Positions 1 to 64,000 of a DNA stretch of 64,000 bases are shown here, in pieces (position 1 is the stretch's first letter; every line of letters begins with the position of its first letter). Position numbers and translations under genes: made by a program. This stretch comes from Clostridiaceae bacterium (GTDB lineage: Bacteria > Bacillota > Clostridia > DSM-8532), in the NCBI GenBank assembly GCA_012728015.1, contig JAAYFY010000037.1, forward strand, positions 1 through 64,000. Direction: 5' to 3'. A model generated the notes under the pieces. That model saw nothing but the letters and a program-made list of their open reading frames with translations. It was not told the origin of the DNA and made no database searches.

Positions 1-45
1 AGGCGTCCCGTAAAAGCACAGGAAATGGAAGAACAGGCAAAATAG
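1..45 (+). CDS. C-terminal tail of an upstream gene (partial)
   Basis: The first 45 bases read in frame 1 as about 14 residues (RRPVKAQEMEEQAK) ending in TAG at 43-45, 13 bases before the flgN start. Close spacing and shared strand suggest the same flagellar operon. In Bacillota the gene just before flgN is often flgM, the anti-sigma-D factor, but the tail is too short to identify. Confidence 0.4.
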   Translation, partial: RRPVKAQEMEEQAK

Positions 46-58
46 GAGTTTATATCGC

Positions 59-538
59 ATGGAACCGCGGGAACACCTCACAAAACTAAACGAGATCATG
101 GCCAAAAAGCAGGTCCTTCTGAGGGAGATCCTCGATTGCACCCTTCAGCAGAAAGAGGCCCTGTCCAGGGATGACTTCAACGAGCTGGAGATCCTGATCG
201 CCAAGAAGCAGGCAAGGATGGACGCGGTGGACAGGCTGGACCGGCAGTTTCTTGACCATGCGGAAGGCCTGAAGAAGGAACTGGGTATAAAATCCCTTGA
301 AGAGCTGCCCGCCAGAAGGATTTCCGGTACGGTCCAACTGAAAGAAAACACCGCCGGGGTGCTTGATCTTCTGCGGGAGATAAAGGCCGTGGATGATGAG
401 AACACCGCCTGCCTGGAAAAGAAAGTGGCTGACATGAAGGAAAAGGCCAGGCAGTCCAACAGCTTCAAAAAGGTCAGCGCGGCCTATTTTCAGCCAAGGC
501 ATGGGCTGACGAATCCCTATTTTGACGAAAAAAAGTAG
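59..538 (+). CDS. flgN: FlgN-family flagellar export chaperone
   Basis: A 159-residue, almost wholly alpha-helical, charged protein with the heptad-like pattern of FlgN, the cytosolic chaperone that holds hook-filament junction proteins FlgK and FlgL for the flagellar type III export apparatus. Length fits the family (about 140-160). The ATG at 59 is preceded by AGGAGTT at 44-50. It is followed after 11 bases by yvyF, another flagellar-operon gene, which supports the call. The usual flgK and flgL partners do not follow in this window, so the operon is rearranged or ends here. FlgN proteins are poorly conserved, so the call rests on size, helical pattern and neighbour. Confidence 0.72.
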   Translation: MEPREHLTKLNEIMAKKQVLLREILDCTLQQKEALSRDDFNELEILIAKKQARMDAVDRLDRQFLDHAEGLKKELGIKSLEELPARRISGTVQLKENTAGVLDLLREIKAVDDENTACLEKKVADMKEKARQSNSFKKVSAAYFQPRHGLTNPYFDEKK

Positions 539-549
539 TGGAGTGAAAA

Positions 550-960
550 ATGACCCAATACGAATGTCAACGATGCCATCGCGTATTTCAGAGAGTAGGG
601 ATAGAGAATGTTTGCCCTGTCTGCGCGCCCCTTGATGAGGAGGATTTCAGGAAGATAAAGGAATTCCTCACAGAATACCCGGGTGCCAGTTCCAACGAGG
701 TGATGAGGCACACAGGAGTATCGCTCAGGCAGATCAAGCGTTACCTGAAAGAAGAGCGCCTGGAGATAGTGGGCGACAACAAGGGCTTTATTCGCTGCGA
801 ATTATGCGGAAAACCTTTAAATAGCGGCCGTTTTTGCGACCTTTGTTACAGGGAAGGGATATCAAAGGAGCAAAAAGAAGTGAAGGCCACATCATATACC
901 AGGCTTAATGAAGACAAGCACAAGTACACCACCGAGGTCCGGTATCATGGGAAGAAATAA
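550..960 (+). CDS. yvyF: YvyF-like flagellar operon zinc-ribbon/HTH protein
   Basis: A 136-residue protein matching the flagellar-operon family typified by Bacillus YvyF. An N-terminal zinc ribbon (Cys 6/9 and 22/25) is followed by a winged-helix-like middle (about residues 30-75, with SLRQIKRYL as probable recognition helix) and a second CxxC...CxxC ribbon near residues 83-98. The family sits beside flgM/flgN in Bacillota and is presumed regulatory; its biochemical role is not established. It lies 11 bases after flgN and is clearly co-transcribed. The C-terminal tail is basic and polar. Confidence 0.85.
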   Translation: MTQYECQRCHRVFQRVGIENVCPVCAPLDEEDFRKIKEFLTEYPGASSNEVMRHTGVSLRQIKRYLKEERLEIVGDNKGFIRCELCGKPLNSGRFCDLCYREGISKEQKEVKATSYTRLNEDKHKYTTEVRYHGKK

Positions 961-995
961 GGCCGGGGATGGAAATAATGTATATGTCATAATGG

Positions 996-1039
996 GATGG
1001 GGTTGTCGGCATGGTAAACGGCTGGCAGCCCCATCGGGT
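996..1039 (+). terminator. Possible terminator after yvyF
   Basis: Inverted repeat GATGGGGTTG (996-1005) and CAGCCCCATC (1026-1035), with one G-T wobble and a 20-base loop, followed by GGGTTTT. The T-run is short, so termination may be weak. It marks the end of the flagellar unit before the unrelated tsaC gene. Confidence 0.4.
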
Positions 1040-1189
1040 TTTATAGCTCGCCGGTCTGCATGAAACCCTCCGTTAATCTCCATAATTAAAATAACCGCCG
1101 CGGCGGCGCTTATTTCGGTGCCGTCATTCTGATATAATAAAGAATAATTCCCGTAAGGGAAGAAATACCCGGGAGCAAGGCGATACAAC

Positions 1190-2308
1190 ATGAGAACAAC
1201 CGTAATCAGAGTAAATCCGGATGATTTTGATCCTGAGAAGCTAAGACCCGCCGCAAGGGCGCTGGCTGGGGGAAGGCTTGTGGCCTTTCCCACCGAAACG
1301 GTGTACGGGCTGGGTGCCGATGCCCTTAATCCGGAAGCGGTGGGCAGGATATATGAGGCAAAGGGAAGACCTTCGGACAACCCTTTGATAGTCCATATCT
1401 CAGATTTGGAACAACTGAAGGCCATTGTCAGCGCTGTGCCTGAAAAAGCGCGGATTCTTATGGAAACGTTCTGGCCGGGCCCGCTGACGCTGATCCTTCC
1501 CAAATCCGAAGGTGTCCCCGATGAAACCACGGCGGGCCTTTCCACTGTAGCCGTGCGCATGCCGGCAAACAAAATAGCCCTGGATCTCATCAGGCTGTCA
1601 GGAGTGGCAGTAGCCGCACCCAGCGCCAATATATCGGGCGCTCCCAGCCCCACCTGTGCCTCCCATGTAATAGCTGACCTTTCGGGGCGCATAGACTGTA
1701 TCATCGATGGGGGATGCACACAGGTAGGGCTTGAATCCACTGTCCTGGACATGACAGTTGATCCGCCGGCGGTATTGAGGCCGGGAGGGGTCAGCGTGGA
1801 GACGCTGGAAGCAGTCATCGGCCAGGTCAACGCGGATAAAGTATCGGAAGTAAGCGGGAATGAGGTTCCCAAATCGCCGGGTATGAAATACAGGCATTAC
1901 TCACCGAAGGCTGAAATGGTACTGGTGTCGGGGGACAGTGACCGGGTGGCGGAAACCATAAACAGGCTCGTGGAGAAAAACAGGGCAAAAAACAGGAAGA
2001 CTGGGGTTCTGGCCTCCTCCGAAACCCGGGCGCTATATAACGCCGATGTCGTCCTGTGCCCCGGCTTCAGGAACAGCCCGGAAACCATAGCGGCGTCCAT
2101 CTACCGATGCTTGCGGGATTTTGACCAACTCGGTGTGGACATTATCTTTTCAGAAACCTTCCCTGAGGAGGGGATAGGACTTGCCATAATGAACCGGCTC
2201 CGGAAGGCGGCATCCGGCGGAATCATCAGGTTGCCGCCATATTCCAATAAGAATGGCGGACACAAGAAATCCCGTTTTTCAAATCCGGACGAAGGAGTGA
2301 AACCATGA
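1190..2308 (+). CDS. tsaC: L-threonylcarbamoyladenylate synthase (Sua5/YwlC type)
   Basis: Makes threonylcarbamoyl-AMP from threonine, bicarbonate and ATP, the first step of tRNA t6A37 synthesis in the cytosol. The YrdC/TsaC core fills residues 1-210, with PTETVYGLGADA at 34-45, KGRPSDNPL near 58-66 and SANISGAPSP near 148. The SPGMKYRHYSP linker near 230 leads to a C-terminal Sua5 domain (about 250-350), so this is the long Sua5 form (372 aa), as in Bacillus YwlC. A TATAAT at 1133-1138 may be the -10 of its promoter. Its last four bases overlap the ywlE start (ATGA), so the two genes are translationally coupled. Confidence 0.95.
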   Translation: MRTTVIRVNPDDFDPEKLRPAARALAGGRLVAFPTETVYGLGADALNPEAVGRIYEAKGRPSDNPLIVHISDLEQLKAIVSAVPEKARILMETFWPGPLTLILPKSEGVPDETTAGLSTVAVRMPANKIALDLIRLSGVAVAAPSANISGAPSPTCASHVIADLSGRIDCIIDGGCTQVGLESTVLDMTVDPPAVLRPGGVSVETLEAVIGQVNADKVSEVSGNEVPKSPGMKYRHYSPKAEMVLVSGDSDRVAETINRLVEKNRAKNRKTGVLASSETRALYNADVVLCPGFRNSPETIAASIYRCLRDFDQLGVDIIFSETFPEEGIGLAIMNRLRKAASGGIIRLPPYSNKNGGHKKSRFSNPDEGVKP

Positions 2309-2775
2309 AAAAGATATTGTTCGTCTGCACCGGCAATACCTGCAGGAGCGCCATGGCTGAGGCGTTATTCAGAAACATTATGGAGCAGCGGGAAGAGAGC
2401 GGCATCCAGGTTTCATCTGCGGGGATATATGCCTTCCAGAACGACCCGGCCAGCGGTATGGCTGTGGAGGTCATGAAAAATGAATATGGGATTGACCTCA
2501 CATCCCACAGGGCAAGGGTCCTGGACGCGGACGATATAATGGATGCCTGGCTGATACTGGCCATGACCGATGACCATAAGAGGATGATACTGGACATATA
2601 TCCCGAATCGGCGGATAAGGTATATACCTTGAAAGACTATGCCGAAACAGGGGAAGGCGGGTCGGGCATCTCTGATCCTTTCGGAGGGGACTACGATGTA
2701 TACAGATCATGCGCGTATGAAATAGAAACAGCACTGGTGAAAGTGGCTGAGAAAGTTTTTGACAATAGGGATTGA
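2305..2775 (+). CDS. ywlE: Protein-arginine phosphatase, YwlE type
   Basis: A 156-residue low-molecular-weight phosphatase. The P-loop is VCTGNTCRS, with nucleophile Cys8, Arg14 and, importantly, Thr12. In Bacillus YwlE the equivalent Thr gives selectivity for phosphoarginine over phosphotyrosine, so protein-arginine phosphatase is the best call. The general-acid Asp lies in SDPFGG near residue 127. YwlE reverses McsB arginine phosphorylation, which marks proteins for ClpCP degradation; mcsB is not in this window. It starts inside the tsaC stop (4-base overlap). A sigma-A-type promoter for rpiB begins in its last codons. Confidence 0.92.
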   Translation: MKKILFVCTGNTCRSAMAEALFRNIMEQREESGIQVSSAGIYAFQNDPASGMAVEVMKNEYGIDLTSHRARVLDADDIMDAWLILAMTDDHKRMILDIYPESADKVYTLKDYAETGEGGSGISDPFGGDYDVYRSCAYEIETALVKVAEKVFDNRD

Positions 2776-2787
2776 TTACTATAAAAT
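2759..2787 (+). promoter_or_regulatory. Sigma-A promoter for rpiB inside the ywlE 3' end
   Basis: TTGACA (2759-2764), a 17-base spacer, then TAAAAT (2782-2787). It overlaps the ywlE stop and would start RNA near 2794, giving a leader of only about 20 bases before the rpiB TTG start. It would let rpiB and upp be expressed apart from tsaC-ywlE. Confidence 0.65.
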
Positions 2788-2812
2788 CAATGGGAGGAAG
2801 GGGAGATTTGGC

Positions 2813-3265
2813 TTGCGCATTGCATTGGGCAGCGATCATGGCGGCTTCCGCCTTAAGGAGTTTTTAAAGCAGCATCTTGAGAACCAGGGACATGAATGCA
2901 CCGATTGCGGAACCTATGACGAATCATCGGTGGATTATCCCGATTTTGCTCTCAAAGCCTGCCTTCTTGTAAGGGAGGGGACTTGTGACAGAGCTGTTCT
3001 GGTTTGTTCAACTGGTATAGGCATTTCCATAGCAGCCAACAAGGTCAGGGGCGTCCGGTGCGCCCTGTGTCATGACCTGCTCTCCGCGCATCTTACAAGG
3101 GATCACAACGACACCAACGTTTTGGCAATGGGTTCTTTCATCGTCGGGGAAAAGCTTGCCGCGGCCATTGTTGATGAATGGCTAAAAACGCCGTTTTCCA
3201 ACCAGGGGCGGCACTCGAAAAGGATCAGTAAGATACATGAGATAGAGGACAGGTATCTCAAATGA
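2813..3265 (+). CDS. rpiB: Ribose-5-phosphate isomerase B
   Basis: Interconverts ribose-5-phosphate and ribulose-5-phosphate in the pentose phosphate pathway. I chose the TTG at 2813, preceded by GGAGGAAGGGGAG, because the protein then begins RIALGSDHGG like other family members and is 150 residues, the normal length. An upstream TTG at 2759 would add 18 residues without family support and falls in the promoter. Active-site features are SDHGG at the N-terminus and the CSTGIG loop with the catalytic Cys near residue 65. The order tsaC-ywlE-rpiB-upp matches Bacillus. The encoded protein could also act on allose phosphate, which cannot be told apart here. Confidence 0.93.
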   Translation: MRIALGSDHGGFRLKEFLKQHLENQGHECTDCGTYDESSVDYPDFALKACLLVREGTCDRAVLVCSTGIGISIAANKVRGVRCALCHDLLSAHLTRDHNDTNVLAMGSFIVGEKLAAAIVDEWLKTPFSNQGRHSKRISKIHEIEDRYLK

Positions 3266-3283
3266 CTTTGGAGGTTGCTTGAT

Positions 3284-3913
3284 ATGAACAATGTTTTTAT
3301 CTTTGACCATCCTCTCATACAGCATAAGATCTCACTTTTAAGGGATAAGAATACCAGCTCCAAGGAATTCAGGGAACTGGTATCCGAGATCTCTATGCTG
3401 ATGGGTTATGAGGTGACAAGGGATATCCCCCTTAAAGAGGTGGAGATCGAAACCCCGGTCGGCCATGCCAGGACCTATGTGATATCAGGGAAAAAGCTGG
3501 CTTTTGTGCCCATCCTTCGTGCCGGTCTCGGTATGGTGGACGGGCTTCTTAAGCTGGTTCCCATGGCAAGGGTCGGCCATATCGGGCTGTATAGAGACCA
3601 TGAAACCCTGGAACCGGTTGAATACTATTGCAAGCTGCCCGAGGATATCAGCGAACGCGATGCGGTGGTGCTGGACCCCATGCTTGCCACCGGCGGTTCG
3701 GGCTGCGATGCCGTCAAATTCCTGAAGGACCGCAATGTCAGGAATATCAAGTTTGTATGCCTCATCGCTTCCAGGCAGGGTATCCAAAGGCTTAACAGGG
3801 AGCATCCCGATGTTGCCATATACTGCGCGGCTGTTGACGAGAAACTGGACGATTTCGGATATATAGTGCCGGGGCTTGGCGATGCCGGCGACAGGCTGTA
3901 TGGAACCAAGTAG
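3284..3913 (+). CDS. upp: Uracil phosphoribosyltransferase
   Basis: Salvages uracil with PRPP to UMP in the cytosol. The start is the ATG at 3284 behind GGAGG at 3270-3274, giving 209 residues, the typical UPRT length; a TTG nine bases upstream is unlikely. The PRPP-binding loop DPMLATGGS is intact near residue 130, with the uracil-binding [12 protein letters not shown] segment at the C-terminus. It sits 18 bases after rpiB, as in many Bacillota, and is followed by a dCMP deaminase, making a pyrimidine salvage pair. Confidence 0.97.
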
Positions 3914-3928
3914 GAAAGGGAGGTTCGT

Positions 3929-4432
3929 ATGCGTCCTTCCTGGGATGAATATTTTATGAGCATAGTGGAACTGGTCAAGTCCCGTTCCACATGTCTGCGG
4001 CGCCAGGTGGGGGCCCTTCTGGTAAAGGATAAGCGTATCCTTGCCACGGGTTATAATGGCGCGCCGATGGGATGCAAGCACTGCATGGAGCTTGGATGCC
4101 TCAGGGACAAGCTGGGAGTACCGTCGGGCCAGCGGCATGAGATCTGCCGCGCTACCCACGCGGAGCAGAACGCCATCGCGCAGGCCGCATACGCCGGGAT
4201 AAATGTGAAGGACAGCATCCTGTATGTTACAACACAGCCCTGTGTAATGTGCGCAAAGCTGGCTATCAACGCCGGTATTTCCAAAATAGTATTCAAGGGC
4301 GATTATCCGGACGAGCTTTCAATGGAACTGCTGAAGGAAGCGGGTGTCCGGGTGGTAAAATACGAAGAGCCGTCGCTTGTCTTTGATCCCGGTATTGTAA
4401 AGAGGTCAGAGGTGAGAGATGATAACAATTGA
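3929..4432 (+). CDS. dCMP/deoxycytidylate deaminase (ComEB family)
   Basis: A zinc-dependent deaminase of 167 residues converting dCMP to dUMP for dTMP synthesis. The zinc site and catalytic base are in HAEQNA (about residue 75) and PCVMC (about 103-107). The family's additional Cys/His-rich insertion ([12 protein letters not shown], about 50-61) suggests a second zinc or allosteric site as in deoxycytidylate deaminases. The Bacillus homologue is named ComEB, but a competence role is not implied. RBS GGGAGG at 3918-3923. It follows upp by 15 bases and its 3' end overlaps tagO by 14 bases. Confidence 0.92.
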
Positions 4433-5648
4433 GTACGAGCACCTGGTGACTTTTTCTGTCGCGCTTATCATCGCCTTCTTTTCCACACCCATAGCCAGAG
4501 GGATAGCTTTGCGCGCAGGCGCGGTCAATGTACCGAGGGATAACACGCGTATGCATAAAAAGCCCATGCCACTTTTGGGCGGGCTTGCAATAATAGCCGG
4601 TTTTGTAATCGCTGTGGTTTATGGTTTCGCGTCCCGCGACCTGCCCCGGTTTTTATTTTTCCTTACCCGCCTGGAATCCCTGGGCTTGATTTTCGGCGCG
4701 TTGGTTATTGTGGTCCTGGGTATTGTGGATGATATAAGGCCCCTGGGGGCCGGGGTGAAGTTTGTCTTTCAGCTCCTTGCCGCTATTGCTGTAGTGGCAA
4801 CCGGGACGAGGATCACCTCCATCACCCTGCCCTTTGCTTCGAACTCCAATAATGGAATGACCTATATCCTTGGCGAAACCATAGCTTTTATCATATCGGT
4901 ATTATGGATTACAGGGGTTACCAACGCCATCAACCTGATCGACGGCCTCGACGGTCTTGCCGCGGGGGTTTCCGGGATCGCGTCGGTATCCCTGTTCATT
5001 GTCGCGGTAATTCGCGGGGAGGACGACATCGCGCTGGCGGCTGCCGCGCTGGCAGGCGCCATATTCGGTTTTCTCCCCTATAACTTCAACCCCGCAAAGA
5101 TTTTCCTGGGCGATACCGGTGCTACCTTCCTGGGTTTTATCCTGGCAACCCTGGCCATCGAGGGTACCATGAAATCGGTTACCACCCTGGCTCTTGCCAT
5201 TCCTATCCTGGTGCTGGGTCTTCCCATTTTTGACACCCTGTTTGCCATCTTAAGGCGTGTTTCCAACGGAAAACCCATCGGTCAGCGGGACAGAGGCCAT
5301 ATCCATCACCGTCTTATCGATATGGGGCTCAGCCATAAGATGTCTGTCGTTATCCTTTATTTAGTCAGCGGCACCCTGGGGCTTTTGTCCATCGTACTGG
5401 TGGATAAAGGCCTGCTGCCCTCAATAATCCTGCTGATCCTCATCGTCATGTTCATGATAGGCGGTGCCAGGAACATGTCCGACATGAACAAGGACATTCC
5501 CGCCTGTGGACACCCCGCGAAGCCGGAAGGAAAGGACATGGGCGAGGCCGGCCTTGAAGCCGCCCCCGGTACGCGGCGTCCCGATAATGCCGTGGATGCT
5601 TCGGACCATCAAAGCACATCAAATAAAGGTAAAGGACAATCACCATGA
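4419..5648 (+). CDS. tagO: Undecaprenyl-phosphate GlcNAc-1-phosphate transferase (TagO/WecA family)
   Basis: A polytopic membrane protein (409 aa, about 10-11 hydrophobic segments) of the MraY/WecA superfamily that moves GlcNAc-1-P from UDP-GlcNAc to undecaprenyl phosphate, the first step of teichoic acid or other wall-polymer synthesis. Diagnostic motifs are [12 protein letters not shown] (about 104-115), [12 protein letters not shown] (about 170), [10 protein letters not shown] (about 232) and the [10 protein letters not shown] loop (about 293-302). The last 60 residues form a polar tail rich in Asp, Pro, Gly and Ala that the core family does not need. The next gene, mnaA, makes a second precursor from the same donor sugar; the two overlap by four bases. 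Confidence 0.92.
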
Positions 5649-6802
5649 AAAGGCTTAAAGTCATGACCGTATTCGGGACACGGCCCGAAGCGATAAAGAT
5701 GGCACCATTGGTCAAGGCCCTTGAGGCCAGTCCGGCTATAGAAGCATCGGTATGTGTTACAGCGCAGCACAGGGAGATGCTGGACCAGGTGCTGGATATC
5801 TTCCAGATTCATCCTGATTATGACCTGAACATCATGCAGGACAGGCAGACCCTTGCAGATATTACCACAAGGGCGCTGGAGGGCCTGTATGAGGTGATCG
5901 GTAAAGCGGTCCCCGATATCGTGCTGGTCCACGGCGATACCACCACGACCTTTGCGGCCTCCCTTGCCGCATATTACCTGAAGATAAAGGTTGGGCATGT
6001 GGAAGCGGGTTTGAGGACCAACGACAAGTATTACCCCTTTCCTGAGGAGATGAACAGGAGGCTTACCGGAGCCATTACTGATCTGCACTTTGCCCCTACC
6101 GCGGCCAACAGGGATAACCTGGTCAGGGAAGGTATAAGTGAGGACAGGATCTATGTTACCGGGAACACGGTGATAGATGCGCTGTCAACCACTGTTTCCA
6201 GGGATTTTGTTTTTAAGGATCCCTTTCTTAAAGACCTTGATTTTGAAGGAAAAAGGGTTATCGCCATGACCGCCCACAGGCGTGAGAATATAGGCAAGCC
6301 CTTTGAGGAGATATTCTCTGCCGTCCGGAGGGTTGCCGACGAGTACCCTGACATCCACATTGTTTATCCCGTGCATCTGAATCCCCTGGTGGGTGAACCG
6401 GCAGGAAGGATCCTTGGAAACCATCCCAGGATCAGCCTGATAAGCCCTGTCAACGTCCAGGAGATGCATAACCTGATCGCGCGTTCCTATCTAGTCCTGA
6501 CCGATTCAGGCGGCCTCCAGGAGGAAGCGCCTTCGCTGGGGAAACCGGTACTGGTCCTCCGCAATGAAACCGAGAGGCCGGAGGCACTACGGGCAGGGAC
6601 GGTCCGTTTGGCCGGCACACGGTATGAGAGCGTCTATCTTAACATAAAAGAGCTTCTTGACAGGGAAGACGTCTATCTGAAAATGGCCAGGGCTGTCAAC
6701 CCATACGGGGACGGCAAGGCATCCCGGCGTATTGTTGAGGGATTGCTCCATGGCCTTGGTCACGCCGCGTCCAGGCCGGAGGAATTCGCGGCATCATATT
6801 GA
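5645..6802 (+). CDS. mnaA: UDP-N-acetylglucosamine 2-epimerase (non-hydrolysing)
   Basis: Converts UDP-GlcNAc to UDP-ManNAc, used in teichoic acid linkage units and other wall glycans. A full-length GT-B epimerase (385 aa) with GTRPEAIKMAPL at residues 10-21, HGDTTTTFAASLAA near 98, HVEAGLRT near 119, TAHRREN near 210 and the uridine-diphosphate-binding TDSGGLQEEA near 287. Its ATG overlaps the tagO stop. In many Bacillota this gene lies next to the F-type ATPase operon; here a phospholipase-like gene follows instead. Confidence 0.95.
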   Translation: MKRLKVMTVFGTRPEAIKMAPLVKALEASPAIEASVCVTAQHREMLDQVLDIFQIHPDYDLNIMQDRQTLADITTRALEGLYEVIGKAVPDIVLVHGDTTTTFAASLAAYYLKIKVGHVEAGLRTNDKYYPFPEEMNRRLTGAITDLHFAPTAANRDNLVREGISEDRIYVTGNTVIDALSTTVSRDFVFKDPFLKDLDFEGKRVIAMTAHRRENIGKPFEEIFSAVRRVADEYPDIHIVYPVHLNPLVGEPAGRILGNHPRISLISPVNVQEMHNLIARSYLVLTDSGGLQEEAPSLGKPVLVLRNETERPEALRAGTVRLAGTRYESVYLNIKELLDREDVYLKMARAVNPYGDGKASRRIVEGLLHGLGHAASRPEEFAASY

Positions 6803-6836
6803 AATGTCCTGAACCAGGTACTTCGGAGGAGAATCC

Positions 6837-7781
6837 ATGGCCGATTTTCTGACCCATATACTGATGTCCGATGACGTCCTGGAGAGAATAGAAAGCCGGA
6901 GGGTGCTGGAGGGCATCCAAAAGCACAGGGCACTGTACCGGCTTGGTGCCCAGGGGCCTGATCCCCTGTTTTTTTATAACTTCTTCCCCGGGGGAGGGAA
7001 AGGTCAGCTAAATGAACTGGGGCATACCATGCACCGGCAGCGTACCGGCGATTTTCTGAAAATGGGATTCAGCCGGCTGCAAGACCTGTCCTGGGACCAG
7101 GAATGGATGGAGCTTGCCGCGTATCTTTCAGGCTTTATCTGCCATTATACCCTTGACCGCATGATCCATCCATACGTCTGTTGGGCGGAGAGGAACTGGA
7201 TATGGTCGGTGGACGGGCTGTTTGTCAGGACAACACACCATGCTGTTGAAATGTCGCTGGATGTGCTGTTCTGGAAGGAAAGGCGCCTGTCTCGGGCATG
7301 CAAGGTCAAAACCCGGAAGCTCGTAGATATCGGCAGGAACTGGCCCGCCAGTGTGGAAGGATTCCTTCTGGATGCCTTTGCAACCATATATCGCGTCAGG
7401 ACCGACCGGAAGGGTCTTGCCAAGGTGCTCAGGGATTTTTACAGGGGACACGACCTGCTCTATGATCCCAGGGGATGGAAGAAAAGGCTGGTGGGCTGGC
7501 TTGATTCCTTTACCGGGGGCGGGATCAGGCCGCCGAAGGTGCCCTACCCGGCCAGGCTTGATGAAACTGTTGACTGGGCCAACAAAAAGAGGCGTACCTG
7601 GACACATCCCTTTAAAGGGGACGAAAAGCACAGGGAATCGGTTGATGAAATACTGGCCAGGGCTTCCTTTGAAGCCGCCAACCATATAAACGGGCTCTTC
7701 GCGGCGATCCTCAGGGGTGAACCCATCGGCGGGTTCTTTCCCAACATAAGCTATAACACAGGATTGCCCTGTGAAGAGTAA
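6837..7781 (+). CDS. Zinc-dependent phospholipase C family protein
   Basis: A 314-residue protein with the arrangement of the zinc-dependent phospholipase C / S1-P1 nuclease-like family: TH near the N-terminus (FLTHILMSDDV), GAQGPDPLFF near 39-48, HTMHRQRTGDF near 62-72 and CHYTLDRMIHPYV near 101-113. These His/Asp residues probably bind zinc. There is no signal peptide, unlike secreted PlcB toxins, so it is likely cytosolic; such clostridial homologues have no established substrate. RBS GGAGGAG precedes the ATG at 6837. It stands alone between mnaA and hslO, 34 bases after mnaA. Confidence 0.8.
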   Translation: MADFLTHILMSDDVLERIESRRVLEGIQKHRALYRLGAQGPDPLFFYNFFPGGGKGQLNELGHTMHRQRTGDFLKMGFSRLQDLSWDQEWMELAAYLSGFICHYTLDRMIHPYVCWAERNWIWSVDGLFVRTTHHAVEMSLDVLFWKERRLSRACKVKTRKLVDIGRNWPASVEGFLLDAFATIYRVRTDRKGLAKVLRDFYRGHDLLYDPRGWKKRLVGWLDSFTGGGIRPPKVPYPARLDETVDWANKKRRTWTHPFKGDEKHRESVDEILARASFEAANHINGLFAAILRGEPIGGFFPNISYNTGLPCEE

Positions 7782-7834
7782 GGCATTGCCCACAAATCTT
7801 TTCCGGATGGGTTTTATCGCAGGCAGCGGCCCAC

Positions 7835-7840
7835 TATAAT
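7835..7840 (+). promoter_or_regulatory. Candidate -10 element for hslO
   Basis: TATAAT in the 80-base gap, 36 bases before the chosen hslO start. With 17-base spacing the -35 would be TTTTAT at 7812-7817, a weak match. Confidence 0.35.
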
Positions 7841-7875
7841 GCCGGAGCGAAAATAACGGTATGTCAGGAGGAACC

Positions 7876-8751
7876 ATGCGGGACTATGTTGTAAGAGCCC
7901 TGGTATCAGGCACCGTCAGCGTATATGCCGGTACCACCACCAATACAGTGGAGAAGGCCAGGAAAACCCACCATATGAACCCAACCCCCTGTGTCGCCCT
8001 TGGCAGGACCCTTACAGGTGCTGCCCTCATGTCCCGGACACTGAAAGGCGAAAAAGACACCATAACCATCCAGATAAAGGGGGATGGCCCGATAGGAGGT
8101 ATTTTGGCAGTGACTGATGCCCACGCCAATGTCCGGGGTTATGTGCATAATCCGTTCTTCGACCTCCCCATGAATGAAAAGGGAAAGCTTGATATAGCGG
8201 GCGCCGTGGGCAAAGGCTATCTGAACGTGATCAAGGACCTTGGGCTAAAGGAACCTTATATCGGATATGTGGACCTGGTATCGGGCGAGATAGCCGAGGA
8301 CCTTACCTATTATTACGCTTCTTCCGAGCAGATCCCCACCGCCATGAACCTTGGTGTCCTTATGGAAAAGGGAGGACATGTGCTGGCGGCGGGTGGATTT
8401 CTTGTGCAGCTTATGCCCGGCACGCCGGAGGATATGGTTTCTTTCGTTGAGGAAAGGATCAACAGCCTTCCGCCCGTAACAACCCTGATAGCGGATGGGC
8501 TGAGTCCGGAAGAGATCATTGATTTGCTATTTCGGGGGGAGCCCATACAAACCCTTGAAACCTGCGAGGTCAGTTACCGGTGCACCTGTTCCCGGAAAAG
8601 GATGGAAAGAAATCTCTTAAGCATAGGCAAAAAGGACCTGCTGGAAATAGCCCGTGAGGGAAAAGGCGCCGAGATCCATTGCCATTTTTGCAACACCAGG
8701 TATACCTTTACGCCTCAGGAATTTGAGGAACTGATAAAGGGCCTGGAGTAG
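7876..8751 (+). CDS. hslO: Hsp33 redox-regulated chaperone
   Basis: Hsp33 is a cytosolic holdase switched on by oxidation. I start it at the ATG at 7876, behind AGGAGG at 7866-7871, giving 291 residues that begin RDYVVRALV; an ATG at 7861 would put the RBS inside the gene. The C-terminal redox switch is intact: Cys236-x-Cys238 and Cys269-x-x-Cys272, which hold zinc when reduced and form disulfides on oxidation. The N-terminal fold includes GRTLTGAALMSRTLKG. It is a single-gene unit with a strong terminator further downstream. Confidence 0.95.
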   Translation: MRDYVVRALVSGTVSVYAGTTTNTVEKARKTHHMNPTPCVALGRTLTGAALMSRTLKGEKDTITIQIKGDGPIGGILAVTDAHANVRGYVHNPFFDLPMNEKGKLDIAGAVGKGYLNVIKDLGLKEPYIGYVDLVSGEIAEDLTYYYASSEQIPTAMNLGVLMEKGGHVLAAGGFLVQLMPGTPEDMVSFVEERINSLPPVTTLIADGLSPEEIIDLLFRGEPIQTLETCEVSYRCTCSRKRMERNLLSIGKKDLLEIAREGKGAEIHCHFCNTRYTFTPQEFEELIKGLE

Positions 8752-8824
8752 CATGGGCATGCTTTAGATCCGGACTTGTGGAATCCCGGGCATTGCAGGC
8801 AGCGGGATTATAGAACCGAAGGAT

Positions 8825-8864
8825 TATGGCAACAATAATAACTGGTTGTTGCCATATTTTTTTC
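8825..8864 (+). terminator. Rho-independent terminator after hslO
   Basis: Perfect 11-base stem (8825-8835 with 8846-8856, TATGGCAACAA and its complement), 10-base loop, then seven T at 8857-8863. Confidence 0.85.
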
Positions 8865-8931
8865 TCAAATAATTAGTTTAAAAAAAGAGAATACTAACCA
8901 GGCAATCAATAAAAGACAATGGAGGGAGAGT

Positions 8932-9726
8932 ATGAAAAGACGTTTTCTGGCTGCATCGCTGATAGTGTTTATTGCGCTGGCCGTCATAAGTTTGTTGGGC
9001 GGAAGCGTTCTTAAGGCCGAGGCTGCCCAGACCTTTGAAAGAGTGGATTTCATCAGCGGGGTGGTCATCGCCAACGAGCTCAATATGCGTACAGGACCAT
9101 CAACAAAGCATTCCATAATACAAGTGCTGAAGAAGAACAAATGGGTTAATGTGCTTTCCAAGATAGGGGATTGGTATGTAGTATATGACCCTGATGCCGA
9201 CAAGGTCGGCTGCGTTGCCAAACAATACCTGATGGACGCTGAAACCTTTAAGAAGCAAGTGGGGTCCGGCGGCCAGGCTGCGCCAAAACCTCCCGCGGCA
9301 ACGCCCGCGCCAGACCCGTCGGTTCCTGAGACAACCGTCGAGTTATCCCCAGAGGAACAGCAGCTTCTAACCCTCATCAACAATGAGCGTGCCAAGGGCG
9401 GCCTTCCGCCGCTTCGGGCAGACATGGAGCTGATGAGGGTGGCGCGCACAAAGGCAAATGATATGGTGCAGAACAACTACTTCTCCCATTATTCGCCCAC
9501 ATACGGTTCGCCATTTGACATGATGAGGCAGTTCGGGATCGCCTTCAGGGCCGCGGCTGAAAACATAGCCGGAAACTCCACAATACAGGGGGCGGTGTCG
9601 GCCTGGATGAAATCATCGGGACATAAGGCCAATATCATGAACGCTTCCTATAACTATACGGGCATAGGCATAGCCAGGAGCAACAAGTACGGCTATATAT
9701 TTGTGCAGATGTTCATTAAAAAATAG
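8932..9726 (+). CDS. Secreted SH3b-CAP domain protein (YkwD-like)
   Basis: A 264-residue exported protein. Residues 1-32 are a classic signal peptide (basic start, hydrophobic core, AEAA cleavage region). Residues 38-100 form a bacterial SH3 domain (ELNMRTGPSTKHS, GDWYVVY), which usually binds peptidoglycan. A Pro/Ala/Gly linker (about 107-135) leads to a CAP/SCP domain (139-264) with LINNERAKGGLPPL, HYSPTYGSPFDMM, AAENIAG and the SGHKANIMN motif. The domain pair resembles Bacillus YkwD and spore-associated homologues; the biochemical activity of bacterial CAP domains is not established. GGAGGGAGAG precedes the ATG, and the gene is monocistronic after the hslO terminator. Confidence 0.88.
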   Translation: MKRRFLAASLIVFIALAVISLLGGSVLKAEAAQTFERVDFISGVVIANELNMRTGPSTKHSIIQVLKKNKWVNVLSKIGDWYVVYDPDADKVGCVAKQYLMDAETFKKQVGSGGQAAPKPPAATPAPDPSVPETTVELSPEEQQLLTLINNERAKGGLPPLRADMELMRVARTKANDMVQNNYFSHYSPTYGSPFDMMRQFGIAFRAAAENIAGNSTIQGAVSAWMKSSGHKANIMNASYNYTGIGIARSNKYGYIFVQMFIKK

Positions 9727-9882
9727 ACGCGGGGGACTGTGGTTTTGGGGCGCCGTGAGGCCGTAAAAAGCAGGGCAGGAAAGGGGCACGGCTGCCTGAA
9801 CCGAAAAACCGGGGTTGGAAAAGAAAATCGCGATGAATATTTTAAATCCCTAAGGACAGAATAAGCCTCGGAGGTGGAATTG

Positions 9883-9990
9883 ATGAGTAAGGACAAGCAA
9901 AAAACCAATTGCGACAACGAGTTAAACAGGCAGAATAATAAAGCCAATAATAACAGGAACAGGAATACTCAAAACAATAAAGACCAATAG
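9883..9990 (+). CDS. Asn-rich 35-residue peptide, function unknown
   Basis: A short gene with a strong RBS (CGGAGG, 9869-9874) and an ATG at 9883, ending at TAG 9988-9990 just before a perfect terminator. The 35-residue product starts MSKDKQKTNCDNEL and is made mostly of Asn, Lys, Arg and Gln, without hydrophobic residues enough to fold. One Cys is present. Composition recalls small spore or nucleic-acid-associated peptides of Bacillota such as gamma-type SASP, but no family motif is visible. The RBS plus terminator make it likely to be a real gene. No function is assigned. Confidence 0.6.
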   Translation: MSKDKQKTNCDNELNRQNNKANNNRNRNTQNNKDQ

Positions 9991-10001
9991 GTGATTTAGG
10001 C

Positions 10002-10034
10002 AAAAAGCAGGAACCGGAAGGTTCCTGCTTTTTA
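10002..10034 (+). terminator. Rho-independent terminator after the Asn-rich gene
   Basis: A 14-base stem (10002-10015 with 10020-10033), AAAAAGCAGGAACC and its exact complement, closed by a GGAA tetraloop and ending in five T. It isolates the short gene from hpf and could work on both strands. Confidence 0.88.
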
Positions 10035-10078
10035 CTCCCTTTGGGGCCAAAAACTGTTCTGCTGACAGCTTTTACACA

Positions 10079-10109
10079 TTATCCACATGTTATCGACATA
10101 TTATCCACG
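10079..10109 (+). promoter_or_regulatory. Cluster of three DnaA-box-like sites
   Basis: TTATCCACA (10079-10087, exact consensus), TTATCGACA (10090-10098) and TTATCCACG (10101-10109), all in the same orientation and each starting exactly 11 bases after the last, about one helical turn. They lie 100-130 bases upstream of hpf. No dnaA, dnaN or other origin gene is nearby, so a regulatory or titration cluster is more likely than oriC. Confidence 0.6.
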
Positions 10110-10207
10110 GTGTTGAAAACCCGTGTGAAACAGGTGGAAAATAAAGTGATTTATATGCACCATCAAGGGTAAAATTATAATATGAAATAACAGGAAGGAG
10201 AGTTCTT

Positions 10208-10738
10208 ATGAAATTCATTGTCAGCAGAAAAAATTCCCATGTTTCGGACAAAGTGATTGAGAAGGCCAAAAAGAAGATCGGCAAGTTCGATAAATTTTTC
10301 AGACCTGAAACCGAAGCCCATCTTACGTTTAGCATAGAAAAGGAACGCTGCATATTTGAGGTCACCATCCACTCCAAGGGAACAATAATCCGTGCGGAAG
10401 AAAGCTCGGAAGACATGTACGCCTCCATTGACCTGGCCGTGGAAAAACTGGAAAGGCAGATACGAAAGCACAAGACCAGGCTGGGTAAAAAGATACGCCA
10501 GGAAGCCATGGTCCCTGAAAACTACGAACTTAGCGAGCAGATCGATGAGGATGAGGAGTTCAACGTGGTAAAGACGAAACGCTTCCCCTTAAAACCCATG
10601 GCCCTTGAGGAAGCCATTCTGCAGATGAATCTGCTGGGGCATTCCTTCTTCGTTTTTACCAATGCCGAAACAGAGAGTGTCAATGTTGTATATAAAAGAA
10701 AGGATGGAGAATACGGTCTCATAGAACCTGAAGAATAA
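10208..10738 (+). CDS. hpf: Long-form ribosome hibernation promoting factor
   Basis: A 176-residue long HPF that binds the decoding centre of idle 30S subunits and, through its C-terminal domain, pairs two 70S ribosomes into 100S dimers. The N-terminal RaiA/YfiA domain spans about 1-98 and the dimerising C-terminal domain about 118-176 (KTKRFPLKPMALEEAILQMNLLGHSFFVF). Strong RBS GGAAGGAG; a -10 TATAAT lies at 10176-10181. Three DnaA boxes sit upstream, an unusual context. In Bacillus the homologue is induced at stationary phase; no sigma-B or sigma-H site is obvious here. Confidence 0.95.
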   Translation: MKFIVSRKNSHVSDKVIEKAKKKIGKFDKFFRPETEAHLTFSIEKERCIFEVTIHSKGTIIRAEESSEDMYASIDLAVEKLERQIRKHKTRLGKKIRQEAMVPENYELSEQIDEDEEFNVVKTKRFPLKPMALEEAILQMNLLGHSFFVFTNAETESVNVVYKRKDGEYGLIEPEE

Positions 10739-10816
10739 AGCGGCCGCTATTTGCGGAAACAATGTATATATTCGCTATCTCCATGATAGGATATATCATG
10801 GAGAGGGGTGTTTTCG

Positions 10817-10969
10817 TTGGCATATAAGAAGGGGATATTAACCGAAAGCGATATCAGGGTATTGGAAAACTATTCAAAAAAGAACCAATCGGATTTATTG
10901 CAGGAGGAAGATCCGGCAAAAGGCACCGGCATTCCGAAGAACCCGCATGAACCTGCTGAAAAATCGTGA
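10817..10969 (+). CDS. Small hypothetical protein (50 aa)
   Basis: A TTG start at 10817 with GGAGAGGGG at 10800-10808 opens a 50-residue polar, mostly helical protein beginning AYKKGILTESDIRVLENY. It ends at TGA 10967-10969. There are no membrane segments or Cys. It lies 78 bases after hpf on the same strand and may be read with it. I do not recognise the family. A competing frame starting at 10947 has no RBS and was discarded. Confidence 0.5.
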   Translation: MAYKKGILTESDIRVLENYSKKNQSDLLQEEDPAKGTGIPKNPHEPAEKS

Positions 10970-11212
10970 TAACAGGCGACAAATAAGGCTTTCAGGAAAG
11001 CGGACCGATTTTGAAAAAACATTGTTTAAAACGTTGAATAATTGGTATTTATATTTTAAGATGCGACGTTCTTGTCCTCCTATAATATATATTGGTTTAG
11101 TTCAGTCACCTGAGCTGGGGGCACGAGTTTTGGAATCATTTTATAAGTCTATTGTCCAGTGCTCTTTTTTTGTGGGCAATAGCAACAGCTATTGGCCGGA
11201 AGGAGAAATACT

Positions 11213-11644
11213 ATGCACTTGAGGGATTGTGCCGGCGGCGTGGTGTTCCATGAAGAGGATGTTTTCCTCTTCAAGAATGAGAAAAACGAATGGGTCATGC
11301 CAAAGGGGCTTATAAAGAGCGGAGAGAATCCTCAGGATTCGGCCTTGCGCCGGGTATTTGAAGAGACAGGCATAACAGCTGATATTATTGAGCATGCGGG
11401 TCAGACCTACTACGAGTTTTACTCAATAACGAGGCAGATGCCTGTATGCAACAGGATTGCCTGGTATGTGATGAAGACCGATTCAGAAGAATTCCAGGTG
11501 GCCGAGACCGACAAGTACACCGAAGCAGGCTTTTTTCCGATTCTTGACGCTATTGAGAGGGTTACATACAGTCAGGATAAATCCCTGCTTGTTAACTCAT
11601 ACAGGAAATACTGCCGGAAAACCGGGATGGAACCCAAGTATTAA
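11213..11644 (+). CDS. Nudix hydrolase with an altered Nudix box
   Basis: A 143-residue Nudix-fold protein; ATG at 11213 follows AAGGAGA. The family motif GX5EX7REUXEEXGU is present from GLIKSGE to RRVFEETGI (about residues 38-60), but the first Glu of the RE pair is replaced by Arg. In characterised Nudix enzymes that Glu binds catalytic magnesium, so activity may be reduced or altered. The layout (WVMPKGLIKSGENP) resembles Ap4A/ADP-ribose-type members; the substrate cannot be predicted. It is a single gene ahead of a terminator. Confidence 0.8.
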   Translation: MHLRDCAGGVVFHEEDVFLFKNEKNEWVMPKGLIKSGENPQDSALRRVFEETGITADIIEHAGQTYYEFYSITRQMPVCNRIAWYVMKTDSEEFQVAETDKYTEAGFFPILDAIERVTYSQDKSLLVNSYRKYCRKTGMEPKY

Positions 11645-11696
11645 AGGCCCTCCCGGTCGGCGAACTTGTAAGAAGGCGGCAAAATCTGATACAATC

Positions 11697-11723
11697 AAGG
11701 ATGACGTTAAGTCATCCTTTTTA
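11697..11723 (+). terminator. Rho-independent terminator after the Nudix gene
   Basis: Nine-base stem AAGGATGAC (11697-11705) with GTCATCCTT (11711-11719), GTTAA loop, T-run to 11722. Confidence 0.8.
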
Positions 11724-11803
11724 TTGTTCGAGCGGGAGCAGCCGAATAACGGCAGGAACCCATCATCCGGTTAAAGCGGAAAAAGCGAGTCCAGGGGAGC
11801 AAC

Positions 11804-12469
11804 ATGCTGAAAGAGTACAGGACAGTATTCCGGGAAGGACAGTATATCTACGAGGAAAAGCGGTCGCGCTTTATTGCCAGGGTGCTTCCGGTTCAAAGCG
11901 AGGAAGAGGCCATCGGGTTTATCAACCGGGTCAGATCTGAAAGCAGGGATGCCACCCACCACTGCTATGCCTATTATATTGAAGGCGAAGCCGTGTACCA
12001 GCGCTACAGCGATGACCGGGAGCCTGCCGGCACGGCAGGGCTGCCAATACTTGAGGTGATAAAGAAAAGGCAGCTGGTCAATATAGTCATAGTTGTAATC
12101 CGCTATTTCGGAGGCGTACTTCTGGGAGCCGGAGGACTGGTCCGGGCTTATGGAAAGGCCGCTGCCGGCGGTGTTCTTGAGGCCCGGGAGATCATGGTGA
12201 GGGCTTGTGTTGAGGCGAGTATTAACGTAGAATATCATTTATCCGGGAAGCTGCAGAATATGCTGCTTACCGAAGGGTTCTCACTGGCTGGCACCGATTA
12301 TTCCCATCTGGTTACATTTACCGTATTGCTACCGGAAAAACACAAAGCCAAACTGGAAGAGAAGGTTAACGACATCACAAGCGGCGGAGCCCGCGTTGAA
12401 TATGTCGGGGAAAGACTGGTCAAGACCGACGACTCGGATAATATACTGGAAATCTGTCAGATCACATAA
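11804..12469 (+). CDS. YigZ/IMPACT (UPF0029) family protein
   Basis: A 221-residue protein of the YigZ/YvyE family. The N-terminal IMPACT/UPF0029 domain (about 1-125) carries the hallmarks [29 protein letters not shown] and [15 protein letters not shown]; the C-terminal DUF1949 ferredoxin-like domain (about 135-200) follows. Eukaryotic IMPACT regulates Gcn2; the bacterial role is unclear, with binding to nucleic acid or ribosome-linked proteins proposed from structure. It ends 20 bases before yebC and is probably co-transcribed with it. Confidence 0.92.
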
Positions 12470-12489
12470 TCATGACGAGGAGTGAAACC

Positions 12490-13215
12490 ATGGCAGGACA
12501 TTCAAAATGGGCCAATATCAAGCACAGGAAAAGTAAGGCCGATGCCCTGAAGGGCAAGCTGTTCACGAAAATTGGAAAGGAAATAGCAATCGCCGTCAAG
12601 AGCGGCGGTCCCGATCCGGCCGCGAATTCCAGGCTAAGGGACGCCATTGCCAAGGCAAAAGCAAACAACATGCCCAACGATTCCATAATGAGAAGCATCA
12701 AAAGGGCTTCGGGTGAAGGGGATGGGACAAATTACGAAGCCATCAGGTATGAGGGTTATGGCCCCGCCGGTATCGCCGTTATCGTGGAAGCCCTGACCGA
12801 TAACCGCAATCGTACAGCGGGCGATATCCGCCACCTGTTCGACAAGTATGGCGGCAACCTGGGAGCCACCGGCTGTGTCAGCTATATGTTTGACCAGAAG
12901 GGACAGATAATCATTGAGAGGAAAGACAGGGATGAGGATGAAATGATGATGATCGCGCTGGAGGCGGGAGCTTCGGATTTTCAGGCCGAGGAGGAATACT
13001 TTGAGATACTTACCGAACCCGGCGATTTTACCGTTGTGCGGGAGAATCTGGAGTCGGCCGGCGTTGAGTTTGAATCGGCGGAGATCGCCATGATCCCGCA
13101 GACATACAGCAAGCTGAACGATCCGGAAGACGCGGAGAAAATGGAAAAGCTTCTTGAGAAACTTGAAGACCATGATGATGTTCAGAATATATGGCATAAC
13201 TGGGAACAGGATTGA
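12490..13215 (+). CDS. yebC: YebC/PmpR (TACO1) family protein
   Basis: A 241-residue YebC-family protein that starts with the family signature [14 protein letters not shown] use the ATG at 12490, preceded by GAGGAGTG; an in-frame ATG at 12472 lies upstream of that RBS. Members were called transcription regulators (PmpR) and are related to mitochondrial TACO1; recent work links bacterial homologues to relief of ribosome stalling at proline stretches. Three-domain length is normal and the acidic C-terminus ([20 protein letters not shown]) is typical. Located between yigZ and fabZ; the fabZ RBS overlaps its stop codon. Confidence 0.95.
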
Positions 13216-13226
13216 GGAGAGAAAAT

Positions 13227-13712
13227 ATGATAGAAGTGAAAAGTGGTTTGCGCCTTGACGCAAACGAGATACGAAAGATACTGCCCCATCGTTACCCTTT
13301 TCTGCTGTTGGACAGGATCATTGACATCCGGCTCCCCAGGGAGGATGCCACGCAAATTGAGCCGGGGATGAAGGTGCTGGGAATCAAGAATGTAACCTTC
13401 GACGAACCCTTTTTCCAGGGCCATTTTCCCGGAAATCCCATAATGCCCGGAGTGCTGATTGTGGAAGCCCTGGCCCAATGCGCCTGCTGCGGGGGCCTTA
13501 TCCTGAAGGACAATCATGGGAAACTGGGGCTTTTCACGGGTATTGACGACATGAGGTTCAGAAGACAGGTAACTCCCGGTGATGTGCTGGAGCTTGCCGT
13601 TGAATTCACCGCCTTCAGGCGCGGCATGGGTAAGGCCTGTGCCAGGGCAACTGTGGATGGGCAGGTTGCCGCCGAAGGGATGCTCAAATTCGCCATAGTA
13701 TCCCCTGAATAA
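13227..13712 (+). CDS. fabZ: 3-hydroxyacyl-ACP dehydratase FabZ
   Basis: Dehydrates 3-hydroxyacyl-ACP in type II fatty acid synthesis in the cytosol. With the ATG at 13227 (RBS GAGGAGA overlapping the yebC stop) it is 161 residues, slightly longer than the usual 140-150. The hot-dog-fold active site is intact: His66 in QGHFPGNP and Glu80 in [18 protein letters not shown] near the N-terminus is characteristic. It stands apart from any other fab gene in this window, whereas in many Bacillota fabZ lies in a fab or lpx-like cluster. Confidence 0.95.
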
Positions 13713-13750
13713 AGGCCTGGCAGTACCGCCGGCGACGGGATGGAATCCAT

Positions 13751-14452
13751 ATGGCCATCTATGCGATATCAGACCTGCATCTGTCACTTGGAACCGACAA
13801 GCCCATGGACGTATTCGGGGACAGATGGAAAGACCATGTGAAAAAACTTGAGCAGAACTGGAACCAGGTTGTTGGAGAAGATGATTTTGTCCTGATACCA
13901 GGAGATATATCATGGGGTATCAACCTGGATGAAGCCCTGCCTGATTTCAGTTTCATCGAATCGCTTTCAGGGATAAAGATCATCTCAAAGGGCAACCATG
14001 ATTATTGGTGGAGTACCCGTCGCAAGTTCCAGTCCTTCCTGGACGCCAACGGTTTTAAAACCATCAGCATGCTCCATAACAATACTTACAGGGTCGGAGG
14101 ATATACCATTTGCGGATCAAGGGGCTGGATCGACCCGGGGGATCCGGGTTTCGATGATGGGGATAGGGAGATATTCTCCAGAGAGATGGAGCGGCTCCGG
14201 TTATCCCTGGAGCAGGGAAAGCGGCTTGGGGGCAGGATCATAGCCATGCTTCACTATCCGCCTTTTGATTCCGGTCATCGGGCCAATGATTTTGCCTCCC
14301 TGTTGAAAGAGTACAATGCCGAAATGTGCGTATACGGGCATATTCATGGCTGGTGGGAAGATAGCTGGCGGGATGAGGTAGTGGATGGAATACGGTATTT
14401 GTTGGTCTCAGCCGATTTTTTGTCCTTCATGCCCATGCGCGTTGCTTTGTAA
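13751..14452 (+). CDS. Calcineurin-like metallophosphoesterase
   Basis: A 233-residue cytosolic metallophosphoesterase. All five family motifs are visible: DLHL (about 8-11), GDISWG (about 52-57), GNHDYWW (about 79-85), HYPPFDS (about 173-179) and GHIHGWW (about 197-203), which bind two metal ions. It belongs to the clostridial predicted-phosphohydrolase group with an unusual WW after GNHDY; the substrate is unknown. It begins 38 bases after fabZ. Confidence 0.88.
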   Translation: MAIYAISDLHLSLGTDKPMDVFGDRWKDHVKKLEQNWNQVVGEDDFVLIPGDISWGINLDEALPDFSFIESLSGIKIISKGNHDYWWSTRRKFQSFLDANGFKTISMLHNNTYRVGGYTICGSRGWIDPGDPGFDDGDREIFSREMERLRLSLEQGKRLGGRIIAMLHYPPFDSGHRANDFASLLKEYNAEMCVYGHIHGWWEDSWRDEVVDGIRYLLVSADFLSFMPMRVAL

Positions 14453-14516
14453 GAAAAAAGAAGACGGCCGTTTTGGACAAAGAACGGTAAAAAAGGTTTC
14501 CCACGGACCGTACCTG

Positions 14517-14525
14517 TGCTATAAT
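14517..14525 (+). promoter_or_regulatory. Extended -10 promoter for tig
   Basis: TGCTATAAT (14517-14525), an extended -10, 58 bases before the trigger factor start. The -35 region (TTTCCC) is poor, as expected for an extended -10 promoter. Confidence 0.6.
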
Positions 14526-14582
14526 ATAATGGTTTATTCTTCAAGTATCCATGAAATACAATACAGGAGGATATCAGGCGTA

Positions 14583-15866
14583 ATGGACGTAAAGATTGAA
14601 AAGCCCGAAAAAAATGTTGTTAAACTTGAGATCACGGTTGACAGCCAGGTATTTGACGAATGCATGAACAAGGCATTTAACAAGAATAAACACAGGTTCA
14701 GCATCCCCGGCTTCCGCAAGGGAAAGGCGCCACGCGGCATAGTGGAACGCTATTACGGCGAGCAGGTTCTATATGAGGATGCCATCAATTTTGCCTGCGG
14801 AGATGCCTATAACAAGGCCATAGATGATAATGGCCTGGAACCTGTTGACAGGCCGGAGATAGATATTGTCCAGATCGGCAGCGGGCAAGATCTGGTTTTC
14901 ACCGCCACCGTAACCGTCAAGCCTGAGGTTGAGCTGGGCCAGTATAAAGAGCTTGAAGTGGAGAAGGAAGAGGTAAAGGTCACCGAGGAAGATGTTCTTG
15001 CAGAGCTCAACAGGGTCGCCGAACGGAACGCGAAGCGCGTTACAGTTGAGGACAGGCCGGTTCAGAACGGCGATATCGTGAACATAGACTACGAGGGAAG
15101 CATAGACGGCGAAGCCTTTGAAGGCGGCACCGCCAAAGGCCATAATCTTGCGGTGGGATCAGGAACCTTCATTCCTGGTTTTGAAGAACAGCTGGTCGGG
15201 CTGAACCTGAATGAGGAGAAGGAAATCAGCGTTAAGTTTCCCGAGGATTACCACAGCAAGGACGTAGCCGGGAAAGAGGCCGTGTTCAAAGTTAAGATCA
15301 ACGATATCAAGTTCAGGCAGCTTCCTGAGATAAACGATGAGTTTGCAGGCGATGTCAGCGAGTTTGAAACCCTTGAGGAATACAAGCAGGACATCATGAA
15401 GAACCTTACTAAAAAAGCCCAGGAAGCAGCCGACAGGAAGTTCGAGGATGCTGTTGTCGCCAAGGCCACAGACAACGCCTCGTGCGATATCCCAGACGTT
15501 ATGGTGGAAAGGCGTCTTGACGAATTGATTCGCCAGTTTGACACATACCTCCGCTACCAGGGACTGGACATTCCGTCATATCTGAGGATAATGGGCATGG
15601 ATGCCGATAAATTCCGCGGCGAATATCGCGAAACCGCACTGAGGGATGTCAAGACCCAGCTTGTGCTTGAAAAGATAGCCATGACCGAAGGGATTGAAGC
15701 GACTGACGAAGAATATGACCAGGAGCTTGAAAAGATGGCCGAACAGTACCGAAAGCCGGTGGAGGAAATGAAGAAACATTTGCATAATGACGATATAGAA
15801 TATATTAAGAATTCTATCATCACCAGGAAGACCATTGCCATGCTTGTGGAAAGCGCGAAGGTGTAA
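14583..15866 (+). CDS. tig: Trigger factor
   Basis: Ribosome-associated chaperone and peptidyl-prolyl isomerase, 427 residues from the ATG at 14583 (AGGAGG at 14565-14570). The ribosome-binding domain (1-about 110) carries the signature loop GFRKGKAPR; the FKBP-type PPIase domain is about 150-245 (NGDIVNIDYEGSIDG); a helical C-terminal chaperone domain fills the rest. The longer in-frame reading from 14385 overlaps the phosphoesterase gene and the promoter and was rejected. It heads the tig-clpP-clpX block conserved in Bacillota. Confidence 0.97.
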   Translation: MDVKIEKPEKNVVKLEITVDSQVFDECMNKAFNKNKHRFSIPGFRKGKAPRGIVERYYGEQVLYEDAINFACGDAYNKAIDDNGLEPVDRPEIDIVQIGSGQDLVFTATVTVKPEVELGQYKELEVEKEEVKVTEEDVLAELNRVAERNAKRVTVEDRPVQNGDIVNIDYEGSIDGEAFEGGTAKGHNLAVGSGTFIPGFEEQLVGLNLNEEKEISVKFPEDYHSKDVAGKEAVFKVKINDIKFRQLPEINDEFAGDVSEFETLEEYKQDIMKNLTKKAQEAADRKFEDAVVAKATDNASCDIPDVMVERRLDELIRQFDTYLRYQGLDIPSYLRIMGMDADKFRGEYRETALRDVKTQLVLEKIAMTEGIEATDEEYDQELEKMAEQYRKPVEEMKKHLHNDDIEYIKNSIITRKTIAMLVESAKV

Positions 15867-15938
15867 GCGCGGGAAATCGGTTTAAAGTGAATTTATGGTG
15901 GAATTATATAATCAAGTGCAGACAAAGGAGGCGTTTAT

Positions 15939-16529
15939 ATGTCACTGGTACCTATAGTAGTTGAGCAAAGCAGCAGAGGTGAAAGATCCTACGACATATA
16001 TTCCAGGTTATTGAAGGACAGAATCATCCTTTTGAGCGATGAGATCAACGATGTGACGGCAAGCCTCGTGGTTGCGCAGATGCTGTTTTTGGCAGCTGAA
16101 GACCCTGAGAAGGATATTCAGCTCTATATCAACAGCCCGGGGGGATCTATCACGGCCGGCATGGCCATTTACGACACCATGCAGCATGTACGGCCTGATG
16201 TCTCTACCATCTGCGTAGGGATGGCCGCCAGCATGGGAGCATTTCTTTTGGCTTCGGGGGCCAAGGGCAAGCGTTATGCGCTCCCCAACAGCACCATCAT
16301 GATACACCAGCCCATAGGGGGCGCCAGGGGTCAGGCTACTGACATCAAGATCCACGCCGAATGGATCATCAGGATGAAGAACAAGCTGAACAAACTGCTT
16401 GCCGAAAAGACAGGCCAGCCTCTCTCAAAGATAGAGATAGATGTGGAAAGGGACTATTTTATGAGTTCCCAGGAGGCAAAGGAATATGGTTTGATAGACC
16501 AGGTGATGGAACCACGAGTGACGGGGTGA
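15939..16529 (+). CDS. clpP: ATP-dependent Clp protease proteolytic subunit
   Basis: A 196-residue serine peptidase that forms two stacked heptameric rings. The catalytic triad is complete: Ser98 in GMAASMGA, His123 in MIHQP and Asp172 in [16 protein letters not shown] precedes the ATG at 15939. It partners with ClpX, encoded five bases downstream, and with other Clp ATPases. The N-terminus SLVPIVVEQ is of the usual processed type. Confidence 0.98.
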
Positions 16530-16533
16530 TATT

Positions 16534-17826
16534 ATGGCACGATATGATGATAAAAAACAGGTAAAATGCTCTTTTTGCGGAAAGACCCAGGATCAGGTAA
16601 ACCGTATCGTTGCCGGCCCCGGAGTTTATATCTGCAATGAATGTATCGAGCTGTGCTCGGAGATCATCGAAGAGGAGTTTGAGGATGCCCGTGTTGAGCA
16701 ACAGCTTGACGAGGTGCTAAAACCCCAGGAGATCAAGAAGATCCTGGATGAATATGTTATCGGTCAGGAGAAACCCAAGCGGACCCTGGCCGTTGCGGTT
16801 TATAACCATTACAAGCGGATACGCGCGGAGTTCAGCCGCAGCGATGTGGAGATCCAGAAAAGCAATATACTGCTGATCGGACCTACCGGCTGCGGCAAGA
16901 CCTACCTGGCCCAGACACTGGCCAAGATACTGAATGTACCCTTTGCCATCGCCGATGCCACCTCCCTGACCGAAGCCGGGTATGTGGGTGAAGACGTGGA
17001 GAACATACTTTTGAAGCTCATACAGGCAGCGGATTACGACATTGAGCGGGCCGAAAGGGGCATCATCTACATCGATGAGGTGGACAAGATCGCCAGGAAG
17101 TCTGACAATCCCTCAATTACAAGGGATGTCAGCGGCGAGGGCGTCCAGCAGGCCTTGCTTAAGATCCTGGAGGGGACTATTGCGTCGGTTCCGCCCCAGG
17201 GCGGCCGCAAGCATCCGCACCAGGAGTTCATCCAGATCGACACCACCAACATACTCTTCATCTGCGGCGGGGCCTTCGATGGCTTGGAGAAGATCATACA
17301 GAGCAGGATCGGCCAAAAGATACTGGGCTTTGGCGCCGAGATGGAGAACAGGTCCAGCAGGGAAGTCAGCGATATACTTGAGAAAGTAAACCCTCAGGAT
17401 TTGCTGAAATACGGACTAATACCCGAATTTGTGGGAAGGCTGCCTGTGACAGTTGCCTTGAGTCCGCTGGACAAATCGGCCCTGGTGGATATCCTCACAA
17501 AACCCAGAAATGCGCTGGTTAAGCAGTTCCAGAGGCTGTTTGAAATGGATGGCGTGGAACTGGAAGTGAATGAAGAAGCCCTTGAGGCCATAGCGGATAA
17601 GGCCCTTGAACGCAAGATCGGCGCCAGGGGGCTTAGGGCCATCTTTGAAGAGATCATGCTGGATGTGATGTATGATATACCTTCGATCGACAATGTGGAG
17701 AAATGCATCATAACAAAGGAAACTGTGGTCAATAACGAAAGACCCATGTTGATTCACGGGGAGCAGAAAAAAGCGCTGCCTGCCGTGAAAAAGAAAAAGA
17801 GGAGCGAGATCGATTCAGCTTCCTGA
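16534..17826 (+). CDS. clpX: ATP-dependent Clp protease ATPase subunit ClpX
   Basis: A 430-residue AAA+ unfoldase feeding substrates to ClpP. The N-terminal zinc-binding domain has KCSFCGKTQ and [10 protein letters not shown] (about 11-41). Walker A is GPTGCGKT, with Cys where Ser is usual; Walker B is [11 protein letters not shown]; the pore RKH loop (GGRKHPHQ) and the GAFDGLEKI sensor region are present. The C-terminus has a short Lys-rich tail. It follows clpP by five bases and ends before a strong terminator, so lonA and engB, which often follow in Bacillus, are absent here. Confidence 0.98.
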
Positions 17827-17832
17827 GCATAG

Positions 17833-17860
17833 AAGCCGCCTGAAACCAGGCGGCTTTTTA
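17833..17860 (+). terminator. Rho-independent terminator after clpX
   Basis: Ten-base GC-rich stem AAGCCGCCTG (17833-17842) with CAGGCGGCTT (17847-17856), AAAC loop, five T. Confidence 0.92.
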
Positions 17861-17923
17861 AATTGTCATTTACGGACGCGGCGAATCCTTACACCGTCAT
17901 TACAAACCCGGAAAAGCCCCAAA

Positions 17924-17978
17924 TTGTCATTGCGAGAAACGCAGTGGCAAAGCGATCTCGCGTTCGCTTGCAATGATA
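17924..17978 (+). repeat. Palindromic intergenic repeat, copy 1 (GTCATTGCGAG family)
   Basis: A 55-base element with inverted ends TTGTCATTGCGAG and CTTGCAATGATA, including GCAAAGCGATCTCGCG. It belongs to the widespread GTCATTGCGAG...GCAATCTC repeat type found in many bacterial genomes. A second copy lies at 20191-20274, on the other side of the ParE-like gene. Confidence 0.75.
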
Positions 17979-18010
17979 CCTCGAAAGGCCTGGCGGGGTA
18001 TCGGTGAACC

Positions 18011-18040
18011 TTTACATATCAAACAGATGTTTGATAAAAT
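18011..18040 (+). promoter_or_regulatory. Promoter with internal inverted repeat, ParE-like gene
   Basis: TTTACA (18011-18016), 18-base spacer, TAAAAT (18035-18040). A perfect inverted repeat ATCAAAC-AGAT-GTTTGAT (18018-18035) fills the spacer and is a candidate operator. The same half-sites recur at 25044-25073. Confidence 0.5.
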
Positions 18041-18096
18041 AGTGTCGGAAAGCCGAAAATACTAATGAGAAGCAATTACTGACGAGGAGCGGGATA

Positions 18097-20076
18097 ATGC
18101 CAGAGAAACAAAAGCAGATCTACGGAAATGAAAGCATCACTTCTCTCAAGGGAGCGGATCGCGTCCGGTTGCGGCCCTCGGTCATCTTTGGCTCTGACGG
18201 ACTGGACGGCTGTGTGCATTCATTCTTTGAGATACTGGCCAACTCCATCGATGAAGCCCGGGAGGGTTTCGGGAGCCTGATCAGGGTCACAAGGCACGCG
18301 GATTACTCCATAACCGTGGAGGATCAGGGCCGGGGGATCCCCCTGGATTTCAACCCCAATGAACAGCGATATAACTGGGAACTGGTATACTGCGAACTCT
18401 ATGCCGGGGGGAAATACATGAACAACTCGGGCGAGAACTACGAGTTCGCGTTGGGGCTTAACGGCCTCGGAGCCTGCGCTACCCAGTACAGCTCGGAATA
18501 CATGGATGTAACAGTATTTCGCGACGGTTACAAATACGAGCTGCACTTTGAAAAGGGCAACAATATAGGAGGTCTGAAAAAAGAGAAGTGCGGTTATGAG
18601 CATACCGGCACCATACAGAAATGGAAGCCGGACCGGGAGGTCTTCACCGATATCAGGATACCCCTCGAGCGTTTCAGGGATATCCTGAAAAGGCAGGCTG
18701 TGGTCAATGCCGGGCTGGTTTTCGAACTCATTGACGAAGAGAGCGGGACCACCGAGAGGTTCTGGTATGAGAACGGCATTATTGACTATGTAAATGAGCT
18801 GGGGCAGGGAAAGAACCTGACTTCGGTGCAGTATTTCGAAGGCTTCGCGCGGGGCCGGGACAGGGAGGACAAGCCTGAATACAAGGTTAAGATGCAGGCG
18901 GCCTTTTGCTTTAACAATGAGATTAACCGCATTGAATATTACCATAATTCCAGCTGGCTGGAATACGGCGGCGCGCCAGACAGGGCAGCAAAAGCCGCTT
19001 TTGTGGGCGAGCTGGACAAGTACCTGAAGAACAATGGCAAGTACAATAAGAACGAAGGCAGGATTACCTTTTCGGATATTGAGGACAGCCTGATCCTGGT
19101 CACCAATACCTTTTCCACCATGACCAGCTATGAGAACCAGACTAAAAAGGCCATAAGCAACCGGTTTATCCAGGAGGCCGTAACCGACTTTTTAAAGCAG
19201 CAGCTCGAGATTTACCTGATTGAGAACAAGGAAGAAGCCGAGAAGATCGCGTCCCAGGTCCTGGTCAATAAGCGGAGCCGGGAAACCGCCGAAAGGGCCA
19301 GGATAGACATCAAAAAGAAGCTCGGGAAAACCCTGGACGTGTCCGCAAGGGTTAAGAAGTTCGTGGACTGCCGGAGCCGGGATGTGAATAAGCGCGAGCT
19401 GTATATCGTGGAGGGCGATTCTGCCCTCGGATCATGCAAAATGGCTCGCGACAGCGAATTTCAGGCCATAATGCCTGTCCGGGGCAAGATACTTAATTGT
19501 CTGAAAGCGGAATACGACAATATCTTCAAGAACGAAATCATCGTGGATTTGATAAAGGTTCTGGGATGCGGCGTTGAGATAAAAACCCGACATAATAAAG
19601 ACTTGAATACCTTCGATATGGACAACCTGAAGTGGAGCAAGATCATCATCTGCACCGATGCCGACGTTGATGGATTCCAGATCAGGACGCTGCTTCTGGC
19701 CATGATATACAGGCTTATTCCCTCGCTGATAGAGGCGGGAAAGGTCTATATCGCCGAGTCCCCACTCTTTGAGATCAGCACAAAAGAGGGCACCTGGTTT
19801 GCCTATTGCGATAAAGAAAAAGCGCAGATCCTGAAACGGCTGAAAGGCCAGAATGCAGTCATCCACCGATCCAAGGGGCTTGGGGAGAACGACCCCGAAA
19901 TGATGTGGCAGACTACCATGAACCCGGAAACCAGGCGTCTTATTAAGGTGACCCCCGATGAGACCGGGGAAACCAGGAGATACTTCAACCTTCTGTTGGG
20001 GGATGACCTCCCGGGCCGCAAGGACTATATCGCAAAATACGGACATGAATATACCGATTTCATAGATGTTAGCTAA
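18097..20076 (+). CDS. Type IIA topoisomerase B subunit, ParE/GyrB-like
   Basis: The ATPase and TOPRIM subunit (659 aa) of a second gyrase-like enzyme. The GHKL ATPase is intact (ANSIDEA near 48, DQGRGIP near 78, and LNGLGACATQ where typical GyrB has GLHGVGAS). The transducer is followed by the TOPRIM motifs EGDSALGS near 441 and DADVDG near 528. Its divergence from canonical GyrB and the partner gene downstream suggest the clostridial TopoIV-like pair that resolves linked chromosomes rather than the oriC-linked gyrase. The ATG follows GAGGAGCGGG. It is bracketed by two repeat copies and separated from its partner by 346 bases. Confidence 0.9.
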   Translation: MPEKQKQIYGNESITSLKGADRVRLRPSVIFGSDGLDGCVHSFFEILANSIDEAREGFGSLIRVTRHADYSITVEDQGRGIPLDFNPNEQRYNWELVYCELYAGGKYMNNSGENYEFALGLNGLGACATQYSSEYMDVTVFRDGYKYELHFEKGNNIGGLKKEKCGYEHTGTIQKWKPDREVFTDIRIPLERFRDILKRQAVVNAGLVFELIDEESGTTERFWYENGIIDYVNELGQGKNLTSVQYFEGFARGRDREDKPEYKVKMQAAFCFNNEINRIEYYHNSSWLEYGGAPDRAAKAAFVGELDKYLKNNGKYNKNEGRITFSDIEDSLILVTNTFSTMTSYENQTKKAISNRFIQEAVTDFLKQQLEIYLIENKEEAEKIASQVLVNKRSRETAERARIDIKKKLGKTLDVSARVKKFVDCRSRDVNKRELYIVEGDSALGSCKMARDSEFQAIMPVRGKILNCLKAEYDNIFKNEIIVDLIKVLGCGVEIKTRHNKDLNTFDMDNLKWSKIIICTDADVDGFQIRTLLLAMIYRLIPSLIEAGKVYIAESPLFEISTKEGTWFAYCDKEKAQILKRLKGQNAVIHRSKGLGENDPEMMWQTTMNPETRRLIKVTPDETGETRRYFNLLLGDDLPGRKDYIAKYGHEYTDFIDVS

Positions 20077-20422
20077 TAGGGGTCGGAGGTTAGATGTTAG
20101 GGGTAAGAAGTGGAACGCAGGATTCTGGTGCATTAGAATAGCTTTGAAGCATTGCCTTAAAACTCCAACTTCCAACATCTTACTTTTATCCTGTCATTGC
20201 GGGGAGGCAAAGCCGACGAAGCAATCTCATCAGCGTTGCTCACGAAGAGATTGAACGCTTCCCTTGCAATGACAATCCTGGGGTGTCATATCCTGCGACG
20301 AGGACTGAAGGAGAGAGTGAACAGCACGGCTTTAATAAGCATTTACACATGATACACATCAAAGATTGCCACGCTAATCCTATAATGACATACAGTGAGA
20401 ATTAGGAGCAGGAGCTTAAGAT
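20077..20422 (+). other. Repeat-rich gap between the two topoisomerase genes
   Basis: 346 bases without a gene. 20081-20111 (GGTCGGAGGTTAGATGTTAG and on) is roughly inverted at 20161-20185 (CTCCAACTTCCAACATCTTA), a purine-biased repeat. Repeat copy 2 follows at 20191-20274. A TATAAT at 20381-20386, 37 bases before the next start, is a probable -10 for the A subunit, so the two subunits may be transcribed separately. Confidence 0.55.
20191..20274 (+). repeat. Palindromic intergenic repeat, copy 2 (GTCATTGCGAG family)
   Basis: An 84-base relative of copy 1: starts CTGTCATTGCGGGGAGGC, contains GACGAAGCAATCTC, and ends CCCTTGCAATGACA, the inverted terminus. The inner part is an imperfect palindrome (AGCAATCTC against GAGATTGAACGCT). 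Confidence 0.78.
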
Positions 20423-22600
20423 ATGAGCAACTACACCGAACAGCCTATTATCGATACGCTGAAAATCAATTACATGCCCTATGCCATGAGCGTCATAGTT
20501 TCCCGTGCCATACCCGAGATTGACGGGCTGAAACCGTCCCACAGGAAACTATTGTACACCATGTACAGGATGGGCTTGCTCAGGGGCGGCAAGACCAAAT
20601 CCGCCAACGTGGTGGGGCAGACCATGAAACTCAACCCCCATGGGGATCAGGCCATATATGAGACTCTTGTCCGTATGACCACGGGGAACATGGCCCTGCT
20701 GCATCCTCTCGTGGAGTCAAAGGGCAATTTCGGGCGCGTCTATTCACGCGATATGAAGTATGCAGCTCCCCGGTACACCGAAGTAAAACTGGCTGATATA
20801 TCCGAAGCGCTGTTCAGGGATATCGACAAGGATACCGTCGATTTTGCGGACAATTATGACGGTACCATGAAGGAGCCCGTCCTTCTGCCCGCAGTCTTTC
20901 CCAATATCCTTGTGAACCCCAACCAGGGCATTGCCGTCGGAATGGCCAGCAATATATGCAGTTTCAACCTGCGGGAGGTGTGCGAAGCAGCCATAGCCTA
21001 TATACAGAACGATAACGTGGATTTGATGGACTACCTGAAAGCGCCGGATTTCCCCACCGGCGGACAGATCCTGGTTAACCGCGCGGAGCTTTCAAAAATA
21101 TATGAAACGGGCAGGGGTTCTTTCAAGATCCGCGCCCGCTACCGTTTCGACAAGAAAAACAGCTGCATTGAAATCTATGAGATACCTTACACAACAACAT
21201 CCGAAGCCATCATAGAAAGCATAGCCGGGATCATCAAGAACGGCAGGGTCAAGGATATTACCGATGTCCGCGATGAAACCGATCTGGACGGGCTGACCAT
21301 AGCCGTCGACATCAGGCGCAGTGCCGACCCCGACGAGATCATGAACAAGCTTTTCAGGCTTACCACGTTGCAGGACAGCTTCAGCTGCAACTTCAACGTG
21401 CTTGTGGACCAGAAGCCCATGGTCCTTGGCGTATACGGGATACTGGACCATTGGATACAGTTCAGGATGAGCTGCATCAGGCGCAGATCCCAGTTTGATA
21501 TCCGAAAGAAAAGCCAGCGGCTTCATCTTTTGACAGGCCTTTCAAAAATCCTGCTTGATATTGACAAGGCCATAGCTATCATCCGTAAAACTGAAAAGGA
21601 CGCCGAGGTAATCCCCAACCTGATGGAGGGGTTCCTGATCGACAGGGAACAGGCAGAGTTCATAGCCGAGATCAAGCTTAGGAATCTCAACAAGGAGTAC
21701 ATCCTTAAACAGACCTCCGATATTGAAAGGCTAAAGAACGAGATAGAGGATCTGAAGGATATCATCGCCCGTGAAGAGAGGGTGCTGGATATTATCTGCA
21801 AGGAGCTTCGCGAGATCTCGGAAACCTACGGCACCGACAGGAGGAGCGAAATCATAGGCGAGGATGAGGTGGAGCAGGTTACCGAAGAAAAGCTCATTGA
21901 AGACTATAATGTTCGGCTGTTTTTGACCCGCGATGGTTATATTAAGAAAATACCGCTGGTTTCCCTGCGTTCCTCCGGTGACCAGAAGCTGAAGGAAGAG
22001 GATGCCATCATGATGGAACAGGAAACCCGTAACAAGGCCGAGCTGCTCCTTTTTTCAAACAAGTCCGCTGTGTACAAGATGAAGGTTCATGAACTTCCCG
22101 ACAGCAAGGCCAGCATGCTGGGGGATTACCTGCCGAATATCCTCGGCCTGGAGCCCGATGAAAGGATCATCTCTATGCATGCCACCGATGATTTCTCGGG
22201 ATATATGCTCTTTGCTTTCGAGAACGGAAAGGTGGCGAAAATAACGCTGTCAAGTTATGCTACAAAATTGAACCGGAAAAAGCTGACCAAGGCCTACAGC
22301 CGGCTTTCTCCGCTGGTAGCCATGCGTCATACAGCCGAGGACCAGGATTTCGCGGCACTGAGCAGTATCGATAAGTTGCTTGTGTTCAACACGTCCGAGA
22401 TCAATCCCAAGTCCACAAGGGATTCCCAGGGAGTGCAGGTGCTCAGGTCCAAGAAAGGGAGCGCCCTGGTTGGTTTCAGGCCGCTGAGTGAGCTTGGCCT
22501 TACAGAGCCCGACTATTACAGGGCCAAAATACCGGCCATCGGGTGCTATTTGAGGGACAAGGACAAGGAGGACGGACAGGTCAGCCTGTTTGGGATTTGA
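20423..22600 (+). CDS. Type IIA topoisomerase A subunit, ParC/GyrA-like
   Basis: The DNA breakage-reunion subunit (725 aa). The active-site Tyr is in AAPRYTEVKL near residue 119, with GRVYSRDMKY before it and NPNQGIAVGMASN near 173. A coiled-coil segment (about 415-470) leads to a C-terminal domain of beta-pinwheel type. That domain lacks the GyrA box QRRGGKG needed for DNA wrapping and negative supercoiling, so a decatenating TopoIV-like role fits better than gyrase. At 725 residues it is shorter than most GyrA. The B subunit is just upstream; clear RBS (GGAGCAGGAG). Confidence 0.9.
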   Translation: MSNYTEQPIIDTLKINYMPYAMSVIVSRAIPEIDGLKPSHRKLLYTMYRMGLLRGGKTKSANVVGQTMKLNPHGDQAIYETLVRMTTGNMALLHPLVESKGNFGRVYSRDMKYAAPRYTEVKLADISEALFRDIDKDTVDFADNYDGTMKEPVLLPAVFPNILVNPNQGIAVGMASNICSFNLREVCEAAIAYIQNDNVDLMDYLKAPDFPTGGQILVNRAELSKIYETGRGSFKIRARYRFDKKNSCIEIYEIPYTTTSEAIIESIAGIIKNGRVKDITDVRDETDLDGLTIAVDIRRSADPDEIMNKLFRLTTLQDSFSCNFNVLVDQKPMVLGVYGILDHWIQFRMSCIRRRSQFDIRKKSQRLHLLTGLSKILLDIDKAIAIIRKTEKDAEVIPNLMEGFLIDREQAEFIAEIKLRNLNKEYILKQTSDIERLKNEIEDLKDIIAREERVLDIICKELREISETYGTDRRSEIIGEDEVEQVTEEKLIEDYNVRLFLTRDGYIKKIPLVSLRSSGDQKLKEEDAIMMEQETRNKAELLLFSNKSAVYKMKVHELPDSKASMLGDYLPNILGLEPDERIISMHATDDFSGYMLFAFENGKVAKITLSSYATKLNRKKLTKAYSRLSPLVAMRHTAEDQDFAALSSIDKLLVFNTSEINPKSTRDSQGVQVLRSKKGSALVGFRPLSELGLTEPDYYRAKIPAIGCYLRDKDKEDGQVSLFGI

Positions 22601-22663
22601 GCCGGTTCAGTCAGACTTTTATGCCTGAATTCTGTATAGGATAGATATAACGGGAGGTATGCC

Positions 22664-23254
22664 ATGGACGATCTTGTCCGGATACGCAGATGTCTGGCTG
22701 GTGAGAAGGAGGCATTCGAGCCTCTGGTATCCAAGTATAAAAACCTTGTTTACGGGATAGCGCTGAATATCCTGCATAACAGGGATGAAGCGGCTGACGC
22801 TACCCAGGAGGTCTTCCTGAAGGCCTGGGCAAACCTGGGGCGTTATAACCCGGAATACAGCTTTAAAGCATGGATCGCCAGGATTGCAGTGAACCACAGC
22901 ATAAATGTAAGCCAGAAAAACCGGCGTTCGGCGGCCGCCTGGGATGAAGATGCTGTCTTCCGTATTCCGGCCAACAGCGGGCTTCCGGAGGAAGAGCTTC
23001 TTTACAGGGAAGAACAGGACAGGGTAAAACAGGCGGTTGAATCCCTGCCCGAGATGTACAGGCTGATGGTTATCCTGTTTCATCAGCAATCCCTGTCCTA
23101 TGATGAGATATGCCAGGTAACCGACTACCCGTTAAGCATTGTCAAGAACCGACTGTACCGGGCAAGGAAAATGCTGTGCGAAAGGCTGAGAGGATATTAC
23201 GAAGGAGCCGGGGAGGAGGAAACCTCATGGGCTGTGAAAAAGCATGGAAGCTGA
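22664..23254 (+). CDS. ECF-type RNA polymerase sigma factor
   Basis: A 196-residue group 4 sigma factor. Region 2 spans about 10-80 (YGIALNILHNRDEAADATQEVFLKAW, of which DEAADATQEVF is the core-binding signature), and region 4 about 125-180 (SLPEMYRLMVILFHQQSLSYDEIC then a HTH). The pattern is SigW-like. The overlapping next gene encodes a zinc-binding anti-sigma, and the third gene a bactofilin-like membrane protein, so envelope stress or surface assembly is a plausible trigger. RBS CGGGAGG at 22651-22657. Confidence 0.92.
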   Translation: MDDLVRIRRCLAGEKEAFEPLVSKYKNLVYGIALNILHNRDEAADATQEVFLKAWANLGRYNPEYSFKAWIARIAVNHSINVSQKNRRSAAAWDEDAVFRIPANSGLPEEELLYREEQDRVKQAVESLPEMYRLMVILFHQQSLSYDEICQVTDYPLSIVKNRLYRARKMLCERLRGYYEGAGEEETSWAVKKHGS

Positions 23255-23763
23255 TGATGAGCCGGCTGGACGGCGGGATTGGGCGACGTGAATCCATGAT
23301 TCTGGAGAATCATCTGAGGATTTGCCCCGAGTGCCGAAGGCAGAGTGCTTCACTTCAAGCTGCCCTTCTTGAATTGGAACAGTTAAAGCCTGCCGCCCCA
23401 GGAACCATAGAACAGAAGGTGATGGGGAGGATCCGCGGCGCCCGGCGCAAAGAAACGGCCGCGCTTCTGCCTTATATTGTTCTTCCCGCGGCACTTTTAA
23501 CGGGAATACTGGCCTTCCTTCTGTATAAGTTCTGTATGGCCGGTCCGATGATCATGATTGATAAGGCCGCGCGTGCCCTGACGTTTTTCTATAAAGTATA
23601 CGAGTCTATGGACGCAGTTTCAAGTATTCTCTTCAACACGCCATATATAAGTGAAATCCTGGTGATAACGGGGTTTGCGCTGCTGGCAGGCGTCATTGTC
23701 TTCGTCTTCATGGGATTAAGAAAAAAGGGTAATAGCGAGGTATACTGGAGGGCAGTAAAATGA
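23227..23763 (+). CDS. Zinc-finger anti-sigma factor, single-pass membrane
   Basis: A 178-residue protein starting at the ATG at 23227, 28 bases inside the sigma gene and behind GGGAGGAGG, indicating translational coupling. The N-terminal ZAS domain has His-x3-Cys-x2-Cys (HLRICPEC, about residues 29-36) with another Cys at position 3. Two hydrophobic segments (about 80-105 and 145-168) anchor it in the membrane. It presumably holds the ECF sigma factor inactive until a signal triggers cleavage or a change of fold. Confidence 0.85.
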   Translation: MGCEKAWKLMMSRLDGGIGRRESMILENHLRICPECRRQSASLQAALLELEQLKPAAPGTIEQKVMGRIRGARRKETAALLPYIVLPAALLTGILAFLLYKFCMAGPMIMIDKAARALTFFYKVYESMDAVSSILFNTPYISEILVITGFALLAGVIVFVFMGLRKKGNSEVYWRAVK

Positions 23764-24989
23764 AAAAAAAGCATATCTGTGTAGTTGCCATAATCCTGCT
23801 GACTTTGCTGCTTGCCGGTTCTGTTATCGTATTGGCCGCCAACGACAAGCTGTCGGTTAATACCGGAGAAATACATGATAATGACTTTATCGCAGAGGGC
23901 TATTTGGTTACCAACGACGGAACCATTAAGGGAGACTTGATGTCGTTTTCACAAAGGCTGTCGGTGAGAGGCGAAGTCGAAGGAGATATCATAGCCTTTG
24001 CCCAGGATACTTATATCGACGGGGAAGTGGGAGGAAGCGTAAGAGTCGCGGGCACCAGCATCAGCGTATCGTCCCGGATCTCCAGGAATGTCATGCTGGC
24101 AGGTAGCACCTGCATACTTGACGATGGTTCTTTTATCGCCAGGAATGCCTACCTGTTTGGTGATGAGGTAAAAAGCCTTGGAGTAGTAGAGGGTAAAACA
24201 AGTATCTATGGTACCCATGTTACCCTGGGCGGTATCTACAACGGCGACGTGAATGTCCGGATTTCTGAAAACGGCAGTTTAAACATACTGCCCGGGACAG
24301 TGGTCAACGGGAAACTGACTTATAAAGGTAAAAACGAATTCCATCTGCCGAGTTATGCACAGGTACAGGACTATGAATTCATCAAAGTCAGCCCCGCAGG
24401 ATTGGCGCGAAGGTTCAGTGTGATGAGCATCGTGAAAAGAATCACCACGCTGGCGGTTTATTATCTGTTTGCGCTCCTTCTGTTCAGGTTTTTCCCCAGG
24501 TTTTTTGTCCGGTCGGGAAGATTCATATCCCAAAAGCCTTTGGCGGCTGCCGGGATCGGTATCGCCACCCTGGGGACCTTTGTGGGCGCTTTACTCCTGC
24601 TGCTGATCATCACCCTGCTGGTAATGGCCATCCTTGATTTTTCAGTTTTCGGGTTCACCAGCCTGGCGCTGCTCTTCTTCGGGCTGGTTACGGTTGTGTT
24701 TGCGGATATTCCGGTTTCTTTATGGCTTGGGGATATAATAGCCGGGAAAACCGACAGCGTTCCTGCCAGGCTGGCAGCGGGATTGGTTTTAATCAACGCT
24801 GTCAAACTGGTTCTAAGCCTTTTGGGAGGCATTCCAACCATCGGCTCTGTTTTCAGCGTTACGGGCTTCCTGGTCAAGGCCGCGATCTGGCTTTTGGGTA
24901 CCGGAGCGATCCTGAAAACGCTGTTTTCCATGCTGAAGGCGGCCAACCAGCAGGCTGAGGCTGAGGAATTGGGCATAATTGAGGAATAG
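23760..24989 (+). CDS. Membrane protein with extracellular bactofilin-like domain
   Basis: A 409-residue protein. An N-terminal signal or anchor (about 7-28) precedes a beta-helical polymer-forming domain (about 32-190) with bactofilin-like spacing of Gly-Asp turns (GTIKGDLM, GEVEGDII, GEVGGSVR, GGIYNGDV). Four or more membrane helices fill residues 220-395. Canonical bactofilins are cytosolic filaments; here the domain would face outside. It overlaps the anti-sigma stop (ATGA) and is the third gene of the sigma operon, so it is either a regulon member or a sensor partner. Confidence 0.8.
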   Translation: MKKKHICVVAIILLTLLLAGSVIVLAANDKLSVNTGEIHDNDFIAEGYLVTNDGTIKGDLMSFSQRLSVRGEVEGDIIAFAQDTYIDGEVGGSVRVAGTSISVSSRISRNVMLAGSTCILDDGSFIARNAYLFGDEVKSLGVVEGKTSIYGTHVTLGGIYNGDVNVRISENGSLNILPGTVVNGKLTYKGKNEFHLPSYAQVQDYEFIKVSPAGLARRFSVMSIVKRITTLAVYYLFALLLFRFFPRFFVRSGRFISQKPLAAAGIGIATLGTFVGALLLLLIITLLVMAILDFSVFGFTSLALLFFGLVTVVFADIPVSLWLGDIIAGKTDSVPARLAAGLVLINAVKLVLSLLGGIPTIGSVFSVTGFLVKAAIWLLGTGAILKTLFSMLKAANQQAEAEELGIIEE

Positions 24990-25043
24990 CGTCGGGCTGT
25001 TTTATGCCCTTATGCCCTGTACAAATGGAACGCCATCTGGTAT

Positions 25044-25073
25044 GTTTGATTTAGTGACATACCCATATCAAAC
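25044..25073 (+). repeat. GTTTGAT...ATCAAAC inverted half-sites
   Basis: GTTTGAT at 25044-25050 and ATCAAAC at 25067-25073, upstream of the 181-aa membrane protein. The second half shares CATATCAAACAG with the promoter-embedded palindrome at 18018-18035, but here the half-sites are 16 bases apart and everted. Confidence 0.35.
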
Positions 25074-25084
25074 AGGGGCGAGAG

Positions 25085-25630
25085 ATGGACAACAAGATTT
25101 CTTCGATCATAAAAAGGTCACTCAGGATAACTGCCAGCTATATCACGGCGTTTATCCTTGTCTGTGTGCTTTCGGCGAGCGTTTTTGGACTGATGCGTGA
25201 GAATACCCCGCAAGCCATGCCCTGGCTTTCCTTTTTCACGTTCCTGATACTTTTCTATGGGGTTTATACCGAAATGCACAGCCTGGGTCTAAAGGAAAGC
25301 AGACCCCAATATAACCTTAACCCCTCAAAATTCAAAGGACTGCTTTACGGCACCCTGGGAGTTATACCCGTACTGCTTGTCCAGTTAATTGTTTTTGTCA
25401 TCAGGGTTTCCGAACACTTTGAGGTTTTTAAAAGGCGTATATTCCAGCTGGTATCAGGACCGCTGTACTGGCTTGCCAGACTTCTTGGCAATGAAACCCA
25501 GCACTATTTTCTGGCTGTTGTTTCCATTATCATCATGGCCTTTTTGGGGTACTTTGCGGGACATCACAGGTTTTATATCACCACATGGCTGAGGGAGACG
25601 CTGGGTACAAAAAAGGATAAAAAAGCGTAG
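25085..25630 (+). CDS. Four-helix membrane protein, unknown function
   Basis: A 181-residue integral membrane protein with hydrophobic segments at about 16-36, 44-63, 88-112 and 138-160 and a Lys-rich C-terminus on the cytoplasmic side. I do not recognise a family motif. It begins 95 bases after the bactofilin-like gene and may be part of that operon or serve the cwlD gene downstream. An RBS-like GGGGCGAGAG precedes the ATG at 25085. Confidence 0.7.
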   Translation: MDNKISSIIKRSLRITASYITAFILVCVLSASVFGLMRENTPQAMPWLSFFTFLILFYGVYTEMHSLGLKESRPQYNLNPSKFKGLLYGTLGVIPVLLVQLIVFVIRVSEHFEVFKRRIFQLVSGPLYWLARLLGNETQHYFLAVVSIIIMAFLGYFAGHHRFYITTWLRETLGTKKDKKA

Positions 25631-25711
25631 GCAGGACATGCAGGTTTTGTGATATGTCCAACCTGTCCCTGAATATTGATAATACGAACAGGAAACAGGG
25701 ACGGGGTATTG

Positions 25712-26425
25712 ATGATATTACTGATAAAGAGAAGAAACGCTGCGCTGATCCTGCTGATACTTGTTCTCTCCATTGCCATATTCAGTCTTGAAGGATCAGA
25801 CGACCAGCTAGCGCTGGCGGCAAACAAGCAGTATAAGGCCACGGTGGTGCTGGATCCGGGGCATGGAGGCGAAGATCCAGGGGCGGTAAGCAATTATTCC
25901 GGTATTGCGGAAAAGGACATCAACCTCAGGATAGCACTGCTGCTCAGGGAAATTCTGGAGGAGGATAATTACCGCGTCATTATGACACGCCAGGAAGATG
26001 TCCTCAATTACAAGCCTGGGACTAAGAACATCACCGATAAAAGGAGACAGGACCTGACAGGCAGGAGAAAGCTTATTGACAGCTCAGGGGCGGACATCGT
26101 TGTAAGCATCCATCTTAACAAGTTTGAGGATCCGCAATACTATGGGGCGCAGGCCTTTTATCCTCCCGGCTCACCGGATAGCGAACGTCTGGCCGTTTGT
26201 GTACAGAATGCCCTCAGGGAGCATGTGGATCCTGCCAACAACCGTAAGGCGCTTGTAAAGAAGGAACGCATCGTCATCCTCAGGGATTTGGTGGTACCCA
26301 CAGCTCTTGTGGAATGCGGTTTCCTGTCCAATTCCCAGGAGGAGGCGCTGCTCAGGACGACGGACTACCAGGAAAAAATCGCAAAAGCGCTGAAAAAGGG
26401 AATAGGCCAATACTTTGCCGAATAG
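25712..26425 (+). CDS. cwlD: N-acetylmuramoyl-L-alanine amidase, CwlD-like
   Basis: A 237-residue amidase 3 enzyme with an N-terminal membrane anchor or signal (about 8-30). Zinc ligands are His in DPGHGGEDPG (about 52-61), the Glu of EKDINL and His in SIHLN (about 131-135); the catalytic Glu is in ALVECGFLSN (about 201-210). Size and signature match CwlD, which with PdaA makes muramic-delta-lactam in the spore cortex, the mark read by germination lytic enzymes. I prefer the ATG at 25712 after GGGACGGGG over a TTG at 25676 that lacks an RBS. SleB, which acts on that cortex, is encoded 4 kb downstream. Confidence 0.85.
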   Translation: MILLIKRRNAALILLILVLSIAIFSLEGSDDQLALAANKQYKATVVLDPGHGGEDPGAVSNYSGIAEKDINLRIALLLREILEEDNYRVIMTRQEDVLNYKPGTKNITDKRRQDLTGRRKLIDSSGADIVVSIHLNKFEDPQYYGAQAFYPPGSPDSERLAVCVQNALREHVDPANNRKALVKKERIVILRDLVVPTALVECGFLSNSQEEALLRTTDYQEKIAKALKKGIGQYFAE

Positions 26426-26459
26426 ATCGGTCGTTCAACGGCTGTTTGCCGGCCACCAC

Positions 26460-26490
26460 TTGACGATATGGCTTGAATTAACGATATAAT
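26460..26490 (+). promoter_or_regulatory. Candidate promoter before the 11-residue-repeat protein
   Basis: TTGACG (26460-26465) and TATAAT (26485-26490) with a 19-base spacer, longer than ideal. A 12-base tandem duplication (ATTCCACAAAGG, 26517-26540) lies between it and the start codon. Confidence 0.4.
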
Positions 26491-26555
26491 AAGTGTGGTG
26501 CTGTTGTACGGGCATTATTCCACAAAGGATTCCACAAAGGATGGAGCGTGTTGAT

Positions 26556-27425
26556 ATGTATTATGAATACAGCCTATACGCTGTGCCCACAATACTGGTT
26601 ACAGGATTGGCGGCTTGGCTGTACCTCAAATTGAGGGGACAAGCAGAGAGGGCAAGGACCAGGATATTGTTTTACGGCACAGCTATTGCCATCCTCATAG
26701 CATTGCTTATGCCTGTTACGGCAAGGCTGCTCTATCAACGGGCAGGACTCTCAGTTTTTGCTTCGCTGGCAGCGGCTTTCTTATCTCTTGCCATAGCGGC
26801 AGGCATTGTCCTGTTTCTTGCAAATATCATAATAACCGATAGGCAACAAGAAAAGGAAAAGGCATCAGGTTACATGGAGTCCGCCGGAGATGCCGCGAAA
26901 GAATCGGCGGTATCCCGTGAGAACTTACAGGCACCGCCTGAAGCGACTTATGATGACAAGGAGATACTGACCGAAGAATCCTATCTGGCTGAAATGCCTC
27001 ATGAAGACCTGCGGATACAGCCTGAAACATCCCGGGAGGACGTGCAGGATCTGCCGGAAACACCCCGGGAGGATCCTCAGATACTGCCTGAAGCGCCAGA
27101 GACCGGGGCAGAAATGGTTGACACGGTGCAGATTATTGATAAAATTGGAGATGATGAATTTATCTCTGCGCAGGATAATGCCGTTGATTTGCTGGATGCC
27201 GCCATGAAGTTTAAGATGGACGGCAATTATCCCCAAGCGGTTTCTTGCTACCGCAGGGCCTTGGAATACATACAGGACAAAGCGCTCTTGACCTGGGTAG
27301 TTATAGATTTATGCGGTTTGGCGAAGATTTTGAAAGATGATTCCATGATTCGAGAGATTTTGGATTACGAGAAGGGAAAAATGCTGGATTCTGGAATCGC
27401 AGACGAAATCTTGAACAATATTTGA
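26556..27425 (+). CDS. Membrane protein with 11-residue acidic repeats and a TPR-like end
   Basis: A 289-residue protein from the ATG at 26556. Three hydrophobic helices (about 8-25, 38-56, 68-92) are followed by a long acidic region. Within it, residues 150-182 are three copies of an 11-residue unit, EDLRIQPETSR, EDVQDLPETPR and EDPQILPEAPE, encoded by 33-base repeats at 27003-27101; two worn copies seem to precede them. The C-terminus (about 215-285, DAAMKFKMDGNYPQAVSCYRR) looks like one or two TPR helices pairs. I know no family. It probably faces the cytosol with its TPR. Confidence 0.65.
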   Translation: MYYEYSLYAVPTILVTGLAAWLYLKLRGQAERARTRILFYGTAIAILIALLMPVTARLLYQRAGLSVFASLAAAFLSLAIAAGIVLFLANIIITDRQQEKEKASGYMESAGDAAKESAVSRENLQAPPEATYDDKEILTEESYLAEMPHEDLRIQPETSREDVQDLPETPREDPQILPEAPETGAEMVDTVQIIDKIGDDEFISAQDNAVDLLDAAMKFKMDGNYPQAVSCYRRALEYIQDKALLTWVVIDLCGLAKILKDDSMIREILDYEKGKMLDSGIADEILNNI

Positions 27426-27552
27426 CAATTGTATTATTTTTCATTGAACTCGCCGGTTATTATTGTTATTATTAATAATGATAACTTATCTGATCCCGCT
27501 GTTGGAACGGGACAGCAATAAATTGCATAACCGCGTTAGGGGGTAGCTGGGG

Positions 27553-28524
27553 ATGAAAACCACTCAGCAAATTGTTGGACTACCCGTCATTAGTATTTCG
27601 GACGGAAATGAAATTGGCATGGTTAAAAATGTCATAATCAATGCCGCTAAGGGGACTGTGGATTTCTTTGTTATCGACAGCGGGGTGAGGTCCCTGGCGG
27701 GAGGTGTTATTCCAGCCGGAAGGGTTCTTGGTATAGGGGAATATGCCCTGACGATTCAGGAGCCAGACGACATCAGCGATATCGTGAAGATACCCGCAGC
27801 AATAGAACTGATCCAGAAGAATATCACAGTTAAGGGGACACGGGTTCTTACAAAGAAGGGAAGCCTTTTGGGCGAAACCGGAGACATCTACATCAATGAG
27901 GATGATGAGAGCTACGCGATAATCGGTGTTGAATTTATCCCCGGAAAACCCGATATGAAGAGTGGCATCATCCCGAGAAGCAGTATTATCACGTTCGGGA
28001 AAAACCTTCTGGTTGTTAATGACGATGTAATGGATATGATGCTGGAAGCTCCACATGATATCGATTCCCTGGCCGACCAGCAGGGAGGCGTTGAGGCAGC
28101 TGTGGAATACGCGCCCGGGGAAACAGGGGGAATGGATTTTTTTCTGAATGATTCGGCTTCCGTGGAGACCTCCGAGCCTGAAAATATCGGGCAGGATGCC
28201 GCGGAGGTTCCTGCCGGGGAACAGCAGGATGATCTTTTCAAGCTGGATAACGGCACTGAAGAGACTATCCCGGGCCAGGCCGAGCCAACGGCCTCCAATG
28301 CCGTCCAGGCCGAGGATCAGCCTAATGAGGCCGAAATGACCGCTGCGGAGCTTTTCGAATACAGGCAGAAACAGTATTTACTTGGCAAGAAGGTTACAAA
28401 AACCATTTACAGCAGTTCCGGAGGCATCATCGCTGAGGCCGGCGAGATCATTACCGAGAGCATGATAGATACGGTGAAACAGGAAGGTAAACTGATTGAA
28501 CTGGTCATGAACTACGAAGGATAA
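27553..28524 (+). CDS. PRC-barrel domain protein
   Basis: A 323-residue protein with two PRC-barrel domains: residues 5-75 (GLPVISISDGNEIGMVKNVII) and 88-155 (GTRVLTKKGSLLGETGDIYI). An acidic, Pro/Ala/Glu-rich linker (about 175-265) leads to a small C-terminal module (GGIIAEAGEIITESMIDTVK, about 290-315). PRC barrels occur in RimM and photosynthetic reaction centre H and often mediate protein contacts; multi-barrel clostridial proteins are uncharacterised. No signal peptide. The gene ends before a terminator and is likely a single unit. Confidence 0.82.
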   Translation: MKTTQQIVGLPVISISDGNEIGMVKNVIINAAKGTVDFFVIDSGVRSLAGGVIPAGRVLGIGEYALTIQEPDDISDIVKIPAAIELIQKNITVKGTRVLTKKGSLLGETGDIYINEDDESYAIIGVEFIPGKPDMKSGIIPRSSIITFGKNLLVVNDDVMDMMLEAPHDIDSLADQQGGVEAAVEYAPGETGGMDFFLNDSASVETSEPENIGQDAAEVPAGEQQDDLFKLDNGTEETIPGQAEPTASNAVQAEDQPNEAEMTAAELFEYRQKQYLLGKKVTKTIYSSSGGIIAEAGEIITESMIDTVKQEGKLIELVMNYEG

Positions 28525-28531
28525 CGCGACG

Positions 28532-28563
28532 AACCGGGTCAGGATTGCCTGATCCGGTTTTTT
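28532..28563 (+). terminator. Rho-independent terminator after the PRC-barrel gene
   Basis: Twelve-base stem (28532-28543 with 28548-28559) containing one G-T wobble, ATTG loop, six T. Confidence 0.85.
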
Positions 28564-28645
28564 GGACTGACGGGTGTTCCATGCGGGGCCATTTATAGTT
28601 TCCCTGTGTGGCGCCCATTCCAGAACCTCGGGTGGAGTGATACAA

Positions 28646-29944
28646 ATGCGGAAACAAACAAAAAAACCGGCATGGATTCTTTTTGTTCTGCTTCAGGCTC
28701 TTCTGGGATCATGCACAGGTATTTTTGCTTTGTCAGGATACCGGGTTAACACATTGCCGGATGACACATACGCAAAAGGTATCAATATCGGCGGTCTGGA
28801 TTTCCAGGAAGCGAAAGCCCGTCTTGAGGATTATAATAGTTTTCTCATGGACAAAGGCAGGGTGGAGATACTGGTTGGCCAGGACCGCCATATCATTTCC
28901 TATGATCAGATCGATGCCCGCATTGACGTGGAAAAAACCCTGGACAGGATCTTCGGCGAATTGTCGGGCAACGCAGTAAATACCCTTGTTACGGGCGGGA
29001 GTGCCGAAACGGTTCATGAACCCGTCGCTTCCTTTAATACAGGTAAGCTTTCAGCCGAAATCGAGAAGTTTTTCAGCCAATATAACCGGGAGCCGGTTCC
29101 CGATTCATACAGGATTGAGGACGGCGAACTTGTATACTCTCCCGAAATAAGCGGCGTCAGGGTAGATTACGCGGCCCTGGTGGAAAGAATAGGCGCGCAT
29201 ATTAACTCTCTGAGCCAGGAAGCGGTGGAAATCCGGCAGGATGATCCTGAAGTATTTGCCGCTGTTACCTCCGACCCCAAAGAAAAAGATGAAGTGTACA
29301 GGTTTGTTGTTTCCAGCTCCAGAATAAGGCTTGGTGAGACCGACAGGAATACCGAGGAAGAGATTTTGGAGGGGCTCAACGGGAGTATTATCCCGCCGGG
29401 AGAGATGGTACAACTGTCCAAAATGCTTGATCTGAGCGGCCTGGCGCTGGAAGGCAGGCAGGACCTGGTCAACCGGGCAGCAACAGCGGTATACCAGGCT
29501 TTCCTGCCCATAAAGGGTATAACGCCGATAAACAGGAGGCCTTCAGAGATAGTTCTGCCCTACTCGGAACCGGGTCTTGAGACGGTAATTTGCGGAGAGA
29601 ACGGCGACCTGGTACTTGAAAACGCAACGGGACAATCCCTCATGCTCCTTTGCGAGATAAAGGATAAGTCCCTTTGCTGCTATGTGGTTTCACCCGGGAA
29701 CATACCTGGTGGTGTTCTTATAGCGCATAAAAAGGATGTTGTGGAACCTCCCGTCATCTACTCGGTGAGCAGTGAGCTCAATAAAGGCGAAACCAGGGTT
29801 GTATCCGAAGGGCAAGAAGGCTTTACCATCCAGGTGGAGCGCATTATTGGCAACGACAGGGAAACACTGTATACCGACAGGTACGATCCCGTCAGCCGGC
29901 TGGTGGAAGTGGGCGACAGCCCGCTGCAGAAAAGTCCGAAATAA
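28646..29944 (+). CDS. YoaR/VanW-like exported protein
   Basis: A 432-residue protein; the ATG at 28646 follows GGTGGAGTG. A signal anchor (about 9-32) is followed by a YoaR-like putative peptidoglycan-binding domain (about 40-200; GINIGGLDFQEAKARL, DDPEVFAAVTSD), then a VanW-like region (about 225-350) that lacks the usual FN-x-TG core, and a C-terminal G5-like strand region (about 365-420). The domain order matches the common clostridial YoaR-VanW-G5 architecture but the VanW part is diverged, hence the moderate confidence. It converges with sleB, with only 18 bases between the stop codons. Confidence 0.7.
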   Translation: MRKQTKKPAWILFVLLQALLGSCTGIFALSGYRVNTLPDDTYAKGINIGGLDFQEAKARLEDYNSFLMDKGRVEILVGQDRHIISYDQIDARIDVEKTLDRIFGELSGNAVNTLVTGGSAETVHEPVASFNTGKLSAEIEKFFSQYNREPVPDSYRIEDGELVYSPEISGVRVDYAALVERIGAHINSLSQEAVEIRQDDPEVFAAVTSDPKEKDEVYRFVVSSSRIRLGETDRNTEEEILEGLNGSIIPPGEMVQLSKMLDLSGLALEGRQDLVNRAATAVYQAFLPIKGITPINRRPSEIVLPYSEPGLETVICGENGDLVLENATGQSLMLLCEIKDKSLCCYVVSPGNIPGGVLIAHKKDVVEPPVIYSVSSELNKGETRVVSEGQEGFTIQVERIIGNDRETLYTDRYDPVSRLVEVGDSPLQKSPK

Positions 29945-29962
29945 CACGCCGGTTTGTTTTCC

Positions 29963-30646
29963 TTATTTTGCGAAGTTGTGCTTTCCGATCCTGGTGACAA
30001 TGGGTCTGCTCCATATCCACTTGCTGGTCGCCGTTACCGGATTGTAATAGTAAATGCAGCCATAGGTGGGGTCCCAGCCATTCATGGCATCCCGCGCCGC
30101 CTTTATTGCGCTGGCGCTGGGCTCCAGGTTTATCTGCCCGTCCCTTACGCAATCAAACGCCCCGGGCTGGTATACAACACCGGGAATGCTGTTGGGAAAA
30201 CGGCTGTCCTTAACCCTGTTCAATACTACCGCCCCAACGGCCACCATGCCCTCATAGGGCTCTCCCCGGGCTTCCGCATGGATGACATGGGCAAGAAGGT
30301 CCAGGTTTTTATCTGCAGGCGTACTGGCGGCAGGGAATATACCCATGGCTGCCAGTGTTTGTTTTCCGGCAATTCCGTCTACCTTGAGGCCGTTTTTCGC
30401 CTGGAACCAACGGACGGCCCTGTATGTCTGGTAGCCATATTTGCCGTCTACCGCACCTTTATAATACCCCCAATTTTTCAGTTTCCTCTGGATCTGGATG
30501 ACTTCCTGCCCGCTGGAACCGTAATAGGAAAGGGCAGCCCTGTGGTATTCCTGGATTTCCATAGCCCGCGTGGAGCCGGTAAGTCCGGCGATGAGGACTA
30601 TGAATAAAACAAAACAGACCCATGCGTAGACCACATGCTTTTTCAT
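29963..30646 (-). CDS. sleB: Spore-cortex lytic enzyme SleB
   Basis: A 227-residue germination hydrolase. Signal peptide about 1-27; a PG_binding_1 domain about 43-103 (GQEVIQIQRKLKNWGYY...VRWFQAKNGL); SleB/CwlJ catalytic domain about 118-225, with the catalytic Glu in HAEARGEP and the conserved VVLNRV, YQPGAFD and YYYNPVTATSKWIW segments. The ATG at 30646 (minus strand) follows GGGAGGTG. SleB is a lytic transglycosylase that recognises muramic-delta-lactam, which CwlD helps make. Its usual partner YpeB does not follow. Three small genes on the same strand lie just upstream and may be in the same transcript. Confidence 0.93.
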   Translation of the reverse strand: MKKHVVYAWVCFVLFIVLIAGLTGSTRAMEIQEYHRAALSYYGSSGQEVIQIQRKLKNWGYYKGAVDGKYGYQTYRAVRWFQAKNGLKVDGIAGKQTLAAMGIFPAASTPADKNLDLLAHVIHAEARGEPYEGMVAVGAVVLNRVKDSRFPNSIPGVVYQPGAFDCVRDGQINLEPSASAIKAARDAMNGWDPTYGCIYYYNPVTATSKWIWSRPIVTRIGKHNFAK

Positions 30647-30715
30647 GAGCACCTCCCGACTCAAGTATTCATGATCAAAGCATCTGCAAAAGACAAAAAA
30701 ATATGCATGGGCCTG

Positions 30716-30967
30716 TCAGCGGCCGAAGAGGTTCAGGTCGAGGCCGCTTATGAATATCAGTATCAGGATTCCGAGCAACAGCTTATCGTTGCAGGAGTTG
30801 TCTGTAAGCAGCAGGACGATAATGACCAGGAGAATGATATCGTCCTGCTTTAGGTTTTTCAAAAATGAAGGCGCCGATGAGTGCCGGTGAAGGTCTGCCG
30901 AGCCATGTTTTGGGAGGTTTTCAGGAACATTCGGGAAGGGGATGGCCTTTAGACCCTTTGTTTCCAC
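30716..30967 (-). CDS. Small protein with hydrophobic C-terminal half (83 aa)
   Basis: An 83-residue protein with a GTG start (30967-30965) three bases after the stop of the preceding gene and preceded by GAGGGGTG, so translation is probably coupled. The N-terminal half is polar and Pro/His-rich; the C-terminal half has two short hydrophobic stretches (DIILLVIIVLLLTD and LLLGILILIFISGL) split by NSCNDK, a likely hairpin in the membrane. I recognise no family. It sits 69 bases upstream of sleB on the same strand. Confidence 0.6.
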   Translation of the reverse strand: METKGLKAIPFPNVPENLPKHGSADLHRHSSAPSFLKNLKQDDIILLVIIVLLLTDNSCNDKLLLGILILIFISGLDLNLFGR

Positions 30968-30970
30968 TAT

Positions 30971-31342
30971 TCACTCACCCCTCGGTCCGGATTGATTCTG
31001 TGGTGTGATAGCGCTGATGACAGCCACTATTTTAAGAAGCTGTATACACGATGCGCAGCTGGATTGCCTCGCCGGGCTGAGAAACGGCTGTATGGAATAA
31101 AGAAGGTTTATTCTCGAATCTGAAACATTGTTGAATGAGTCGATCATTTCCCGTGCCTTTGACAGGATGCCGAGGTTATCCCGCATTGTGTCAGGGTTAT
31201 AGGTTTGTGCCAAAGAAGAACCCGGATCGGGTTGATGGGGTTGGGCGCTTTCCTGTGCGCTATCACCGGGATCGGGAGCATTCTGCGAAGCTCCAAACAT
31301 CTGGGCGATCTGCCTGATTGCCTTATCCAGATCATCTGCCAT
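30971..31342 (-). CDS. Small helical protein with a conserved-looking C-terminus (123 aa)
   Basis: A 123-residue protein in three parts: a helical start (DDLDKAIRQIAQMFG), a Pro/Gln/Ser-rich linker (about 20-48), and a helical end containing RINLLYSIQPFLSPARQ and a Cys pair (CASC). The last part resembles a pattern in small clostridial proteins of unknown role, from memory and unverified. It is the middle gene of a three-gene set, 18 bases after the 102-aa gene and three bases before the 83-aa gene. Confidence 0.6.
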   Translation of the reverse strand: MADDLDKAIRQIAQMFGASQNAPDPGDSAQESAQPHQPDPGSSLAQTYNPDTMRDNLGILSKAREMIDSFNNVSDSRINLLYSIQPFLSPARQSSCASCIQLLKIVAVISAITPQNQSGPRGE

Positions 31343-31360
31343 GAATATCGCCTCCCACAG

Positions 31361-31669
31361 CTATTTCAGCATCTGCTTGATCCGCTGCGCGATGACCGCC
31401 CCGTCCGGTCCCAGCACCTGGATCAGCTTCTGCAGGTCCCTTTCGGTAATGCTTCCCTTTAACTCATCTATGCTGATGCCCATTTGTCTCAGCCTGGCCG
31501 GATTGTACTCTTCCATTTTTGCCAGGATCTCATCCCTGTCTATATTGCCGAGTCTTTTCCTCAGCTCCTGCGGGCTCTCGGTCCGCAGCATCTCCAGGAC
31601 CTTCTCGAGTTTTTTTCTTGCGATCCTTCCATCGATCTTGTCAAACAAGCTATAGCTACCACCTGGCAT
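31361..31669 (-). CDS. Small charged helical protein (102 aa)
   Basis: A 102-residue soluble protein rich in Arg, Lys, Glu and Leu, predicted all helical, with repeated IDRDEILAKMEEY and ITERDLQKLIQVLG helices. I start at the second ATG (31669) because the AGGTG RBS sits nine bases before it; an ATG at 31675 would be too close. First of three small genes ending at sleB. CATACAAT (31710-31703, minus strand) upstream equals the sigma-E -10 consensus, though no good -35 is seen. Function unknown. Confidence 0.6.
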   Translation of the reverse strand: MPGGSYSLFDKIDGRIARKKLEKVLEMLRTESPQELRKRLGNIDRDEILAKMEEYNPARLRQMGISIDELKGSITERDLQKLIQVLGPDGAVIAQRIKQMLK

Positions 31670-31702
31670 TGGCATTCACCTGCCGAACAGTCTCTGTATT
31701 CA

Positions 31703-31710
31703 ATTGTATG
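31703..31710 (-). promoter_or_regulatory. Sigma-E-like -10 upstream of the small-gene trio
   Basis: Minus-strand CATACAAT, identical to the sigma-E -10 consensus CATACAMT, 34 bases before the first small gene. The -35 region (GCAACAA) is a poor match, so this is only suggestive of mother-cell expression. Confidence 0.3.
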
Positions 31711-31729
31711 CGATTAGACCCCGTTTGTT

Positions 31730-31764
31730 GCAAAAAGAAACCGGGCTGTATCATAAGCCCGGTT
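31730..31764 (-). terminator. Rho-independent terminator of argD
   Basis: Stem AACCGGGCT/AGCCCGGTT (31764-31756 and 31747-31739 on the minus strand) with an eight-base loop, then TCTTTTTG. It separates argD from the small-gene trio. Confidence 0.82.
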
Positions 31765-31786
31765 CTAATGCGGCATTACGCGGTTA

Positions 31787-32992
31787 TCAGGAGTGAAGCC
31801 CTTCCCGGGCCAGAATACTCCCGAATACTGGTATGAATTCATCAATATCCTGTTTTGTGATTATGAGCGGCGGAAGCAGGCGGATAATGCTGTCTCCCAC
31901 AATGCCCGCCAGGAACCCCTGTTCAAGGCATTTTGCGTTAACAGCCTTTGCCGCCGGCTTTGTCAGTTCTATCCCGATCATCAGTCCTTTTCCGCGTACC
32001 TCTTTGATCAAGGGATTTTCTTTTTTCAGCCTGTTGAGCGAATCCACCAGGTACTGCCCCATACGCTCCGAGTTTTCGCAGAGTTTTTCGTTGAGAATGG
32101 TGGAAAGGACGGCATAACCTGCCCGGCATGCCAGGGGATTTCCGCCGAAAGTGGACCCGTGGTCTCCGGGTTCAAAGGCGCTGGCCACAGAATCCTTGGC
32201 GCAGAGCGCGCCGATGGGGAATCCGCCGGCCAGGCCCTTGGCCAGGGTAAAGATATCGGGCTCAACGCCATAGTGCTGGTAGCCAAAAAGCTTCCCGGTC
32301 CTGCCCAGGCCGCACTGCACTTCGTCGAAGATCAGGAGTATATCCTTCCGGTCGCATAGTTCGCGAACTCCGCGAATGTACTCGTGTGTGGTGGGGTTCA
32401 CGCCGCTTTCCCCCTGGATCGGTTCAAGCATAACCGCGCAGGTGTGCGGATTTATAGCCTTTTCGAGAGCATCAAGGTCGTTTATTGGAACGCTGAGGAA
32501 CTTTGGGGTCAGGGGGCAGTAATCCTTATGGTACTTCTCCTGCCCCGTAGCCGCGAGGGTTGCAAGAGTCCTGCCATGGAACGATTTTTCCAGAGTGATG
32601 ATCTCATACTTCTCCGGATAACCCTTTTTTCTGAAATAGAGACGTGCCAGCTTTATGGCACCCTCATTGGCCTCAGCGCCCGAATTGGCGAAAAATACCT
32701 TGTCGGCGCAAGAATTCTCCGCGATGAGACGTGCCAGCTTTGCCTGGCTCTCAATATAATACAGGTTGGAGCAATGTATAAGTTTTGATGCCTGGTCGGT
32801 GATAGCATGGACCAGGGCGGAATGTGAATGCCCCAGCACACTGACCGCTATTCCCGCAAGGAGGTCGGTGTATCTCTTTCCGTCTATATCCCACAGATAC
32901 ATCCCTTCTCCTCTCTCAAAGCACACCGGAGCCCGGTTAAAGGTGTTCATGTAATACTTCCTGTCCATTTCAACGATTTCGTTCAGTCGCAT
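31787..32992 (-). CDS. argD: Acetylornithine aminotransferase
   Basis: A class III PLP aminotransferase (401 aa) making N-acetylornithine from N-acetylglutamate semialdehyde in arginine synthesis. The ATG at 32992 follows AAGGAGGTG. Motifs include NSGAEANEGAIKLAR, SFHGRTLATLAATGQ, the LIFDEVQCGLGRTG stretch and the PLP-binding Lys in TLAKGLAGGFPIGA (about residue 250). SAM-synthetase or lysine-pathway use is possible, but two ARG boxes over its promoter fix the arginine role. It stands alone, without argB, argC or argJ nearby, and is divergent from the V-ATPase operon. Confidence 0.95.
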   Translation of the reverse strand: MRLNEIVEMDRKYYMNTFNRAPVCFERGEGMYLWDIDGKRYTDLLAGIAVSVLGHSHSALVHAITDQASKLIHCSNLYYIESQAKLARLIAENSCADKVFFANSGAEANEGAIKLARLYFRKKGYPEKYEIITLEKSFHGRTLATLAATGQEKYHKDYCPLTPKFLSVPINDLDALEKAINPHTCAVMLEPIQGESGVNPTTHEYIRGVRELCDRKDILLIFDEVQCGLGRTGKLFGYQHYGVEPDIFTLAKGLAGGFPIGALCAKDSVASAFEPGDHGSTFGGNPLACRAGYAVLSTILNEKLCENSERMGQYLVDSLNRLKKENPLIKEVRGKGLMIGIELTKPAAKAVNAKCLEQGFLAGIVGDSIIRLLPPLIITKQDIDEFIPVFGSILAREGLHS

Positions 32993-33009
32993 GGGCGACA
33001 CCTCCTTGA

Positions 33010-33044
33010 TTAATAAATATACACTATTGTGCATAAATATGCAA
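33010..33044 (-). promoter_or_regulatory. argD promoter overlapped by two ARG boxes
   Basis: On the minus strand, TTGCAT (33044-33039), 17-base spacer, TATATT (33021-33016). ARG box 1, TGCATAAATATGCA (33030-33043), fits TGNATWWWWATNCA exactly and covers the -35; box 2, TTAATAAATATACA (33010-33023), has one mismatch and covers the -10. Box starts are 20 bp apart. This predicts repression by an ArgR/AhrC hexamer with arginine. Confidence 0.85.
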
Positions 33045-33128
33045 TACTGTACTTTATGACATACAAAGCCGTCAAAAAAGCCTCCATATTGTATATTTAA
33101 CAATATTAAAGATGATTTGTGTATATGA

Positions 33129-33134
33129 TATAAT
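33129..33134 (+). promoter_or_regulatory. Candidate -10 element for the V-ATPase operon
   Basis: TATAAT 80 bases before the first V-ATPase gene, in the divergent region shared with argD. No convincing -35 is visible at 17 bases. Confidence 0.35.
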
Positions 33135-33213
33135 TGACGGGCAGGTGAGATTTGTTTTATCAGATCATAATATGGGTCTTAAGGGTAACTATGATATAAA
33201 TGAGGGCTGAAAC

Positions 33214-33540
33214 ATGAACGGCAGTATGGAAAACATCGTCAAGCGCATTATTGAGCTGGAGCATAGCGCCAGGAACCAGATCAGGCTGGGTGAAGATGAG
33301 GCCCAAGGGATCGGTCAGTCCGCCCTGGAAGAGTGTCGGAAGATGGAAGCCAGTATCATGGAAATGGCTGAAAACAAGATACAACAGATTCAGGCAAAGG
33401 GAAACAGGGATAAAGAGGACAGGATCATACGCATCTATGAGGATACTGCCCTGAAAATGCGCTTGATGGAAGAGAACGCTGAACAAAACCGAAAAAAGTG
33501 GGAAGATGAAATCTTCCACCGTATCATCAGGGGTGAATAA
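33214..33540 (+). CDS. V-type ATPase subunit H/G (peripheral stalk)
   Basis: A 108-residue, highly charged, single long coiled coil (ELEHSARNQIRLGEDEAQ, continuing to the end). It matches the G/H (NtpF-like) peripheral-stalk subunit that pairs with subunit E to brace the V1 head against subunit I. It is the first gene of a nine-gene operon and its stop abuts the ATG of the C-subunit gene. The family is identified mainly by position and coiled-coil form. Confidence 0.8.
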   Translation: MNGSMENIVKRIIELEHSARNQIRLGEDEAQGIGQSALEECRKMEASIMEMAENKIQQIQAKGNRDKEDRIIRIYEDTALKMRLMEENAEQNRKKWEDEIFHRIIRGE

Positions 33541-34598
33541 TGCTGTTTTCGGCTATTAAGTACGGCGCTGTGTCCGGAAAAGCACGGGCTATGGCTGGAA
33601 AGTTCCTCAAGCCGAGCGATTATCAGGGAATCGTGCAGAAGAAGAGCGTGAGCGAAGTTGCGGCCTACCTAAAGTATAATACCGGTTATTCCGCGGTCCT
33701 GGCTGATATCAACGAAGCCGAAATCCGCAGAGGAGAATTGGAAAACATCCTCAAGCTTCAATATATCAATGATTATGAAAAACTCATGCGCTTTTCCAGC
33801 GGCAGCCAAAAGGATTTTATCAGCCTGCTCTACCTTAAGATGGAGATTGAAAGCATAAAGCTGCTTTTAAGGATATTTGAAGCCGGGAATGCCCATCCGT
33901 CCCTGCTGGAGGAGTCCTTGCCATTTCTAACACGGTATGTTGATCTGGATATACAAAAACTTGCATTATCCAGGAACCTTGAGGAGTTCATCGCCGGGCT
34001 CAGCGGAACCGATTATGCCGAGGCAATGCGCCCTTATGTTTCCATGGACCAGGACACCCGGCTCTTTCACTTGGAAATGGCCCTGGACCTCTACTATTTG
34101 CGTAAGGTTCTGGACATGTCCACCGGCCTCCTGCGCGGAAGCGACAGGCAGATCGCCATGGAATTGAACGGCATAGAGATCGATGTATTCAATATCTTCT
34201 GGATTTACAGGATTAAAAGGTATTACAGTTTCGACAAGGAACTGATATATACCTATATAATTCCTTACTGGTACAGGATCAAGCGCGCTGACATAGATGG
34301 GCTGATTTCTGCCAAAGACACCGATGAGTTTTGCCGGGTGCTTGCCAGGACGCCCTATGCCGGGTTTTTCGCCGACGAGGAACCGGGGGCTTTCGAGCGG
34401 CGCTATAATGATTTTCTGTATGAGATCCACAGAAAACGGTTTATCCAGCAGCCCTTCTCGGTTGCGTGCATTATATCGTACCTTAAACTGAAGGAATTCG
34501 AACTTAACAATATTGTCTCCATCATAGAGGGAATCAGGTACAGTTTCCCGCCGGAAGAGATCGGTAAGTTTATCACGGGCATCAGGTCAGACTCCTGA
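33540..34598 (+). CDS. V-type ATPase subunit C/d
   Basis: A 352-residue all-helical V-ATPase C (NtpC, eukaryotic d) protein that caps the K-subunit ring and links it to the central stalk D-F. Typical features are the N-terminal YGAVSGKARAMAGKFL, the repeated pattern of three-helix units and ISYLKLKEFELNNI near the C-terminus. It begins one base inside the stop of the H subunit gene. In Enterococcus this gene follows E; here it comes second, before subunit I. Confidence 0.92.
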   Translation: MLFSAIKYGAVSGKARAMAGKFLKPSDYQGIVQKKSVSEVAAYLKYNTGYSAVLADINEAEIRRGELENILKLQYINDYEKLMRFSSGSQKDFISLLYLKMEIESIKLLLRIFEAGNAHPSLLEESLPFLTRYVDLDIQKLALSRNLEEFIAGLSGTDYAEAMRPYVSMDQDTRLFHLEMALDLYYLRKVLDMSTGLLRGSDRQIAMELNGIEIDVFNIFWIYRIKRYYSFDKELIYTYIIPYWYRIKRADIDGLISAKDTDEFCRVLARTPYAGFFADEEPGAFERRYNDFLYEIHRKRFIQQPFSVACIISYLKLKEFELNNIVSIIEGIRYSFPPEEIGKFITGIRSDS

Positions 34599-34619
34599 GG
34601 AAGGGAAGTGTAAAGCTTT

Positions 34620-36545
34620 ATGGCTGTTGTGCAAATGAAATACATCAATATCATGGGACCTGTTCAGATGTTTGAAAGGTTTGTTCTGGAGCATATTATA
34701 AATAAAAACATCCAGATAGATTCTGCCTATAAGACTATTCGCACCCATGGGCTTGTCCCTTTCGAGGATGACCTAACCTATGAACATCTGAAGAAGCGTA
34801 TGCGCATTCTCAACGACAGAATGGGGGCCAAAGTGGAAACATTTGGCCAGGACAGCCTTGTGAGGGAGATCATTGATGATTTTGACCCTGATGAAACCCT
34901 CTCTTTCATAGAAACCCTGGAAAAAAGGTTCGATGAGCACAAATCGGCCATGGCGGGCTTAAAGACCGAGATCCGGGAGAGGGAGCAGATCATCAGGCAG
35001 ATCCAGCCTATTTCAGAGCTTGAAGTGGACATACATGAGATGTTCCATTTCAGCTTCATGAAATTCCGCTTCGGTTCCATGCCCAGGGAGAACCTTGAAA
35101 AAAAGAAGGATTACCTTGATCAACTGGATGTGATCTATGTGCCAGTGTCCGAGGAGGACGACATCGTATGGCTTTCCTTTTTTATGCCCACCCAGGTTGC
35201 CCCGGTCATCGACAATGTCTTTTCCGCCCTCGGTTTTGAAAGGGTCAGGATCTCGGACCAGGTTCATGGTGTGCCCCGTATCGCGCTGAAAAAGCTGTCG
35301 GATGAGGTTATTGAACTGAAGCGGAAGATGGAGCTCGAGGAAAGCGAGTTGAAGAGCTTCATTGAAAGGGAGCGTCCGCGCTTTTCAAAGCTCTATTCAA
35401 AAGTGCTCTACCGGGCGAAGATAAACGAGATAAGGTCGCTTGCCGCCTCTATCGGGGATACCTTCGTGCTTGTCGGGTGGCTGCCTCGCAAAGATTATGC
35501 GGCTTTTGAAAAGAAAATGGCATCCATCGGGGAAATCGTCCTGTCCAGCGAGGACCCTCAATATGTAATGACATCCACACCGCCCACCCTGATTAAGAAT
35601 AGGGGGATATTCAAGCACTTTGAATCCTTCGTAACCCTCTACGGGCTTCCCTCGGCAAGGGAAGTGGATCCCACCAAGCTTCTTACCCTCACCTATATCC
35701 TCATGTTCGGTTTCATGTTCGGGGACGTGGGGCAGGGCCTGGTGATAGCCATTGCGGGTGTATATGCGTATTTCGCTAGGAAGATGGCATTTGCCGGCAT
35801 CCTTATGTGGCTCGGGGCTTCCTCGGCTATATTCGGCTTTCTGTACGGCAGCGTCTTCGGCAGTGAGGAGATCATCAGCCCCCTTTTGATAAGCCCGCTG
35901 CGTGACAAGGACAGCATTATGAACATATTAATCATATCGGCTGTCTACGGTGCCTTTGTCATACTCGTCTCCATCGGCGCCAATATTATCAACAGTTTTC
36001 GTGCCAGGGACTGGGGACGCATGCTTTTTGACAAGAACGGCATTGCGGGGCTGCTCTTTTACGGCGGGATCATAGTCTGCGTGATAACCTCGCTCATGGC
36101 CGGACGGATTGTGTTTACGGCAGCGGCGGCGGTGGTTGTTGTGATCATCCCCATGCTGATGCTTATATTCAGGGAACCGCTGGAGAACCTGATAAAGCGC
36201 AGGGAAAACATCATGCCGCGTGAAAAAGGCATGTACTTTGCAGAATCCTCCTTTGAAGTATTTGAAACGCTGTTGAGCTTCTTCAGCGGAACCATGTCCT
36301 TCCTGCGTGTAGGCGCTTTTGCCCTGAACCACGCCGGGCTTTCCCTGGCGGTTTGGTCCCTTGCCGGGATGATGAAGGGCTTTGGCGGGATTATTGTGGT
36401 GATCATAGGAAACCTCCTCACCATCGTTCTGGAGGGTCTGATTGTAGGGATCCAATGCTTGCGCCTTGAGTACTATGAAATGTTCGGCCGCTTCTATGGC
36501 GGCGAAGGCCGTGAATTCAAGCCTGTCAGGGTAACCGGGGAATAG
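34620..36545 (+). CDS. V-type ATPase subunit I (a-subunit, membrane stator)
   Basis: A 641-residue protein with a cytosolic N-terminal half (1-330, with coiled coil about 85-130 and 225-260) and seven to eight membrane helices (about 365-625). It forms the ion half-channels against the K ring. Conserved membrane motifs include PTKLLTLTYILMFGFMFGDVGQG (seen around 350-380 as separate pieces), GSVFGSEE, and SFLRVGAFALNHAGLS (about 558-573), where Arg is the essential channel residue. It starts 21 bases after the C-subunit gene. Confidence 0.95.
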   Translation: MAVVQMKYINIMGPVQMFERFVLEHIINKNIQIDSAYKTIRTHGLVPFEDDLTYEHLKKRMRILNDRMGAKVETFGQDSLVREIIDDFDPDETLSFIETLEKRFDEHKSAMAGLKTEIREREQIIRQIQPISELEVDIHEMFHFSFMKFRFGSMPRENLEKKKDYLDQLDVIYVPVSEEDDIVWLSFFMPTQVAPVIDNVFSALGFERVRISDQVHGVPRIALKKLSDEVIELKRKMELEESELKSFIERERPRFSKLYSKVLYRAKINEIRSLAASIGDTFVLVGWLPRKDYAAFEKKMASIGEIVLSSEDPQYVMTSTPPTLIKNRGIFKHFESFVTLYGLPSAREVDPTKLLTLTYILMFGFMFGDVGQGLVIAIAGVYAYFARKMAFAGILMWLGASSAIFGFLYGSVFGSEEIISPLLISPLRDKDSIMNILIISAVYGAFVILVSIGANIINSFRARDWGRMLFDKNGIAGLLFYGGIIVCVITSLMAGRIVFTAAAAVVVVIIPMLMLIFREPLENLIKRRENIMPREKGMYFAESSFEVFETLLSFFSGTMSFLRVGAFALNHAGLSLAVWSLAGMMKGFGGIIVVIIGNLLTIVLEGLIVGIQCLRLEYYEMFGRFYGGEGREFKPVRVTGE

Positions 36546-36641
36546 GCTCCCGGAAGCCGTGGGTATGCAGGGATATTGCTGCCATAAGGGCAGTTTTCAT
36601 AAATCAATATAACAGGATAAATAACAGTGGAGGTTGTTGAT

Positions 36642-37076
36642 ATGGAATTCTTTGTTGTATCAGCCGCAGTGCTTTGCCTCAGTATGGTAGGTCTTGGCGT
36701 AAAATGCATCAAAAAAGGGATAAAGGGAGAAAGTGTGAGAAGAGTTTTGAGATTTCATGTCGGTACGCTGTTCAGCCTTGTTGCGGGCGCCATCATATTC
36801 ATTTTTTTAGGCGGTGTCACGGCAAATGCAGCGTCGGCTAATGCCGCGGCCGCTGCTTCCGCCTCATCGGAAGGGCTAAGATACATTGCGGCAGCCCTGT
36901 CCACAGGCCTGGCAGGCATAGGCGCCGGTATTGCCGTATCTGCGACAGGTTCGGCTGCCCTGGGCGCATTGAGCGAGGACCCCAAGATACTGGGCAAGGC
37001 GCTGGTATTCGTAGGGCTTGCGGAGGGTATTGCCATCTATGGACTGATAATCTCCATCATGATCCTCAACGCCTGA
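36642..37076 (+). CDS. V-type ATPase subunit K (membrane ring), atypical N-terminal half
   Basis: A 144-residue rotor-ring subunit; ATG at 36642 behind GGAGG (36629-36633). Four hydrophobic helices are present. Only the second hairpin looks like a ring unit: AALSTGLAGIGAGIAVSATG and VFVGLAEGIAIYGLIISI, with the ion-carrying Glu in LAEGIAIYG (about residue 126). The first two helices (about 3-22 and 38-60) lack the ring motifs and a carboxylate and end in an Ala-rich stretch. The Gln and Thr ligands that mark sodium sites in Enterococcus NtpK are not obvious. Ion specificity is therefore open. Confidence 0.88.
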   Translation: MEFFVVSAAVLCLSMVGLGVKCIKKGIKGESVRRVLRFHVGTLFSLVAGAIIFIFLGGVTANAASANAAAAASASSEGLRYIAAALSTGLAGIGAGIAVSATGSAALGALSEDPKILGKALVFVGLAEGIAIYGLIISIMILNA

Positions 37077-37133
37077 TTTTTTCGGCGGGCGGATTTTAAG
37101 GCATACGCGTCCAGCAAGGTATGGTGTTATAGT

Positions 37134-37442
37134 ATGAAGATTTTTCTTATCAGCGACAATGTTGATACAAAGACAGGCATGAGGCTTGCCGGAGTTGAAG
37201 GGGTTGTGGTCCACCAGCGCGAAGAGATAGAGGACGCGCTAAGGACGGCGGTCCTGGATGAGAGCATTGGAATCATCCTGATTACCGAACTTCTGGCGCA
37301 GCGGGCTGACGACCTTATAAGGGAATATAAACTGAACCGTACGAAGCCCCTGATCGTTGAGATACCGGACAGGCACGGCACCAGGCGCCCAGCCGACTAC
37401 ATCATGCGGTACGTCAACGAAGCCGTGGGCATGAAGGTTTAG
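37134..37442 (+). CDS. V-type ATPase subunit F (central stalk)
   Basis: A 102-residue Rossmann-like F subunit (NtpG) that binds subunit D in the central shaft. Hallmarks are the N-terminal KIFLISDNVDTKTGMRLAG and the central SIGIILITELLAQ. Length matches the family (about 100). It precedes the E subunit here, whereas the common bacterial order is E-C-F. Confidence 0.9.
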   Translation: MKIFLISDNVDTKTGMRLAGVEGVVVHQREEIEDALRTAVLDESIGIILITELLAQRADDLIREYKLNRTKPLIVEIPDRHGTRRPADYIMRYVNEAVGMKV

Positions 37443-37501
37443 AAGGCGGTAAACCGCCTGCAGGACATTGTCGGCCATTGAGCAGAACTTGGGGTGTTTA
37501 T

Positions 37502-38098
37502 ATGGAGAAAGCGCTTGAAAAGCTCGGAAGGTTCTCCGGGATGGTCATGCAGGAAGCCTACCGGATAAAGAAGGAACGGGTCAGGCAGGCCGAGCTGGAA
37601 AAAAAGGAGATCATCGCCTCATCGGAGATCCAATACCTGCAGAAGGCGTATGAAAAGATACAGGAAGCGGTAAGAAGGTTTGACAGGGAGCATAACGAGG
37701 AGATTTCAAAGGCCATCGTGGAAAGCAAGGAGGCCTTGTTCAGCAGGCGCGATGAGATTATATCCTCGATCTTTGCCGGCGTGAGAAAGCGCCTTGAGGA
37801 GTTTTCCAACGGCAGTGACTATGCCGCGCTGATGGAGAAGGAATTGGAATCTGCCCTCATAGAAGCCGGGGAAGGAAAGATAGTGGTTACCGCGGGCGAG
37901 AAGGATATAGAGCTTTTCAGCAGGATAAGGGAAAGGCTGGGGGCGGACTTCGATATCCAGGAGAGCGGCGAGGACATCATTGGCGGTTTCCTGGTCATGA
38001 ACAGGGACAGGGGTTTGGTCTGGAACCATTCCTACTTAAGCAGGCTGATGAATGAAAGGTCATCCTTTCTTGAAAGAGTTCGTTTAAGCATCGAGTAG
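37502..38098 (+). CDS. V-type ATPase subunit E (peripheral stalk)
   Basis: A 198-residue protein from the ATG at 37502 (RBS TTGGGGTG). The N-terminal half is a charged coiled coil (about 15-85) and the C-terminal half a mixed alpha/beta domain with GGFLVMNRDRGLVWNHSYLSRL, typical of subunit E. It pairs with subunit H/G to form the outer stalk. A 145-base gap, the longest in the operon, follows before subunit A. Confidence 0.88.
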   Translation: MEKALEKLGRFSGMVMQEAYRIKKERVRQAELEKKEIIASSEIQYLQKAYEKIQEAVRRFDREHNEEISKAIVESKEALFSRRDEIISSIFAGVRKRLEEFSNGSDYAALMEKELESALIEAGEGKIVVTAGEKDIELFSRIRERLGADFDIQESGEDIIGGFLVMNRDRGLVWNHSYLSRLMNERSSFLERVRLSIE

Positions 38099-38243
38099 AA
38101 GATTCTTTTTGCGTATCGCATATGCTTTTTGCAAAGATACCTGCAATGAAAGGAAATGAAAGGTTACAAAGCCGGAAGGGCGGCGAAAGTCATGGGAAAC
38201 AGCAGGGAAAACAGATAAAATGCCAGTTTAGAGGGTGGAATGA

Positions 38244-40037
38244 ATGGGAGTAACATCACAGGGAACCATTTATGGGATAAACGGGCCTGTTGTCAGGGTA
38301 CGTGGGAACCATCCCTTTCAGATGATGGAAATGGTCCTGGTGGGGAATGAAAGGCTTATAGGAGAGGTTATCCGCGTACTGGAGGATGAAACCATCGTCC
38401 AGGTCTACGAGAATACTACCGGCCTTAAACCCGGGGAGCCGGTTATCTCCACGGGAAGGCCGCTGACAGTAAAACTGGGCCCCGGCATAATCGGTAATAT
38501 CTTTGACGGTATCGAAAGGCCGCTTACATCCATCGCCGAAAAAACCGGGCCCTTTATCGGCCGTGGTACGGTTATGGAAAACCTTGACGCCGAAAAGCTC
38601 TGGGACGTGAAGGTCCTTGTGCGCTCCGGGTATGAATTGAAGCCCGGAACGGTTATTGCCGAGGTGCGGGAAACGCCGTCGGTGGTCCACCGTGTCATGG
38701 TACCGCCGGGTATTGGCGGCGTGGTGGATGAGGTGGTTAAAGACGGCAGTTATCCCATTACGCAGGCCATTGTCAGGATCAGGAACGGGAAGGTGATCCA
38801 TGACCTGGCCATGGTACAGGAATGGCCAGTCCGTACACCCAGGCCTTATAAAAGAAGGCTGTCCATGAATGAGCCGCTGATTACAGGACAGCGTGTAATA
38901 GACAGCCTGTTTCCGATCGCCAAGGGGGGCACCGCAGCCATACCCGGAGGCTTCGGGACCGGAAAGACGCTCACCCAGCACCAGTTGGCGAAGTGGTCCA
39001 ATGCAGACATTATAGTCTATGTGGGCTGCGGTGAGCGCGGCAATGAGATAACTCAAGTCCTGGAGGACTTCCCTAACCTGATAGATCCCAGAAACAACAG
39101 GCCCTTGATGGAAAGGACCGTGATAATTGCCAATACGTCCAACATGCCGGTGGCTGCGCGGGAGGCTTCCATCTACACGGGCATTACCCTGGCCGAGTAT
39201 TACAGGGATATGGGATACCATGTGGCAGTAATGGCCGATTCTACCTCCAGGTGGGCAGAGGCGCTAAGGGAGATTTCAGGGAGGCTCGAGGAGATGCCGG
39301 CGGAAGAAGGATTCCCGGCCTATCTGCCGTCCCGGCTTTCTGAGTTCTATGAAAGGGCGGGAATGGTCGAGACCCTGAATGATTCCACCGGCTCAATATC
39401 CATCATCGGTGCCGTTTCGCCCCAGGGAGGCGATTTTTCCGAACCTGTCACCCAGAACACCAAGAGGTTTATCCGATGTTTCTGGGCGCTGGATAAGTCC
39501 CTGGCCTATACGCGCCACTATCCTGCCATCAACTGGATGGACAGCTACAGCGAATATACCGAAGAGCTAAAGGATTGGTATATCCAAAACGCCGCGCCCG
39601 ATTTTATGGAGAAGCGCGAAAGAATAAGCCGGATCCTCCAGGAGGAGAGCAAGCTTCTTGAGATCGTCAAGCTGATAGGAAGCGATATCCTTCCCAATGA
39701 GCAGAAGCTGGTTTTAGAGTCGGCAAGGGTCATAAGGCAGGGCTTCCTGCAGCAGAACGCTTATCATGAGCAGGATACCTATGTTCCCATAATAAAACAG
39801 TACCATATGATGAAGAGCGTGCTCAATCTACATGACCGGGCCGCGAAGCTGGTGGCAAAAGGGATACCCGTGTCTGTAATAAAGAGGACCGGCGTGTTTG
39901 AGGAGGTTATCAAGGCCAAGTATACAACCTCCAGCGACGACATGGAGGCGTTTGAAACGCTGGATTCAGGGATTGATTCCATACTTGCCGGTATAGAAGA
40001 AGGCTACAGGGGCACCGAAAGGAGGAGGCATGCATGA
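38244..40037 (+). CDS. atpA: V-type ATPase catalytic subunit A
   Basis: The 597-residue catalytic subunit. Walker A is GGFGTGKT near residue 235, with the catalytic Glu region GERGNE near 265 and [23 protein letters not shown] near 330 (seen as a continuous conserved block). The A-type insertion (about 110-190, 'non-homologous region') is present, separating it from F-type beta. RBS GAGGGTGG. It overlaps subunit B by four bases. It hydrolyses or makes ATP depending on the ion gradient. Confidence 0.97.
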
Positions 40038-41440
40038 ATCTGGAGTATGTGGGTCTTAAGGAGATATCCGGTCCCCTGGTGGTGCTTGAGGGTGTTAAGG
40101 ACCCCTCTTTTGAAGAAATGGTTGAGATCACCATAGGTAATGAGAAACTCTTGGGGCGTATCATTGAAATAAACGGAGACATCTGCGTGGTTCAGGTATT
40201 TGAGGGTACCTCCGGCATCTCCCTGGCCAATACACGGACAAAGCTCCTGGGGAAACCCCTGAAAATTCCTCTGTCCAAAGAGATCTTTGGCAGGGTGCTC
40301 GACGGGGTGGGGCGCCCGCTGGACGGGTTTGGCGAGATCTATCCCGAAAAGTACCGGGATGTTAACGGACAGCCCATAAACCCGGTGGAGAGGGAATACC
40401 CGAGGAACTATATACAAACTGGCATTTCCACCATCGACTGTCTTACCACCCTGATCCGCGGCCAGAAACTCCCTGTATTTTCAGGCAACGGCCTTCCCCA
40501 TAACCAGCTGGCAGTCCAGATAGTGAAGCAGGCAAAAATCGCGGACGAAAGCAATGACAATTTCGCCATCGTTTTCGCCGCCATGGGTGTCAAACATGAT
40601 GTGGCCGATTACTTCAGGAACAGCTTCAGGAGCAGCGGTGTGCTTGACCGTGTGGTCATGTTCCTGAACCTGGCCAACGATCCTGTTGTCGAGCGTATAG
40701 TTACGCCAAGATGCGCCCTGACTGCCGCGGAGTATCTCGCTTTTGAAAAGGAAATGCACGTCCTGGTTATCCTTACCGACATGTCATCCTACGCTGAAGC
40801 CCTGCGTGAGATTTCGTCGTCGAAGGGTGAGATACCCTCCAGAAAGGGCTACCCGGGATACCTTTACAGCGACCTGGCCTCAATTTATGAGCGGGCAGGC
40901 ATGATCAAGGGAAGAAAGGGATCCATCACCCAGATCCCGATCCTCACCATGCCCAACGATGACATCACCCATCCCATCCCGGACCTGACAGGTTATATAA
41001 CAGAGGGACAGATAGTACTGGACCGTGGTCTTGCGTCAAGGGGCGTGTATCCTCCCATCAGCGTGCTGCCGTCATTGTCGCGCCTGATGAAGGACGGTAT
41101 CGGCGAAGGGTATACCCGTGAAGACCATCCGGGGCTGGCGAACCAGCTCTTTGCCGCCTATGCCAGGGTACAGGATGTCCGGGCGCTGGCCTCGGTTATC
41201 GGCGAAGACGAATTGAGCGATCTGGACAAGAAATACATGGGCTTTGGCCGGGCTTTTGAATCCCAGTTCATATCCCAGGAATTTGGCGAGGAGAGGGATA
41301 TTATGGAGACGCTGGACCTGGGATGGCTCCTTTTGAGCCTGCTGCCCCGGGAGGAGCTTGACAGGCTTTCCCCTGAACTGGTCGATAAGTACTATACAGA
41401 TCCTGAAGAGAGCGAAAGCAGGTTTAGAAGATGGATGTAA
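40034..41440 (+). CDS. atpB: V-type ATPase regulatory subunit B
   Basis: A 468-residue non-catalytic nucleotide-binding subunit. It lacks a canonical Walker A ([14 protein letters not shown] is in its place, near 157-170), as expected for B subunits, and carries [15 protein letters not shown] near 250 and the [12 protein letters not shown] region near 315. It alternates with A in the V1 hexamer. ATG at 40034 inside the atpA stop; 3' end overlaps subunit D by ten bases. Confidence 0.97.
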
Positions 41441-42051
41441 AGCTTTTTCCCACCAAGGGCAACCTGATACTGGCCAAGAACACCCTGGCCCTTTGCCGCC
41501 AGGGTTATGAGCTGCTGGACAAAAAACGGAACATACTTATCCGGGAAATGATGAGCCTGGTGGATAAGGCCAGGGAGATCCGGGATGAGATGCAGAAGAC
41601 GTTTCAGAAAGCTTATCGCGCCCTTCAGCTGGCTAATGTCACCCTGGGCATATCAGTGGTGGAGCAAATCGGATACGCGGTTCCTGAAGACAACCGCACA
41701 GAGATCAGGGAGCAGAGCATCATGGGAGTGGAAATTCCCACTGTGAAGCTGGGAGAAGCCGATTTGCAGCCCCGGTACGGTTTCCGCATGACCAATTCCA
41801 CATTGGACACGGCCCGGCAGGAATTCTCAAAGGCAAAGTATCTTGCCGCTGAACTGGCTGAGGTTGAAAACGCGGTATACCGCCTGGCCGCAAATATCCG
41901 AAGGACTCAGAAGAGGACAAATGCCCTGAAAAATATCATGATTCCCGGATACGAAGAGGCCGTTAAAAATATTGTGAATGTGCTTGAAGAGAAGGACAGG
42001 GAAGAGTTCAGCCGTCTTAAGGTTATAAAACGCGTGAAATATGGCGGCTGA
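41431..42051 (+). CDS. atpD: V-type ATPase subunit D (central shaft)
   Basis: A 206-residue coiled-coil rotor shaft. The N-terminal [30 protein letters not shown] and the C-terminal [16 protein letters not shown] (each longer than a motif but clearly conserved) are characteristic. It starts ten bases inside the atpB reading frame and is the last gene of the operon. No strong terminator is seen in the 100 bases downstream. Confidence 0.95.
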
Positions 42052-42152
42052 CCCGAATTTTTGCAATTGCCAATCTTTAGGCATTCATATATGCTTGTAT
42101 TAAACGCCCAACCCCCGGGGAACATGGGCCCAAAACGAGGAGGGAAAAAGCT

Positions 42153-42737
42153 ATGGATGACAAAATACTGGATATTGCACAGCGAATACGGGGCATGCGC
42201 GAGGATCTGGACATATCAGCCGCAGAAATGGCCGAACTGCTTGAAATTACAGAGTCGGAATACCTGGAATATGAGGATGGAAAGCGGGATTTTCCCTTTA
42301 CGTTCCTCTATAAGACCGCTTCCCGCTTCGGCCTGGATATCAGCGACCTTATTACCGGTACCAGTCCCAGGCTTACGGTTTATACCCATGTCAAAAAGGG
42401 CCGCGGGCTTCCCATCGAGAGGCGCAAGGGCTTTAAATACCACAGCCTGGCCTATCTCTTCAAGAACCGCCATGCCGAGCCTTTTCTGGTAGAGGCTCCC
42501 TATGACGAAAAGGCGGAGAAGGGCGAGATACTTCTCAGCACCCACAAGGGGCAGGAATTTGACTACATACTCTCCGGCTCACTGCGGGTGAGGATCAATG
42601 ACCATGAGTTCATCATGAATGAAGGGGATGCTGTCTACTATGACAGTTCCAACAAGCACGGCATGGTGGCCACCGGAGGCCGCGACTGCACCTTCTTGGC
42701 GGTTGTTATTAAGGATTTCTACGGGAGGATGGATTGA
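42153..42737 (+). CDS. XRE-family HTH regulator with C-terminal cupin
   Basis: A 194-residue regulator: an HTH_3 domain (about 8-62, IRGMREDLDISAAEMAELL then SEYLEYEDG) joined to a cupin_2 domain (about 115-190; GQEFDYILSGSLRVRI, NEGDAVYYDSSNKHG). The cupin probably senses a small molecule. It overlaps the start of an acyl-CoA synthetase gene (TGATG), a pairing seen repeatedly in Clostridia and methanogens, so it most likely controls that enzyme and responds to its substrate or product. RBS GAGGAGGG before the ATG at 42153. Confidence 0.9.
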   Translation: MDDKILDIAQRIRGMREDLDISAAEMAELLEITESEYLEYEDGKRDFPFTFLYKTASRFGLDISDLITGTSPRLTVYTHVKKGRGLPIERRKGFKYHSLAYLFKNRHAEPFLVEAPYDEKAEKGEILLSTHKGQEFDYILSGSLRVRINDHEFIMNEGDAVYYDSSNKHGMVATGGRDCTFLAVVIKDFYGRMD

Positions 42738-44407
42738 TGGGAAGGTTATATAAGGAGTATGTAATTGAAACATTAGACGCCGGAGGAAACGTAGCCCATG
42801 TCAGCTTCAGGAAGGATCGGTACTTTAATTTCGGTTATGATATCATAGACAGGATAGCCAGGGAGAATCCCGACAAGCTGGCTATGGTCTGGTGCAATGA
42901 GGCGGGTGAGGAAAGGTTTATCACCTTCAGGGAAATGAAGGAGGAAAGCGACCGGACCGCGTCATATTTCCGAAGTCTCGGCATCAGGAAAGGCGATGCC
43001 GTTATGCTGATCTTAAGAAGGCATTATGAATTCTGGTATTGTATTTTGGCTTTACATAAGCTGGGCGCTATCGCCATACCGGCGACCAACCAGCTTATGA
43101 CAAAGGATATCGTATACCGCGTAAACGCGGCAAGCGTGAAAGCTGTTGTATGTACCCCGGACGGGCATATTGCCTCGCTGGTGGACGAAGCCCAGAATGA
43201 AACCGAGACCCTGGAGATAAAGATACTTGTCAGGGGAAAGAGAGAGGGCTGGCTGAGCTATGAAGAGGGCGTAAGCCAGGCGCCGCCGTTTACCCCGCCC
43301 GTGGGTGATGAACGTCCCGAGGCTGAAGAGATCATGCTGATGTATTTCTCATCGGGAACCACGGGTTTGCCTAAAATGGTGGCCCATAACCACTATTATG
43401 CGCTGGCCCATATCCCTACCGCGGTTTACTGGCACAATGTAAACCCGGACGGCCTGCACTTTACCGTGTCTGAAACCGGCTGGGGAAAAGCGGTCTGGGG
43501 AAAGTTATATGGCCAGTGGATCGCGGAGGCGGCCATATTCACCTTTGATTTTGAAAGATTCAATGCCGATGAGATGCTAAAGAGGATAAGCAAATACAGG
43601 GTGACAACTTTATGCGCGCCGCCTACCATCTATCGTTTCCTGATCAAGGAGGACCTCTCCAGGTACGACCTGTCATCCCTGGAATACTGCACCACTGCCG
43701 GGGAAGCTCTTAATCCCGAGGTGTTCAAGCGGTTTAAGGAACAGACTGGGATAGAGATCAAGGAAGGCTTCGGACAAACAGAAACCACGTTGGTTATTGC
43801 TACCACCACATGGATGGAGCCAAAGCCCGGATCAATGGGCAGGCCATCCCCCCAATACCCGGTGGATCTCGTTGATGAAAACGGAAACAGCGTAAGCCCG
43901 GGCGAGGTAGGTGAGATTGTCCTGAAGGTGGAACCAGAAAAACCCACGGGACTTATGATAGAGTATTACCGCAGTCCGGAGTTGACAGCCCAGGCTATCC
44001 GCGACGGGCTCTACCATACCGGGGATACCGCGTGGAGGGACGAGGACGGCTATTATTACTATGTGGGAAGGACCGATGACATCATCAAATCATCGGGTTA
44101 CAGGATCGGACCCTTCGAGGTGGAGAGCGTTATCATGGAACACCCCGCAGTTCTCGAGTGCGCAGTAACGGGCGTCCCCGATGCCCTGAGGGGCCAGGTG
44201 GTCAAGGCGACCATCGTGCTGGCCAGGGGATACCAGCCTTCGGACTCACTGGCAAAAGAGATCCAGGATTATGTCAAGAAAAACACCGCTCCCTACAAGT
44301 ATCCGCGGATTATTGAGTTTATTGAAGAATTGCCCAAGACCATCAGCGGAAAGATCCGCCGTACTGAAATACGGAAGCGGGATACCGAACGCGGTGTCAA
44401 TAACTGA
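42737..44407 (+). CDS. AMP-forming acyl-CoA synthetase (medium-chain/aryl type)
   Basis: A 556-residue ANL-superfamily ligase that activates a carboxylic acid with ATP and CoA. The P-loop-like SSGTTGLPKMV is near 208-218; ETGWGKAVWGK near 249, EGFGQTETT near 337, the hinge YYVGRTDDIIKSSGYRIGPFEVE near 440 and the catalytic Lys in SGKIRR near 539 are all present. The MACS-type WGK motif suggests a medium-chain or aromatic acid; the exact substrate is unknown. It starts at the ATG in TGATG, overlapping its cupin regulator by one base. Confidence 0.9.
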   Translation: MGRLYKEYVIETLDAGGNVAHVSFRKDRYFNFGYDIIDRIARENPDKLAMVWCNEAGEERFITFREMKEESDRTASYFRSLGIRKGDAVMLILRRHYEFWYCILALHKLGAIAIPATNQLMTKDIVYRVNAASVKAVVCTPDGHIASLVDEAQNETETLEIKILVRGKREGWLSYEEGVSQAPPFTPPVGDERPEAEEIMLMYFSSGTTGLPKMVAHNHYYALAHIPTAVYWHNVNPDGLHFTVSETGWGKAVWGKLYGQWIAEAAIFTFDFERFNADEMLKRISKYRVTTLCAPPTIYRFLIKEDLSRYDLSSLEYCTTAGEALNPEVFKRFKEQTGIEIKEGFGQTETTLVIATTTWMEPKPGSMGRPSPQYPVDLVDENGNSVSPGEVGEIVLKVEPEKPTGLMIEYYRSPELTAQAIRDGLYHTGDTAWRDEDGYYYYVGRTDDIIKSSGYRIGPFEVESVIMEHPAVLECAVTGVPDALRGQVVKATIVLARGYQPSDSLAKEIQDYVKKNTAPYKYPRIIEFIEELPKTISGKIRRTEIRKRDTERGVNN

Positions 44408-44410
44408 GCC

Positions 44411-44439
44411 TTGCGGGCAGCATTAAAATGCTATATAAT
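44411..44439 (+). promoter_or_regulatory. Promoter of the SRP RNA gene
   Basis: TTGCGG (44411-44416), 17-base spacer, TATAAT (44434-44439), a few bases before the SRP RNA 5' end. Confidence 0.7.
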
Positions 44440-44442
44440 GAT

Positions 44443-44714
44443 CTTTGCCGTGCTAGACGGGGAGGTAGCGGTGCCCTGTATCCGCAATCCGCTATAGCGG
44501 AGTTGAATTCCTGCCCCCGGCATGCAAATGTAAGGTCTGTTATGCGGTTGAGTACAATGAAGATTGGGTCTTGCGCAATTCGGAGCCGTGAACCCCGTCA
44601 GGTCCGGGAGGAAGCAGCGGTAAGCAGTCAACCGGATGTGCCGCAAGCCAGCCTGGTCCGAGTATGACGCCCATGGTACGCTTGTATTTGCACTGTCAAA
44701 GGCAGGTGCACGGT
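44443..44714 (+). ncRNA. ffs: Signal recognition particle RNA, large Bacillus type
   Basis: About 270 bases with the conserved parts of the Bacillota large SRP RNA: 5' GCCGTGCTAGACGGGGAGGT, GCGGTGCCCTGTA and CGCAATCCGCTATAGC of the Alu domain, then the S-domain helix 8 with GTCAGGTCCGGGAGGAAGCA and GCAG, and the 3' GGTGCACGG that pairs back to the 5' end. Ffh binds the S domain and an HBsu-like protein may bind the Alu domain. It lies just upstream of dnaX, as in Bacillus. Ends are placed by comparison from memory and may be off by a few bases. Confidence 0.92.
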
Positions 44715-44729
44715 TTATATTAAGGTATG

Positions 44730-44754
44730 CGAAGCCCTATGGCTTCGTTTTTGT
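44730..44754 (+). terminator. Rho-independent terminator of the SRP RNA gene
   Basis: Seven-base stem CGAAGCC (44730-44736) with GGCTTCG (44741-44747), CTAT loop, five T. Confidence 0.85.
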
Positions 44755-44795
44755 TTATATTGATGCATGCCCTTGACATCCCCGGGTCGTTCCTG

Positions 44796-44804
44796 TGTTA
44801 TAAT
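44796..44804 (+). promoter_or_regulatory. Extended -10 promoter for dnaX
   Basis: TGTTATAAT (44796-44804). A TTGACA at 44773-44778 is 20 bases away, too far for optimal use, so the extended -10 probably carries the promoter. Confidence 0.55.
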
Positions 44805-44847
44805 GGTAGGGACAGCAGCATCCAGAATGGGAGCGGATGGTGGATCT

Positions 44848-46524
44848 ATGGCACACTTGGCACTTTATAGAAAATGGAGACCACTTTCTTTTGATGACGT
44901 TGTGGAACAGCGCCATATTGTTGAAACACTTAAAAACAGCGTAAGGAACAATTCTGTAAGTCACGCATATCTCTTCTGCGGAACACGCGGCACAGGGAAA
45001 ACCACCCTGGCCAAGATACTGTCCCGTGCTGTCAACTGCATGGAGCCAGTCGGCGGAAATCCGTGCAACCGGTGCGACATATGCAAGGGGATCCTTGATG
45101 GGTCCATAATAGATGTTATCGAGATAGACGCCGCGTCCAACAACGGCGTGGATGACGTCCGTCAGATCAGGGAAGCTGCCATGTACGTGCCGGCCGTTAC
45201 CCGCTTTAAGGTCTACATTATTGACGAGGTCCACATGCTGTCTGCGGGAGCGTTCAATGCCCTTCTGAAAACCCTTGAGGAGCCGCCTCAAAGCGTTATT
45301 TTCATCCTGGCCACCACTGAGTCCCATAAGCTTCCGGCAACCATCCTGTCCCGTTGCCAGCGATTCGATTTTAAAAGGATAACCATAGCGGGGATCATCA
45401 GCAGACTGGAAACCATCGCGAAAGCCGTGGAGGTCGATTATGAGCCGTCTGCGCTTACCATGATCGCCCGGCTTGCCCAGGGCGGGCTCAGGGATGCCAT
45501 CAGTATTCTGGACCAGTGCATAGCCACGGGTACTGATAAAATCACCAGGGATGTTGTAATTGCAGTTTCGGGGCTGGCTGCGCTGGAGATGATTGACGCG
45601 CTGGCAGAAGCCCTGGCCGACCGGGACGTACAGGGCGCGTTGGCACTGATCGATGAAGCGCTGTCAGCCGGAAAGGATCTTGCGCCCCTTTGCGGTCAGC
45701 TTGTTGGATGGTTTCGCAACCTGATGCTGTTCCAAATTGGCGGGGATGCGTTAAAGCTAGTCGATGCGGATGAAGCGAGTCTTGAACGCCTGAAGAAAAC
45801 TGCGGAAAGGATGAGCTATGAGGAAACCATCGCCATAATAAGGGAGCTTTCCGAAGCTGAAAGCAGGCTGAAGTGGTCGGAGAACCAGCGCATACTGATG
45901 GAGGTTACCGCGGTGAGGGTTTGCGCCAGAAACCTCGGGAGCGCAAACATGCCTGAAAGGATGAAACTTCTGGAATCAAGGCTGGGCGACCTGGAGAGGA
46001 AGCTTATGGAGATCACGGCATGTGTTCCGGCGCAAAAGCCCGCGGCTGCCGGGGAGCCTGTCCATAAAGGCGTGCCGGACAGCGGGACGGCTGAAAAGGA
46101 GCCGCCTGTTTCCGTAAAGCCTGTTAAAAGGCCAGATCCGGGTAAAAAAGAACAGGTTGGCGCATCTATCCATAATGAGTTGGAAGAGTGGCCCCGGGTT
46201 CTTGAATACCTGCAGTCGTCAGGCAAGATGAAGGTCTATGCTTATCTTATAGGCACCCGCTGCTATCTGGTGGATGATTCTACGGCCATAGTGGTTGTTG
46301 GCTGCGATGAACAGCTGAAGAAAAACATCCTGTGCAGGAGAGAGAGCATTGAGGCTGTAAAGGAGGCGCTCAATAAAGTTACAGGCATATCCTTGAAGGT
46401 AAAGGTAAGGGACGAGGCGGAGATGGGGCTGGCTGCACAGGATGAGTCGGGAACTGATCCCGTCCTGGAGAAAGTGAAAAGGTTCGCGATGGATAACGGC
46501 CTGAAGCTGGACATCAAGGAATGA
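44848..46524 (+). CDS. dnaX: DNA polymerase III subunit gamma/tau
   Basis: The clamp-loader ATPase (558 aa from the ATG at 44848, where the protein begins AHLALYRKWRP as in other DnaX). Walker A is GTRGTGKTT near 43-51; the zinc site is Cys-x8-Cys-x2-Cys-x2-Cys (from NCME to CDIC, about 63-78); IYIIDEVHMLS is Walker B near 121 and the sensor STATTES region is ILATTESHKL. The C-terminal tau part is short and Lys/Pro-rich. An in-frame upstream start at 44767 falls inside the promoter. The usual ybaB and recR partners do not follow. Confidence 0.96.
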   Translation: MAHLALYRKWRPLSFDDVVEQRHIVETLKNSVRNNSVSHAYLFCGTRGTGKTTLAKILSRAVNCMEPVGGNPCNRCDICKGILDGSIIDVIEIDAASNNGVDDVRQIREAAMYVPAVTRFKVYIIDEVHMLSAGAFNALLKTLEEPPQSVIFILATTESHKLPATILSRCQRFDFKRITIAGIISRLETIAKAVEVDYEPSALTMIARLAQGGLRDAISILDQCIATGTDKITRDVVIAVSGLAALEMIDALAEALADRDVQGALALIDEALSAGKDLAPLCGQLVGWFRNLMLFQIGGDALKLVDADEASLERLKKTAERMSYEETIAIIRELSEAESRLKWSENQRILMEVTAVRVCARNLGSANMPERMKLLESRLGDLERKLMEITACVPAQKPAAAGEPVHKGVPDSGTAEKEPPVSVKPVKRPDPGKKEQVGASIHNELEEWPRVLEYLQSSGKMKVYAYLIGTRCYLVDDSTAIVVVGCDEQLKKNILCRRESIEAVKEALNKVTGISLKVKVRDEAEMGLAAQDESGTDPVLEKVKRFAMDNGLKLDIKE

Positions 46525-46826
46525 TAACCGTAAATGCTGTTGTATGGAGTTTGAACAAGTGAAGGGTTGACTCATGTTTTTCGGTCCGGGGATATATAAA
46601 ATGCAGTATAATGGCATTCTGATACTTGACAAAACATGTTTGGTGCTGATATATTAAGTGTGCTCAGCTCTGAGGTATTTCCCGGATATGAATGTGCGCT
46701 GCCATGTATGAATAGGATAATAACAATTGTCTGCTTATCTTTGATATGTTTGAGCCTGTTTGAAATGCAATCCATTTTATAAATGCATATATATAGTATT
46801 TTGTATATTTTACAAGGCGGTGTTTT
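46525..46826 (+). other. Gap before rho: promoter and long leader
   Basis: 302 AT-rich bases without a gene. It holds the TTGACA/TATATT promoter described separately, and then about 165 bases of leader before rho. I see no strong terminator hairpin or classical riboswitch in the leader; in several bacteria rho controls its own leader by termination, which would fit but is not shown. Confidence 0.5.
46626..46655 (+). promoter_or_regulatory. Sigma-A promoter for rho
   Basis: TTGACA (46626-46631), 18-base spacer, TATATT (46650-46655). RNA would begin near 46662. Confidence 0.65.
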
Positions 46827-48707
46827 ATGGAAGACAGAGCCATTCTCGAGAAGAAGTCCCTTGAGGACTTGCGTTATATTGCCAAAATGCTGGGCTTGAA
46901 AAGCATCTACAAGTACCGCAAGAACGAGCTCATCGATTACATCGTCAATTCAGCGAAGGATGACGAAAAAGATCCTCAGAAAGAAAAAAAGAAGACTTCC
47001 AGAAAGAAGGCAGCCGGAGATGCACAGACCGACGTCGATGAGAAGGTTTCAGAAAAGTCTGAACCTATAGCGGAAACCCCGGTAAAACGCCGCGGCAGGC
47101 CCAGAAAAGTCAAGACCGATGAGGAAACAAGAGGCGCGGCTGCCCAGCCCATACAATCTGAGGCGCCTGCGCCGGCAACAGTCCAGGCAGGTACAGAAAC
47201 CGGTTATCAATCTGAAGTATCCATTGCCCCTTCCATTTCTCCTGAAAAAACAGAAGTATCCACCCAGGATATCGAAGAACAGATACCCAAACGGCCTTCC
47301 AGGATCCATATAAAGAGAGTAGAGGACATCGGAAAGGCAGATTCAGGTCCGGATGTTTCACAGGCGCCCGAGCCTTATGTCGAAGGGTTTTCTTCTGGCA
47401 TGTCCGATTCTCTGGCCTATGGGGATACAACCGAAAAAGCTGCTATGGGATCCGCGGGGGAAATCCCGGAGATCGAAAAAGGCAGGGAAGAAGGAGCCAT
47501 TGAAGGCGAAGCTGCCAAAGAAACCCGTTATGTAAGAATAAGCAAGACCAGAGACCTCTCCAAGCTGGAAAGCGATAACCCGGTCTCGGGAATTCTCGAA
47601 GTGCTCCCGGACGGTTATGGTTTTTTAAGGGGCCATAATTATTTGTCCGGACCTAAGGATATCTATGTTTCACCTTCCCAGATCAGGCGTTTTAATCTGA
47701 AAACCGGGGATAAAATAGTCGGCAAGGGCCGCATCCAGAAGGACGGAGAAAAGTTTCAGGCTTTATTGTACGTTACATCGGTCAATGACGATCCTCCCGA
47801 AGCCGCCCTGAAAAGAAGGCCATTCGACCAGCTTACCCCCATTTATCCCCACGAAAGAATAACCCTGGAGTCCGACTCCAAGGAGCTCTCAACCCGTCTG
47901 ATCGACCTGATCGCTCCCATCGGAAAAGGCCAGCGCGGGCTTATCGTCTCTCCCCCAAAGGCAGGTAAAACCATATTGCTGAAAAAGATAGCGAACGCCA
48001 TTACCCTCAAACATCCGGAGATAGAGGTTATAGTTCTCCTGATTGATGAGCGTCCGGAAGAAGTGACCGATATGCAGCGTTCCATCAAGGGTGATGTGAT
48101 TTATTCCACCTTCGACGAGCTGCCCGAGCATCATATCAAGGTGGCCGAGATGGTGCTGGAGAGAGCCCAGAGGCTGGTAGAGCATAATCGGGATGTAGTT
48201 ATCCTTCTTGACAGTATCACGCGGCTTGCCAGGGCTTATAACCTGACCATACCCCCTACGGGACGGACCCTGTCCGGCGGATTGGATCCCGGGGCACTGC
48301 ATAAACCCAAGCGCTTTTTCGGGTCTGCCAGGAATATTGAAAATGGAGGCAGCCTGACCATTATAGCCACAGCGCTCATAGATACGGGCAGCCGCATGGA
48401 CGATGTCATCTACGAAGAGTTCAAGGGAACCGGCAACCTGGAGCTCCATCTTGACAGAAAGCTTTCAGAGAAAAGAATCTTCCCGGCCATCGATATCTAC
48501 CGTTCGGGAACCAGGCGTGAAGAGCTTCTGCTCTCGCAGCGCGAGCTGGATGGAATCTGGACCATCAGGAAGGCAATGAGCAACCTTGGCACAGCCGAGA
48601 TCACCGAGCTCATCATCAGCAGGCTTCTGAAGACCAAGACCAACGAAGAATTTGTAAACGGAATAAATACCGCACTGCTGCAAAAGGAGAATAACAACTA
48701 CCTATAG
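46827..48707 (+). CDS. rho: Transcription termination factor Rho with N-terminal insertion
   Basis: A 626-residue Rho, about 200 longer than the E. coli protein. Residues 1-42 form the Rho_N helix bundle. Residues 45-245 are a low-complexity, probably disordered insert rich in Lys, Glu, Ala, Pro and Ser, with KKKTSRKK and an AT-hook-like KRRGRPRK near 88-95. The RNA-binding domain follows ([20 protein letters not shown], about 263-282), then the ATPase with Walker A PPKAGKT near 376, [10 protein letters not shown] near 401, the Q-loop [10 protein letters not shown] and R-loop region. RBS AAGGCGG. Inserts of this kind occur in Clostridia and Actinobacteria. Confidence 0.95.
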
Positions 48708-48733
48708 TTGACCATACGGCTTCTTGCAATCCC

Positions 48734-48770
48734 CCGGATGATATGGTAAAATATCATCCGGCGCTTTTTA
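48734..48770 (+). terminator. Rho-independent terminator after rho
   Basis: Perfect 11-base stem CCGGATGATAT (48734-48744) and its complement (48751-48761), six-base loop, then CGCTTTTT. Confidence 0.88.
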
Positions 48771-48828
48771 AGGGTCGCAACGATAACGGTTTCAATAAAG
48801 AAGCAAGATATGAGCGAGGTGAAAGACC

Positions 48829-49029
48829 ATGCGGGAAGGTATCCATCCTAAGTATACAAAGGCAACTGTCCGATGTGCATGCGGCGAAACCTTTGAAACA
48901 GGTTCCACTAAGCCGGAGCTGCGTGTTGAAATCTGTTCCCAGTGCCATCCCTTTTTCACAGGGAAGCAGAAGCTTGTAGATACCGGTGGACGTGTAGATA
49001 AGTTCAAGAAAAAATACGGAATCAAATAG
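48829..49029 (+). CDS. rpmE: Ribosomal protein L31, zinc-binding form
   Basis: A 66-residue L31 of the zinc (C+) type, with Cys16, Cys18, Cys36 and Cys39 all present; it begins MREGIHPKY as in other members. It is part of the 50S subunit bridge to 30S. In Bacillus the zinc-free paralogue replaces it under zinc starvation; no Zur box is visible upstream. RBS GCGAGGTGA. It is a single gene between two terminators. Confidence 0.97.
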
Positions 49030-49030
49030 A

Positions 49031-49057
49031 AAACCGGGTATAAACCCGGTTTTTTTG
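49031..49057 (+). terminator. Rho-independent terminator after rpmE
   Basis: Nine-base stem AAACCGGGT/ACCCGGTTT (49031-49039, 49044-49052), ATAA loop, run of seven T. Confidence 0.9.
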
Positions 49058-49151
49058 TGCGCGCGGCAGGACGGCTGAACAGCCCTCCTGAAAATCTTTG
49101 TATGCAACGACTGTTTCAGTGAAATGATAGTATCGGTAAGGAGAATGGCAT

Positions 49152-50063
49152 ATGAGCAGGTTTTCAGCTGAAAAAACCAAGTCCTGGCTCATCATCGCGC
49201 TGGGATGCCTTGTGGTTACATTTGCCATGAATGTGTTTCTGATACCATTCAAGCTGGCTCCGGGAGGCATTTCCGGTTTGTCAACCGTGCTGTACTATGT
49301 CTTTAACAAGGGTGTCCCGGTGGGTGTCATGATGCTTGTGTTCAATATCCCGCTGTTCCTTGGGGGATATAAGAGCAAAGGGAAAAGATTCGTCATACGT
49401 TCCCTTTTCGGGGCTGTTCTTCTTTCCATTATGGTTGACGTCACAGCCCCGTTTGCCGAAACGCTGGTCAACGATTATCTGGTCAGGTTTGACAGTGCCA
49501 TGGCCGCTCCTGATCTGCTTCTGAATGCCCTGGTGGGAGGCCTTGTCATGGGCCTGGGCCTTGGAATGGTCCATAAGGAAGGGGCCACCACGGGCGGAAC
49601 CGATCTGGCAGCTTCGGTCTTAAGAAAGGTTTTTCCGCACAGGTCACTCGGCGAACTGTTGCTGATACTGGACGGTTTTGTTATCCTTTTCGCGACAGTC
49701 GTTTTCAGGAGCGTAAAGCTCGGCCTCTATGCCTCCATAAGCCTCTATATCACCACCAAGACCATAGATGCGTATATCGAGGGCTTCCACTTCGCAAAAA
49801 GCCTCATGATCATATCCGAGCATCCCGAAGCAATAGCAGGGCGCCTTATGGAAGATGTGGACAGGGGCGTAACCGGCCTTAAAGGGACTGGCATGTACAG
49901 CAGGGCGGATAAAACAGTCCTGTTATGTGTTGTTAAAAAGCAGGAAATGCTCAAGGTTAAGGAGATCGTGAAGCAGTGCGATCCCAACGCCTTCGTTTTA
50001 TTGAGCGATGTACGGGAAGTGCTGGGAGAAGGGTTTGAACCGCTGCACTCTGATGAAAAATAA
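49152..50063 (+). CDS. YitT family membrane protein
   Basis: A 303-residue protein with five to six membrane helices (about 12-32, 45-66, 75-98, 115-135, 160-190) and a C-terminal cytosolic DUF2179 domain (about 215-295; GRLMEDVDRGVTGLKGTGMYS). The N-terminal half matches YitT (GCLVVTFAMNVFLIPFKLAPGG). Several members occur per Bacillota genome; their transport role is unproven. RBS AAGGAG. Single gene. Confidence 0.92.
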   Translation: MSRFSAEKTKSWLIIALGCLVVTFAMNVFLIPFKLAPGGISGLSTVLYYVFNKGVPVGVMMLVFNIPLFLGGYKSKGKRFVIRSLFGAVLLSIMVDVTAPFAETLVNDYLVRFDSAMAAPDLLLNALVGGLVMGLGLGMVHKEGATTGGTDLAASVLRKVFPHRSLGELLLILDGFVILFATVVFRSVKLGLYASISLYITTKTIDAYIEGFHFAKSLMIISEHPEAIAGRLMEDVDRGVTGLKGTGMYSRADKTVLLCVVKKQEMLKVKEIVKQCDPNAFVLLSDVREVLGEGFEPLHSDEK

Positions 50064-50242
50064 GGCATGGCAGGCATGATACATATATGACGATGGATGA
50101 AATAAGGGAATTGGCGGGTAAATATACACCAACGGCGAGAATCAGCCGAAAACTCTTTTGGAGATATTTGCTGGTATGGCAGAAGTAGCCTGCATGCTCG
50201 TCGGGTATTACCATATGCTTTCAAAACTAGGGAGGAATTGGC

Positions 50243-50656
50243 ATGTGGTTTTTATATGCGCTGTTGTCGGCGGTATTTGCCGCTCTTACATCCATACTTG
50301 CCAAGATAGGGATAGAGGGGATTAATTCCAACCTGGCAACTGCAATACGTACAGCGGTTGTGCTGGTGATGGCATGGATTATAGTTTTTGTTACGGGAGT
50401 CCAGAACCAGGTTGCTGATATCAGTAAAAAAAGCTGGATATTTTTAGCCCTGTCGGGTATTGCCACAGGTTTGTCCTGGCTTTGCTATTACAAAGCGCTG
50501 CAGATTGGGGAAGCATCAAAGGTGGTTCCGGTGGATAAATTCAGTGTTGTCATCACGATGGTACTCGCTTTTTTAATACTGAACGAAGCGCCAAATGCAA
50601 AGACAATCCTGGGTGGCATATTCATCACAATCGGTACGTTTGTGATGATTCTGTAG
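50243..50656 (+). CDS. Single-unit EamA-family membrane protein
   Basis: A 137-residue protein with five hydrophobic helices that equals one EamA repeat; most EamA (DMT) carriers have two repeats and ten helices. WFLYALLSAVFAALTSILAKIG and the WLCYYKALQIGEASKVVPVDK stretch are typical. Such half-size members probably work as dimers, like SMR transporters; the cargo is unknown. RBS GGGAGG at 50231-50236. It stands alone, converging with the GNAT gene. Confidence 0.88.
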   Translation: MWFLYALLSAVFAALTSILAKIGIEGINSNLATAIRTAVVLVMAWIIVFVTGVQNQVADISKKSWIFLALSGIATGLSWLCYYKALQIGEASKVVPVDKFSVVITMVLAFLILNEAPNAKTILGGIFITIGTFVMIL

Positions 50657-50745
50657 GGAAGGTCCTTTTGACAAATTGTCAGACTGGCAGGCCGTGCCGG
50701 GGCGGACAGGCAAAAAGTGTATCAGAAGAACCGAAAGAACTGTCC

Positions 50746-51216
50746 CTATGCCAATTCTTTTTTAAGTCTTGCCCTGTGATATCCCCTGTCGGTTTCGATG
50801 GCTTCAACAAAGAATCCCTGGCAATAGTAAAAACGCATGAGGGCAGTATGCCTGGATGCGGTGTGCAGGGTGACTTCCCGCACACCTTGCGAGATCAGGT
50901 ACTTGTCCGCGGTGTTCATCAGGGCTTCGCCGATTCCAACACCGCGCCTGTTGCCGCATACCGCAAAACGGCTCAGATAAGCCGTACTATTGCGGATTTC
51001 GAGCCTTAAGGTTCCGACAACCTCATTATCTATAATGGCGATTAAAACTGTTTTTTCGGCAATTGCCCGCCTGATGTCATCAATGGTTTCCCGGAGGGCG
51101 TCAAGGTGGGTCTGCCCAATGGTCCTGCCATATTCCTGAAAAGCCTGCTGCAAAATGGAAAAGACATGGGCCGCGTCAGATTCCACGGCCCGCCTGATTA
51201 CAAATGAGTAAAACAT
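50746..51216 (-). CDS. GNAT-family N-acetyltransferase
   Basis: A 156-residue GNAT. Acetyl-CoA-binding motif A is NRRGVGIGEALM (about 90-101, Q/R-x-x-G-x-G), with motif D VVGTLRLEIRN near 66 and motif B SRHTALMRFYYCQGF near 121. The substrate is not apparent. It lies 25 bases after argF on the same strand and probably shares the argF transcript and its ARG-box control, which makes a link to arginine metabolism possible but unproven. Confidence 0.85.
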   Translation of the reverse strand: MFYSFVIRRAVESDAAHVFSILQQAFQEYGRTIGQTHLDALRETIDDIRRAIAEKTVLIAIIDNEVVGTLRLEIRNSTAYLSRFAVCGNRRGVGIGEALMNTADKYLISQGVREVTLHTASRHTALMRFYYCQGFFVEAIETDRGYHRARLKKELA

Positions 51217-51241
51217 AGGCTCGTGCCTCCTTATGCCCGAG

Positions 51242-52165
51242 TCAGCCCATCAGCTTAACCAGGACCGCTTTTTGCGCATGGAGCCTGTTCTCTGCCTGGT
51301 CAAACACAATCGAGCGGCTGCCATCGATGACAGGACCGGTCACCTCATATCCCCTGTAAGCGGGAAGGCAGTGCATAAACAGGGCATCCGGCTGGGCTTT
51401 GGAAAACAGTTCGTCGTTCACCTGGTAGGTCATGAATACCCGCATGCGCTTTTCCTTCTCTTCCTCCATACCCATGCTGACCCAGGTGTCGGTATAGACG
51501 ATATCCGCATCCTTTACAGCCTCAATGGGATCGGACGTGATCACTACCTGCGCGCCGGACTCAAGGGCGGCCTCCTGTGCCCTCTTAATTGCGACCGAAT
51601 CGCAGGAATAACCTTCCGGGGCTGCCGCGGTTATGTCCATGCCAACCTTGGCGCAGCCGATGAGAAGGGAATTGGCCACATTATTTCCGTCACCGAGGTA
51701 CGCCAGCTTAAGGCCCTTGAAGCTTCCCTTCTTCTCCTTGACAGTTTGGAGGTCGGCCAGTACCTGGCAGGGATGATAGCTGTCGGTCAGGCCGTTGATA
51801 ACGGGAATGGTGCCGCATTCAGCGAGGGTCTCCACATCGCTCTGCCTGTATGTTCTGATCATGATGCCATCTATATAGCGGGACAGGGTTTTTGCCGTAT
51901 CGGCCATGGTTTCGCCCCGCCCCAGCTGGATATCATTGGCGCTGAGGAAGAAGGAATACCCTCCCAGTTGATACATGCCCACTTCAAAGGATACCCTGGT
52001 GCGTGTTGAGGCTTTGGAAAAGATCAGGCCCAGGGTTTTGCCCTTCAGAAGATGATTATGTCTGATACCGTTTTTGTTTTCGTATTTTAATTTTTCGGCC
52101 AGGGACAGTGTTTCCAGGATCTCTTCACTGGTCCAGTCGGCTAAGCACAGAAGATGTTTTACCAT
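51242..52165 (-). CDS. argF: Ornithine carbamoyltransferase
   Basis: Forms citrulline from ornithine and carbamoyl phosphate. A 307-residue transcarbamoylase with the carbamoyl-phosphate loop SKASTRTRVSFE (about 50-61), HPCQVLADL (about 132-140), the ornithine-specific DTWVSMG (about 225-231) and HCLPAYRG (about 264-271), which mark OTC rather than aspartate transcarbamoylase. Two ARG boxes over the promoter point to the biosynthetic enzyme rather than the arginine deiminase pathway. ATG at 52165, RBS GAAAGGAATGG. Confidence 0.96.
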   Translation of the reverse strand: MVKHLLCLADWTSEEILETLSLAEKLKYENKNGIRHNHLLKGKTLGLIFSKASTRTRVSFEVGMYQLGGYSFFLSANDIQLGRGETMADTAKTLSRYIDGIMIRTYRQSDVETLAECGTIPVINGLTDSYHPCQVLADLQTVKEKKGSFKGLKLAYLGDGNNVANSLLIGCAKVGMDITAAAPEGYSCDSVAIKRAQEAALESGAQVVITSDPIEAVKDADIVYTDTWVSMGMEEEKEKRMRVFMTYQVNDELFSKAQPDALFMHCLPAYRGYEVTGPVIDGSRSIVFDQAENRLHAQKAVLVKLMG

Positions 52166-52257
52166 TGTCTACCATTCCTTTCGGTATAACGCTGGGAGTC
52201 TTTCCGGGGTAAACCGGTTAATTCCAGCCTGCGCATATATGTCTCAGGGCTCCCAAT

Positions 52258-52292
52258 TGTATTATTATACATTCAAATGTATAAAAATGCAA
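52258..52292 (-). promoter_or_regulatory. argF promoter overlapped by two ARG boxes
   Basis: Minus strand TTGCAT (52292-52287), 17-base spacer, TATAAT (52269-52264). Both ARG boxes fit TGNATWWWWATNCA exactly: TGTATAAAAATGCA (52278-52291) over the -35 and TGTATTATTATACA (52258-52271) over the -10. Box starts are 20 bp apart, the same as at argD. Confidence 0.88.
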
Positions 52293-52436
52293 CTATATTT
52301 TTTTACCCTGCCGCCACTGTTTCCTGCCGGGCTGCCAAGGGGCGCGGTATTGCGCTGTCAGGGAGTCGATTCTGTTGACGCGCTTTCAGACTGCCTGGCC
52401 GGGCTGAGAAATAGTATGTCGAAGAACCGTTCCCGT

Positions 52437-52464
52437 TAAGAATTAAACGTAAAAATGCCGATTA
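52437..52464 (+). promoter_or_regulatory. Sigma-D (flagellar) type promoter for motAB
   Basis: TAAG (52437-52440), 16-base spacer, GCCGATTA (52457-52464), close to the sigma-D consensus TAAA-N15-GCCGATAT. It lies about 57 bases before motA. Confidence 0.6.
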
Positions 52465-52520
52465 ATAATTTGAAATCCTGTTTGTTGTACCTAAGATAAA
52501 TTGCTAAAGCTGGTGAGATA

Positions 52521-53342
52521 ATGGATATCGCAACAATATTGGGTTTGTTTCTGGGCATCGGATGTATAATTTATGGCATTTTTGACGGGGGTCAGCTGTC
52601 TTCCTTCGTACACGCAGGCTCCATAGCTGTTACAGTGGGGGGAGGATTGGCATGCACCATCATGTCCTTCCCTCTTTCAGACACCATAAAGGCGTTTAAG
52701 GCCATACCTCTTGCCTTCAAACCACCCAGGTTCGATCCTTTTCAAACCATTCAGCTATTAGTTGAGCTTTCCCAGAAAGCGCGCAGGGAAGGCTTACTGG
52801 CACTGGAGTCCGCACAGGACGATATAAAGGACGATTACCTGAAAAAAGCCCTGGAACTGGTGGTTGACGGTATCGAGGCTGAAATGGTCAAGACATCCAT
52901 GCAATTTGAGATAGACAGTATGGTGGTTCGGCACAGCACCGTCCAGGCATATTTCAAAACACTGGCAGCACAGTTCCCGGCCTGGGGTATGATCGGAACG
53001 CTGATGGGACTTGTAAACCTGCTCAAGAACATGGACGATCCGTCAAATATAGGACCTGCCATGTCCCTCGCGATCATTACCACCTTTTACGGGAGCGTCC
53101 TGGCAAACTATATCTGCAACCCGATTGCCACCAAACTTCAGGGAAGCAGCGCAGAGGAAATCAGGATGAGGGAAATGATCATGGAGGGTATCCTGTCCAT
53201 CCAGTCAGGCGAGAACCCGCGTTTGATGGAGCATAAACTGAAGACCTTCCTTTCTCCCGGCCAGAAGCTGCAGTATGAAAGCATGGTTATAAAGGAAAGG
53301 GAAAGAGGCGCTGAAAGGGAGTTGGGATCAGCCCAGGAGTAA
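52521..53342 (+). CDS. motA: Flagellar motor stator protein MotA
   Basis: A 273-residue stator subunit with four membrane helices (about 3-22, 30-52, 150-172, 183-203) and a large cytosolic loop (about 55-145) that contacts the rotor protein FliG through charged residues. PAWGMIGTLMGLVNLL in helix 3 is the family signature. With MotB it forms the ion channel that powers rotation. The C-terminus is a basic/acidic tail. MotB follows after 99 bases. Confidence 0.96.
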   Translation: MDIATILGLFLGIGCIIYGIFDGGQLSSFVHAGSIAVTVGGGLACTIMSFPLSDTIKAFKAIPLAFKPPRFDPFQTIQLLVELSQKARREGLLALESAQDDIKDDYLKKALELVVDGIEAEMVKTSMQFEIDSMVVRHSTVQAYFKTLAAQFPAWGMIGTLMGLVNLLKNMDDPSNIGPAMSLAIITTFYGSVLANYICNPIATKLQGSSAEEIRMREMIMEGILSIQSGENPRLMEHKLKTFLSPGQKLQYESMVIKERERGAERELGSAQE

Positions 53343-53441
53343 TGTGGCTAAAGCCCGTTTCTGCAAAGCCTGGAGGCAGGTGCGTAAGTGCATGATGTAT
53401 GAGAGTCAGACTTGTTCTAAAGGATTGGGGTGAAATGATCA

Positions 53442-54221
53442 TTGGCTAGAGACAGGAAAAAACAGGAGGAATCCTCGGGCGCCCCGGAATGGATGACCAC
53501 CTACAGCGATATGGTCACGCTGTTACTGACCTTTTTTATCATGCTCTTTGCCATGTCGACTGTCGATAAGGCAAGATTCACCGACGTCGCCAGATCACTT
53601 TCCAATTCACTGTTGAATCTGAGTACCGGAGAATCCATTCTGGATTCCAGCGGGAAGAGCATCATCACGGTTGATTTTGTAAACCCCAGCGACAAGAACC
53701 TGCCCCAGCAGAATGAGAAATACATAGAGAGTGCCGAGGAAATGGTTATTGATGCCCAGAGGCAGATTTACGAAATGGAGATGGATATCGCCAAGGAGGA
53801 AATACGCCAGGCTGCCGTGGCTCAAGGCATAGGGGACAAGGTAGAAATCATCGAGGAGAAAGACTTTATTATTGTACGCCTTGAGTCCGAGCTTTTTTTT
53901 GATTCAGGCAGGGCCGATATCAGGCCTGAGGGATATCCCGTGCTCGACCAGCTGGCCGAAGTTCTGAGAAACATAGACAATGAGATTCTGGTTTCCGGGC
54001 ATACCGATAATGTTCCCATAAATACACCGCTTTTCAAGTCCAACTGGGAACTCTCGACAGCCCGCGCCACCACAGTGGTCAGGTATTTTACCGAAACGCT
54101 TGGGCTGGACCCGGTGAAGTTTACAGCCACCGGCAACGGGGAGCACCGTCCCCTGGCCGATAACAGCACTGCCGAAGGACGCCAGCGGAACAGGCGTATT
54201 GAGATAATGATAATGAAATAA
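53442..54221 (+). CDS. motB: Flagellar motor stator protein MotB
   Basis: A 259-residue partner of MotA. The TTG at 53442 is the only sensible start, since the reading frame opens just before it; GGGGTGA lies upstream. The single membrane helix (about 24-44) carries the channel Asp23 in TYSDMVTLLL. The C-terminal OmpA-like domain (about 135-255) binds peptidoglycan (SGHTDNVPINT, NWELSTARATTVVRYF). A plug and linker region lies about 50-110. MotB and sodium-driven PomB/MotS types are hard to separate by eye. Confidence 0.95.
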   Translation: MARDRKKQEESSGAPEWMTTYSDMVTLLLTFFIMLFAMSTVDKARFTDVARSLSNSLLNLSTGESILDSSGKSIITVDFVNPSDKNLPQQNEKYIESAEEMVIDAQRQIYEMEMDIAKEEIRQAAVAQGIGDKVEIIEEKDFIIVRLESELFFDSGRADIRPEGYPVLDQLAEVLRNIDNEILVSGHTDNVPINTPLFKSNWELSTARATTVVRYFTETLGLDPVKFTATGNGEHRPLADNSTAEGRQRNRRIEIMIMK

Positions 54222-54275
54222 GACCGGGAAATATATTATAATGGTATCCATGAAATCTTGGTTTGGGAGAGATCT

Positions 54276-54479
54276 ATGGATACCATTGTAAGCGAGATTG
54301 CCAAAACCCGTATGATGAAGGATGTTAATGATGCCCTCACAGCATACGGGTTATCTGTATCCAACATTAGATTTGATTCAAGCGTTGATTTTTCAGTGAT
54401 ATTAGAGCTATCTGTCCAGGGCCTGTCTGAAACCAAAAAATCGAAAAACAAAGCTGTCCCTGAAGGGACAGCATGCTGA
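54276..54479 (+). CDS. Small hypothetical protein (67 aa)
   Basis: A 67-residue protein from the ATG at 54276, RBS GGGAGAG, with a TATAAT at 54237-54242 upstream. The N-terminal half is amphipathic helix (DTIVSEIAKTRMMKDVNDAL), the rest polar and Lys-rich. Its last codons overlap a hairpin that acts as terminator on the other strand. I recognise no family, and the coding nature is less sure than for its neighbours. Confidence 0.45.
   Translation: MDTIVSEIAKTRMMKDVNDALTAYGLSVSNIRFDSSVDFSVILELSVQGLSETKKSKNKAVPEGTAC
54436..54472 (-). terminator. Terminator of the DUF378 gene (minus strand)
   Basis: Perfect eight-base stem GCTGTCCC/GGGACAGC (54453-54460, 54465-54472) with a four-base loop; reading the minus strand it is followed by TTTGTTTTTCGATTTTTT. 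It lies inside the 3' end of the small plus-strand gene. Confidence 0.75.
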
Positions 54480-54530
54480 TCCGGCCATGGCCCGCAAGGC
54501 AGCCATGCCCTACAATTGATTGTGTAAAGG

Positions 54531-54737
54531 TCATTCAGTGACAGGTGCGTCTCTGAAGAGCAGACTGATGGAATAAAGCCCCGCAACTCCCACAAGAGAG
54601 TATACTATCCTGCTTCCCAGGGTCGCCGTTCCAAATATGCCCGCTACCAGGTCGTATTGAAAAAGGCCTACCAGCAGCCAGTTAAGAGCACCTATGATGA
54701 CCAGTAAGAGCGCTATTCTGTCAATTGGTGTTCTCAT
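54531..54737 (-). CDS. DUF378 family membrane protein
   Basis: A 68-residue, two-helix membrane protein of the DUF378 family (RIALLLVIIGALNWLLVGLF, then the helix containing VYSLVGVAGLYSISLLF), function unknown. The ATG at 54737 on the minus strand follows AAGGAGTCGGGAG; a longer reading to 54788 has no RBS. Single gene with its own terminator. Confidence 0.88.
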   Translation of the reverse strand: MRTPIDRIALLLVIIGALNWLLVGLFQYDLVAGIFGTATLGSRIVYSLVGVAGLYSISLLFRDAPVTE

Positions 54738-54937
54738 ACTCCCGACTCCTTTGCAATTATTTCGGGCGCGTTCTACGCCTTCATTCAATTATTCTGTACA
54801 GTTTAAAAGAAATTAATGCGCTGCAATACTTGTAAATCATAACGGGGACTTCATTGCCTGTTTCCGATGTATCCGGCGGGAAATTGAGGAATTGCCGGCA
54901 TATTTTTGCAAGGTCTTGCGAAGAGCGGTGTTTTATG

Positions 54938-54946
54938 TGGTATAAT
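54938..54946 (+). promoter_or_regulatory. Extended -10 promoter for the YdbC-like gene
   Basis: TGGTATAAT (54938-54946), an extended -10, 62 bases before the start codon. The nearest -35 candidate, TTGCGA (54916-54921), is 19 bases away. Confidence 0.55.
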
Positions 54947-55007
54947 ATTAGCGCTTTTAACTAATTCAGTTTTCAAATGTGCTGTAAAAGAAAGGGAGGC
55001 AAAAGCT

Positions 55008-55232
55008 ATGGCAGGTTTCTGGGATCAAGAGGTTTTATTGGGCAAGTTCGTAAAAAACAGCCGTGAGGAGATCCACATCAAGCGTGTCAGCAAGAACGGC
55101 AGGGAGTATGTTGATATTCGGACCTTCTGGTATGACGGCCAGAGTGATGAATTCCGTCCAAGCCAGAAAGGGCTTGCCATTCCCTTTGAGTTTGTAGGCG
55201 AGCTCAGGAATATACTGGATAACCTGGAATAG
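55008..55232 (+). CDS. YdbC/PC4-like ssDNA-binding protein
   Basis: A 74-residue protein of the bacterial PC4 (YdbC) family: REEIHIKRVSKNGREYVDIRTFW followed by a beta-strand pair and a C-terminal helix (PFEFVGELRNILDNL). Lactococcal YdbC binds single-stranded DNA as a dimer; a role in transcription or repair is assumed. ATG at 55008 behind AAAGGGAGG. A strong GC-rich hairpin without a T-run (55240-55272) follows the stop. Confidence 0.85.
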   Translation: MAGFWDQEVLLGKFVKNSREEIHIKRVSKNGREYVDIRTFWYDGQSDEFRPSQKGLAIPFEFVGELRNILDNLE

Positions 55233-55239
55233 TGCTTCA

Positions 55240-55272
55240 ACCGCGCCCACCGGAGAATCCGGCGGGCGCGGT
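55240..55272 (+). terminator. GC-rich hairpin after the YdbC-like gene
   Basis: ACCGCGCCC (55240-55248) pairs with GGGCGCGGT (55264-55272), and the inner CCGG pairs again. There is no T-run, so it could stabilise the RNA 3' end or help Rho-dependent termination. Confidence 0.4.
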
Positions 55273-55413
55273 ATATCAGAACCGCACAGGCTGCCGGCAG
55301 GCAAAGAGAAGGTGCGGATGTAATAAAATATGCATGGAACTTTATAAATGTGAAAACAGCCCTTCTGCCCCGCCGGGGATCCCGGAAGGTAAAGCGGCAA
55401 GAGGTGCCATTGG

Positions 55414-56169
55414 GTGAAACCGCTTAACAGTCCATATATTCCTGACAGTACAGTTACCGCCATACTCGTGTCCCATGACATACCCGAAGGCATGCTGAGC
55501 GCCCTTCGGGAATTGGTGCCGGTTGTTGTCACGGTCATGGATCTGGCCGGGCTTCCTGCTCCGGTAAGGAGCCACCCGGACATGCAATTGGTTATCCCTT
55601 GCGAAGGGATTATTGTTCATTCCCCTGCTCTCAATCCTCAGACGGCAGAACGCCTCAAAGGCCTGGGATATGTTTTGGTGCCCGGCGAGAAGCCGCCAGC
55701 GGGAAACTATCCCGGGGATATCCCATATAACGTGGCTGTCGTAGGCCGACATGCTTTTCTAAATACGCGATACACGGACCCTGTTGTTCTCGGGTGGCTG
55801 AAAAAAACTGGTAAGACCATATCCCATGTGAACCAGGGCTATGCAAAGTGTTCTGTCTGTATCCTGAATGAAGATGCCGTCATAACATCCGACGCGGGAA
55901 TCTATCGCGCTGCCCGCGCAAATAATATAGACGTACTGCTGATTCCGCCGCAGAAAACCATATCAATCCCGGGGTACGAATATGGTTTCATTGGCGGCTC
56001 AACCGGCCTTGTTTCAGGGAACAGGCTGGCATTTTGCGGGGATATGAATACTCTTGAGAGCGCCGGACCCATCCTTTCTTTTTTGCAAAAACATGGCATA
56101 ACGCCGGTAATGCTGGGTACGGGCCCCGTCCGGGATCTGGGCAGCCTTATACCTTTATGTACCGTATAA
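55414..56169 (+). CDS. Putative GME-fold (amidinotransferase-like) protein
   Basis: A 251-residue cytosolic protein, GTG start at 55414 behind AGAGGTG. From memory it resembles an uncharacterised clostridial family (DUF6873) placed with the guanidino-group-modifying (GME) fold. Features are HPDMQL (about 48-53), VNQGYAKCSVCILN (about 139-152), TSDAGIYRAA (about 156-165), GFIGGSTGLV (about 189-198) and AFCGDMNTLE near 206. These His, Cys, Asp and Gly-rich loops fit an enzyme core, but the order and catalytic Cys of arginine deiminases are not certain. It precedes ytxC by 46 bases. Function unknown. Confidence 0.6.
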   Translation: MKPLNSPYIPDSTVTAILVSHDIPEGMLSALRELVPVVVTVMDLAGLPAPVRSHPDMQLVIPCEGIIVHSPALNPQTAERLKGLGYVLVPGEKPPAGNYPGDIPYNVAVVGRHAFLNTRYTDPVVLGWLKKTGKTISHVNQGYAKCSVCILNEDAVITSDAGIYRAARANNIDVLLIPPQKTISIPGYEYGFIGGSTGLVSGNRLAFCGDMNTLESAGPILSFLQKHGITPVMLGTGPVRDLGSLIPLCTV

Positions 56170-56193
56170 CGGACAATAAGGGCTACATATACT
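56164..56193 (+). promoter_or_regulatory. Sigma-E-like promoter for ytxC
   Basis: GTATAAC (56164-56170), 15-base spacer, CATATACT (56186-56193), which matches seven of eight bases of the sigma-E -10 consensus CATACAMT. RNA would start about 15 bases before ytxC, a short leader. Confidence 0.4.
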
Positions 56194-56215
56194 ACACCTG
56201 AAAGGATGTGAGAGG

Positions 56216-57046
56216 ATGCCATCCTTCAGGGTTGACTACATGAAGGACATTAAAGGATTAGCCTATTACGTTGAGAAAAAAATGGCGGTGAGGGCCCTTC
56301 AGGGCGTCCGGGTCCGCCATGAGGACAACAGCATGCTCGTAATCATCGGCGGATACTTAAGAAGAAACGGCAGGAGATACTCCTGCATGATCCGCCATCT
56401 TTCGGATTCCATTGCCGATTATATTCTCAAGTCCCATGAGAAGGATATCCTGTCAAGGATCATAACCCGTATCTGTGACGGGCTGCCGAAAAGCGATCTG
56501 GATGAGATCAGCCGCATTGCCTGCAAAATCCTCTATCCCGAGAACACCGCTGAAAAACATATAAACGACAGGCGCAAGCTCATTTCCGACAAGATTTCAG
56601 AGTATCTGAAAACCTCCCGCAGCCTGACGCTGGATGGCTTTATTACTTTCAGGCTGGGTGATTATGTAAAGAAGCTTGAAGCTGAGGTGGACCGGGCTAT
56701 AAGGCAGTACTTTGTTGAAAAGCAATATGAAGAATATATAAATCTTCTGACCACTTTCATCCGGATGCAGTGTCCGAAGGTTCCCGAACTGCATGTATTT
56801 GCCCAGAATGATGGTTCCTACCGGGTCGAGGGCACAGGACCATTTGAGATACCGGATGACATCACAAAAAGCTATGGTATCGAGAAAGGCCAGCCGGTCA
56901 TCCATGACGATGATTTTATGATCGGGTTCCTGCTTACCTGCGCCCCCATCAGGATTTTTATCCATAATGCCGATAAATTTAAAAACAAGGAATTATTAAA
57001 TACCATAAAAACGGTATTCTCCGAGTGCGTCCTGGTGAATGACTGA
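56216..57046 (+). CDS. ytxC: Sporulation protein YtxC family
   Basis: A 276-residue soluble protein of the YtxC sporulation family found only in endospore formers. The length and the pattern (an N-terminal mixed domain, then a long helical region with RLGDYVKKLEAEVDRAI and VEKQYEEYINLLTTFIRMQ) match. The molecular function is unknown. RBS AGAGG directly before the ATG at 56216. A sigma-E-like promoter overlaps the upstream gene's end, which would place it in the mother cell. Confidence 0.88.
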   Translation: MPSFRVDYMKDIKGLAYYVEKKMAVRALQGVRVRHEDNSMLVIIGGYLRRNGRRYSCMIRHLSDSIADYILKSHEKDILSRIITRICDGLPKSDLDEISRIACKILYPENTAEKHINDRRKLISDKISEYLKTSRSLTLDGFITFRLGDYVKKLEAEVDRAIRQYFVEKQYEEYINLLTTFIRMQCPKVPELHVFAQNDGSYRVEGTGPFEIPDDITKSYGIEKGQPVIHDDDFMIGFLLTCAPIRIFIHNADKFKNKELLNTIKTVFSECVLVND

Positions 57047-57095
57047 GTTTTTGCCCTGTTTGTCGCACCGGAAGCGGCAAATTGGCATGAAAACG

Positions 57096-57125
57096 TTGTA
57101 TACAAAGAATAATTTGTTGTATAAT
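57096..57125 (+). promoter_or_regulatory. Sigma-A promoter for the CdaR-like gene
   Basis: TTGTAT (57096-57101), 18-base spacer, TATAAT (57120-57125), 37 bases before the TTG start. Confidence 0.55.
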
Positions 57126-57161
57126 GTAACATGAATCTTTGAGGTAAGCGGGGTAATCCAG

Positions 57162-58241
57162 TTGGCATTCAAAGTGTTTCAATCTGTTATATCAAAAATT
57201 CGTGAAACCATGGGTAACGATTTTGGAATTACTGATGGAAATGGTACTGTCATCGCGAGCACCATTGAAGAAGAAATCGGCATGATCCACGATCAATGCT
57301 CCGATTTTCTTGCTTCAAACGCCATGTACATTGAAAAGCCCGGCCTGGTGATGAAGAAGGTTGAGATCAACGGCCGGCTGGACTTTGTGCTGTACCTTGT
57401 GAGCGATCACCCCGACAGGAAGAAGCATGCCGAACTGATCTCCATAAGCCTTGAGAACGCAAAGCTTTACTATAATGAAAAGTATGACCGCAGCAATTTC
57501 ATGAAGAATATCCTGCTGGGCAATATCCTGCCGGGCGACATCACCATCCGGGCGAAGGAACTGAGGATAAAGACCGAGTCCAGGAGAATAGTCTACCTGA
57601 TACGGACAGAGAAAACCCGTGAACTCTATGCCTACAACATTATTCAAAGCCTTTTCCCAAACAATACGAGGGATTATATCATCCTTTTGGATGACCAGAA
57701 CACGGTTCTGATCAAAGAGCTCAAAGAACGTGAGGATAGCGAGGAAATCCATAAGAAGGCGCGGATCATCATTGATACCTTAAGCAGCGAGCTCATGATA
57801 AAGGCCAGTATTGGCATTGGAACCGTGGCCGAGTCCCTCAAGGATGTGGCGCGGTCCTACAAGGATGCCCAGACAGCCCTGAAAATCGGCCAGATTTTTG
57901 AGGCCGAGAAGAATATTGTTGACTACAATAACCTGGGCATAGGCCGCCTGATCTACCAGCTGCCTACCACGCTCTGCCGCCTGTTTCTCAATGAGGTCTT
58001 CAAGGAGGGAGTCCTGGAAACCATCGACTCCGAAACCATGATGACCATCCAGAAATTCTTTGAGAACAATCTCAATGTGAGCGAAACCTCGCGTCAGCTT
58101 TTCATACATAGGAATACCCTGGTCTATCGCCTAGACAAGATTCAGAAAATAACCGGGATGGATTTAAGAAAGTTTGATGACGCCATCTATTTCAAGGTGG
58201 CCATGATGGTCAAGCGCTATCTTGATGAAGTATCCAGATAA
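57162..58241 (+). CDS. CdaR/PucR-type transcriptional regulator
   Basis: A 359-residue protein. The N-terminal sensor part (about 1-120, DFGITDGNGTVIAST, CdaR/putative sugar-diacid-recognition type) is followed by a GGDEF-derived middle (about 135-265) and a PucR C-terminal HTH_30 domain (about 290-355; FFENNLNVSETSRQLFIHRN, NTLVYRLDKIQKITG). The start is a TTG at 57162. Despite the diacid-regulator family it sits directly ahead of ftsE, 29 bases away, so it more likely regulates, or is co-expressed with, the FtsEX wall-hydrolase module. The ligand is unknown. Confidence 0.85.
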   Translation: MAFKVFQSVISKIRETMGNDFGITDGNGTVIASTIEEEIGMIHDQCSDFLASNAMYIEKPGLVMKKVEINGRLDFVLYLVSDHPDRKKHAELISISLENAKLYYNEKYDRSNFMKNILLGNILPGDITIRAKELRIKTESRRIVYLIRTEKTRELYAYNIIQSLFPNNTRDYIILLDDQNTVLIKELKEREDSEEIHKKARIIIDTLSSELMIKASIGIGTVAESLKDVARSYKDAQTALKIGQIFEAEKNIVDYNNLGIGRLIYQLPTTLCRLFLNEVFKEGVLETIDSETMMTIQKFFENNLNVSETSRQLFIHRNTLVYRLDKIQKITGMDLRKFDDAIYFKVAMMVKRYLDEVSR

Positions 58242-58270
58242 ATACCATCCCAGACCGTGGGGGGATCCTT

Positions 58271-58957
58271 TTGATAAGGTTTGTCGACACTACAAAGATT
58301 TACTCAAACGGTGTTGTTGGTGTTAAAAACGTCACCTTAAACATCGAAAAGGGAGAATTTGTTTTTGTCATAGGTCCCAGCGGATCGGGCAAATCAACAT
58401 TTCTGAAACTTATCATGCACGAAGAAGCTCCAACCGAGGGGGAAGTGTATGTAAACGGATATAGCATACATAATATGCCCAGGTCGGAGGTTCCATATCT
58501 CAGGCGCAGCCTGGGCGTTGTCTTCCAGGATTTCCGTCTGCTCCCCAACAAGACAGCCTATGAAAATGTAGCTTTTGCCATGCAGATAGTCGAAGCCCTG
58601 CCCCGTGAGATAAGAAGGCAGGTTCCGCTGGCTCTCGGGCTCGTGGGCTTAAGCAAGAAAGCAAGGGCCTATCCCGGCCAGCTGTCCGGCGGCGAGCAGC
58701 AAAGGGTCGTCCTGGCACGAGCTTTGGTCAATAACCCGGCTGTCCTGATTGCGGACGAGCCTACCGGTAATCTTGATCCAAAAACATCCATGGAAATAAT
58801 GGAGCTATTGGATGAGATCAATCAACGGGGTACCACGGTCATAGTTGCCACCCATGAAAAGAATATAGTTGACTCCATGAAAAAACGTGTCATCACTCTG
58901 GACAAAGGCGAGCTTGTCAGCGATGTAAAGAAAGGTCTGTATACCGATGAAGATTAG
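58271..58957 (+). CDS. ftsE: Cell division ATP-binding protein FtsE
   Basis: A 228-residue ABC ATPase working with FtsX to control extracellular peptidoglycan hydrolases. Walker [10 protein letters not shown] (about 36-44), signature LSGGEQQR (about 138-145), Walker [13 protein letters not shown] (about 158-169) and the H-loop THEK are intact. The start at 58271 is a TTG behind GGGGGATCC. It overlaps ftsX by 11 bases. Confidence 0.95.
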
Positions 58958-59858
58958 GACACTGAGACTGCTTGCAAAAGAAGGCGCGGCAAATGTTTAC
59001 AAGAATAAACTCATGTCTGCCGCATCCATGGTAACCATAACAACCACCCTTTTTATCCTTGGGCTGGTCCTTTTGATTATAGTTAACGTAATCACAAAAC
59101 TGGAAGCCCAAAAACGGAATTTACAGGTCAGGTTTTACTTAAGAGTCGAAGCCACTCGACTGGAACAGGAAGAGGTGGCCATATTCATTGAAAACTGCAG
59201 GGCTACGGGCGTGGTTACCGCATACGAGTATGAATCCAGGGAACAGGCTTATGAAAACGCAAAAAAAGATCTGAAGCACGAATCCCTTATGGAGGGGCTG
59301 ACACCCGAAAACTTTGCCGAAGGGTACTTTGTCACCCTTGCCAACCCCAACGACAGCGACCAGTTTATCGCAAAGCTGAAGCTGCTGAGCGGTGTGGACA
59401 CACAATGGATAACCTATCCCAAACAGGAACTGGAAAGGATTTCAGCGATTGTCGGCGTTTTCAATTACGTGGCTGTGTTTGTTCTTGCGGTTCTGATGAT
59501 CATTTCCGTCCTTCTGATCTCCAATACCATCCGTCTTACGGTTTTCGCCAGGAGGAAGGAGATAGAGATCATGAAATATGTGGGGGCCAATGACTGGTTC
59601 ATTCGTTTCCCCTTTATTATTGAAGGCATGATCATCGGGCTTTTGGGAGCGCTGCTTTCCTTCCTTCTGACATCACAGGCCTACGTCTGGATCAAGAATG
59701 GATTGACTGCCCTGTTCAGCAGCATCAAGATTACGGACCTGCAACTGATGGAGTTTGACCAGTTTGCGATCCGGATTTTGGTGGTAAATATAATATTCGG
59801 AATGACTATTGGAGTTATTGGAAGCTTTATGTCGGTGAAGAAGCACCTGGACGTATAA
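58947..59858 (+). CDS. ftsX: Cell division protein FtsX
   Basis: A 303-residue membrane partner of FtsE with four helices (about 24-50, 170-195, 225-247, 272-295) and a large outer loop after helix 1 (about 55-165) that contacts a hydrolase such as PcsB or CwlO. RLTVFARRKEIEIMKYVGA near 200-218 is the FtsX signature. It is followed by a coiled-coil M23 protein that fits the role of its extracellular partner. Confidence 0.95.
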   Translation: MKIRTLRLLAKEGAANVYKNKLMSAASMVTITTTLFILGLVLLIIVNVITKLEAQKRNLQVRFYLRVEATRLEQEEVAIFIENCRATGVVTAYEYESREQAYENAKKDLKHESLMEGLTPENFAEGYFVTLANPNDSDQFIAKLKLLSGVDTQWITYPKQELERISAIVGVFNYVAVFVLAVLMIISVLLISNTIRLTVFARRKEIEIMKYVGANDWFIRFPFIIEGMIIGLLGALLSFLLTSQAYVWIKNGLTALFSSIKITDLQLMEFDQFAIRILVVNIIFGMTIGVIGSFMSVKKHLDV

Positions 59859-59913
59859 AACTGCCGTATTGGTTTCCAGATGCCTTTTTATTCATCAAAA
59901 TGACATTAAAACG

Positions 59914-59942
59914 TTGTCATAATGCCAAAAAAATGATATATT
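59914..59942 (+). promoter_or_regulatory. Sigma-A promoter for the M23 gene
   Basis: TTGTCA (59914-59919), 17-base spacer, TATATT (59937-59942). It would give the M23 gene expression independent of ftsEX. Confidence 0.6.
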
Positions 59943-60013
59943 TTAAAATGCGGGTTACATAATTTTGCATAATCGTATCGCTGATACCAACTTTCAAGCG
60001 GAGGCGGATACAT

Positions 60014-61159
60014 ATGACGAAAAGAATACTGGCTTTTGTCCTGGCAATTTGTCTTACAGCAGCATTTGGACTGACAGCCAGGGGGGCCAGCACTCTGGAT
60101 GAAGCCAAAGCAGAACAGAAAAGGCTCCAGAATGAAAAGAAATCGCTTGAGCAGCAAAAAAAACAGGTATCCCAAAACCTGATCAACAACAAGCAGGTTC
60201 GTGACAGTATCATCGCCGATCTTGAAGCCAAGGGATACGAAAAGGCACAGATTGAGGAAAAGATCAGGGAAATCGAGAGTGCCATCCAGACCCTGGAGCA
60301 GGCCATCCGGGATGCACAGGCTGAATATGACCGGCAGCTGAAGCTGTTCCAGGACAGGTTCGTAGTGCTGTACATACGTTCCAGGATAGGCGCGGACGAA
60401 AGTGAACTCGCCCAGTGCAAAGATATTGAAGATTTCTTCCGTTGCCTGCATACCATGGACGTCATTGCGAAAGCTGACCAGGACCTGATGGACAGCATCA
60501 TGAAAAAAAAGCAGGAAATAGAGGAACTCAAGGCACTCAAGGAGCAGGAGGAGCAGAACGCGCAGGAACAGTTGGAAAGAAGCCTGCAAGAGCTCCATGA
60601 ACTTGAGGTGTCCCGTTCCCAGGCAGAGGAAAGGATTAAGACCGACGAGCAGACGCTGGCAAGGATAGCAAAACAGGAAGACCAGCTTGAGAAGGAAGAC
60701 AAGGAATTAGGGGAACTCATCAAGAAGCTGATGTCCACCGGGAAATATACCGGTGGCCCCATGCAGTGGCCTCTTCCCGGCTATACGAAGATATCCTCAT
60801 ACTTCGGGAACAGGCTGCACCCGATCCTTAAGGTGTACAGGTTCCACAGCGGAATTGATATAGGCGCTCCCCAGGGTACATATATCCATGCCGCTGCCAG
60901 CGGAAAGGTCATATGGTCAGGATGGCGCAGCGGTGGTGGCGGGAATACCATAATCATTGACCACGGCGGTGGAATAGCCACCCTGTATCTTCACATCATG
61001 CAAGGCGGCCTCCTGGTTAAGGAAGGCCAGGTGGTGGCGGCAGGTGATGTCATCGCAAAGGTTGGGAGCACCGGATTGTCAACGGGTCCCCACCTGCACT
61101 TTACGGTAAAAGTGAACGGAGAGAGCGTGGACCCACTAAAGTACGTTTCGCCCAAATAA
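60014..61159 (+). CDS. Coiled-coil M23 peptidase (EnvC/PcsB-like murein hydrolase activator)
   Basis: A 381-residue exported protein: signal peptide (1-about 27), a long coiled coil (about 28-240), then an M23/LytM domain (about 270-378) with the zinc ligands in FHSGIDIGAP (His-x3-Asp) and HLHFTV (His-x-His in GPHLHF). The zinc site is complete, so it may be an active endopeptidase, unlike E. coli EnvC, which only activates amidases. The coiled coil plus gene order directly after ftsEX imply control through FtsX. RBS AAGCGGAGG. A terminator follows. Confidence 0.93.
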   Translation: MTKRILAFVLAICLTAAFGLTARGASTLDEAKAEQKRLQNEKKSLEQQKKQVSQNLINNKQVRDSIIADLEAKGYEKAQIEEKIREIESAIQTLEQAIRDAQAEYDRQLKLFQDRFVVLYIRSRIGADESELAQCKDIEDFFRCLHTMDVIAKADQDLMDSIMKKKQEIEELKALKEQEEQNAQEQLERSLQELHELEVSRSQAEERIKTDEQTLARIAKQEDQLEKEDKELGELIKKLMSTGKYTGGPMQWPLPGYTKISSYFGNRLHPILKVYRFHSGIDIGAPQGTYIHAAASGKVIWSGWRSGGGGNTIIIDHGGGIATLYLHIMQGGLLVKEGQVVAAGDVIAKVGSTGLSTGPHLHFTVKVNGESVDPLKYVSPK

Positions 61160-61184
61160 GCGAGGAAATTCCTGAGTTGATTAC

Positions 61185-61212
61185 AAGGATATCCGTTTGG
61201 GTATCCTTTTTA
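61185..61212 (+). terminator. Rho-independent terminator after the M23 gene
   Basis: Ten-base stem AAGGATATCC/GGGTATCCTT (61185-61194, 61199-61208) with one wobble pair, GTTT loop, five T. Confidence 0.82.
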
Positions 61213-61311
61213 GTTGAATGAATCATGCCCGGAATACATAGGATGTAAAATGGAAGGTCCTAAAACACGGAAGACAAGCGTCAGTATATTAGATCCAGAA
61301 AGGAATGCGGC

Positions 61312-62577
61312 ATGAGAAACAAGGCATTGATTATAAAAATAACGGTAATTATTCTGTTATGTTCGACGCTGTCCTTTTTCGCCGGCTATTTTGTTTCTGT
61401 GGGAACCCTGGTTTCCTGGAAAAATGTTATGACACGTCCCATTACCGGCTGGTTCAAGCAGCAGTACGCCCTGTTCTTCAATGAGGACGAAGTTGATATT
61501 GTGAATATTGAGGCCTTCAACCGGGTAAAGGATCTGCTGTTAAGCAGGTATTACAAGCCGGTTGATATAAACGCCCTGTTGGAAGGCGCCGTAAAAGGCC
61601 TCGCCGAAGGAGTGGAAGATCCCTATACCGTTTATTATAATCCCGAGGAAATGAAGAAGTTCATGGAGGAGTCTTCGGGCAATTACGAAGGTATAGGTGT
61701 TCTTGTGAGCATGGATGAGAATTACCTTTTGACCGTGGCAGAGGTTTTCCCGGAAACCCCCGCAAAGGAAGCGGGCATCAAAAAGGGAGACAAGATCGTT
61801 AAGGTTGATCAGGAGGATGTCACATCCATCAGGGATCCTGACGACATAGTCAAAAAGATAAAGGGGCCTCCCGGAACCATGGTGAAAATCACGGTTTTCC
61901 GTGAGGAAATAAAGGATTATATAGATTTTGACTTAACCAGGCAGACCATCAATGTTTCCTATATCTCCAGCAGGATGCTGGATGACAATATCGGATACAT
62001 CCGCATCAAGCAGTTTGATAATGACATTTCCCAGGATTTCCGAAACCATCTGAACAGCCTGCTGGCCGAGGGAATGAAAGGCCTGGTCATCGATCTCCGG
62101 GATAATCCCGGGGGGGATTACAATGAGGTTGTGAAGATCTGCGACATGCTGCTCCCCAGCGGGCTGATCGTCTATGTGGAGGACAGGTACGGCAACAGGC
62201 GGGAAGAGTTTTCAGACAGCAATTTTGTCGATATTCCCATGAGCGTCCTGATAAACGGTTACAGCGCCAGCGCTTCCGAGATTATGTCGGCGGCGCTGAA
62301 GGACTACCAAAAGGCAGTCCTTGTGGGGACAAAAACCTTTGGTAAGGGCCTGGTCCAGCAAATTGACGTGCGATTCCCCAATGGCGCGGGATTAAAATAT
62401 ACCATTGCCAAGTATTTAACCCCCTCCGGCCTGAGTATCCAGGATGTGGGCGTTGAACCGGATATAGAGATCATGCTGGACGCGGAATTCAGAAACACAT
62501 CCATAGACGATATCCCCATCGAAAAGGACAACCAGCTTCAGGCCGCCATTTCCGAGGTCAGGAAGAAGACGCAATGA
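61312..62577 (+). CDS. ctp: S41 family C-terminal processing protease
   Basis: A 421-residue Ctp-type serine protease. A signal anchor (about 8-30) is followed by a PDZ domain (about 125-205; GIGVLVSMDENYLL, AGIKKGDKIVKVD) and an S41 catalytic core with Ser320 in GYSASASE and Lys345 in FGKG, the expected Ser-Lys dyad 25 residues apart. The C-terminus has a peptidoglycan-binding-type tail. It follows the FtsEX-M23 genes, as in several Clostridia, and may process wall hydrolases; Bacillus CtpB acts in spore signalling, an alternative role. Confidence 0.94.
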   Translation: MRNKALIIKITVIILLCSTLSFFAGYFVSVGTLVSWKNVMTRPITGWFKQQYALFFNEDEVDIVNIEAFNRVKDLLLSRYYKPVDINALLEGAVKGLAEGVEDPYTVYYNPEEMKKFMEESSGNYEGIGVLVSMDENYLLTVAEVFPETPAKEAGIKKGDKIVKVDQEDVTSIRDPDDIVKKIKGPPGTMVKITVFREEIKDYIDFDLTRQTINVSYISSRMLDDNIGYIRIKQFDNDISQDFRNHLNSLLAEGMKGLVIDLRDNPGGDYNEVVKICDMLLPSGLIVYVEDRYGNRREEFSDSNFVDIPMSVLINGYSASASEIMSAALKDYQKAVLVGTKTFGKGLVQQIDVRFPNGAGLKYTIAKYLTPSGLSIQDVGVEPDIEIMLDAEFRNTSIDDIPIEKDNQLQAAISEVRKKTQ

Positions 62578-62603
62578 ATCCTGCATATATTGGGTGACGG
62601 GTT

Positions 62604-62634
62604 TGAATACCCTTGGGTATGGCAGGCCATAATA
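62604..62634 (+). promoter_or_regulatory. Sigma-G-like promoter for the SASP gene
   Basis: TGAATA (62604-62609), 18-base spacer, CATAATA (62628-62634), an exact fit to the forespore sigma-G consensus (TGAATA, CATANTA). RNA would begin near 62641, only about 12 bases before the start codon. Confidence 0.6.
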
Positions 62635-62652
62635 CCCCATGGGGTGATAGAA

Positions 62653-62811
62653 ATGACAAAGAAAGACGAGCAGCTCAAACTTGAGATAGCGAAGGAGCTG
62701 GGCTTGTACGACAAGATCAGGGAACATGGATGGAAAAGCCTGAGCCCGAAAGAAACAGGCCGTATCGGAGGCATATTGTCCAGAAAGAAGAGATCGACGC
62801 AGGCAGGGTGA
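62653..62811 (+). CDS. Small acid-soluble spore protein, alpha/beta type
   Basis: A 52-residue protein from the ATG at 62653 behind GGGGTGAT. KLEIAKELGLYDKI matches the region around the germination-protease cut site of alpha/beta SASPs (cut after Glu in EIA), and SPKETGRIGG matches their conserved C-terminal Gly-rich motif. It is shorter and more diverged than Bacillus SspA and resembles the SspF-like minor type. These proteins coat spore DNA in the forespore. The sigma-G-like promoter upstream agrees. Its stop lies one base before the next ATG. Confidence 0.8.
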   Translation: MTKKDEQLKLEIAKELGLYDKIREHGWKSLSPKETGRIGGILSRKKRSTQAG

Positions 62812-62812
62812 T

Positions 62813-63574
62813 ATGATGTACCAGGAATTGGCTGAGGTATACGACAGGCTGACGCGGGATATTGATTACGGGAAATGGGCTGATTATCTGGAATCAGCCT
62901 TTCTTAAATTCGGGAATAAACCCCGGTTGGTTCTGGAGCTGGCCTGTGGTACAGGCAGCCTGTCCATAGAAATGGCCAAAAGGGGATACGAGATGATCGG
63001 GCTGGATATATCCTGCGATATGCTGTCCAGGGCGAAAGAAAAGTCCTTGGGGTACGGGCTTGACATCCTTTTCATCAACCAGGACATGCGCAGCCTTGAG
63101 CTTTACGGTACTGTTGACGCTGTGGTGTGCATGCTGGATTCAATCAATTATATCACCGAGAAATCGGACCTGGAACGCGTTTTTCGGCTTGTCAGCATGT
63201 ATCTGAACCCGGACGGGCTGTTTATCTTTGATATCAACAGTGAGTATAAGCTGTCGTGCTTTTTGGCAGAGAACACATTTTTCGAACTTGATGATGCCAT
63301 ATCATGGATATGGCACAATACATATGACCCGTCCAGCAAGCTCTGCGTCTTTGAACTGACCTTCTTCCGGAAGACCCATAATGGTTTGTACGCGCGGTTT
63401 GATGAAACGCATATTGAGCGCGCCTGGTCCGACGAAGAGATTACCTATGCCCTTAACAGGGCAGATATGAAACTCCTCGGCAGGTTCGGCCATCTGAGCT
63501 TCGATCCCCCGTCCTCTAACGAGGAGAGAATTTTTTATGTGGCCAGGAAAGAATCTCCTTACAAACAGGCATGA
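62813..63574 (+). CDS. Class I SAM-dependent methyltransferase
   Basis: A 253-residue Rossmann-fold methyltransferase. Motif I is VLELACGTGSLSIEMAKRGYE (about 40-60) with GLDIS following, and motif II INQDMRSLEL near 86. The C-terminal part (YARFDETHIERAWSDEEI) is of the clostridial YcgJ/YjhP-like small-molecule type; substrate unknown. Start either ATG at 62813 or 62816. It is one base after the SASP stop and could be read with it, but is more likely a vegetative gene with its own signals. Confidence 0.88.
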   Translation: MMYQELAEVYDRLTRDIDYGKWADYLESAFLKFGNKPRLVLELACGTGSLSIEMAKRGYEMIGLDISCDMLSRAKEKSLGYGLDILFINQDMRSLELYGTVDAVVCMLDSINYITEKSDLERVFRLVSMYLNPDGLFIFDINSEYKLSCFLAENTFFELDDAISWIWHNTYDPSSKLCVFELTFFRKTHNGLYARFDETHIERAWSDEEITYALNRADMKLLGRFGHLSFDPPSSNEERIFYVARKESPYKQA

Positions 63575-63576
63575 TA

Positions 63577-63585
63577 TGCTATAAT
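63577..63585 (+). promoter_or_regulatory. Extended -10 promoter for nusB
   Basis: TGCTATAAT (63577-63585), an extended -10, about 82 bases before the nusB start. The leader contains CCGCGG-GGGA-GCCGCGG-like pairing near 63600-63617. Confidence 0.5.
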
Positions 63586-63666
63586 ATCCCTGAGGTTTTC
63601 CGCGGGGGAGCCGCGGCCCGGATCACTTCATATTAGGAAATAATATGGGTGTTGGAGGAAACAGTA

Positions 63667-64000
63667 TTGGGAAGACGACTAGCACGAGAACACGCTATGA
63701 AATTGCTTTATCAGGCACAGATCCGGAAGGACGACCTTGATGACCAGGTGCAGACCTATATGGAAGAAGAGATGATCCCGGAATCGCCGGAACGCGAATA
63801 CATCGAGGATGTTGTCCGGGGCGCAGTTGAAAAGCAGGATGAGATAGACAGCATCATCTCGCGGCATGCAAAGGGCTGGTCCATTTCCAGGATGCCCAAG
63901 GTGGATCTGGCCATAATGCGTCTTTGTATATACGAGTTACGCTACCGGAGGGACATTCCCGTTAACGTATCCATTAACGAGGCTGTGGAACTGGCGAAAA
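63667..64000 (+). CDS. nusB: Transcription antitermination factor NusB (partial, 3' end outside)
   Basis: TTG start at 63667 with GGAGG at 63654-63658; the frame stays open for 111 codons to the window edge. The start GRRLAREHAMKLLYQ and later KVDLAIMRLCIYELRY and PVNVSINEAVELAK are diagnostic. NusB with NusE (S10) binds boxA RNA for antitermination in rRNA operons. Full NusB is about 140-150 residues, so some 30 residues lie beyond the window. Confidence 0.95.
   Translation, partial: MGRRLAREHAMKLLYQAQIRKDDLDDQVQTYMEEEMIPESPEREYIEDVVRGAVEKQDEIDSIISRHAKGWSISRMPKVDLAIMRLCIYELRYRRDIPVNVSINEAVELAK

Follow-up and report, generated by a model that had tools for sequence, protein, structure and literature searches.

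The question raised by this locus is why DnaA boxes cluster in front of hpf, the gene for a ribosome hibernation promoting factor. Our window is a stretch of 64,000 nucleotides from a Clostridiaceae bacterium (contig JAAYFY010000037.1, positions 1 to 64,000). An earlier note had described three tandem DnaA boxes here, in one orientation and at 11 bp steps. Direct reading of the window finds them as described, on the plus strand between 10079 and 10109. The description was correct for these three boxes and incomplete beyond them, since TTTTACACA abuts the first and degenerate minus-strand boxes follow to 10141. The three boxes are contained in a wider, partly inverted array (10070-10141), with a terminator on one side and a putative hpf promoter on the other. 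All features are listed in Table 1. Note that box calls are matches to the consensus. The predicted promoter has a sigma-B/sigma-F-type likeness, rather than a sigma-A one; its GGGTAA element recurs before hpf in several families. Rfam gave no credible RNA match near the array in the window, and a leader RNA at this position was rejected for that reason. Directly upstream of the array is a 35-residue open reading frame (9883-9990), rich in Asn, Lys and Gln (MSKDKQKTNCDNELN...), which has its own terminator and similar text in genus relatives. Elsewhere, the window encodes a GyrB/ParE-like topoisomerase subunit (18097-20076). This is additional to the gyrB beside recF, and its score falls short of the curated cut-off of every gyrB/parE model.

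Table 1. Positions of the DnaA-box array and its flanking features in the window.
Feature	Positions	Strand	Remarks
Terminator-like hairpin and T run	10002-10033	+	AAAAAGCAGGAACC-GGAA-GGTTCCTGCTTTTT; kept in genus relatives; divides upstream small ORF from array
Flanking DnaA-like box TTTTACACA	10070-10078	+	Abuts box 1; TTTTCCACA in relatives; conserved in g1 and g2
DnaA box 1 TTATCCACA	10079-10087	+	Perfect consensus; conserved in g1 and g2
DnaA box 2 TTATCGACA	10090-10098	+	TTATCAACA or TTATCCACA in relatives
DnaA box 3 TTATCCACG	10101-10109	+	Peculiar to source genome; not conserved within genus
Inverted degenerate box TTTTCAACA	10111-10119	-	TTATCAACA in relatives; inverted TGTTGATAA conserved in g1
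Weak inverted box-like sequence TGTTTCACA	10124-10132	-	3 mismatches; relatives' version more box-like
Inverted degenerate box TTTTCCACC, promoter-proximal	10133-10141	-	From the sequence and relatives
Putative hpf promoter GATTTA-N13-GGGTAA	10148-10172	+	Prediction; TGATTT...GGGTAA conserved in g1 and g2
hpf, long-form ribosome hibernation promoting factor, 176 aa	10208-10738	+	TIGR00741, 74.6 bits against a cut-off of 40.9

Near-consensus DnaA boxes are common here. The window has 25 with at most one mismatch, some enrichment over the 14.6 expected, and this abundance, like the lack of conservation of the third box, speaks for a chance or non-functional pattern. The arrangement of the boxes is another matter. 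The window has one same-strand triple with 9-13 bp steps, and none of 40 window shuffles has any; the shuffles preserve dinucleotide transitions approximately only. Genome-wide, where counts come from pattern searches, the strict tandem pattern TTATCNACA-N2-TTATCNACA (TTATCNACANNTTATCNACA), with up to two mismatches, has a sole match in 2.19 Mb: the window array. Furthermore, the array is conserved across families, and boxes are kept where the flanks diverge. Uniqueness, shuffles and comparative data together lead us to reject chance, which is extremely improbable. We conclude that the array is probably a real control site for DnaA.

Conservation of the region in related Clostridia was a check that the earlier note had proposed. 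The family has 26 hpf loci, mostly in draft genomes, and 25 have readable upstream DNA (the single g4 locus begins at a contig edge). Box clusters precede hpf in five of the seven genera (g1, g2, g3, g5 and g7), so the refuting condition named in the earlier note, boxes not conserved in relatives, does not hold. Among the 25 readable loci, genomes G012 (g2) and G026 (g6) have no box cluster at hpf; in some g2 and g5 genomes the box set is reduced or lies only partly inside the stretch read. Altered DnaA specificity in G012, which has lost its hpf boxes, was considered and rejected, since the DnaA recognition segment is unchanged. The DNA-binding segment of the source genome's DnaA is canonical. 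At family hpf loci, the first boxes and the inverted boxes are conserved. The elements kept throughout the genus to which the window belongs are TTTTCCACA, [TC]TATCCACA, TTATCAAC[AC], inverted TGTTGATAA and GTGGAAAA. Four genus members have a readable hpf locus. Among them, the third plus-strand box (10101) is not conserved, and the second step measures 11 or 12 bp (12 bp in one relative). Hence, exact 11 bp steps are not the conserved property. The argument that DnaA would sit on one helix face rests on those steps, and most relatives use 9 and 12 instead.

To place the array in a wider context, we surveyed hpf upstream regions in 103 sampled Clostridia genomes from 49 families. In 20 of the 103 genomes (10 families), the 500 bp preceding hpf hold three or more boxes inside a span of 120 bp; by the same count, 0.0 is expected from shuffles, and a control region lying 1000-1500 bp upstream gives 0. 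Many of the arrays have one stereotyped geometry: a box, the next about 31 bp on (mostly 30-34), then one at +12 bp and one at +9 bp. Scoring for the 12/9 triple splits the genomes into those with 2-5 mismatches and those with 9-14, while 206 shuffles give at least eight. Note that the 31/12/9 geometry was derived from the same data, so this test is post hoc; over-fitting is unlikely, as the geometry recurs in many families and its scores are set apart from those of the shuffles. The group with 2-5 mismatches comprises 24 of the 103 genomes (11 other families); in these, the module lies no more than 500 bp upstream of hpf, always pointing toward hpf and never reversed. Among tandem pairs across the class, 9 bp steps occur in 36 of 103, 12 bp steps in 55 of 103, and 11 bp steps are rare (4). 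The copy in the window is partly degenerate and does not keep the 31/12/9 geometry. Named carriers of hpf box clusters include Anaerobutyricum hallii and Chengkuizengella axinellae; at 63 of the 80 nearest named HPF loci, many from Paenibacillus and Bacillus, there is no box within 350 bp. In several families (L210, L198, L216, L146), the module is followed, after a few dozen bases, by an inverted repeat of type ACAAAACAnnnGTTTTGT. In sampled genomes of f21, f23 and f31, the raiA/ModT RNA (RF03072) lies in the hpf-upstream intergenic region, upstream of the array. The two have this region in common; raiA/ModT is a transcribed RNA, unlike the DnaA-box array.

Could the array be a second or cryptic replication origin? 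Its many boxes, partly inverted and intergenic, would be in keeping with one. The absence of a replication-initiation gene nearby, as previously remarked, holds for the hpf neighbourhood: dnaA, and oriC, are on another contig. The dnaA-dnaN intergenic region of the source genome has boxes and a DnaA-trio, TAATAGTAATAA, and a trio is present there in 20 of 25 relatives too, whereas the hpf region (10037-10207) has no DnaA-trio run. Similarly, GC skew across the window does not switch near the array. The earlier note had advised GC skew as a way to the true origin. In G031, a complete relative sampled every 150 kb, the skew switches are at dnaA and around 1.4-1.5 Mb, with none at hpf. Hence, skew and the missing trio rule out an origin, for which we see next to no chance.

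We then asked how the array relates to hpf itself. In g2 (11 genomes), GGGTA lies 36-37 bp beyond the start of the promoter-proximal inverted box, while the distance from promoter to ATG varies between 42 and 54 bp. Hence, in g2, the array is placed relative to the promoter. The array-to-putative-promoter distance in g1 is about 34 bp. Such spacing would suit an array that is primarily an operator, at which DnaA, probably in its ATP form, would activate or repress hpf and tie ribosome hibernation to replication state. The same reading draws on the direction of the array, which always points at hpf, and on hpf being the commonest gene downstream of the module across families. It is weakened by the distance from box array to promoter, which varies in g3, g7 and other families, and by the 79 of 103 sampled HPF-bearing Clostridia genomes that have no module at hpf.

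The position of the module in other families bears on the same point. In f5, f42 and f38, some 3.5 kb separate it from hpf downstream, and an amino-acid ABC operon intervenes. In f20, it precedes an ABC operon and hpf is inverted nearby. The f22 module adjoins a zf_Tbcl zinc-finger gene and precedes ABC genes or cas6, with hpf elsewhere, and the module is also found at other places in f26, f8 and f44. We conclude that the module, being parted from hpf by an ABC operon or standing at loci without hpf, behaves as an independent DnaA-binding locus that is mostly at hpf. This counts against a dedicated operator, which we judge possible rather than probable, though a serious rival. The proposed tie to hibernation is supported in part: it gains from the fixed promoter distance in two genera and loses from the module's separation from hpf elsewhere. 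Further arrays occur in the source genome. The second, with 9/12 bp steps, is directly 3' of tsaD (gcp), outside the window (L362:3060-3089; in the source genome C82:113059-113088, minus strand), and is common to family relatives and f16. A third cluster, TTATCCACAgTTATCCACAgggcTGTGGATAA, is likewise outside the window (L035:1896-1927; in the source genome C37:7395-7426) and common to genus relatives; its neighbours are an apparent alpha/beta SASP gene and a rhomboid-like gene.

The earlier suggestion of a DnaA-titration or regulatory cluster is well supported, since conservation of the array at hpf extends through the family and to 11 further families of the sample, and origin features are missing. 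More specifically, our preferred explanation, held with moderate confidence, is an extra-origin DnaA-box cluster. Like clusters of the B. subtilis type, it has three or more boxes resembling the consensus, close together between genes and outside oriC. DnaA would bind the paired boxes cooperatively and assemble into a short oligomer on the intergenic DNA ahead of hpf. The main effect would be titration, with the array keeping DnaA from oriC as proposed for B. subtilis clusters, and the bound oligomer would probably also modulate hpf transcription. We propose such modulation in this genus because the array ends beside the putative hpf promoter. Persistence of the module with a new next gene (ABC operon, cas6), together with the further loci, would be expected if the module were a DnaA sink and not an operator for one gene. 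In B. subtilis, deletion of six such clusters results in early initiation (PMC5295017; PMC13220808). A site that survives a change of neighbour gene, and the advance of initiation on cluster removal, make a titration cluster the best reading. Three points count against it. A single cluster, with its four to seven boxes, may titrate weakly; removal of six clusters was needed for a strong effect in B. subtilis (PMC5295017). In addition, co-orientation of the array with the downstream gene, most commonly hpf, fits an operator too. The window copy, moreover, is partly degenerate. Note that titration and hpf control may both be true in this genus, whose array ends next to the promoter. Clusters of the B. 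subtilis type would be expected in the origin-proximal part of the chromosome. In five complete relatives, the module is 0.08-0.25 of the chromosome from dnaA; the source genome is a 97-contig draft.

In E. coli, datA, DARS1 and DARS2 work together with host factors to affect DnaA nucleotide state. Like the array, they are non-coding DnaA-box loci outside oriC with a set box geometry; they differ in that nucleotide-state activity, the array being known here from its sequence. An element of this kind, altering DnaA nucleotide state via fixed box geometry, would account for the strict spacing across families and for the location outside oriC. That YabA has no match above cut-off in this family also speaks for it; ten genomes have weak sub-threshold matches, so the absence of YabA is not proven. 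The window copy, which departs from the 31/12/9 geometry, speaks against such a role. Furthermore, B. subtilis has no known loci for DnaA-ATP/ADP conversion (PMC5295017). We therefore consider a datA/DARS-like element improbable.

Little is known of extra-origin limitation of DnaA in Clostridia. In the open-access literature, we found no published hpf-DnaA link, and nothing relevant on DnaA with HPF, YvyD or raiA RNA. Speculatively, and with more doubt than conviction, Clostridia might possess an extra-origin element dedicated to DnaA control: a module of four boxes at fixed 31/12/9 bp steps, mostly at hpf, that would couple ribosome hibernation to DnaA availability and be a main initiation brake where YabA is unrecognisable. 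A deeply conserved array of fixed geometry is a precise, mutable site at which titration and transcriptional control can be weighed. Through it, replication control may also be tied directly to ribosome hibernation in a large group of anaerobes from the gut and the environment.

Among known systems, clostridial oriC (dnaA-dnaN, oriC2 of C. difficile; PMC7561715) has the same DnaA-box consensus as the hpf array, and differs in having a DnaA-trio and a skew switch, neither of which the array has. DnaA-controlled promoters of the B. subtilis sda type resemble it in that a box array adjoins a promoter, at a fixed distance in g1 and g2. Conversely, the hpf array, recognised here from DNA sequence, is not tied to one gene across families. 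The B. subtilis clusters outside oriC include those at gcp, ywlC, sda/yqeG, yydA, ywcI and trmE, as given in reviews citing Okumura et al. 2012 and among the regions of Smith and Grossman 2015 (PMC4447404). Like the array, these have several DnaA boxes, are intergenic and lie outside oriC, and some are at promoters. They differ in position: by region name, none of the major regions given in PMC4447404 is at hpf, and the names yvyD and hpf occur 0 times in that paper. One position is common to both organisms: B. subtilis has a DnaA-binding region downstream of gcp (PMC4447404), where the source genome has its tsaD/gcp 3' cluster.
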